36,552 nucleotides of DNA from Candidatus Nomurabacteria bacterium (GTDB lineage Bacteria > Patescibacteriota > Minisyncoccia > Phycocordibacterales > UBA9973), in contig CAIOXK010000005.1 in the NCBI GenBank assembly GCA_903862255.1, forward strand, positions 1 to 36,552, read 5' to 3'. Shown piece by piece: positions 1 to 36,552 of this stretch; within the stretch, counting starts at the first letter, position 1, and each line of letters begins with the position of its first letter. Made by a program: the position numbers and the translations under genes. The notes under the pieces were generated by a model. The model did no database searches. It worked only from the letters and a program-made list of their open reading frames with translations, and was not told where the DNA came from.

Positions 1-125
1 GCAAATAAACAGTCGAGTATTTTAATTGGGCGATGTTCGATACTTTTTATTAGTTCTTCACAAAATGCCTTACCGCCATCTTCTGCCTTGTGGATGTAGC
101 CTCCGATTAACATGTATTTGATCAT
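1..125 (-). CDS. Partial CDS, N-terminus of a peptidase E (S51)/type 1 glutamine amidotransferase-like protein; runs off the left edge
   Basis: Minus-strand translation from ATG at 125: MIKYMLIGGYIHKAEDGGKAFCEELIKSIEHRPIKILDCLFA; resembles the N-terminus of S51-like proteins (GGYI..A.DGGKAF.EEL). Confidence 0.6.
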   Translation of the reverse strand, partial: MIKYMLIGGYIHKAEDGGKAFCEELIKSIEHRPIKILDCLF

Positions 126-201
126 AAGATACTATTCTAACATTTATACTGCATGACAGTTATTTGTGGATAACATATAGCCGGCAACTGTTTGGTATTG
201 T

Positions 202-207
202 TATACT
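202..207 (+). promoter_or_regulatory. Extended -10 promoter (TG-T-TATACT) for the GLUG surface protein
   Basis: TGTTATACT at 199-207; predicted leader about 55 nt to ATG 269, containing small inverted repeat AATAC..GTATT. Confidence 0.45.
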
Positions 208-268
208 ATATCCAATACTTCGAGGTATTGCGTTTATTTTTTATTTTACGACGAGATTTTTTTTATTT

Positions 269-3200
269 ATGAAAAACTGTCTTAGCCGCTATTCAATTAT
301 AGGAGGTTTTTTTGCGTTGCTGATTATTGTCGGTATTCATACTACTACTTATGCTTCTGGTGGAGGGCTTGATGGTGCAGTGATTACTGGTCCTAATGAG
401 ATTACTGTTACTTATGAACATGTCCTTACGAATAATACTCCTGCTTCGTACAGTAACCTCGGTGGGGGCTTGATGGGGCGAACCATCGTCAGTGCAACCA
501 CTGACCCAGACAGTAATCATATCGTGTTAGAAATTTCCGGACCATCTATATTGGCACCGAATGCCAATGGTACTATCGACATTGACAATACTGTCGCGTG
601 GGACGGAGGAAACTTTGCCGGTCAGACCGGCGTGCCGGTAATCGATGGTTTGGCTCCATCATTAAGCGCAGTTAAGCTTGTCGATAATGATGACACCGGT
701 ACGCTCACAGCAGGAGATGTACTATCTTTTGGTTTTAGTGAGCCGATGAATAAGACTACTGTTACTACTAGTAATGTTGATACAGAATTATCACTTAGTA
801 ATGGGCATACATTTGGAAGTACAGGGCATGGTTTGGCAGTATCATGGAATACCGTAGGTACAGTGTTGAACGTTACGCTTGGCACAGATAATACTATTGC
901 TTCAGGAGACAGTGTATCTGCTGCCAGTGCTGTGACCGACCTTGCTGGTAACCTAGACAATACACCGCTTCCTTTTGATGTTCCGGTGACATTACCCCCA
1001 TCCCGTACTCTTTATTTTAATGCGGCACAGGATAATGACTGGGGTAACCTTAACAACTGGTGGAACGACAGCGGCTTTACTGACCCTGCAACATCAATTC
1101 CAACACCGTACGATAACGTTGTTGTTTCTGGTAACGTTTATCTCGATACCGCTTTTAATACTGCCTACGTTAATCAATTAACAGTAGTTGGACAGGGTGG
1201 TAATCCTGGAGATTTTGGTTCATATATACAGACTGCTATCAATGTAGGCGCATTCAATAGGGCTACGTTCAACGGAGCATCGTTAAATTACGGAACAATA
1301 AACGCTGACGTTACCTTTAACGATTTCTCAATAGCAGGAGTTCCTGTCATTGATATGAGTCTTACTTTCGGTTACGGAATGATTAATGGTGACGTGACGT
1401 TCACTGCCACGACCGCAAACTACGGAACAATTGACGGCTCTGCCACATTTAATGGGGATTACGGAAACGCTGGTTTAATTAACGGTACTGCTGTATTCCA
1501 TGACGCTACTTCAAACCCAGGAGAAGTTGTCGGTCATGCGACTTTTTATGAGAATACTCATAACGGGGGATTTTTTGGTTTCAGTCCAAACGTTGCTGGA
1601 GACGCAGACGTGTACTTTCCATCAAACAATCCTATTGACGGTGTTGTTACTGGTAATGTGAGCTATCATGGTTATAACAATCCTTTTTCTGGCGGTATTG
1701 GCACTGTTGAGGATCCCTACATCATCACTAGTTGTGACCAGTTGCAACAGATGACATACGATCTTTCTGCACACTACAAGCTTGATGGTGAAGGCGGTAC
1801 CGTTGATTGTTCTGCAACGTCTTCATGGAATAGTAATTCTGATGAATGGGTAGATGGTGTTATTGGAGGCACATTAATACCTGATTCATATGCCTCAGTT
1901 ACTCATACTGATATTGTTGTGACCAATAATGGTTATGCAGGCTTTTTACCTGTCGGTGACGATACTACGCCGTTTACGGGGACGCTCGACGGTAACAACA
2001 ATACTATTAGCAATCTTTGGATCTTCCGTAAAGGCAGCGACTACAACGGACTTTTTGGTGAAATGAATGGCGGCTCAGTACATGATCTGACATTGAGTAA
2101 CTCAAACATCGTGGGGCGGCAGTTTACTGGAGGATTGTTTGGAAAAATGTCAGGTACGCATGTTACAAATGTAACACTTGACCACAATATGGTGCGTGCT
2201 TACCTCAATACCTTTGGGGGAGGACTGGTCGGATATTTAGCTGGTGATGCTGCGATAAATCATGTCTCAAATATTGATGGCTCAGTGCATGGTAGTGGAA
2301 ACATTATCGGAGGTCTCGTTGGTTTGATGAATGGCGGTATCATTGATCAGTCTTCTTCTTCGGCTAGTGTTGATGGTGGTTTGAATATTGGAGGTATTGT
2401 CGGCGAATTGGACAACGGTACTATTACTAATACTATCGCCACTGGTAACGTGCTTTCTAACCGTTCTGAATATATTGTGATGAAGACCGGTGCTAACACA
2501 GGGGGCTTCGTTGGATATATAGGCGGTGGTAGTATCAGTCACAGTCATGCGACTGGTACAGTAACAACAACAGGTGACTATAGTGGCGGCTTTGTTGGTT
2601 TTATTGGAGGCAGTACAACAATTTCTGATTCTTATGCAACGGGTAATGTTACTGGTAATAGTGAGACTATTAATGGCACCCTCTATACTCCAAACTATAT
2701 GGGAGGGTTTGTAGGATACGAACTACAAAGTACGTTCACTAATGACTATGCTACCGGCGATGTAACAGCACCCGGCGAGGAAGTTGGAGGTTTCGTTGGC
2801 AATTCATCATGTGGTGTTGGGTATACCAACTCGTATGCAACAGGAAATGTTAGCGGTATGAATTATGTCGGCGGCTTCGTAGGTTTCGATGGTTGCCAAG
2901 GTCCAGGAGCAACGTTTAGTCAAACATTCGCACATGGTACAGTCACTGCGACCGGAGATTTGGCTGGCGGTTTCGCTGGGGCATTATACAGTTCAACGGT
3001 TAATGATGCCTATGCAACTGGTGCTGTAACAGGAACGACGAATGTTGGCGGTTTCGCTGGGCAAATAGAATCTGGCACGATAAATAATGTTTTTGAATCT
3101 GGTGCTGTTGTTGGTACTGACGCAGGAACAAATGGTGGCCTTGTAGGGAGCGAGGGTGATGCTACTGTTAGTAATTCATTCTGGGATAATCAGACCTCTG

Positions 3201-4057
3201 GGCAAGATACTAGTCCTGTAGGAACTGGCTTAGCAACCTCACTAATGAAAGATAAGGCAACATTTCTAACGGCCGGCTGGAATTTTGATAATGTATGGAA
3301 CATTCAAGTAAGTGTAAATAATAATTATCCTGATTTGCAATATTATTCACCGTCAACTCCTATAACTATTCCCGCTGTTTCTACTACTTCACCGTTAACA
3401 GAAATTGGTCAGACATCTGCAACGCTCAAAGGGTATTTAAATAATGGTGGCGGGGCAGTAGTAACAACTGGATTTAGATATGGTACTAATCCTGATACTG
3501 TAGTAAGTCATCCTAATCTTGATGAAAATTATGAGGGCACACCAATTCTTTTTATTGAGCCAATTACAGGGCTTGCTTGCGGTACGACCTATTATTATCA
3601 AGCATATGGAACTAATACTGCTGGCACTGGTACTGGTGATATGCAATCATTTCAAACCACCCCTTGTTCTGTGTCAGGACTACTATCAGGAGGTAATTCA
3701 AATATTACATGGACACCGATAAATGGATTTGTAACAAAAGTTCAAAATCTGCCAGTACCTTCAGTAGTGCCGCAAACAGTACAGATAACACAGATACAAA
3801 CACAAGCTCACACTATAGTCATAACCTCTACACTTAAGATCGGATCAAACAATATTCAAGTTAAAAAGTTGCAGCAATATCTCAACAGTCACGGCTTTAT
3901 TATTGCAAACAAAGGAAAGGGTTCAAAAGGCCACGAGAATAGTTCATTCGGCACGCTAACAAAAAAAGCAGTGATGAAATTTCAAAAGGCACATGGATTG
4001 TCAGTAGATGGAATAGTTAATGAAAAGGTTAGAGCATTAATAAATACTGCACTATAA
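269..4057 (+). CDS. Large secreted surface protein: signal peptide, SbsA/SwmB-like Ig segment, GLUG-type VGGFVG repeats, fibronectin-like segment, C-terminal peptidoglycan-binding domain
   Basis: Internal start MKNCLSRYSIIGGFFALLIIVGIHTTTYASGGG gives a clean signal peptide; many (V/A)GGF(V/A)G repeats; C-terminal LKIGSNNIQVKKLQQYLNSHGF...FGTLTKKAVMKFQKAHGLSVDGIV is a PG_binding_1 pattern. Confidence 0.85.
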   Translation: MKNCLSRYSIIGGFFALLIIVGIHTTTYASGGGLDGAVITGPNEITVTYEHVLTNNTPASYSNLGGGLMGRTIVSATTDPDSNHIVLEISGPSILAPNANGTIDIDNTVAWDGGNFAGQTGVPVIDGLAPSLSAVKLVDNDDTGTLTAGDVLSFGFSEPMNKTTVTTSNVDTELSLSNGHTFGSTGHGLAVSWNTVGTVLNVTLGTDNTIASGDSVSAASAVTDLAGNLDNTPLPFDVPVTLPPSRTLYFNAAQDNDWGNLNNWWNDSGFTDPATSIPTPYDNVVVSGNVYLDTAFNTAYVNQLTVVGQGGNPGDFGSYIQTAINVGAFNRATFNGASLNYGTINADVTFNDFSIAGVPVIDMSLTFGYGMINGDVTFTATTANYGTIDGSATFNGDYGNAGLINGTAVFHDATSNPGEVVGHATFYENTHNGGFFGFSPNVAGDADVYFPSNNPIDGVVTGNVSYHGYNNPFSGGIGTVEDPYIITSCDQLQQMTYDLSAHYKLDGEGGTVDCSATSSWNSNSDEWVDGVIGGTLIPDSYASVTHTDIVVTNNGYAGFLPVGDDTTPFTGTLDGNNNTISNLWIFRKGSDYNGLFGEMNGGSVHDLTLSNSNIVGRQFTGGLFGKMSGTHVTNVTLDHNMVRAYLNTFGGGLVGYLAGDAAINHVSNIDGSVHGSGNIIGGLVGLMNGGIIDQSSSSASVDGGLNIGGIVGELDNGTITNTIATGNVLSNRSEYIVMKTGANTGGFVGYIGGGSISHSHATGTVTTTGDYSGGFVGFIGGSTTISDSYATGNVTGNSETINGTLYTPNYMGGFVGYELQSTFTNDYATGDVTAPGEEVGGFVGNSSCGVGYTNSYATGNVSGMNYVGGFVGFDGCQGPGATFSQTFAHGTVTATGDLAGGFAGALYSSTVNDAYATGAVTGTTNVGGFAGQIESGTINNVFESGAVVGTDAGTNGGLVGSEGDATVSNSFWDNQTSGQDTSPVGTGLATSLMKDKATFLTAGWNFDNVWNIQVSVNNNYPDLQYYSPSTPITIPAVSTTSPLTEIGQTSATLKGYLNNGGGAVVTTGFRYGTNPDTVVSHPNLDENYEGTPILFIEPITGLACGTTYYYQAYGTNTAGTGTGDMQSFQTTPCSVSGLLSGGNSNITWTPINGFVTKVQNLPVPSVVPQTVQITQIQTQAHTIVITSTLKIGSNNIQVKKLQQYLNSHGFIIANKGKGSKGHENSSFGTLTKKAVMKFQKAHGLSVDGIVNEKVRALINTAL

Positions 4058-4112
4058 GTTTTTAACGCATAAAATAATATGGTTCTTCGACTAATAGGTA
4101 TATAGTCTAAGT

Positions 4113-4955
4113 ATGAAAAAGCTCATCGGTATAGTCATACTGATACTCATTCCCTCTATTGCTGCTGCGAAAAGTATTGATTTGGCACAGCTTAGTGCCA
4201 AAGGTGTTGCAGTGTATGGCTGGAAAGGGGGAGTCGCTACAGTGTTATACCAAAAGCAACAAAATTATTTATTTCCAATTGCTAGTATCACTAAGCTTAT
4301 TACTGCAAAAACAGTTGAGATGCTTTATCCTGAAAATACTGTACTTACAATGTACCCGCAATCATTTATAGATACAAAAGAGTCAAATGTAAGTGTTGTT
4401 GCTGGTATGTCGTTCACACGCGATGATCTTCTTCGTTCATTGATGATTCAGTCAAACAATGCAGTGGCAAACCAGTTTGCAATATCAGCTGGTGGAACCG
4501 TGTTTCTTGATACCATGAATAGTTTTCTTCATACAAATAAATATACTAAAACAAATTTTATTAACCCCAGCGGTCTCGATCCTCAAAGCAAGAATATTAA
4601 ACCAAATAGATTAACAGCAAAAAATCTTTCTTATTTGACAAGTACTATTTTTACCGGTGATCCATTATTAACTTCAATCATGGAAACTAAGGCGGCAATT
4701 ATTACGGACCAAATAACTGGAAAAAAGATTCAGATCAATAGTAGTAATGAGTTGAATTACGATCCTACATATGATTATTTTGTAATCTTGAGTAAGACCG
4801 GCAGTACAACAATGGCAGGACAGGATCTTGTTTTTATTACCAATGGTGCCAATACATTCGACTATGTAACTGTTGTATTACTTCATTCAAAGGACCGCTA
4901 TGCTGATAGCAAAGTGTTAATTAATTGGCTACAGAAAGTATTAACTCAAAAATAG
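4113..4955 (+). CDS. D-alanyl-D-alanine carboxypeptidase (peptidase S11, PBP5-like)
   Basis: Signal peptide; SxxK motif (SITK), SxN motif (QSNNAVANQ), KTG motif (SKTGST). Confidence 0.88.
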   Translation: MKKLIGIVILILIPSIAAAKSIDLAQLSAKGVAVYGWKGGVATVLYQKQQNYLFPIASITKLITAKTVEMLYPENTVLTMYPQSFIDTKESNVSVVAGMSFTRDDLLRSLMIQSNNAVANQFAISAGGTVFLDTMNSFLHTNKYTKTNFINPSGLDPQSKNIKPNRLTAKNLSYLTSTIFTGDPLLTSIMETKAAIITDQITGKKIQINSSNELNYDPTYDYFVILSKTGSTTMAGQDLVFITNGANTFDYVTVVLLHSKDRYADSKVLINWLQKVLTQK

Positions 4956-4979
4956 CCTGCGACCCAAAACGTAATATAA

Positions 4980-5006
4980 AAGACCGGAAGTATTAATTCC
5001 GGTCTT
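4980..5006. terminator. Bidirectional hairpin between convergent genes
   Basis: AAGACCGGAA-N7-TTCCGGTCTT; T-rich on the minus side. Confidence 0.65.
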
Positions 5007-5033
5007 GTTGTGCTCAGTACATTTTTAAAAAAA

Positions 5034-5930
5034 CTACTCATCATCAAGATTTTCTTTTGAAAGGCTAGTTTCATCGATATCACCGTTGATTTGGCGTATC
5101 AAGTAGTCCAGTTTTTCATAGGCTGCATGCAGTCTTTTATTGAGCATAACCCAACTATCTACGTGCGAAAACTCGCTGATAAAAATTAAATCTTGTGTCT
5201 CTTTTTTTAACACATTTAAGTTGTAGCGAGCATCTGAGTCAATGGGTTTTTTCTGAGACTCAATAATAGCGGCATCCAGTTCCTTAGCATAATCACCGAT
5301 ACTAGCAAAGAAATCTTTTTTCGCATTTCTTTGGCGCAAAGGTTTGATAATGACAATTACGACAGCCACTATAATCACAATACTAATTGCAACTGTAGTG
5401 AATCGCTTATCATTGTAAAATTGTTTTGATTCAGATACAGCCTCAGTAGTAGTTAATGGCCGCTGTGTTTTTTGTGCTACATCGTATGCATTTATTATGA
5501 AATGCATATCATCAATAGTTTGTGCTGCCATATTTTTTTTACTAATGGCAGGAAGTTTAAGTACATTAATTGCTGCCGTGATTGAATCCGGTGTATTCAA
5601 AATAAGCGCTGTTCTATTTTTGCCAGTACTAGCGTCCACGACAAATATCACCATATTATTCAAGCTGATTTGCTGAATCCAACTCACAGCTAACCCTGTG
5701 GCATATTCATCGATGCTTTGCCCTTGGAGGGATGTTATGGTTACCAAACAGATATTGATGCCATTTTTGTGATCAAAAGCGACTAGTTCACTGGCCAAGT
5801 CTAATGACTGCTTAGGTTGTAATACTTTTGCATAGTCATTAATATAGCCAACAAACTTAGGATAGTCCCTATATGCTTTTGCAGAAAATGCAATAGTTAA
5901 GAAACTAAGGCATACAAGTAGTTTTTTCAT
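5034..5930 (-). CDS. TPM-domain membrane protein (YgcG-like)
   Basis: Signal peptide, GYINDYAKVLQPKQSLDLASELVAFDHKNGINICLVTI... TPM pattern, TM segment TVAISIVIIVAVVIVIIKP. Confidence 0.75.
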   Translation of the reverse strand: MKKLLVCLSFLTIAFSAKAYRDYPKFVGYINDYAKVLQPKQSLDLASELVAFDHKNGINICLVTITSLQGQSIDEYATGLAVSWIQQISLNNMVIFVVDASTGKNRTALILNTPDSITAAINVLKLPAISKKNMAAQTIDDMHFIINAYDVAQKTQRPLTTTEAVSESKQFYNDKRFTTVAISIVIIVAVVIVIIKPLRQRNAKKDFFASIGDYAKELDAAIIESQKKPIDSDARYNLNVLKKETQDLIFISEFSHVDSWVMLNKRLHAAYEKLDYLIRQINGDIDETSLSKENLDDE

Positions 5931-6080
5931 TTTTTGTGTATTTAATTGTTAAATTACAAGCTTTTTTGTTGACTATACAATAGCACATTTTAAGCAAAAA
6001 GTCAATGTAATGTGTATTGTACGTAATGCAAAGTAATGAACCATTACAAATTGTTTACACTCAATATAATTTATTGTACT

Positions 6081-6857
6081 ATGCAAGCAATGAAGTCTAA
6101 GCCAGCTGACGACAAAATCTACTTATATGGTAAGCATGCATTGCGCGAAGCATTGCTTGCAAAACCTGCGTCTGTACAAAAAGTATTCTTGGATAGTAAT
6201 GCAGAACAAGATAAAGAAATTACCTCACTCTTGAACGCTAATAAGATTGCATTTACAGCAATGAAGCAAGGTACTGGTCCTGTTGCTAGTGACGCAGTAC
6301 ACCAAGGAGTGATTGCTGTTATTAATGCAGAAAAATTATATACACCGCTCGAGGATGTTATGAAATTGTTTGATGGTAAAACAGTTCCTATTGAACAGCT
6401 CTGTTTTGTACTGTTGGATGAATTGCATGATCCACACAATGTTGGAGCAATCATTCGTTCAGCAGCAGCTTTTGGTGCACATGCAGTACTTATGCCTGAA
6501 CACAATCAGTCTCCAATTACTGGTACGGTAATCAAAACTTCTGCCGGTATGGTATTTCATATTCCAATTGTAAAAATTGGTAATGTAAATCAAACAGTGC
6601 GTGCACTAAAAGAAAAGCATATGTGGAGCTATGGTTTAGTGATGGACGGGGATACACAGTTGAATAAAGCTGTGTTCGATACTGCAACATTGTTTATCGT
6701 AGGTAATGAATCAGCTGGCATTCGTGAAAAAACGCTTGAGCTGTGTGATATCGGACTTACCATTCCAATGAATCCAAATTGTGAATCATTGAATGCATCA
6801 GTTGCTACATCTGTGGTGATGTATGAATGGAGCAGGGGAAGAGATCTTTCGGTGTAA
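6081..6857 (+). CDS. rlmB: TrmH/SpoU family 23S rRNA 2'-O-methyltransferase (RlmB-like)
   Basis: KIYLYGKHALREAL, LDELHDPHNVGAIIRSAAAFGAHAVLMP, FIVGNESAGI, IPMNPNCESLNASVATSVVMYEW; preferred start ATG 6081 rather than 6036. Confidence 0.9.
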   Translation: MQAMKSKPADDKIYLYGKHALREALLAKPASVQKVFLDSNAEQDKEITSLLNANKIAFTAMKQGTGPVASDAVHQGVIAVINAEKLYTPLEDVMKLFDGKTVPIEQLCFVLLDELHDPHNVGAIIRSAAAFGAHAVLMPEHNQSPITGTVIKTSAGMVFHIPIVKIGNVNQTVRALKEKHMWSYGLVMDGDTQLNKAVFDTATLFIVGNESAGIREKTLELCDIGLTIPMNPNCESLNASVATSVVMYEWSRGRDLSV

Positions 6858-6892
6858 TTGGACGGCCTGCCATATTTTGGTAGTATGTACAT

Positions 6893-8338
6893 ATGGAAAA
6901 CACTAAAAAAGTAGTTACAAGATTTGCTCCAAGTCCTACAGGGTTTGCACATATTGGCAGCATTCGTACTGCTTTATATGCATATTTATGGGCTAGAAAA
7001 AATAATGGCACATTTATTCTCCGTATTGAAGATACGGATCAGGCACGTTCAGTCGAAGGATCATTAGAGCATCTTCAAAATTCACTCAAATGGCTTAGTC
7101 TTGACTGGGATTTTGGACCAGATAAGCCAGGTTCATTTGGTTCTTGCATCCAATCAGAGCGTTTAGATACCTATAGAGAGTGGGCAGATAAACTTGTCGC
7201 GAAAGGTTTAGCATACCCAGATCCGTATACCCCTCAAGAGGTTGAAGCATTTAGACAAAAAGCACAAGAAGAAAAGCGCCCATTTCTCTTCCGTGACCAC
7301 CGACCAGAAACTTTTGAGGTATGGGATGGCACAAAAGCACTTCGATTCAAAGTGTCTGATATTAAGCGGTATGAATGGTTTGATGAAGCACGAGGCACAT
7401 TGAGTGCTGGACCTGAGGCATTAGATGACTTTATTCTTTTGAAAGCTGATGGGTTTCCAACATATAACCTTGCTCATATTGTTGATGATTACAATATGGG
7501 GGTAACACATATTTTTCGATCAGATGAATGGATTTCTAGTTTCCCGCGTTTTCTTAGTTTGTATGATGCCTTTGAAATCGAACATCCAGTATTCGTAACA
7601 CTTCCGCCAATCCTTCGCGATGATCGTACAAAGAAATTAGGTAAGCGTGATGGTGCAAAAGACGTACTCGATTATAAAAAAGAAGGATATCTTCCCGACG
7701 CAATGTTGAACTACCTGGCACTTATCGGTTGGAATCCAGGCACTGAACAAGAAATTTTTTCACTACAAGAAATGATTGAAGCCTTCACTCCAAATCGTAT
7801 TCAGAAAAGTGGCGCAGTTGCCAATGAAGAAAAATTAGAATGGATTAATCGTGAGCATATTAAGCAACTTTCTTCTACGGAATTTTGGAATTATGCAAAA
7901 GAATGGATTCCATCTGAAGTAATAGGAAATGAAATGTTATTTAAAACAGAACAGCTACTTCGTGATCGTATCGAAAAGTTTGGAGATCTTACCGAATTAC
8001 TAAGCAATGAATTTGAATACTTCTTCAAGCAGCCAAGTGTTGATGAAAAAATGGTGATTTGGAAAACATTAAAAGAAGACCCAGAGGGCCTAGTAAAAAC
8101 AAAGCAATATCTTGCTCATGTTGGTAATTTACTCGCATCAGTTATTGAGACAGAGTGGAATTACGAAAGTATTAAGGCCGCAGTGATTACATATGCTGAT
8201 GAAGAAGGAAAGGGAAATGTACTATGGCCTTTACGTGTCACTCTTACAGGAAAAGAAAAATCTCCTGATCCATTTGAGGTAGCAAGTATTCTTGGAAAAG
8301 ATGCAACACTAGCTCGTATTGCTGCTGTATTAGTGTAA
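6893..8338 (+). CDS. gltX: Glutamyl-tRNA synthetase
   Basis: RFAPSPTGFAHIGSIRTALYAYLWAR (HIGH motif), RIEDTD, KKLGKRDG (KMSKS-equivalent). Confidence 0.97.
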   Translation: MENTKKVVTRFAPSPTGFAHIGSIRTALYAYLWARKNNGTFILRIEDTDQARSVEGSLEHLQNSLKWLSLDWDFGPDKPGSFGSCIQSERLDTYREWADKLVAKGLAYPDPYTPQEVEAFRQKAQEEKRPFLFRDHRPETFEVWDGTKALRFKVSDIKRYEWFDEARGTLSAGPEALDDFILLKADGFPTYNLAHIVDDYNMGVTHIFRSDEWISSFPRFLSLYDAFEIEHPVFVTLPPILRDDRTKKLGKRDGAKDVLDYKKEGYLPDAMLNYLALIGWNPGTEQEIFSLQEMIEAFTPNRIQKSGAVANEEKLEWINREHIKQLSSTEFWNYAKEWIPSEVIGNEMLFKTEQLLRDRIEKFGDLTELLSNEFEYFFKQPSVDEKMVIWKTLKEDPEGLVKTKQYLAHVGNLLASVIETEWNYESIKAAVITYADEEGKGNVLWPLRVTLTGKEKSPDPFEVASILGKDATLARIAAVLV

Positions 8339-8374
8339 TGCAACAATTATCGAATTTAAAACGTATATATAAGT

Positions 8375-9226
8375 ATGAATAACATAAAGAAGGTCGTATG
8401 TGCTGGTATCCTCTTGTCATTTTTTATGATCAGTACAAAAGCATTTGCTGATGTTATACAAAATACATCGACAAATTGGAGTGGGTACGCAGTACAGCAA
8501 GGACTCTATACTGGCGCTAGTGGCACATTTATAATGCCAGAACTTTCATATTCAACAGCATTGGCGTCTAATGCTACCTGGGTTGGTATTGGCGGTAGAA
8601 CAAGTGAAGATTTAATTCAGGCCGGCGTATACGAGATTGCCAATAGTGACGGTGCAACATATCAAGCATGGTATGAACTTTTACCTAATGATTCAACTCC
8701 CGTAAATCTTATCGTTCATCCAAAAGATTCAATTAGTATTGCCATTATTGAAACATCAACTGATATGTGGAATATTGTAATTACTAACAATACGACTAAG
8801 CAGCAATTTGCAAAGACTGTGCAGTATCATTCATCTCACTCGTCTGCAGAATGGATTCAAGAACGCGCACAGGTAAATGGTGTACTTGCTCCTTTGTCTG
8901 GATTTACTCCTGTAGTGTTTACTGGTGCAACAGCTGTGCAGGATGGTCAGCGATTGCCACTTACTCAGATGAATCCGCAAATGATTAACCTGCTTGATAC
9001 AGGGGCAGACAAGGTTGCTCTAGCAGTACCTTCGCCGATCAATACTGACGGTACAAGCTTTAATGTTTTTCGAACATCTGCAGTAGCAACGGCCACACCT
9101 GCAGCTTCAACAATTCAGCAAATGCAATTAACCGACATTCCACCATATTTATTACGCCGAACAGGATTAGATATTTTTCCATTACTTCCGAATGTAGGCT
9201 GGATCATCCATTATTTCCCGCAGTAG
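8375..9226 (+). CDS. Secreted glutamic peptidase, eqolisin (G1) family
   Basis: Signal peptide; NWSGYA, WVGIGG, DLIQAGVYE (Q82), YQAWYELLP, AEWIQERA (E159) align with the Gln/Glu dyad blocks of scytalidoglutamic peptidase recalled from established knowledge. Confidence 0.85.
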   Translation: MNNIKKVVCAGILLSFFMISTKAFADVIQNTSTNWSGYAVQQGLYTGASGTFIMPELSYSTALASNATWVGIGGRTSEDLIQAGVYEIANSDGATYQAWYELLPNDSTPVNLIVHPKDSISIAIIETSTDMWNIVITNNTTKQQFAKTVQYHSSHSSAEWIQERAQVNGVLAPLSGFTPVVFTGATAVQDGQRLPLTQMNPQMINLLDTGADKVALAVPSPINTDGTSFNVFRTSAVATATPAASTIQQMQLTDIPPYLLRRTGLDIFPLLPNVGWIIHYFPQ

Positions 9227-9286
9227 GTAGTATTGACAAAACTATATTTTAGTTTAAAATATTGAAAAATATATAACAAAATATAG

Positions 9287-9994
9287 ATGAAAAACAATAA
9301 CTTTTTCGATGCTGAGGGCTTTTTAACTCTCCTTGTTACTAGTCGCTCTAAGTCATTTTTTAATGACACAACACTTGTAGTCAGAGATGATAGCCAAAGT
9401 CCTGAATTTTATTTTAGCCAAAGAGAAGTACGCGAAGCTATATACACAGTTTGTAAAGATACTGTGGAATATATCCGAAAAGAAAAAATTGCCAATGTGT
9501 TCTTTGTAGAACGAGCAGCAAGAACAGCTTGGATAGGTTTGCATACGTATTGGCAAAAGCACTACGCAGAAGAGAAGGAACCAGGTTATTACTTTATTAA
9601 TCCGAGTATGTTAACTCCTACACGGTTTTGTAAGAGAATGTTTGAAGAAAGTTTTGGTATGGTTTTTGATAAAACTAAGCCGACACTAGTCTTTGATTCA
9701 TGTATACATACGGGGAATACGCTCGGAACCGTAGCCGGCTTCCTTTTATTCATAGGATTTCTTGATCCAAGATTGGTTGTTGCTACTGGTATACCTGATC
9801 GCTGCATATTATTACATGACAATTCGATTGGAGAAAATTTAGGCCTACTAAACTATAGTTGCTCCTTATTCGGAGGGTATCATTTAACAACGAAAGGTTC
9901 AAAAATGGCCCCTGTTAGATTGATTGGTAACAATCGAAAAGATGGCACTACTGCCAGGCAACTCATTAAAGAAATTATCCTCGAAGGTTTGTAA
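9287..9994 (+). CDS. Phosphoribosyltransferase-like protein
   Basis: KPTLVFDSCIHTGNTLGTVAGFLL resembles the PRPP-binding loop; otherwise unfamiliar. Confidence 0.5.
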   Translation: MKNNNFFDAEGFLTLLVTSRSKSFFNDTTLVVRDDSQSPEFYFSQREVREAIYTVCKDTVEYIRKEKIANVFFVERAARTAWIGLHTYWQKHYAEEKEPGYYFINPSMLTPTRFCKRMFEESFGMVFDKTKPTLVFDSCIHTGNTLGTVAGFLLFIGFLDPRLVVATGIPDRCILLHDNSIGENLGLLNYSCSLFGGYHLTTKGSKMAPVRLIGNNRKDGTTARQLIKEIILEGL

Positions 9995-10017
9995 TCATCT
10001 CAAGCACACTCAACAGT

Positions 10018-10046
10018 AAGCCGCATGCAAATGCGGCTTTTAGTTT
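10018..10046 (+). terminator. Rho-independent terminator
   Basis: AAGCCGCAT-GCAA-ATGCGGCTT followed by TTAGTTT. Confidence 0.75.
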
Positions 10047-10108
10047 GCTTAAAAATATTTTATTCAAACTTCACTTTTTATTGAAGGGGTAATTGTTATA
10101 TATATGGA

Positions 10109-13100
10109 ATGAAATCTATATTCCCGAAAGTACTTATTATTACAATTATTATTTTATCAATTGGCACTATATTAAACACCTCGAAAGTGTATGCAGAAGT
10201 TTTAAAGCCAAACCCAATTGAAACAACTCTTGACCCTAACAGTACATACACTGTTACCGGAGATGTTTTTGTTAATGCCGCCGCAACACTTACTATACCT
10301 GCGGGGACAAAATTACTTTTTTCACCCAATGCCAGATTGGTGGTGTATGGCAAATTAATCGCCAACGGAACTGCCAAAAATCATATTACTATTTCTGAGA
10401 GTGTTGAACAGAAGAATATTATTTCAGCAGTTAATACAAATGCAAAAATAGCTATTCCTGTAACTGAAGCAGTTCAAACACCAGAAGTTGTTTTTCCTGA
10501 GGTTTCTACACCACAAGTAGCTAGTCCCGATATCGCCCCACTTACTGTAAGTATGGGGCTAGAGTCTGCTGTCCAACAAAAACACAGCGGCATTACATTT
10601 ATGGCAAATGCTGCTGGTACTTTATCATATGTTGATATTGCGGATGCTAAAACTGCAATTACTGTTGATCATGATGTAGTACTCGACGCGTCACATACAA
10701 CTTTTACAAACTGTGATAAAGGAATTACAAACAGTTTCGGTACCGTAACTCTTACGCACAGTACTTTTATCGATACTATATTCCCAGGCCAAATTGATAT
10801 TTATGGAACATTTACGCACAGTGATACAACATTTCTAGGAAAAGGTTTTAAGGGGTGGAATTACGGAGGAAATGTTGCTCCAGGTAAAAATTACCACTTT
10901 AATTCACGCGATGGAGAATATTATATTTTTGGAATAAGTGTGTTAAATGGAGGTACTCTTACTATTGACTATGGGGTAACAGTTTTTATTCAGGACGGCT
11001 TTAGTCTGAATGTACTACAAGGAGGTACTGTTGTGGTGAATGGTACAGAAGCTTCGCCAGTGAATTTTTATGGTGATGGGAGTTGTCCATTGGGAATGTC
11101 GGCAATCATTGCTGGTCCGTATGGAGAAGCAAAAATTAAATATACAAATTTTCACAATCTGTGTGGCGGAATTAAATCTACAGCATCTACCATAACAATT
11201 ACTCACAGTACTTTCAAAGACATATCAGGTACTGCAATAATTGCGGAACAGCAGGGGGACACAACTATTACTGATTCTGATTTTACTACTAGTAAAATTG
11301 CAATCGTATTAAATAATCCAGTAATAAAAAATATTTCACAAAATTATTTTCATGGTAATACAGCTGGAGTTTCTGTTATTGATATGACAACGGCCACTAT
11401 AAAAAATAATGGTTGGGGTAGTGATTCTGGGCCAAGAATCAAAGATAATCCAGGAGGTAAGGGGGACTCTATAGTTGTCAAAAATACTAATGAGGTTATT
11501 TATCGACCATGGTTAGGAATGCTTGATGATACAACACCGCCAGTATCAACTACTGTTGAGCAAAATCCAGTTATCATCGTCCCGGGCATTACGGGCTCAG
11601 TATTAACAAAAGATTATGACGATAAGAGTGAGTTGTGGCCAAATATAGCCAAACTTGCGCTAAGTCCTACAGATGCGTATCTTAATGATTTGTCATTATT
11701 ACAATCAGGTACACAGAGTTCATCACGTCCTGTTGTAGTTGGAGATATTGTACGATCTGCATCAAAGGTTGATATCTTTGCTGGAATGATAGATACATTT
11801 AATAAAAATGGCTATGTTGAAGGCACTAACTTATTTGTATTTCCATATGACTGGCGATTGAGTAATACTATTAATCAAAAGCTGCTGAAAGATTTCGTTA
11901 GTACTGTATTAGCAAAAAGTGGTAAGAAAAAAGTAAACATCATTGCACATAGTATGGGCGGTTTGATGGTTCAGGATTATATTGCTGAAAATACAGATAG
12001 TGCAATCGATCATATTTTCTATATTGCTGTACCACATCTAGGCGCACCAAAAACGTTTAAAACAGTAATGTATGGCGATGATATGGGGTTTAGATTTTCA
12101 GTGGCAGGATTATTTCAGGTGCCAGTGCTGAATGAACAGAGAGTTAAGATTATTACTCAAAATATGCCAGCAGTGTACGAGCTTTTGCCTAGTAAAAAAT
12201 ATATAGAAAGTATCAGTCATTATATTCAAGATCGCTCACAATCAAATCACGATATGGGATTTGATGATATACAAAAATATATGACCACAGACGGCAGAAA
12301 TGAAAAGATGTTTGCTTTCGCATCACAATTGCACAATAAGGTTGATAATAGTAATCCTTCTGCAGAAACGTATAACTTTGCTGGGTGTGGTAATACAAAA
12401 ACGATAACTGGTTTTACATTAACAAAAGAACAGTCTTTAACACTTACTGGTTTTAAAATAATCCCAGAACATCGAATATCATACGGCTCAGGTGATGGGG
12501 TTGTGCCGATAGCTAGTGCAATCGCTAGCACTGTTGCACACAACTATTATATTTCTACTGGTTCGCACGGTACCATGCCATCGTTACCGCAAGTACAAAA
12601 TGCAATTCTAGATATTTTGCAAGGAAAAAATATTACGACTACTAATGCATTGTCAGATCAATCAGCTATTTGTACCCTTGAAGGAAATATTATTGAAGTG
12701 CATAGTCCTGTTTCTCTTGATATTTATGATGAGCAGGGAAGGCATACAGGAATAACTGTTGATGGTATCGAGTATGGTATTCCTAATGTTCAGTATGACG
12801 TAATTAATGACGAGAAAATCGTATTTCTACCGAGTGGTCAAAGGTATAAAATTATTCAGCGAGCAGAGTCGGCTGGTGCATATGATATGTACATTTCTCA
12901 TGTAAATGGAAGTGATGTAGTAGATCATCAAGCCTATTATCATGCAGTCCCAATGGCGTCAAACACTACTATCGGTACATTTACGTTAGATAAAGAATTG
13001 AACCCCGATATTATGATAGATGACAATGGTGATGGTACAACAGACCGTTTGATCAAAGCCTCTTCATTACTCGATAAAAATCAGGCTAGTGATGCAAATG

Positions 13101-13696
13101 CTCCAATAACAGTAGCTTCATATGCAGATGGATTAATTACACTGAAAACAGTAGACGATAATTCAGGAGTACTTAATATAAAATATTCTACTGATAATAG
13201 TACTTGGAAAATATATGACAAGCCTTTTGCTGGGGTAGTTGGTACGACTGTCTACTTTGTATCGATTGATAATGCTGGAAATACAGAAGAAATAAAAGAA
13301 TTTAGGATTGATACTGTAAACAGTCCACCAGCAACAGTGGTAGGTAATAATGGAAATAATAATATCTCAATAGAAATGCAGTCCACTAAAAAAGATGACA
13401 GTATAGATGAAATGGTGGATGATACTGTTTCAGATCAAGATGTTTCAAATAGTGAAAAGAGTACCAACAAAAAAGAAAAAGTGAAGTCTATAAAAAAGGT
13501 AAAATCACCAACAATACGTACTTCGCCTGCTCCTGATGAGGGAACTGTTATGCAAGATCCAGAAGTCACATTAAAAGGTATAAGTACTAGTGCTGCTGGT
13601 ATTGCAGCACTTGGTCCCGGAAAAGTGATTATTATAGGCTTGCTTGCCATAGGAACATTAGTTTTATTAGCACTATTCAGCAAAAAACGCAGCTAA
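10109..13696 (+). CDS. Surface-anchored LCAT/PDAT-type acyltransferase/lipase with N-terminal parallel beta-helix and C-terminal TM anchor
   Basis: Beta-helix-like repeats; VIIVPGITGSVL, FVFPYDWRL, IIAHSMGGLMVQDY (S615), SYGSGDGVVPIAS (D796), STGSHGTMP (H820); C-terminal KVIIIGLLAIGTLVLLALFSKKRS. Confidence 0.85.
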   Translation: MKSIFPKVLIITIIILSIGTILNTSKVYAEVLKPNPIETTLDPNSTYTVTGDVFVNAAATLTIPAGTKLLFSPNARLVVYGKLIANGTAKNHITISESVEQKNIISAVNTNAKIAIPVTEAVQTPEVVFPEVSTPQVASPDIAPLTVSMGLESAVQQKHSGITFMANAAGTLSYVDIADAKTAITVDHDVVLDASHTTFTNCDKGITNSFGTVTLTHSTFIDTIFPGQIDIYGTFTHSDTTFLGKGFKGWNYGGNVAPGKNYHFNSRDGEYYIFGISVLNGGTLTIDYGVTVFIQDGFSLNVLQGGTVVVNGTEASPVNFYGDGSCPLGMSAIIAGPYGEAKIKYTNFHNLCGGIKSTASTITITHSTFKDISGTAIIAEQQGDTTITDSDFTTSKIAIVLNNPVIKNISQNYFHGNTAGVSVIDMTTATIKNNGWGSDSGPRIKDNPGGKGDSIVVKNTNEVIYRPWLGMLDDTTPPVSTTVEQNPVIIVPGITGSVLTKDYDDKSELWPNIAKLALSPTDAYLNDLSLLQSGTQSSSRPVVVGDIVRSASKVDIFAGMIDTFNKNGYVEGTNLFVFPYDWRLSNTINQKLLKDFVSTVLAKSGKKKVNIIAHSMGGLMVQDYIAENTDSAIDHIFYIAVPHLGAPKTFKTVMYGDDMGFRFSVAGLFQVPVLNEQRVKIITQNMPAVYELLPSKKYIESISHYIQDRSQSNHDMGFDDIQKYMTTDGRNEKMFAFASQLHNKVDNSNPSAETYNFAGCGNTKTITGFTLTKEQSLTLTGFKIIPEHRISYGSGDGVVPIASAIASTVAHNYYISTGSHGTMPSLPQVQNAILDILQGKNITTTNALSDQSAICTLEGNIIEVHSPVSLDIYDEQGRHTGITVDGIEYGIPNVQYDVINDEKIVFLPSGQRYKIIQRAESAGAYDMYISHVNGSDVVDHQAYYHAVPMASNTTIGTFTLDKELNPDIMIDDNGDGTTDRLIKASSLLDKNQASDANAPITVASYADGLITLKTVDDNSGVLNIKYSTDNSTWKIYDKPFAGVVGTTVYFVSIDNAGNTEEIKEFRIDTVNSPPATVVGNNGNNNISIEMQSTKKDDSIDEMVDDTVSDQDVSNSEKSTNKKEKVKSIKKVKSPTIRTSPAPDEGTVMQDPEVTLKGISTSAAGIAALGPGKVIIIGLLAIGTLVLLALFSKKRS

Positions 13697-13714
13697 TGTT
13701 ACAATCAAGACCTA

Positions 13715-15400
13715 ATGACCCAGAATCAAGCGTTAACCATATTAAAGACCGGAGCTAATGTATTTCTAACAGGGGAGCCCGGGGCAGGGAAAACATACAC
13801 CATTAACGCCTTTGTTTCTTTTCTGAAGGAGCACGGTATTGAGCCTGCAATTACTGCTTCGACAGGTATTGCTGCTACACATATTCAAGGGCAAACCATT
13901 CACTCATGGAGCGGTATTGGTATTCGTAAAACATTATCACCGTATGATCTTGATCAGATGGCAACAATAGAATATTTGGTGCGGCGTATAAATAAAACTA
14001 AAGTGCTTATTATTGACGAGGTATCGATGATCGATGGTTTCACCTTGGATCTTGTAGATGCTGTTTGTAAAACAATTAAACAATCAGCAGAACCATTTGG
14101 CGGTATTCAAGTTGTACTTGTAGGAGACTTTTTTCAGCTTCCTCCAATCTCTCGGTACGGTGACGTAGTACCATTTGCATTTGAATCCCGTGCTTGGAAA
14201 GAAATGAAACCACTTGTTTGTTATTTAACAGAGCAGCACCGTCAAAGTGATGATACTTTTCTACGCCTCCTATCTGCAATCCGTCGCAATGAAAGAATGG
14301 ACGATCATATGATTCACCTTGAACAACGCATTATTAGTGACAGTGATTCATTTGATCATTTAGAAAATATGACTCGTCTCTATGCACACAATGCAGATGT
14401 TGATGCAATCAATACTGCAGCATTATGTGCAATAGATGGTCCTACAAATACATATACGATGTTTAGTAAAGGTTCAGAATCACTGGTAGCGAGCTTGAAA
14501 AAAGGCTGTCTTTCTCCTGAGCGATTAGATTTGAAAATCGGTGCAGTGGTCATGTGTACAAAAAATAATATGCAGAAAGGGTTTGTAAATGGTACGACTG
14601 GTACTGTTATGCGATTTGAAACAGGAACGAAATATCCGATCATACAAACTAAGGATCGAGAAGAAATTACCATTGAACCAATGGATTGGACTATTGAAGA
14701 AGATGGCAAAATAAAAGCCTCAATTGGCCAGATCCCGTTGCGCTTGGCATGGGCCATTACCATACATAAAAGTCAGGGATTATCGCTTGATAATGCCATG
14801 ATGGATTTACGGCAAGTTTTTGAATTCGGGCAGGGGTATGTTGCACTATCGCGAGTACGCAGTCTGAGCGGTCTTTATTTAGCTGGTTGGAATGCGCAAA
14901 CATTCCAAGTGCATCCGCGCATTTTGCAAGAAGATCAGATTTTTCATGAGCAGTCTGATTCTGCTACTGAAATTTTTGCAGGCATTGAAGCGGATGATCT
15001 TGAAACAATGCATAAAAACTTTATTTTAGCAGCAGGTGGAACGTTGGATGCAAAAAAAGGAAAGCAGGCAAAAGTAGAAAAGAAAGATACATTAGATCTG
15101 ACAAAAGAATTAGTGCTAGAAGGTAAGTCATTATCTGAAATTGCCAAGGCTCGTAAAATGGTCGCGACAACAATTCTCGATCACATTGAAAAGCTTATTA
15201 TCTTGAAAAAACTTAATTACGAAAATATCTCTCATCTTATTGATGCAAAGCTATTAAAGGCACTGCCAACAATCACTGTTGCATTTTCTGCCTGTGATAC
15301 GACATTACTTTCCCCTGTTTATAATCACTTGGACGGTAAATATACGTTTGACATGTTACGTTTAGCACGTGCTGCAATTTCTGCAAAAAATAATAAGTAA
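13715..15400 (+). CDS. PIF1/RecD-like ATP-dependent DNA helicase with C-terminal HTH
   Basis: Walker A GEPGAGKTYT, Walker B LIIDEVSMID, GDFFQLPP, AITIHKSQGLSLD, GYVALSRVRSLSGLYL; C-terminal helicase HTH_40-like LVLEGKSLSEIAKARKMVATTILDHIEKL. Confidence 0.9.
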   Translation: MTQNQALTILKTGANVFLTGEPGAGKTYTINAFVSFLKEHGIEPAITASTGIAATHIQGQTIHSWSGIGIRKTLSPYDLDQMATIEYLVRRINKTKVLIIDEVSMIDGFTLDLVDAVCKTIKQSAEPFGGIQVVLVGDFFQLPPISRYGDVVPFAFESRAWKEMKPLVCYLTEQHRQSDDTFLRLLSAIRRNERMDDHMIHLEQRIISDSDSFDHLENMTRLYAHNADVDAINTAALCAIDGPTNTYTMFSKGSESLVASLKKGCLSPERLDLKIGAVVMCTKNNMQKGFVNGTTGTVMRFETGTKYPIIQTKDREEITIEPMDWTIEEDGKIKASIGQIPLRLAWAITIHKSQGLSLDNAMMDLRQVFEFGQGYVALSRVRSLSGLYLAGWNAQTFQVHPRILQEDQIFHEQSDSATEIFAGIEADDLETMHKNFILAAGGTLDAKKGKQAKVEKKDTLDLTKELVLEGKSLSEIAKARKMVATTILDHIEKLIILKKLNYENISHLIDAKLLKALPTITVAFSACDTTLLSPVYNHLDGKYTFDMLRLARAAISAKNNK

Positions 15401-15771
15401 TGTTAAGAAGAACGTTCTACAATAAATATAAAGAAGAGGCGCGTATCCTTGTCCACCAGCGATTAGAGCACTTTAATGCGTACTATAATTTTACGTATAG
15501 CCGTGTTTCTATTCGAAATCAAAAAACTCGCTGGGGCAGTTGCTCGAGTAAAGGTAATTTAAATTTTAGTTACCGTATCTTATTCCTTGAGCCAGAAGCA
15601 CAAGATTATTTAATCATTCATGAGTTATGTCATCTCAAACAATTCAATCACTCGCAAGCGTTTTGGGATCTGGTAGCAGAACAGTCACCAAATTATAAAA
15701 AGTGGCATACTGATTTGAAATATAAGAGTAATCTAAAGGTGCTGTTTGCTACCTGGAGAAAAGCACTGTAG
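15400..15771 (+). CDS. YgjP-like M48/DUF45 metallopeptidase
   Basis: RWGSCSSKGNLNFSYRILFLEPEAQDYLIIHELCHLKQFNHSQAFWDLV; HExxH-like zinc motif. Confidence 0.85.
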   Translation: MLRRTFYNKYKEEARILVHQRLEHFNAYYNFTYSRVSIRNQKTRWGSCSSKGNLNFSYRILFLEPEAQDYLIIHELCHLKQFNHSQAFWDLVAEQSPNYKKWHTDLKYKSNLKVLFATWRKAL

Positions 15772-15780
15772 TATGGCTGT

Positions 15781-16347
15781 ATGAATATTACTTCAGCACA
15801 ATTCATCAAAGGTGTTAAAGATGGTAGCGAGGTTGCAGATCTGCAATTTCCTCAGGTGGCCTTTATAGGGCGTTCAAATGTAGGGAAGTCGAGCACCATT
15901 AACGTTCTCACTAAAGTAAAAGGATTAGCGAAAACTAGTTCTTTTCCAGGACGTACTAAGGAGATTAATGTATTCTTGATCAATAATAAATTTTACCTTA
16001 TTGACCTGCCAGGGTATGGATATGCAAAAGTTTCAAAAGTTGAGCGTGCAAAAATCGAAGAGGTGATCAAAAGCTACTTATTTAACCCAGTAATTATGCC
16101 CAAAAAGGTGGTATTGATTATCGATGCATATGTTGGCCCAACAGAGCCAGATCTAGAAATGCTCGATGCGCTACTTGAAGATAATAAAGACGTAATTATC
16201 TTGGCAAACAAAATTGATAAAGTTAAAAAATCTATCAGATTAAATGTTTTGGCAAAAATTAAAGAAACACTACACGGCCAACTAGTAATCCCATTTTCTG
16301 CAGAAGAAAAAACTGGAATTACAGAAGTCCTTGCACATCTAGGGTAA
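15781..16347 (+). CDS. engB: Ribosome biogenesis GTPase YihA/YsxC/EngB
   Basis: VAFIGRSNVGKSSTINVL, FPGRTKEINVFLINNKFYLIDLPGYGYAKVS, ILANKIDKV. Confidence 0.93.
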   Translation: MNITSAQFIKGVKDGSEVADLQFPQVAFIGRSNVGKSSTINVLTKVKGLAKTSSFPGRTKEINVFLINNKFYLIDLPGYGYAKVSKVERAKIEEVIKSYLFNPVIMPKKVVLIIDAYVGPTEPDLEMLDALLEDNKDVIILANKIDKVKKSIRLNVLAKIKETLHGQLVIPFSAEEKTGITEVLAHLG

Positions 16348-16350
16348 TAA

Positions 16351-16379
16351 AAAATGGGGGACTGTCCCCATTTTTTTAT
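16351..16379. terminator. Bidirectional terminator between engB and pseudouridine synthase
   Basis: AAAAATGGGG-GACTGT-CCCCATTTTTTT. Confidence 0.8.
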
Positions 16380-17146
16380 TTCTTCAATTTTTCTACTTCA
16401 GCCTTACCTAAGATTCTTACTGAGCCTGGCTTCATTCCGGTAATTGTTAGTGGTCCAATATCTGTACGAACAAGGTCTTCAACTGTCAGATGGCAGGCAT
16501 CTGCCATGCGGCGAATTTGGTGCTTACGCCCTTCATGAAGAACGATAGTAAATGATGTTCGAGAAGCGCGCTCTACGATTGCTGGTTTAGTTTTTATTTT
16601 GTCTAGCATAATGCCATTAGTCATTTTTGAAATAGTAGTATCGGTAATATTTTCACGAACGGTTACTAAATACTTTTTTCCAATCTTAGAATTTTCTTGT
16701 GTCAGTGCGCGAGCTAAGGTTCCATCGTTAGACATAATGATCAATCCTTCTGATTCTTTGTCGAGACGGCCTACTGGCGCTAGGTGTTTATATTTAGGAA
16801 AAGTGTCATGAAGGTCTTTGACATTGTCAGTTGTCTTGTTCGTTTCAACGCCACGGGGTTTATATACAAGAATTGATTCTTTGCCTTCTTGGACACCACC
16901 TTTGATGTCGATCACATCTTTGCCAACTTTAATACCAAAACCTGGTTCTTTGACGATCTTGCCGTTTATTTTAACTGAGCCGCTAATAATAAGTGCCTTA
17001 GCTTCACGTCGTGATGCCAGTCCTTGGTGGGCGATTGCACGCTCTAAACGCTCTAATCCTGGAGCCAGAGTACTTTCAAGCTTTATAACCTTACGGGGCG
17101 TTGGGTGCTCGAATGATTTATTCAGCTGTCTGGCCTGCTTTTTCAT
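16376..17146 (-). CDS. RsuA/RluB-type pseudouridine synthase
   Basis: S4 domain RLERAIAHQGLASRREAKALIISGSVKINGKIV; PVGRLDKESEGLIIMSNDG; EGRKHQIRRM; start adjusted to MKKQARQLN. Confidence 0.9.
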   Translation of the reverse strand: MKKQARQLNKSFEHPTPRKVIKLESTLAPGLERLERAIAHQGLASRREAKALIISGSVKINGKIVKEPGFGIKVGKDVIDIKGGVQEGKESILVYKPRGVETNKTTDNVKDLHDTFPKYKHLAPVGRLDKESEGLIIMSNDGTLARALTQENSKIGKKYLVTVRENITDTTISKMTNGIMLDKIKTKPAIVERASRTSFTIVLHEGRKHQIRRMADACHLTVEDLVRTDIGPLTITGMKPGSVRILGKAEVEKLKK

Positions 17147-17206
17147 GATGTGGCGAGTATAGCATGTATATTGCATAGAGACAGTTATCCATATATCATA
17201 GTGCCT

Positions 17207-17626
17207 ATGAATACCGTTGAAGGATTATTAGAACAGGCACAAACATTGCAGGATAAGGGTAAAACAGAAGAAGCACTGGAGCAGTACAGTAAGTCTTTTG
17301 ATCTGCTTATTGATGATGCAGGCAAGTATGCCACGGCTCAAGAGTCACACATTACTGATCTAGAAGAATTGCGCAAAATAGCGCCGACATTATTTGCTCA
17401 CTCAAAAACCTATTTGAAAAAAGATATTACCGCTTCATATATCCTTAACGCTATGGGTGTGCTTTTTGCAGAGCTCAGAGATTATCCTAATGCAGAACAA
17501 AAATTACTTGAATCAATCGATTACATACCAGATGGGACTGACTACCCAGATCCAGCTGATAATCTAGAGCGTATTGCTAGTGAGGTTGCTGCTGCCCGTG
17601 CCGCAGCAGAATCCGAGCAAGAATAA
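17207..17626 (+). CDS. TPR-like small protein
   Basis: MNTVEGLLEQAQTLQDKGKTEEALEQYSKSFDLL...YPNAEQKLLESIDYIPDG. Confidence 0.6.
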   Translation: MNTVEGLLEQAQTLQDKGKTEEALEQYSKSFDLLIDDAGKYATAQESHITDLEELRKIAPTLFAHSKTYLKKDITASYILNAMGVLFAELRDYPNAEQKLLESIDYIPDGTDYPDPADNLERIASEVAAARAAAESEQE

Positions 17627-17662
17627 TTTTTTGCATTAGTGTATATGATATATACTAATGAT

Positions 17663-18061
17663 ATGAAAAATTCATTGTACTATCGGCAACACCTTAAACG
17701 GCCTCGTTGGGCACCACCAGCAGAAATGTTTGCACCAGTGTGGACTTTTCTGTACATCCTTATTGCGATCTCATTCAGTATAGTTTTTATAAATGGGTTT
17801 AAAGGCATACTCCCATTTGTAGTTGTCTTGCCTTTTATTCTCAATCTGCTTTTTAACGCAATCTATACGCCAATTCAGTTTGGATTAAAAAATAATTACT
17901 TAGCAACTGTAGATATTTTTTTAATTCTAGGAACTTTGATTTGGTCAGTGATAGTTATCTATCCATATTTACACTGGATAACATTCATCAATATCCCATA
18001 CCTACTCTGGGTTTCTTTTGCAACAATATTACAATGCACAATAACGTGGCTTAATCGTTAA
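17663..18061 (+). CDS. TspO/MBR (tryptophan-rich sensory) family protein
   Basis: RPRWAPPAEMFAPVWTFLYILIAISFSIV; five hydrophobic segments; start chosen at ATG 17663. Confidence 0.8.
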   Translation: MKNSLYYRQHLKRPRWAPPAEMFAPVWTFLYILIAISFSIVFINGFKGILPFVVVLPFILNLLFNAIYTPIQFGLKNNYLATVDIFLILGTLIWSVIVIYPYLHWITFINIPYLLWVSFATILQCTITWLNR

Positions 18062-18062
18062 T

Positions 18063-19256
18063 ATGCAAGAAACTGGAATCGGAAAATCAGGTGTTATTGC
18101 AATTATAATTGTTATTTTTATTACTACAGGATACGGCTGGCATTTATACAGTAAGACATCTACTGCATCAAATATATTAGCAAGTGCGCTGCCTAGCAGC
18201 GCACAAGAAAATTCTCCTACTCCGACAGTATCACAGACTCCCGCAGTAGCACCGATTGCATTTCCTACTGTCAGTCATATACAAACACCTTCTCAAGTAC
18301 ATGCAATTTATATTTCTAGCTGGAGTGCTGGGACTGCTTCAAGTATGGCCCATATCAATGCACTACTCGATGGTGGCAAAATTAATGCAGTAGTAATTGA
18401 TATTAAGGATGCAACAGGTAGACTCTCATATATTCCACATGATCCAATATTGGCTGCAAGTGGTGTAGGTACGAAGCGCATAGCTCATCTGGATACACTG
18501 ATTCAGTCTCTTCATGATAGGCATATATATGTCATCGGACGTATTGCAGTATTTCAGGATCCGTATTGGCCAACTGTTCACCCAGAAGATGCATTGCAAG
18601 ACACAACAACTGGTAATCCGTGGAAAGACAAGAAAGGGCTAACATGGTTACGGGCTGACAATCCAAAGGTGTGGAGTTATATCGAAAGTGTTGCTGAAGA
18701 TGCATATGCTCAAGGGTTTGATGAGGTGAATATGGACTACGTTCGTTTTCCTACAGATGGCGCACTAAAAAATATTGATCAGTCAACATTTACTCTGCCA
18801 AAACAAAATATTATCGAAAGCTTTTTTGCTGATCTTGATACAATATTGAGACAAAAAGATCACATTCCTTTATCTGCTGATGTATTTGGTCTCACAGTAA
18901 GTGCAGAAGACGATATGGGTATTGGTCAGAAATTAGACTTGATTGCGGCTCACGTTGATTATATTTGTCCAATGATTTATCCATCACATTTTGCGAATGG
19001 TAGTTATGGTTTCAAAAATCCTGCCGATCATCCATATGAGGTTATTGCGAAAGCTTTGCTAGATGGTAAGGCGAAATTAACAGCAGTAAATATTTCTACA
19101 ACTAAGCTTCGTCCATGGTTACAAGATTTCAATCTCGGTGCAATATATACTGCTGATATGGTCACAGCTCAGATCAAGGCAACGAATGATGCCGGAATAA
19201 CATCTTGGTTAATGTGGGATGCAAGTAATAAATATACTTCATCTGTATACAAATAA
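18063..19256 (+). CDS. Membrane-anchored putative glycoside hydrolase (DUF4015-like TIM barrel)
   Basis: N-terminal TM; AIYISSWSAG, NAVVIDIKDATGRLSY, HIYVIGRIAVFQDP, AYAQGFDEVNMDYVRFPTDG, ADVFGLTVSAEDDMGIGQKLD. Confidence 0.83.
   Translation: MQETGIGKSGVIAIIIVIFITTGYGWHLYSKTSTASNILASALPSSAQENSPTPTVSQTPAVAPIAFPTVSHIQTPSQVHAIYISSWSAGTASSMAHINALLDGGKINAVVIDIKDATGRLSYIPHDPILAASGVGTKRIAHLDTLIQSLHDRHIYVIGRIAVFQDPYWPTVHPEDALQDTTTGNPWKDKKGLTWLRADNPKVWSYIESVAEDAYAQGFDEVNMDYVRFPTDGALKNIDQSTFTLPKQNIIESFFADLDTILRQKDHIPLSADVFGLTVSAEDDMGIGQKLDLIAAHVDYICPMIYPSHFANGSYGFKNPADHPYEVIAKALLDGKAKLTAVNISTTKLRPWLQDFNLGAIYTADMVTAQIKATNDAGITSWLMWDASNKYTSSVYK
18184..18204. repeat. 21-nt palindrome GTGCGCTGC-CTA-GCAGCGCAC inside the DUF4015 gene
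   Basis: Perfect 9-bp arms; same arms recur at 32478-32498. Confidence 0.8.
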
Positions 19257-19297
19257 TTGCTATACTATAGAAGTTATTAGTAATATATAGTTGTTAT

Positions 19298-19360
19298 ATG
19301 GCCAAAGGCGTACGCTCTCAAAAAGAAGCAAAAAAACCAAAAAAGGACAAAAAGAAATAA
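19298..19360 (+). CDS. Unlisted 20-aa Lys-rich small protein MAKGVRSQKEAKKPKKDKKK
   Basis: ATG..TAA; TATAGT -10 (19286-19291) exactly 6 nt upstream; own terminator just downstream. Confidence 0.6.
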   Translation: MAKGVRSQKEAKKPKKDKKK

Positions 19361-19370
19361 TTTCTTATTA

Positions 19371-19415
19371 TTATGAAAGAGGAATGGGTACTGCCATTCC
19401 TCTTTCTCTTGATGT
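19371..19415 (+). terminator. Rho-independent terminator after the small ORF
   Basis: AAAGAGGAATGG-GTACTG-CCATTCCTCTTTCTCTT. Confidence 0.75.
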
Positions 19416-19426
19416 ATACTGTGACC

Positions 19427-19984
19427 ATGGAAAACAATAAAATCAAACCAATTTCACTTATTATTACTGGAGTGGTAATTATTGCCTTTGTAGCACTATT
19501 CGTAAGTGCAAAAAAGCATCAGCAAGAGGCTGCAATTAATGCTGCTCAGTCAGATATATCAATTTCTACACCTGCTTCACTTTGTTTTGTATTAAATAAA
19601 AAAACAACTTCAGGTTCTAGTGATGTAGCATATTTGAAACTTACTACTTCAGATGGTGGTCAAAATATTAGCGGTGAATTAGGAACATATCTTGCAGAAA
19701 AAGATGGCATGAAGGGCACATTGACTGGTAGTGCAAGTGCAGATGCTTCAGGCAATGCGATTTTCGATGGACAATATGTTAATTCTGGTGAGGGTATGAA
19801 CAATAGTAATGAGCAGCTCATCAAACTCGATGGTACTCAGGCACAGCTTGGATATGGTGATTTTATACGAACAAAAAATGGTTCATATCAGTATAAAGAT
19901 AAGACAAAAGTAGTTTATTCACTTGCAATTCCTTCAGTTGATTGTGCTCAATATGACGCACTTAAGACAGTGTCAGGACACTAG
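19427..19984 (+). CDS. Hypothetical protein with N-terminal TM
   Basis: MENNKIKPISLIITGVVIIAFVALFVSAKKHQ; upstream start 19373 lies in the terminator; TATACT at 19415-19420, 6 nt before ATG 19427. Confidence 0.65.
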   Translation: MENNKIKPISLIITGVVIIAFVALFVSAKKHQQEAAINAAQSDISISTPASLCFVLNKKTTSGSSDVAYLKLTTSDGGQNISGELGTYLAEKDGMKGTLTGSASADASGNAIFDGQYVNSGEGMNNSNEQLIKLDGTQAQLGYGDFIRTKNGSYQYKDKTKVVYSLAIPSVDCAQYDALKTVSGH

Positions 19985-20052
19985 TCTGTCAATACCTTGT
20001 ACCAAATATTTGGTGCTATACTATTACCATTACTTATAAATAAAACGTATAC

Positions 20053-20427
20053 ATGATTGCACTATTTATCATCGGACATCTCGTACTCGGCTTATACTTC
20101 TTGCAAAGCGGTATTACCCATTTCTTCAAAGCTAATTATTTAGCAGGATATGCAACTTCAAAAGGCGTGCCTTTTGCCAAGGCCTCAGTTATAGCTTCAG
20201 GGGTACTATTTACTCTTGGTGGTGTTTCATTGATTGGATGGATTAGTCCTGAAATCGGACTCGGCTTATTAATTCTTGCCTTGTTGCCAATTACAACAAT
20301 GGTTCATAATTTTTGGTCTATTAAGGACCCAATGCAACGCGCGACAGAATATATTGCTTTCACAAAAAACGTAGCATTAATTGCGTCACTTGTATTGGCA
20401 CTTGCATACGTACTAGCAGTTGGGTAG
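20053..20427 (+). CDS. DoxX-family membrane protein
   Basis: Four TM segments; LGLYFLQSGITHFFKANYLAGYATSKGVPFAKASVIASGVLFTLGG. Confidence 0.75.
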   Translation: MIALFIIGHLVLGLYFLQSGITHFFKANYLAGYATSKGVPFAKASVIASGVLFTLGGVSLIGWISPEIGLGLLILALLPITTMVHNFWSIKDPMQRATEYIAFTKNVALIASLVLALAYVLAVG

Positions 20428-20428
20428 T

Positions 20429-20887
20429 ATGCGGTACTGGCTCTTAAAAAGTGAAGGCGATTGTTACTCAATCGATGATCTAAAAAAAGACAAAAGTACA
20501 GCCTGGACAGGGATCCGTAATTACCAAGCACGCAATTACATGCGTGATGATATGAAAAAGGGCGATATGGCCCTTTTTTATCATTCTAATTCAAAGCCGA
20601 ATGGTATATACGGTATTGCAAAAATTACAAGCAATGCTCATGCTGATGAAACTCAATTTGATGCAAAAGATGATCATTATGATCCGAAAAGTTCGAAATT
20701 AGATCCGCGATGGGTATGTACAGATGTTGGTTTTGTAAAAAAGTTTACTGAACCTATTTCATTAACTGAAATAAAACATGATCCACATCTTGAGGGAATG
20801 ATGGTAAGAGTCACGGGTAGTCGTTTATCGGTACAGCCTGTTTCAGAAAAACATTTTAACTATATAGTTAATCAGTTAGGGCAATAA
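20429..20887 (+). CDS. EVE-domain protein
   Basis: RYWLLKSEGDCYSIDDLKKDKSTAWTGIRNYQARNYMRDDMKKGDMALFYHSN pattern. Confidence 0.9.
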   Translation: MRYWLLKSEGDCYSIDDLKKDKSTAWTGIRNYQARNYMRDDMKKGDMALFYHSNSKPNGIYGIAKITSNAHADETQFDAKDDHYDPKSSKLDPRWVCTDVGFVKKFTEPISLTEIKHDPHLEGMMVRVTGSRLSVQPVSEKHFNYIVNQLGQ

Positions 20888-20889
20888 TA

Positions 20890-20925
20890 AAATCCCGCAT
20901 TTGAATGAATGCGGGATTTGTTTTA
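20890..20925. terminator. Bidirectional terminator between EVE gene and 20935 ORF
   Basis: AAATCCCGCATT-TGAATG-AATGCGGGATTTGTTTT. Confidence 0.8.
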
Positions 20926-20934
20926 GGTTAGAAG

Positions 20935-22257
20935 TTACTGAAAAGCCTCAACTAATGTTTTAAAATTTGGAATATTGAATGAGTACTCTTTTGTGTGGTT
21001 CCACCAAATTGAATAGTAATTCTCTTTTTCTACAATACTTTTCATTTTTTCAAACAACGGCATGTTGTTTTTCTTTAGCCATGCAGTGAATGGAGGAATG
21101 TCTTCTGTGGCCCACTGTATCGTTTTCGGTAGAAGGGCAGCAATATGATTTTCTGTAACAATGTCTACATTGGATACTAAATCAGCTACCTTGGCTAGAT
21201 CACTTAAGGCTAAATAAGCGTATGTAATGATACCGGGTACTGCGATATCAATCCATATTTCCAAAGGGGCGTACGAATACCATTTTTCGAACGCATCATA
21301 GCGCATCCTACCCGTTGCCTTGTAATATGAAACGGTAGCTGCAATAATTTTTTCAATGTTCTCATCCTTTTTCTTTTTTGGATAAGGAGGAAGAAAATTA
21401 ATAATAGTACTCCAACTATTCCGAAATTCTTTGTGCCAGCAGTCCATAATTTTTGCTACTATTGGCAGACACTGTTTTAGTATAGTGGTCCGCTCTTTAT
21501 CTTCAGTTTGAGATACTCGTTCTTCAATTTTGTTGAGCCAATGTTGAAATGTACTTTCTTTCTCAACATCAATATTGTCAATTAGAAGTGCCAGGAATGC
21601 TGTATCTTTTGTAATGAGATACGTTTGAAATACTGACGGCAAGTCTTTCTTGTCTATTTTTTCTACATAATTAAGATAGGCCTTACATTGAAATGAATTA
21701 AGCTGAATTTTTTTAGCAATGTAATTAAACGATTCAGGATTATTGAGGAGAAAAGTATTAAGAATTATTTCTGCTGCCTCCCGATTAATACCGTACTTTT
21801 TGGTTATTTCAACATATGAAATAACAGTGTCTTTATCAAAAAGTTCCACCGCCGTCAGGTTTTTAATCTGAGAAAAAATTGCAACTCTTTCTTCGTCATT
21901 TGCACGCGCTAGTAAATAACAGTACCCGTAATAATTGTCACAAAACTGTATTGCATTAATAATTATTGCTTTATTTTTTATTAGACTGCTGATGTTCTCT
22001 AACGGAGATAGTTCAGCAATTAGTTTCGATGAGAACGGCTCGGTTTGGCCTAGCAATGGTGCCACTTTATTTTTAAATAAAAGTCCTTTTTCAAAACCTT
22101 CTTTATTAAGGGTGTATACCATTTCAATCTCTTTCCAAGTAAAATCTTCTACTGCGGGACTCGTCATTTTGCCGAGAACGTATGCCAACACTTGTGCTGT
22201 AAGGCCCTCCTGATTCATATCAGGAGTGATCCACGATAAGGTTTCTTCTGTTTTCAT
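20935..22257 (-). CDS. Hypothetical 440-aa alpha-helical protein, family not recognised
   Basis: Long uninterrupted ORF, predicted mostly helical. Confidence 0.65.
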   Translation of the reverse strand: MKTEETLSWITPDMNQEGLTAQVLAYVLGKMTSPAVEDFTWKEIEMVYTLNKEGFEKGLLFKNKVAPLLGQTEPFSSKLIAELSPLENISSLIKNKAIIINAIQFCDNYYGYCYLLARANDEERVAIFSQIKNLTAVELFDKDTVISYVEITKKYGINREAAEIILNTFLLNNPESFNYIAKKIQLNSFQCKAYLNYVEKIDKKDLPSVFQTYLITKDTAFLALLIDNIDVEKESTFQHWLNKIEERVSQTEDKERTTILKQCLPIVAKIMDCWHKEFRNSWSTIINFLPPYPKKKKDENIEKIIAATVSYYKATGRMRYDAFEKWYSYAPLEIWIDIAVPGIITYAYLALSDLAKVADLVSNVDIVTENHIAALLPKTIQWATEDIPPFTAWLKKNNMPLFEKMKSIVEKENYYSIWWNHTKEYSFNIPNFKTLVEAFQ

Positions 22258-22278
22258 TTGTTTTTTTTAATTTTTTAT

Positions 22279-22300
22279 AACACTATATGATTTAAGTGTT
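22279..22300. promoter_or_regulatory. Operator-like inverted repeat AACACT-N10-AGTGTT in the divergent intergenic region
   Basis: 6-bp perfect arms next to minus-strand TTGACA (22307-22302). Confidence 0.35.
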
Positions 22301-22396
22301 TTGTCAATTAAACGCGAAAGGGGAGGACATAGCCTGTACTTTTTCTTTCTTTATGGTATAAAGAATAAAATGTAAACAATTAAAAAAGGAGGAACA

Positions 22397-23170
22397 ATGA
22401 GACTTGGAGACAGGTGGTACTTAACCGATATAAATTTTGAGAAAGTTTTTTCTGAGCTTGAAAAGATGGGGTTTGAACGGCCGTCAGTTCAAGAAGTTCG
22501 TATCAATATTCAGCGTAAAAATAGTATTCCTTATTTAAAAAAGAAATACGAAGGTGCTGAAAGAATTTATGAACATAAGCATCCTTCAAAGCCTCGCAAA
22601 GTATTTGTGGATACTACGCACGTTGACGCTATCAATGACATTAATGAGCACGATTTAATTTGGATTGGCTATGAGGACGAAAGAACAACAATACTATTCT
22701 TTTGGTTTCCAATAGTTCGGACACTTAATTTTGTTGATAATACTATCGATCATGCAAGAATGATGCTTGATTTTATGTACGCAATACCGGTATGTCCGGA
22801 GTGTGGTGATGATCTCGCCCCAGTATTTGTTGATAGTAAAATCGAAAACCTTATGAAATTCATATGTATTAATTCAAAGTTTATCCATAGTAAAGAATTT
22901 CTTAAGAAGCAATATTTTATTTTTGATGTCATTTTGCCAGAAAGAAGTAGTCAGTTGCTATTCGAAGGATTTCGGAAAAATTTGGAGTATCAGCACAAAA
23001 AGACTTTTATGGAGAATCCTCCTGGGAGTGCACGTTTCCAAAGAGCTGAAAGGAAAAAAGCTGCTCAGCAAAAATTTTATCAACAATTTAATACTTATGG
23101 CGACATCCGAAAAACTGACGACAGGTTTTACCACGATGGTCAGCATAATGATGGAGCGTATGGAGATTAA
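22397..23170 (+). CDS. Hypothetical protein, family not recognised
   Basis: Strong SD AAGGAGG (22386-22392) with extended -10 TGGTATAAA (22354-22362); CPECGD half zinc-knuckle only. Confidence 0.65.
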   Translation: MRLGDRWYLTDINFEKVFSELEKMGFERPSVQEVRINIQRKNSIPYLKKKYEGAERIYEHKHPSKPRKVFVDTTHVDAINDINEHDLIWIGYEDERTTILFFWFPIVRTLNFVDNTIDHARMMLDFMYAIPVCPECGDDLAPVFVDSKIENLMKFICINSKFIHSKEFLKKQYFIFDVILPERSSQLLFEGFRKNLEYQHKKTFMENPPGSARFQRAERKKAAQQKFYQQFNTYGDIRKTDDRFYHDGQHNDGAYGD

Positions 23171-23207
23171 AAAAGAGCCTTTTGCAGACATGCAAAGGGC
23201 TTTTTAT
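23169..23207 (+). terminator. Rho-independent terminator
   Basis: AAAAAGAGCCTTTTGCA-GACA-TGCAAAGGGCTTTTT. Confidence 0.8.
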
Positions 23208-23286
23208 GTAAATGCTATATTTTCTTAAGATATTTTTTAGCAGACATCTACTATGATAGATTGATGCTCGCTGGTATACTTATTGC

Positions 23287-25410
23287 ATGACCGTCCCTTA
23301 TGACCCTGAGCACATTACGTATATTGCAGAAACTGATTATCGTAATCAGCGAGCACGCTTTGGAATAAAAAGTCGCGACCGAACTCGTCACATGTACGTG
23401 ATCGGAAAATCAGGTGTAGGTAAATCTACATTACTAGAAAACATGGCTATCCAAGACATTAGCCGAGGCGAAGGGTTGGCAGTGCTGGACCCCCACGGTA
23501 GTTTTGCAGAAAAAATGTTGGACTATATCCCTGAGCACCGTATTAAAGACGTGATCTATTTTGCGCCATTTGATACTGATTATCCAATTTCATTCAATGT
23601 GCTCGAGGATGTGGGTGCAGATAAACGTCACTTTGTAGCATCTGGATTGATGAGCACATTCAAAAAGATTTGGGTAGATGCCTGGAGTGCTCGTATGGAA
23701 TACATCCTCAACAATATTCTATTGGCATTGCTTGAATATCCTGAAGCGACACTGCTTGGTGTGAATCGCATGCTTTCTGATAAGCCATTTCGTGACAAGG
23801 TTGTTGCTCAGGTTACTGACCCAGGAGTGGCCGCTTTTTGGAATGATGAATTCGCAAAATATGGTGATCGCTATATGCAAGAAGCAGGTGCTGCTATTCA
23901 AAACAAGATTGGTCAATTTACAGCAAATCCACTGATTCGAAATATTATCGGTCAGCCAAAGTCTAGTTTTGATATTCGTGAGGCCATGGACAATCAAAAG
24001 ATTTTGATTGTTAACCTTTCAAAGGGGCGTATTGGTGAACAAAATACTAGTTTGCTAGGAAGTATGATTATTACTAAGATTTATCTTGCAGCAATGAGTC
24101 GTGCAGACGCGACCCCTGGTCGCCTGGCGGAATTACCAAACTTTTATTTCTATGTCGACGAATTTCAATCATTTGCAAATGAATCATTCGCAAATATTCT
24201 TTCTGAAGCGCGTAAGTATAAATTAGCACTAATCATTGCCCATCAATATGTGGCGCAAATGGAAGAATCTGTTCGTGATGCGGTATTCGGTAACGTTGGT
24301 ACAAGTATTAGTTTCCGCGTAGGTCCGCTTGATGGAGAGCTGCTAGAAAAAGTTTTTTCACCACAATTTACAGCCAATGACTTGGTTAACTTAGGTATGG
24401 CACAAATTTATTTATCACTGCTTATTAATGATATTGGATCAGCCCCTTTTTCTGCTCGTACAATACCGCCTATACCGCGTCCAGCTATTACGTACAGAAA
24501 TGATGTAATTGAAATCTCTCGACAAAACTTTGCTGCTGGTAGGGAAATGGTGGTACATAATATTAACGACTGGTTTGGCCCTGCCTCAGCACCTGCCCCA
24601 GAAAAACCAAAAAAACAAACAGAAAATCCTGGTGCACAATTTGCTCAACCCCAGCGCCCAATTTCCCCTGAACTACAACAAACCCTAGAGCAACGCGCTA
24701 ATGGCGATAATACTACGGCAACACCTGCTCCTGCTGCAAAGCCATGGACTCCAAAACCCCGTGATAATTCTCAAGGCAACACCCCAACACATACGCCATT
24801 TAAGAAAGCATTTACTGCAACGCCACCGATTGTTCAAAGAGAAGAATTGCCCGCGTCAACTGCTCCAACGAGAGTATTCCGCCCAATTTCTCGTGATACG
24901 GTGCAAGTTAAAAAACCAATGGCCGGGGTAAATATTCCAAATATGAATCAGTCTAAAAATTCAACACCGAGTGCTGATATTAGTCCTGCCTTAACTGAAC
25001 TTCTTGCGTCGATTGATTTGTCTGAAAAAAAGTCAACTGTTTCAGTAAGTACACCTTTTGTTGGTGAAAAAACACTACGAGATGCAATTCCACCAGTGAA
25101 ATTAACAGAACGTGGTCCAACAGAAAAAAATAGAGATTTACTAAAGGCTGCATTATTGAGTGCGATGGGGGATACAAGTCCTACTCCAAAATCAGAAACA
25201 CTTGTAGTTGCTGCACCAGAAATTGCTCAACCAAATCCAGTTATTCCTGTTTCATTGCAAATGCCGATTGTAGAAAATCCTTCAACTCCGACTTCTTCGC
25301 CAGCGCCACAAAGTCCAATTGTAGTGACTCCTCCGCAATCAAATGCAGCAACTGTTACTCTGCAATCAGAAGAAATTCCGTATCAAGAACTCCGTAAAAT
25401 TTTAGAATAA
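23287..25410 (+). CDS. VirD4/TraG-like (DUF87/TraM-recognition) ATPase with Pro/Thr-rich C-terminal tail
   Basis: Walker A VIGKSGVGKSTLL, GLAVLDPHGSFAEKML, Walker B FYFYVDEFQSFAN, LIIAHQYVAQM; low-complexity tail from about residue 435. Confidence 0.87.
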   Translation: MTVPYDPEHITYIAETDYRNQRARFGIKSRDRTRHMYVIGKSGVGKSTLLENMAIQDISRGEGLAVLDPHGSFAEKMLDYIPEHRIKDVIYFAPFDTDYPISFNVLEDVGADKRHFVASGLMSTFKKIWVDAWSARMEYILNNILLALLEYPEATLLGVNRMLSDKPFRDKVVAQVTDPGVAAFWNDEFAKYGDRYMQEAGAAIQNKIGQFTANPLIRNIIGQPKSSFDIREAMDNQKILIVNLSKGRIGEQNTSLLGSMIITKIYLAAMSRADATPGRLAELPNFYFYVDEFQSFANESFANILSEARKYKLALIIAHQYVAQMEESVRDAVFGNVGTSISFRVGPLDGELLEKVFSPQFTANDLVNLGMAQIYLSLLINDIGSAPFSARTIPPIPRPAITYRNDVIEISRQNFAAGREMVVHNINDWFGPASAPAPEKPKKQTENPGAQFAQPQRPISPELQQTLEQRANGDNTTATPAPAAKPWTPKPRDNSQGNTPTHTPFKKAFTATPPIVQREELPASTAPTRVFRPISRDTVQVKKPMAGVNIPNMNQSKNSTPSADISPALTELLASIDLSEKKSTVSVSTPFVGEKTLRDAIPPVKLTERGPTEKNRDLLKAALLSAMGDTSPTPKSETLVVAAPEIAQPNPVIPVSLQMPIVENPSTPTSSPAPQSPIVVTPPQSNAATVTLQSEEIPYQELRKILE

Positions 25411-25428
25411 TAACAATTATAAAAACAC

Positions 25429-26592
25429 ATGAAATATATTCTATGGTTATTTCTTGGCGTCTTGTTATTGCCGCAATTTGTTTTTGCTGACATAAAAATA
25501 AATGAAGTGGCATGGATGGGGACTGCTAAGAGTCAATATAGTGAATGGCTCGAATTATATAATGATGGACAAAATGCAGTCTCGCTTGCCGGCTGGAAAC
25601 TATATAAAGCTGGAAGTGAACTTGTATTTACTTTGACAAAAACAATTGCGCCAAAAGGATACTTATTAATTGAACGAACCACAGCCAGTGCGCCAGATGC
25701 TGTTTCAGGGATACATGATGAAGCTGGTGCATTTGGCGCTAGTGGTCTTAGAAATACAGGTGAAGATCTCGTATTGAAAGATAAGGATGGTGCAGTGAAA
25801 GACATGCTTTCATTTGCCTCAGGATGGCCGGCAGGAGACGTTGATACAAATAAGAGTATGCAATGGAGTGGTGATAAATGGATTACAGCTACTCCGACGC
25901 CAGATGCTATAAATGCTACTGTTACAGATATTCCGGCTTCAGTACCGAGTACTAGTTCGACTTCTACTACACCAAAGACAAACACTAGTTCTTCTAATCC
26001 CGCTAACAGTACAGGTACAACAAAAGATACAAATAACACAAAATCAAAATCAATTACTGTAAAATCAAAAATTACGATTACTCCACCAAAAAATATTTTT
26101 CAAGGAGTAAGAAATGAGTATGATGCAACATTTGATATTGACGCAACACTCAAAACGCCGCAAGGATATTTTTATTGGAATATGGGAGATGGTACAACAT
26201 ATATACAGTCTGCACTTGTGCCAATTGCTTATACGTATCATTATCCTGGTACATATACAATTAGTCTCTCGTACTATTCTTCTGCGACTGCTTCGAAGCC
26301 GTTTCTTCAAACAACTACGGCAATTGTTGTTACCGCACCCTTGGCTACAGTAGAGGCTATAAACAATGGGGCAGCGTTACAGATAACTAATAACACCACG
26401 AAAGCTATGGATATTGGTCACTGGCCAATTACTATGAGTGAAGGTATTAGGTCTATGTCAGAACTAACTGTGATCGCTGCCAAGGCCCATATTATCGTTA
26501 GTGCACAGATATTGGGAGTACCGGCAATCCATAACCCAACATTGAGCACTCCTGATGGGACGAAAGTAATAGCGCTAACTAAAAAGAAGTAA
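25429..26592 (+). CDS. Secreted lamin-tail-domain + PKD-like protein
   Basis: Signal peptide; IKINEVAWMGTAKSQYSEWLELYNDGQNAVSLAGWKLY (LTD); YFYWNMGDGTTYIQSALVPIAYTYHYPGTYTISLSY (PKD). Confidence 0.83.
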   Translation: MKYILWLFLGVLLLPQFVFADIKINEVAWMGTAKSQYSEWLELYNDGQNAVSLAGWKLYKAGSELVFTLTKTIAPKGYLLIERTTASAPDAVSGIHDEAGAFGASGLRNTGEDLVLKDKDGAVKDMLSFASGWPAGDVDTNKSMQWSGDKWITATPTPDAINATVTDIPASVPSTSSTSTTPKTNTSSSNPANSTGTTKDTNNTKSKSITVKSKITITPPKNIFQGVRNEYDATFDIDATLKTPQGYFYWNMGDGTTYIQSALVPIAYTYHYPGTYTISLSYYSSATASKPFLQTTTAIVVTAPLATVEAINNGAALQITNNTTKAMDIGHWPITMSEGIRSMSELTVIAAKAHIIVSAQILGVPAIHNPTLSTPDGTKVIALTKKK

Positions 26593-26596
26593 TCCT

Positions 26597-26640
26597 AACA
26601 AAAACACTACGCTGTATAACGTAGTGTTTTTGTTATTTTT
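26597..26640. terminator. Strong terminator hairpin
   Basis: AACAAAAACACTACG-CTGTATAA-CGTAGTGTTTTTGTTATTTTT. Confidence 0.85.
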
Positions 26641-26668
26641 GATATAAGCCTTGTTTTACTCCTTACCT

Positions 26669-27526
26669 TTATGGGGTAGAAGGAGTAATCTTTTTTACAT
26701 TTGTAGGAGTGAGAGGGCTTGTCATACGAGCTGTCGTAGCTGTCTGTGTAGCTGTTACTGTAGTAGTAGGTTCTTGAAGTGCTGCAGTAGCAGAGTTAGG
26801 CACAGTAGTAACAGCAGTATTAATAGTGTCAATTTCTTTAGCAAGAATTTGTACTTCTTGGTTTGAAACTTTAGCCAATGTAGCATCAACGGTTTTGATA
26901 GCATCAGCCTTACCGGTGTCTTGTGTATTTGTACTATCTGAAGAGTTCTGAATTGCAGTCTTGTTTGCTTTGAGAGTTTGCTCCAAAGATGTGGTTACAG
27001 TAAGGGCCGTATTGGGTGACTGATCACTGAGTGTTGTCAGATCGGCAGAAAGAGCGACAACGTGATTATTAATAGCTTTTTCAGCAGTCTGTTGCTTGGC
27101 TTGAGTTAAAGAGTTTGTTTGTGCTAATGTTTGAATTTCGCTTACACGATTCTCAATACGATTTTTCTGCCATAACACTTTTTCTTCAGGTGTTTTTAAA
27201 AAGAGACCTTTTACTTCTTCGTTCACATTGATCTTAAACGAATACAATGGGTCGCCCGGAAGAGCATTACTAGCAACTGCAGAAACACTGCCAGCTATAA
27301 AGACAAGAAACATCATACTTGAGAGTGCAATACGTAAACCATGCTGCACGCCGCGTTTAAAGAAAGAATCAGTTACCAATACTGGAGCACTAATCACGAT
27401 ACGAGCAGCATGAGCGCGCATTAAATTGCGCTCTTCTGTTGTAAGAGTGATAGTCTTCAGTTTTTTTAGTGTTGATAATTTCTTTTCCATATATAGTGTG
27501 TTATTGATCTTTTTCTCGCTCATCAA
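26669..27526 (-). CDS. DUF5667-like membrane protein, putative anti-sigma factor (alternative start at 27490)
   Basis: TM segment ALSSMMFLVFIAGSVSAVASNALPGDPLYSFKINVNEEVKGLFLKTPEEKVLWQ; immediately downstream of and overlapping the sigma factor. Confidence 0.72.
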   Translation of the reverse strand: MMSEKKINNTLYMEKKLSTLKKLKTITLTTEERNLMRAHAARIVISAPVLVTDSFFKRGVQHGLRIALSSMMFLVFIAGSVSAVASNALPGDPLYSFKINVNEEVKGLFLKTPEEKVLWQKNRIENRVSEIQTLAQTNSLTQAKQQTAEKAINNHVVALSADLTTLSDQSPNTALTVTTSLEQTLKANKTAIQNSSDSTNTQDTGKADAIKTVDATLAKVSNQEVQILAKEIDTINTAVTTVPNSATAALQEPTTTVTATQTATTARMTSPLTPTNVKKITPSTP

Positions 27527-28031
27527 AAGCGCTACGCAATTTTCTGATAATGCGATGAATGCGTACAGTCATTGCATTGACACTCTTACCATATAGAGTA
27601 GCTATTTCCTCAATAGGCTTTTCTTCAGTAAATCGCAAAAAGATAATCTGTTTGCTTTCTTCGTCCAAAGTTTCTAACAAGCTTCGCACAGTTTCAATAT
27701 CGTCACCGCGGAATACTTCATCAACAGCTTTGTTAGATCCTGGATCAAATCCAGCTTCCATCAAAGTATCAAGAGAAGCTGATTTAGCTTTCTTGAAGTA
27801 GTCGATTGTCGCATTACGGGCTGTTCGGTACAGAAATGCCTCGTTGTGTTCAATAGTTTTTCCAGAGGCAAGGTATAGCCAAGTTTTGGTAAATGTGTCC
27901 TGAGTGATATCAAGGGCTACTGCGCGATTTGTTACCCGGAAGTAAATAAAGCGGAAGATAGCGTCTTGATGGGCCTCAACCATGTCAAAAAAGTGCTGTT
28001 CCTTATCCTTAGACGAATCATTCGCATCCAT
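27501..28031 (-). CDS. ECF-type RNA polymerase sigma factor
   Basis: DAIFRFIYFRVTNRAVALDITQDTFTKTWLYL (region 2), DEESKQIIFLRFTEEKPIEEIATLYGKSVNAMTVRIHRIIRKLR (region 4); start set to MDANDSS. Confidence 0.9.
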   Translation of the reverse strand: MDANDSSKDKEQHFFDMVEAHQDAIFRFIYFRVTNRAVALDITQDTFTKTWLYLASGKTIEHNEAFLYRTARNATIDYFKKAKSASLDTLMEAGFDPGSNKAVDEVFRGDDIETVRSLLETLDEESKQIIFLRFTEEKPIEEIATLYGKSVNAMTVRIHRIIRKLRSAFDEREKDQ

Positions 28032-28086
28032 ATTACAATTATACACAACAATAGGGCATTATTACACTATTTGGTATACTGTCGGC

Positions 28087-29316
28087 ATGAAAAACCAGAC
28101 AGAGCAAAAGAAAGTAGTCATTATTGGGGGTGGTTTTGCTGGTATTGAAGTAGCTCGATTGCTCTCAAAAGACGGTTTGGCTGAGGTAACTCTGGTCTCA
28201 AAAAATACTTGTTTTCAGTACTATCCAAACCTTTATCGTTTAGTGGTAGGGGCAACGGTAAATCAGGTATCTATCCCATTAAGTAGTATTTTTTCAAAAA
28301 AGGTTAATTTGATTATTGATACCTATGTAAGCATGGATGCGACACAAAAAACCCTTACCTTGAAAAGTGGGGTAGTTGTGCCGTATGACTATGTAGTTAT
28401 GGCATTAGGTAGTGAGCCAAACTATTTTGGTATTGATGGTATGGAAGTTCATTCTAAGAGTTTTCTTTCAGTTGAAAAAGCACTCGCACTCAAAGCATAC
28501 CTTTTGCAACAGATTACAGATTCAAAAGGTTTGTCGACAGATGAGGCAAAGAAAAAACTTCATACTATTATTGTTGGTGCTGGACCTTCTGGTACAGAGT
28601 TGGCAGGTGCGCTTGGGCCATTTCTTAAGGGTGAAGCGAAGAAGGCTGGTGTAGATCCAAAACTTATTAGTATTGATTTGTTAGATTCAGCTCCTCGAGT
28701 GCTTTCAGCTATTCCAGAAAAAGGTTCACAACTTGTAACTGCACAATTAAAAAAGAACGGAGTTACTGTTTATAGTAATTATGGTGTGAATGCTTGTGAT
28801 GGTGATTGTATTTCTGTTACAGACCGTGCCTCAACTGAGGTTGCGTCAGGTGAAGTAAAAACATTACGCTTTGAAGCTTCGACAGTGATCTGGACTGCTG
28901 GTACAAAAATTAGCACTGTTTTTGCAATTATTCCTGGAGTAGTAATGACAGAAAAGAAGCGTGTACAGGTTACTCCAAAACTGACATTGCCAACCGATGA
29001 CACTATTTATATTGCTGGGGATGGTACAGGGACTCCATATAGTGGATTAGCTCAGACAGCAATTGACCAAGGTCAGTATTTAGCAACTGCAATTTCAAAC
29101 CGCATTCATGGAATAGCTGTTGCAGATTATATGCCGAAGCAGGGAACCTTTGTTATTCCTGTTGGTAAATATTGGGCAATTTTAAATCATAAAACATTAG
29201 TAGTAAGTGGCTTGCTAGCATTTATTATTCGATTTATTGTTGATGCAAAATATTTTATGAGTATTACTTCATTTAGTCATGTTATTACTATGCTTAAGAA
29301 AGATACGAGTGCGTAA
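28087..29316 (+). CDS. Type II NADH dehydrogenase-like FAD-dependent oxidoreductase
   Basis: VVIIGGGFAGIEVARLL, IIVGAGPSGTELAGALG, IYIAGDGTGTPYSGLAQTAIDQGQYLA; C-terminal hydrophobic anchor; start at MKNQTEQ rather than 27982. Confidence 0.87.
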   Translation: MKNQTEQKKVVIIGGGFAGIEVARLLSKDGLAEVTLVSKNTCFQYYPNLYRLVVGATVNQVSIPLSSIFSKKVNLIIDTYVSMDATQKTLTLKSGVVVPYDYVVMALGSEPNYFGIDGMEVHSKSFLSVEKALALKAYLLQQITDSKGLSTDEAKKKLHTIIVGAGPSGTELAGALGPFLKGEAKKAGVDPKLISIDLLDSAPRVLSAIPEKGSQLVTAQLKKNGVTVYSNYGVNACDGDCISVTDRASTEVASGEVKTLRFEASTVIWTAGTKISTVFAIIPGVVMTEKKRVQVTPKLTLPTDDTIYIAGDGTGTPYSGLAQTAIDQGQYLATAISNRIHGIAVADYMPKQGTFVIPVGKYWAILNHKTLVVSGLLAFIIRFIVDAKYFMSITSFSHVITMLKKDTSA

Positions 29317-30089
29317 TGAAAACTGACTGGAACAATGTCGCACAATGGTACGACAACTATCTCGAAGGTGACGATACCTATCAAGCGGCTGTTATTGCAC
29401 CAAATATTCTTCGGCTTATCGATCCTAAGAAAGGCAAACGCCTGTTAGATGTTGCTTGTGGACAAGGATATTTTGCACGTCTGTGTGCTGATAAAGGTGC
29501 AGAAGTTGTGGGAGTTGATCAATCTGCAGTTTTAATTGAAAAAGCAAAAACTCAAGCTGGTGAAAAAGAATTTTATGTAGTCGGCAATGCTGAGACACTC
29601 GATGCCTATAAGCTAGAGATGTTTGATACAGTCTTTACCGTGTTAGCATTAGAAAATATTAAAAATATTACTGCAGTGATGGAAGGTATTCAGCAAGTAG
29701 TGAAACCAGATGGTAAGGTGGTCTTTGTATTACTTCACCCAGCATTTCGCATTCCGCAACATTCTGATTGGGGGTATGATAGTAAAAAAACCGTGCAATA
29801 TCGCAAGGTAGAAAAATATTTATCCGAGGTTTCTATTCCGATCGAACTTAGTCCATTTAAAGGAAAATCGACCCATTCGACTGGCTCAGGGCAAGCAACC
29901 ACTACAGTTACATTTCACCGTTCGCTGCAATGGTATATGAAAGCATTTCGTAATGCAGGATTTGCGATAACAAATATTGAAGAATGGAACTCTCATAAGA
30001 AGTCACAACCAGGCCCACGACAAGTAGCCGAAGATGCTGCCCGCAAAGAAATTCCGATGTTTCTCGCTTTAGAGCTTAGGAAGATATAG
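29316..30089 (+). CDS. Class I SAM-dependent methyltransferase
   Basis: RLLDVACGQGYFARLCADKGAEVVGVDQSAVLIEKAK; TAATG overlap with upstream gene. Confidence 0.87.
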   Translation: MKTDWNNVAQWYDNYLEGDDTYQAAVIAPNILRLIDPKKGKRLLDVACGQGYFARLCADKGAEVVGVDQSAVLIEKAKTQAGEKEFYVVGNAETLDAYKLEMFDTVFTVLALENIKNITAVMEGIQQVVKPDGKVVFVLLHPAFRIPQHSDWGYDSKKTVQYRKVEKYLSEVSIPIELSPFKGKSTHSTGSGQATTTVTFHRSLQWYMKAFRNAGFAITNIEEWNSHKKSQPGPRQVAEDAARKEIPMFLALELRKI

Positions 30090-30117
30090 TTGACTTTTTT
30101 CAAAACTAAAGTATAGT
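30090..30117 (+). promoter_or_regulatory. Promoter TTGACT-N16-TATAGT
   Basis: -35 30090-30095, -10 30112-30117, about 18-nt leader to ATG 30142. Confidence 0.65.
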
Positions 30118-30141
30118 CAAGAAAATTAATAATATTGTAAT

Positions 30142-30432
30142 ATGAAAAAACTATTATTCGTAGCACTAGTGTGCTGCTCTTTTGGTTGTCGTTCTGGCGG
30201 TGCTCTATCAAACACTGTGACTGTTAATGCTGTGTATGATGGTGGCGATCTTAGTATTGGCCAAGTACAGATACTTGATGTGCCGGCATCTGAAGCTGCG
30301 GTAAATACAAAGATATATGCTATTCAAAAAAAGGGGGAGTCTGACCCTCAAACACTTGAGTATACTTCGGAAATAACCGATACTCTCAAAAAAAACGCTA
30401 TGTTATACAGAATCACGGAAGTGCTGAAATAG
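30142..30432 (+). CDS. Small putative lipoprotein
   Basis: MKKLLFVALVCCSFGCRSGG signal with possible lipobox; own promoter and terminator. Confidence 0.6.
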   Translation: MKKLLFVALVCCSFGCRSGGALSNTVTVNAVYDGGDLSIGQVQILDVPASEAAVNTKIYAIQKKGESDPQTLEYTSEITDTLKKNAMLYRITEVLK

Positions 30433-30439
30433 TGTACGT

Positions 30440-30478
30440 ATACCGCCCCTATCATTATAGAAGGGGCGGTATTTTTTT
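30440..30478. terminator. Rho-independent terminator
   Basis: ATACCGCCCCT-N10-AGGGGCGGTATTTTTTT. Confidence 0.85.
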
Positions 30479-31009
30479 AAAATCATCAAGTAGTTTTTGG
30501 CGCAGGTTACCATTGTATAGCGCTGCTGCAGGATGGTAGAGCGGTAGAAAATATTCTGTCGGAATTCCTTCTATGTTCTTTTTTAATAATTTCCCATGGA
30601 CATCAGAAATTTTTTCTTCTGGAAAAAAGTTACTCATCGCATGACGCCCAAGAAATACTATTAGTGTAGGTTTAATGCTTTGTAGTTCTGCTTCAAGCCA
30701 GGCTCTACATGCTTCTTTTTCTTCAGGCAATGGGTCACGATTATTTGGTGGGCGATATTTAACTACATTTGTAATATAAATATCTTCACGTTTCATTTTT
30801 ATACTCTCGAGCATTTCATTGAGAAATTTTCCAGCAGCTCCAATAAATGGAATGCCGCCAAGATCCTCTTTTTTGCCCGGCGCTTCTCCGATGAAGACGA
30901 TTTTGGTATGAATATTGCCGTCACCGAGTACAGCTTGTGTAGCAGTTGCTTTCAGGTCGCAGGTGCAATGCTCAACCCAGTATTCGTTGATTTCCGCTAG
31001 TGTTTTCAT
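30455..31009 (-). CDS. Uracil-DNA glycosylase, family 4-like
   Basis: IVFIGEAPGKKEDLGGIPFIGAAGKFLNEML, ITNVVKYRPPNNRDPLPEE, LYHPAAALYNG. Confidence 0.9.
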   Translation of the reverse strand: MKTLAEINEYWVEHCTCDLKATATQAVLGDGNIHTKIVFIGEAPGKKEDLGGIPFIGAAGKFLNEMLESIKMKREDIYITNVVKYRPPNNRDPLPEEKEACRAWLEAELQSIKPTLIVFLGRHAMSNFFPEEKISDVHGKLLKKNIEGIPTEYFLPLYHPAAALYNGNLRQKLLDDFKKIPPLL

Positions 31010-31039
31010 GGTGTCGTAAATATGATAGCATGGCTGTAT

Positions 31040-31348
31040 ATGGGATTTAAATCATTTTTACTAAAGAAAACTTTGCAAGCAAAAGGCGTTTCCGGCGATC
31101 AAGCTGAAGCGATTGCAAAACAGCTCGAAGAAAATCCAGAAATGGCTAAGAGTCTCAAGGCTCTAGAAGATAATAAAGAAGTTAAGGATTTACTCGAAAA
31201 GATTCAAAAAGAAATCGAAGAAAAAAAGAAAGCTGGTATGCCAGAACAATATGCCGCCGTGCAAGTGATGGGCAAATACAAAAGTGAAATTGCCAAGCAC
31301 CGCGATGCTTTAATGCCATTGATGCAGCTTATGGGAATGGGGCGTTAA
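31040..31348 (+). CDS. Small helical hypothetical protein
   Basis: MGFKSFLLKKTLQAKGVSGDQAEAIAKQLEENPEMAKSL...; followed by a strong terminator. Confidence 0.6.
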   Translation: MGFKSFLLKKTLQAKGVSGDQAEAIAKQLEENPEMAKSLKALEDNKEVKDLLEKIQKEIEEKKKAGMPEQYAAVQVMGKYKSEIAKHRDALMPLMQLMGMGR

Positions 31349-31365
31349 TATAAATTGGAAAAAGA

Positions 31366-31399
31366 AAAAGCCTATGAAATATTTCATAGGCTTTTTTTG
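31366..31399. terminator. Terminator
   Basis: AAAAGCCTATGAAAT-ATTTCATAGGCTTTTTTT. Confidence 0.85.
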
Positions 31400-31413
31400 T
31401 TGGGCAGTTTAGA

Positions 31414-31978
31414 TCAGATAGTTTTTAATTGTGGTTTTCGAAATGATAAAAGTATTACCAAAACAGTAAGTAATGTTGCAGACAGTGAAAATAAAATTTC
31501 TTCCAATTTCCAGCTTTTCGATCCGAGAAGTGAACATATACCTGCGACCACAAAGATTGCGTATGAAAACCGGGGTATATCACCAGGGTGCCGTACAGCA
31601 AGTATAATTTGTGGGATACCTGCGATACACAATGCTGTTACGCTTGCAATAATTCCTACTTTAGGTCCAAAGATATACCAGACTATTAATGTTATGATTA
31701 CCAGAGCTGTCGTTATGCTGTCTAATATGTCCCAGCCAGCACGGTTCTTCAAAAGTAGTAACCAATGCTGTAGCTCCTGAGCCGACTACATATCCTAATG
31801 GTAACCAAAAGTCTTTTCCACCCATTATAACGATGATGGTAACTGTAACTGCATCAAGTGTTGCCCATAAAAAATATGTGGCAAAACTTATTTTTACAGT
31901 ATTTTTTATAATACCGTACCAAAGAGGGAGATAGGCAATTAAACTGATGACTGCTCCAATTATTTTTAAGTTTTCCAT
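31414..31978 (-). pseudogene. Frameshifted multi-TM membrane protein (about 188 aa if repaired)
   Basis: Two overlapping minus ORFs (31661-31978 and 31414-31752) form one continuous hydrophobic protein if one base is skipped near 31751-31762 (..GSGATALVT | LLKNRAGWDILDS..). Confidence 0.65.
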
Positions 31979-32051
31979 GTGCTAAAGTTTTTTCCACCTT
32001 ACCATTACGTTCAACTTTGTCAATAAATAATACATAAATTTAATAGTCTAT

Positions 32052-32436
32052 AAAAGAAAACACCACCTCGTAAGAGGTGGTGGGTTTTTGTTATTAAAAA
32101 TAACAGTACTTTGATAATGAGGGTGTAGAAAAGAGTCATACTATTCATTGGTCAAGTTGTATGTCCTTTTTAACTATTAAATATTGTTATTTCGTTACTG
32201 TGAACTGGAATCTCGTATCAACGGTTTGTACCATCGGTAATTTTCAAGATAGGATTCAAAGTCCATGTATTACGACAAATATCTATAGAAAAAGGTTTTA
32301 TACTTTTGAAAGAAGAGTATTAGTCTCACACTACGTTAGCCCTGCCTGCGTCCCTTGTTTCTTTCTTTACGAAAGGTTTGTACAATTTTGTTTAGCACGT
32401 TTTGGAATTATTCCTCAGGCTACCAGGCCTCCATTT
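32052..32436 (-). ncRNA. Candidate noncoding RNA of about 385 nt, class unknown
   Basis: Minus promoter TTGACA (32470-32465)-N16-TATTAT (32448-32443); ends at terminator 32082-32052; no credible ORF between. Confidence 0.45.
32061..32090. terminator. Bidirectional terminator
   Basis: CACCACCTC-GTAA-GAGGTGGTG; T-tract on both sides (GGGTTTTTGTT plus; TTTTCTTTTA minus). Confidence 0.8.
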
Positions 32437-32442
32437 GTCAAA

Positions 32443-32470
32443 ATAATACACTTTAATTAAAATTTGTCAA
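32443..32470 (-). promoter_or_regulatory. Promoter TTGACA-N16-TATTAT
   Basis: Consensus -35 with near-consensus -10 on the minus strand. Confidence 0.6.
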
Positions 32471-32477
32471 TAATTCT

Positions 32478-32508
32478 GTGCGCTGCTAAGCAGCGCACCT
32501 TTTTATTT
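32478..32508 (+). terminator. Palindrome/terminator GTGCGCTGC-TAA-GCAGCGCAC + CTTTTTATTTTT
   Basis: Perfect palindromic stem with T-tract; arms identical to 18184-18204. Confidence 0.7.
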
Positions 32509-32535
32509 TTCATATTTCTGTTACTATAAAAGCCT

Positions 32536-33675
32536 ATGTCACTATCTATCGGAATCGTAGGTCTACCAAACGTTGGTAAATCTACATTATTTAATGCACT
32601 TACAAAGAAGGGTGTTCCAGCAGAGAATTATCCCTTTTGTACCATTGATCCATCAGTGGGTATTGTTGCTGTACCAGATGCACGCCTTCACATACTTAGT
32701 GAATTTTCTAAGTCAGCAAAAACTATCCCAGGAGCAATTGAATTCGTTGATATTGCCGGCCTTGTAGAGGGAGCTTCAAAAGGTGAAGGTTTAGGGAATA
32801 AATTCTTAGCTAATATTCGCGAAACAGATGCAATTCTAGAAATGGTACGCCTTTTCCCAATTGTGGGTGGTGGTACTGAAATTGCACACGTATATGGCAA
32901 TGTAGACCCTGTACGAGACATTTCAGTCATTAACTTGGAACTTATCTTGGCTGACTTTGAAACTGTAACAAAGCGTCGCACAAACCTTGTTCGTGATGTG
33001 AAGCGTGGTGATAAAATTGCCGTACTCGAAGATAGTCTATTGGTTCAAATTGAAAAAGTACTGGAAGAAGGAAAACTTGCTAATACTGTAGAATTTACGG
33101 AAGAAGAAGCAAAAGTAGTAAAGCAATTAAATTTGCTTACCACGAAGAAATTTTTATACGGCCTCAATAAGCGCGGCGGTGCAAGTAATCTCGATGAAAG
33201 TGATCCAGAGAAGTTTAAAGAATTAACTGATATGATTACCGCAAGTGGTGCTCAGTATGTATTACTGGATGCTAAGATCGAAGATGATCTCAAGGACTTC
33301 GAAGGCGAAGAAAAAGAAGAGATGCGTGCTGCAATGGCAAGTGATGATGTGTCCAACGTAGCTTCAGCAAAGTCAGGTGATGGTATTAATGATTTAATCT
33401 CACAAGCATATAAACTGCTTGGTCTAGAAACGTTCTTTACTACCGGTGAAGATGAAACTCGTGCGTGGACTATAAAGAAGGGTAGTAGTGCACCAATTGC
33501 TGGTACTGCAATTCATACTGACTTCAAAGATAAATTTATCCGTGCCGAAGTAGTCTTCTGGAAAGACCTCATTGATAGTGGTTCATATGGTGTAGCTCGC
33601 TCAAAAGGCCTTGTTCGTACAGAAGGCAAAGAATATATCGTGAAAGACGGAGACGTGATTGAATTTAAGATTTAA
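32536..33675 (+). CDS. ychF: Obg-like GTPase YchF
   Basis: IGIVGLPNVGKSTLFNALTKK, AENYPFCTIDPSVGIVAVPD, FVDIAGLVEGASKGEGLGNKFLANIRE, C-terminal TGS domain. Confidence 0.96.
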   Translation: MSLSIGIVGLPNVGKSTLFNALTKKGVPAENYPFCTIDPSVGIVAVPDARLHILSEFSKSAKTIPGAIEFVDIAGLVEGASKGEGLGNKFLANIRETDAILEMVRLFPIVGGGTEIAHVYGNVDPVRDISVINLELILADFETVTKRRTNLVRDVKRGDKIAVLEDSLLVQIEKVLEEGKLANTVEFTEEEAKVVKQLNLLTTKKFLYGLNKRGGASNLDESDPEKFKELTDMITASGAQYVLLDAKIEDDLKDFEGEEKEEMRAAMASDDVSNVASAKSGDGINDLISQAYKLLGLETFFTTGEDETRAWTIKKGSSAPIAGTAIHTDFKDKFIRAEVVFWKDLIDSGSYGVARSKGLVRTEGKEYIVKDGDVIEFKI

Positions 33676-33679
33676 TTTC

Positions 33680-34255
33680 ATGAACCAAGATCTTATTAAG
33701 ATCATAAAAAATAATGGTACTGCTGTCATTGCGACTGATACGATATATGGTGTAGTTGCGAGTGCACTCAGTACAATTGCTGTTGCTCGATTATATGAAA
33801 TTAAGGGACGAGATGAAGGTAAACCTTTTATTATTCTTATTTCTAATATTGATACATTAAAAGAGTTTGGTGTATTTATTTCTGATACCGACAAAGAAAA
33901 ATTGAATACTATTTGGCCAAATGCAGTGACGGTTATTTTGCCAGTTGATAGTACATACCAAGAACAATTTGCATACTTACACCGAGGAACAAATGAATTA
34001 GCATTTCGTTTACCGGCAAAAGAATCATTGCATGTAGTACTTGAGCAAACTGGGCCACTTGTTGCACCTAGTGCCAACCCTCAAGGGTTACCAACTGCTA
34101 ATACAATTATCCAAGCTCAAAACTATTTTGGCGACACCGTTGATCATTATGAAGATGGCGGGGTAGTGCAAGGAAACGCTTCAACTATTATTACCTTAAA
34201 AGATGGAAAAATAACTATACTACGTCAAGGAACGGTAGCTATAGACACATTTTAA
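33680..34255 (+). CDS. Sua5/YciO/YrdC (L-threonylcarbamoyladenylate synthase-like)
   Basis: GTAVIATDTIYGVVASALS, RLYEIKGRDEGKPFIILIS, LVAPSANPQGLPTANTI. Confidence 0.88.
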   Translation: MNQDLIKIIKNNGTAVIATDTIYGVVASALSTIAVARLYEIKGRDEGKPFIILISNIDTLKEFGVFISDTDKEKLNTIWPNAVTVILPVDSTYQEQFAYLHRGTNELAFRLPAKESLHVVLEQTGPLVAPSANPQGLPTANTIIQAQNYFGDTVDHYEDGGVVQGNASTIITLKDGKITILRQGTVAIDTF

Positions 34256-34269
34256 ATACATTGTATAAA

Positions 34270-34298
34270 TTGACTTTTGTATAAAAATCTGATATAGT
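34270..34298 (+). promoter_or_regulatory. Promoter TTGACT-N17-TATAGT
   Basis: -35 34270-34275; -10 34293-34298. Confidence 0.65.
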
Positions 34299-34339
34299 AG
34301 AGAAAATGTTTAGTTAAAACAAAACTTAATTTTACAGTC

Positions 34340-34684
34340 ATGAGAGATCTTACTCGTTCGCATTCGAAGGTCGGCCTCCATTCACATCACACTGAGGCAG
34401 CAATTACAGTAAGTGACATTATTAGCTTTATTATAAAAGCGTTGTCGCTTATCCCAGGGATACTGTTTATTGTTTCACTTTTTATAGGCATGGTACTCTC
34501 AATAGGAGAAAACCAGCCTAAGCCAATTCCATGGCTTATCATTACCATGAATGTTATGTTTGTAGTAATGTTGCTGATGAGAAAATTCAAAGGCGAAACA
34601 ATTAAAATGAAAGGCAATGCTGTGTTGTCGTTCGCTTATTTTTTTGAAGCAATTTGGTTCATAGGAATGATTAATTTGCTTTAA
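34340..34684 (+). CDS. Hypothetical three-TM membrane protein
   Basis: Own promoter and terminator; three hydrophobic stretches. Confidence 0.6.
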   Translation: MRDLTRSHSKVGLHSHHTEAAITVSDIISFIIKALSLIPGILFIVSLFIGMVLSIGENQPKPIPWLIITMNVMFVVMLLMRKFKGETIKMKGNAVLSFAYFFEAIWFIGMINLL

Positions 34685-34697
34685 TCACTTACATTCT

Positions 34698-34740
34698 AAA
34701 ATACCCCGCATCCATGAATGAATGCGGGGTATTATTATGT
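34698..34740. terminator. Bidirectional terminator
   Basis: ATACCCCGCAT-N10-ATGCGGGGTAT. Confidence 0.8.
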
Positions 34741-35306
34741 TATTTTTTCAATTGCTCAATTTCTTCTTGCAGTTTAGTAAGAATAGCTTGGATAGATGCA
34801 AGCGCGTCAAATTCTTTCTGTTGCTGAGTTTTTTCTTCCTCGGACTCTTTGTCATCTGCTTCTTCAATTTCTTCAATATCTTCTTGAATTTCGTCCACGT
34901 CTTTCTGGATTTCATCGACATCTTTTTCAATACCTTCAACGTCTTCTTGAATCTCGTCCACATCCTTTTGAATCTCATCGACATCTTCGCCAATTTCTTC
35001 AATATCTTCTTGAATTTCGTCCACGTCTTCTTGAATTTCTTCAATATCGGCAGTGTTTTTATTAACGGCCATCTGAATAAAAATATTCATATAAATAGCC
35101 TCAAGGGATACTGCTGTAGTCACTACAAGTAATACGCTTTCAAACGGTACACCAAAGAATGGAAGTGATCCTGATACTAAAAATAGTACTGTATGAAAAA
35201 TTAATGATGAAGTAGATCCAAGCCATTTAGTCGCACTTTCGGCTGCGCGCTCAACCCATTTTTTCTCAACAATGATTTCAACCTGTTTTTGTTTAGTAGT
35301 CGTCAT
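34740..35306 (-). CDS. Two-TM protein with acidic heptad-repeat coiled coil
   Basis: N-terminal TM pair then about nine 7-aa units (VDEIQED-like); start set to MTTTKQKQ with -10 TACAAA 6 nt upstream. Confidence 0.78.
   Translation of the reverse strand: MTTTKQKQVEIIVEKKWVERAAESATKWLGSTSSLIFHTVLFLVSGSLPFFGVPFESVLLVVTTAVSLEAIYMNIFIQMAVNKNTADIEEIQEDVDEIQEDIEEIGEDVDEIQKDVDEIQEDVEGIEKDVDEIQKDVDEIQEDIEEIEEADDKESEEEKTQQQKEFDALASIQAILTKLQEEIEQLKK
34858..35049 (-). repeat. Approximate 21-bp tandem repeat encoding the heptads
   Basis: Repeated TTGAATTTCGTCCACGTCT-like units on the plus strand. Confidence 0.8.
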
Positions 35307-35397
35307 AACTTTTTTGTACCACACAATAGAAAGATAAAGCAAATTATGTAATAAAAACTCCCTCGATGTATCTGTACCGAGGGAGCGTATATTTTTA

Positions 35398-35883
35398 CTA
35401 CTTGCGCACTAACTCCGAAAATGTGCGCAAGATATCTTTTTTCCTGGGCGTTTTCTTCGGCGTTCTTTTATCAATTATTTTTTTTACAGGTACTACCGTT
35501 TCTTCGCGAATTTCTTTAGTAGTACTAATTATTAAATCTTTTAACATAGCCTCTTCGGCTTGGTCAGTTGTATATGTAGTTGATGCATCAAGAAATATTT
35601 CTGCTTGCATTATTGCCAGATGTAGTTGTTCTTTAGTAAACAGGGTAGTTTCTGGTAATGCGTTCGCACCATGTATTCTGCCGGTACGAAGGGTATAGAA
35701 ATCATCCGGTGAAATTAATTCAGTGAATGTAAATTCGTTATCTACTTTGAAGTAAATTTTGTTACATGTAATTGAATCAATATGCTTATGCACTCGTACT
35801 ATATAACCGTCCTTTTTAACTAGCATTGAGCCAGTGTAGGGAATTAATAGGTTGCTAGTATTCATAATTGTTACATTTGTCAC
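35398..35883 (-). CDS. Hypothetical protein with Lys/Arg-rich C-terminus
   Basis: Intact ORF; alternative start ATG 35865. Confidence 0.6.
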   Translation of the reverse strand: MTNVTIMNTSNLLIPYTGSMLVKKDGYIVRVHKHIDSITCNKIYFKVDNEFTFTELISPDDFYTLRTGRIHGANALPETTLFTKEQLHLAIMQAEIFLDASTTYTTDQAEEAMLKDLIISTTKEIREETVVPVKKIIDKRTPKKTPRKKDILRTFSELVRK

Positions 35884-35962
35884 AATTAAACACTAATTAC
35901 ATAAAAAGTCAAGTGAAGTACAAGTTGCTCTAAAAGCCTGGTTATGATATAGTTTTGCCACT

Positions 35963-36121
35963 ATGGCTCAGAATAATCTAGTAAAACTTACGAACAAAGA
36001 AACCGGCGAAACATACTGGTCTTCTAAGAACAAGAAGAAACTTGCCGGTATTAAGCTTGAATTCAAGAAATACAGTAAGAAGCTCCGTAAAGTAATTACT
36101 TTCAAAGAATCAAAGAAATAA
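35963..36121 (+). CDS. rpmG: 50S ribosomal protein L33 (52 aa, cysteine-free)
   Basis: MAQNNLVKLTNKETGETYWSSKNKKKLAGIKLEFKKYSKKLRKVITFKESKK; missed by the ORF track because of length. Confidence 0.92.
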   Translation: MAQNNLVKLTNKETGETYWSSKNKKKLAGIKLEFKKYSKKLRKVITFKESKK

Positions 36122-36156
36122 TTCCCACTTCGTACAAGACTACGCGGGACAAAACA

Positions 36157-36187
36157 AAAAAAGTGGCTTAAGGTCACTTTTTTTGTT
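36157..36187 (+). terminator. Terminator after rpmG
   Basis: AAAAAAAGTGGC-TTAAG-GTCACTTTTTTTGTT. Confidence 0.7.
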
Positions 36188-36237
36188 ATAGTCTTGGCAC
36201 GGTTCGCCTTTGCTCTGAGGAGCTCCGGTGCAACAAT

Positions 36238-36308
36238 GGGCGATTAGTTTAGTGGTAGAACGAAGGTCTCCAAAACCTTTGGTGGGGGTTCGATTCCCTC
36301 ATCGCTCG
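36238..36308 (+). tRNA. tRNA-Trp (anticodon CCA); 3' CCA not encoded
   Basis: Acceptor GGGCGAT/ATCGCTC, anticodon arm AAGGT-CTCCAAA-ACCTT, T arm GGGGG-TTCGATT-CCCTC. Confidence 0.93.
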
Positions 36309-36313
36309 CAGGC

Positions 36314-36356
36314 AATAAAAGCCCTTTCGATACTATACCGAGAGGGCTTTTATTAT
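36314..36356 (+). terminator. Terminator after tRNA-Trp
   Basis: AATAAAAGCCCTTTCG-N10-GAGAGGGCTTTTATT. Confidence 0.75.
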
Positions 36357-36369
36357 GGCTTGATATATA

Positions 36370-36397
36370 TTGACATTTTATTAAAAATGTGTATAAT
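36370..36397 (+). promoter_or_regulatory. Consensus promoter TTGACA-N16-TATAAT
   Basis: -35 36370-36375; -10 36392-36397; perfect hexamers. Confidence 0.85.
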
Positions 36398-36421
36398 ATT
36401 TACAAATTCTATATACGAAAA

Positions 36422-36479
36422 AACCACTATTTTTGTATATCATTCACATCAACGTTCCTCAGTATAGTGGTTAAGGAAC
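36422..36479 (+). promoter_or_regulatory. Structured 5' leader with two overlapping stems
   Basis: AACCACTAT (36422-36430)/ATAGTGGTT (36464-36472) and GTTCCT (36454-36459)/AGGAAC (36474-36479). Confidence 0.6.
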
Positions 36480-36509
36480 ATCATAAAAACCTTCAGGAGG
36501 AAGGACTAA

Positions 36510-36552
36510 ATGAACAAAACGTTACCAATTTTTGCATTTGCAGAAAAAATCA
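36510..36552 (+). CDS. Partial CDS at right edge (MNKTLPIFAFAEKI...)
   Basis: AGGAGG SD (36495-36500), consensus promoter and long leader upstream. Confidence 0.6.
   Translation, partial: MNKTLPIFAFAEKI

Follow-up and report, generated by a model that had tools for sequence, protein, structure and literature searches.

A putative kissing-loop leader RNA upstream of an HrpA-like helicase gene in a Candidatus Nomurabacteria genome

The 5′ leader of an RNA helicase gene at the right edge of a 36,552-nucleotide contig (C5; the whole of it is the window referred to below) from Candidatus Nomurabacteria contains stems and a loop complementarity that are stronger than chance, and a kissing-loop pseudoknot is the best reading of its two stems. 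Homologues of the helicase carry a comparable conserved RNA that is absent from Rfam, and therefore the RNA probably controls the amount of helicase. We give a probability of roughly 55% to the reading in which the leader is a cis-acting RNA that controls helicase translation through alternative use of a single UUCCUC arm, with the kissing loops stabilizing the fold.

Results

A consensus promoter precedes the leader

The perfect TTGACA-N16-TATAAT promoter reported in a preliminary description of this DNA is present on the forward strand (36370-36397; TTGACA at 36370-36375, TATAAT at 36392-36397) and is the single exact match to TTGACA-N15–19-TATAAT within the window. If transcription starts where the position of the −10 box implies, and with the ATG of the helicase gene at 36510, the leader would cover 36404-36509, or ~105-106 nt, in agreement with the earlier estimate of about 105 nt. 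A Shine-Dalgarno (SD) sequence, AGGAGG, lies at 36495-36500, 9 nt before the ATG. The same description held the leader to be unusual for this genome, and it is, because among 29 genes checked the helicase gene alone has an exact consensus promoter and is one of only two with an AGGAGG-type SD. Upstream, a terminator-like inverted repeat (36317-36351), read like the promoter and the SD from the sequence, separates the leader from the gene for tRNA-Trp (CCA) (trnW, 36238-36309, forward strand).

The leader is predicted to form kissing loops and an SD-pairing alternative

Both of the stems first described are there: AACCACTAT (36422-36430) and ATAGTGGTT (36464-36472) are perfect 9-bp complements, and GUUCCU (36454-36459) can pair with AGGAAC (36474-36479) in a 6-bp stem that encloses the 3′ arm of the first. 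Folding the leader with RNAfold, a check that had been proposed, exposed an 11-bp hairpin that the first reading had overlooked. This hairpin, H1 (36411-36440; 36411-36421 paired with 36430-36440), is found in both the minimum free energy (MFE) and centroid structures, and its 8-nt loop, AACCACUA (36422-36429), supplies the 5′ arm for the ‘9-bp stem’. The 6-bp stem closes hairpin H2 (36454-36479) in the MFE structure, with the 3′ arm in its 14-nt loop, inside which UAGUGGUU sits. Because one arm is the H1 loop and the other is within the H2 loop, the ‘9-bp stem’ is really a loop-to-loop complementarity (P1, 36422-36472), of 8 bp when H1 is fully closed and 9 bp otherwise. The original proposal was of a pseudoknot or mutually exclusive stems; a simple pseudoknot describes the leader less well than a kissing-loop pseudoknot whose second stem has an alternative pairing with the SD.

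That alternative, P2′ (36455-36502), would pair UUCCUC (36455-36460) with GAGGAA (36497-36502), which includes most of the SD, and so would occlude it. As UUCCUC could take part either in H2 or in pairing with the SD, this one arm offers a plausible on/off switch. A third hairpin, H3 (CCUUC/GAAGG, 36490-36504), is predicted from pair probabilities (H1 ~1.0, H2 0.87 and H3 0.91 in the nested ensemble).

Several comparisons place these structures beyond what shuffled sequence provides. The nested leader fold has a z of −2.2 to −2.4 against shuffles, and the best H-type pseudoknot, composed of P1 and P2′, was equalled in 1 of 400. The combination of H1, the loop pairing and P2 has a total stacking of −35.65, reached in none of 4000 dinucleotide shuffles; the kissing and pseudoknot energies are summed stacks only. 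Among 101 control upstream regions, a single one scored as high, through one very strong hairpin. A further pseudoknot seen when the promoter sequence was included was discarded because its 5′ arm precedes the likely start site.

The downstream gene encodes an HrpA/HrpB-type helicase, probably acquired

The right end of the window and contig C25 overlap exactly over 141 bp (window 36412-36552), and through this overlap the gene beyond the window, whose identification had been called for, could be read: the frame that opens at 36510-36552 continues on C25 (L003 12992-10983, minus strand) to give a 669-aa protein. It matches the Pfam models DEAD, Helicase_C, HA2_N and HA2_C above cutoff, and thus has the helicase core and HA2 domains of DEAH/RHA-type RNA helicases; the motifs GSGKT, DEVH and QRAGRAGR are present as well. 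Its best model matches are HrpA and HrpB, both far below their equivalog cutoffs (for HrpA, NCBIfam TIGR01967, 273 bits against 722.75), and its solved structural relatives include DHX8/DHX16 and HrpA. Judged by its sequence, the gene product is a DExH RNA helicase of HrpA/HrpB type. PADLOC returned weak generic helicase matches only and no defence assignment.

In several congeners the gene after trnW is miaA, in opposite orientation; here, trnW (on C5) is separated from miaA (on C25) by the helicase gene and a 141-aa open reading frame (ORF). This arrangement supports the joining of C5 to C25 and shows the insertion, of which trnW is the left neighbour; the identity of miaA, on C25 and beside trnW on L33, was confirmed by Pfam. 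The helicase gene is absent from all 35 related genomes sampled (11 of the same genus, 24 of the same family) and therefore was probably acquired. No close homologue of the window leader was found in the genomes sampled. The 141-aa ORF (L003:10459-10884), inserted along with the helicase gene and convergent to it, has no confident family match. The trnW-miaA interval (window 36238-36309 to L003:9351-10340) varies among congeners and resembles an insertion hot spot. The exact 141-bp overlap at the contig break (36412-36552) suggests an assembly-graph branch, possibly reflecting strain variation at the locus.

Homologous helicase genes carry a conserved leader RNA

Sporadic helicase homologues with ~27-50% identity turned up when the order, phylum and class were sampled, and large viral contigs carry them too; 14 of the homologues have a conserved leader RNA. 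Its first covariance model, R1, was built from five sequences and recovered seven more helicase leaders outside the training set, together with a tandem copy in L036; a second, R2, brought in the leaders of L054 and L055. The common leader opens with a GGGC(GGCCUU)GCCC hairpin, a P3 hairpin, the sequence AAGU and a P5 hairpin, and continues with P2, with an AAGGC segment that complements the first loop and, as a rule, with a P4 hairpin. The 3′ strand of P2 adjoins GGAGA, ~9-11 nt before start codons that were picked by eye. Like the window gene, several members have a strong sigma-70-like promoter and a leader of roughly 105-160 nt. The RNA has no Rfam entry, and we found no description of it in the open-access literature.

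Two lines of evidence bear on its structure. In an alignment fitted to the modelled helices covariation is strong: 22 of the 29 pairs show two-sided changes and 95.5% of cells are paired, which no shuffle equalled. The loop-to-P2 pairing is outside the model, and there, in a loop/partner table taken by hand from the alignment, matched partners outscored swapped ones (rank 8 of 720 for the six distinct loops, 137 of 20,000 for all). This comparison of sequences gives moderate support to a pseudoknot in the homologues.

Across 347 genomes of the order and 344 of the class, the confident model hits all lie before helicases, with two exceptions, a tandem copy and a remnant. The tandem copies are on one contig, at L036:546-655, before a neighbouring gene for an unassigned ~239-aa protein, and at L036:1381-1490, before the helicase. 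At the other locus (L107; G972:C13:19928-20039) the RNA precedes MNKGLPVWNYRK... and then an early stop; this looks like a helicase gene that has decayed while its leader was retained. Weak R1 hits in two genomes (G152 and G180) have unrelated genes as neighbours and were taken for false positives, and a pattern scan of IMG/VR for the conserved RNA gave five matches, all attributed to chance and without model support. Searching around G512, G280 and G105 yielded no closer leader.

Some helicase homologues have other leaders. In L037, L039 and L076, other long pseudoknots precede the helicase gene, with few or no shuffles equal to them; some homologues, including most of those from phages, have no significant pseudoknot, and the conserved RNA was not found with the phage or viral helicases. 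Viral contigs (L066-L075), several of them 95-430 kb long, encode HrpA-like helicases 35-45% identical to that of the window but do not have the leader RNA. Type III hammerhead motifs lie upstream of the helicase in L033 and in L039 (L039:3451-3505, minus strand); L033 has a second copy (its two are at L033:2712-2763 and L033:7005-7056), and an imperfect variant was recognized by eye in L038. The L039 motif (Rfam Hammerhead_3, 39.6 bits, E 3.7e-5, below the gathering score) was the only match in Rfam scans of the homologous leaders. In a halovirus, a helicase gene is already known to have a hammerhead shortly before it (PMC3088659).

The window leader resembles the conserved RNA in architecture

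The window leader and the conserved RNA stand before the same helicase family, and in each a hairpin loop is complementary to a stretch that P2 encloses. In the homologues the 3′ strand of P2 abuts the SD; here P2′ would overlap it. The window helicase also falls in a clade with L036, L038, L054 and L055, which have canonical leaders (support 0.86). The 3′ strand would lie 7 nt from the ATG if P2′ forms and 30 nt from it if H2, the stem favoured locally, does, against ~9-11 nt in the homologues, and the gap to P2′ is 24 nt, against ~18-25 nt in most of them. However, the P3-AAGU-P5 domain is absent from the window leader, where only 13 nt separate H1 from H2, and in place of a clear P4 hairpin there would be 4 bp (AAGG/CCUU). 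Neither R1 nor R2 hits the window, and with filters off the leader region gives chance-level matches only; because the models miss it, we describe the window leader as having a similar architecture and not as a proven member. Common descent, replacement or convergence may account for the likeness.

Discussion

We propose that the leader would exist in two states. In the ‘on’ state, H1 and H2 would form, and a kissing contact of 8-9 bp between their loops would keep UUCCU within H2, with the SD left free for ribosomes. If H2 were opened, UUCCUC could pair instead with the SD segment GAGGAA; P1 could persist, and the resulting pseudoknot would block initiation. The least certain step is the last, in which the helicase might shift the balance between these states and so feed back on its own synthesis. 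A structured and probably regulatory leader is supported. The preliminary description had named an autoregulatory leader among its options, and this option gains a context, in that the gene encodes an RNA helicase and the structured leaders of its homologues end at the SD; we infer the helicase as effector from the identity of the gene and from the way in which structured leaders recur with this family. A broader proposal is more tentative, and on balance we lean against it: pseudoknotted leader RNAs of a family not described before, retained alongside HrpA-like helicases in distant genomes of Patescibacteria type, would feedback-control helicase translation, and the window would hold a minimal kissing-loop version with its second helix over the SD.

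Other explanations must be weighed against control by the leader. The structured 5′ end may merely stabilize the mRNA or, in a genome where most genes have no SD, may help an acquired gene as a ribosome standby site or translation enhancer, with no switching or feedback. A strong promoter and an SD that are unusual in the genome fit this idea, as do an SD mostly unpaired in the nested ensemble and the one tandem copy in L036 that precedes a different gene. However, an SD-pairing alternative is built into the leader and the homologues’ pseudoknot abuts the SD at nearly fixed spacing, and we regard this explanation as unlikely, if still a serious one. Chance complementarity in an AT-rich leader, giving stems without function, would suit the leader of a single gene that lacks close homologues and that the homologous models fail to detect; it is improbable given the shuffling results, the exact enclosure of the 8-nt loop complement and the structured leaders of homologous genes.

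A riboswitch had been suggested, but the known classes find no support: an Rfam scan of the window matched the tRNA alone, with nothing meaningful in the leader even at E≤10, and no curated model of a riboswitch or cis-regulatory family in Rfam 15 has a match there. A ligand-binding riboswitch of an undescribed class could draw on the alternative pairings that involve the SD and on the conserved unpaired bases (AAGU) of the homologous RNA, but the conserved internal domain is missing from the window version and the downstream gene encodes a helicase and not a metabolic or transport protein; together with the missing Rfam match, this makes it very improbable. The CCTTC-AGGAG-GAAGG hairpin once thought to sequester part of the SD is predicted as H3, but it would not itself hide the SD because AGGAG lies in its loop. 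Although H3 contains the SD, an RNA thermometer is the least credible reading of all, as the mean unpaired fraction of the SD falls on warming in the nested model, from 0.82 at 4 °C to 0.79 at 37 °C and 0.69 at 60 °C.

RNA-based regulation is barely known in bacteria with reduced genomes of 0.5-1 Mb (here, by inference, Patescibacteria). A compact RNA fold that Rfam lacks and that recurs with a sporadic RNA helicase would constitute a new class of leader, and would offer a direct test case for an RNA helicase that reads its own message. Given the covariance alignment, the structure can be tested in vitro with no need to culture the host.

Comparison with known systems shows likenesses of several kinds. 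The preQ1 riboswitches, reviewed as pseudoknotted translational leaders (PMC11625349), and the standby pseudoknot of tisB (PMC7708055) likewise place a pseudoknot where it bears on the ribosome-binding site, but neither matches the window leader in sequence or family, and the downstream gene differs. E. coli HrpA is a DEAH helicase that, according to work cited in PMC11633108, reportedly splits collided ribosomes. It has its motor core in common with the window helicase (~270 bits to the HrpA model), which is half its length and scores 273 bits against a cutoff of 723. For RNA-acting enzymes, RNase E, as cited in PMC5874925, acts on its own 5′ UTR in a feedback on an RNA-processing enzyme. In Helicobacter pylori, where RNase J works with the helicase RhpA, the regulated gene is rnj and not that of the helicase (PMC5874925), whereas in the window control of the helicase itself is proposed. 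In both of these systems, the enzyme’s own 5′ UTR is the site of control, the same site that we propose for the window helicase.
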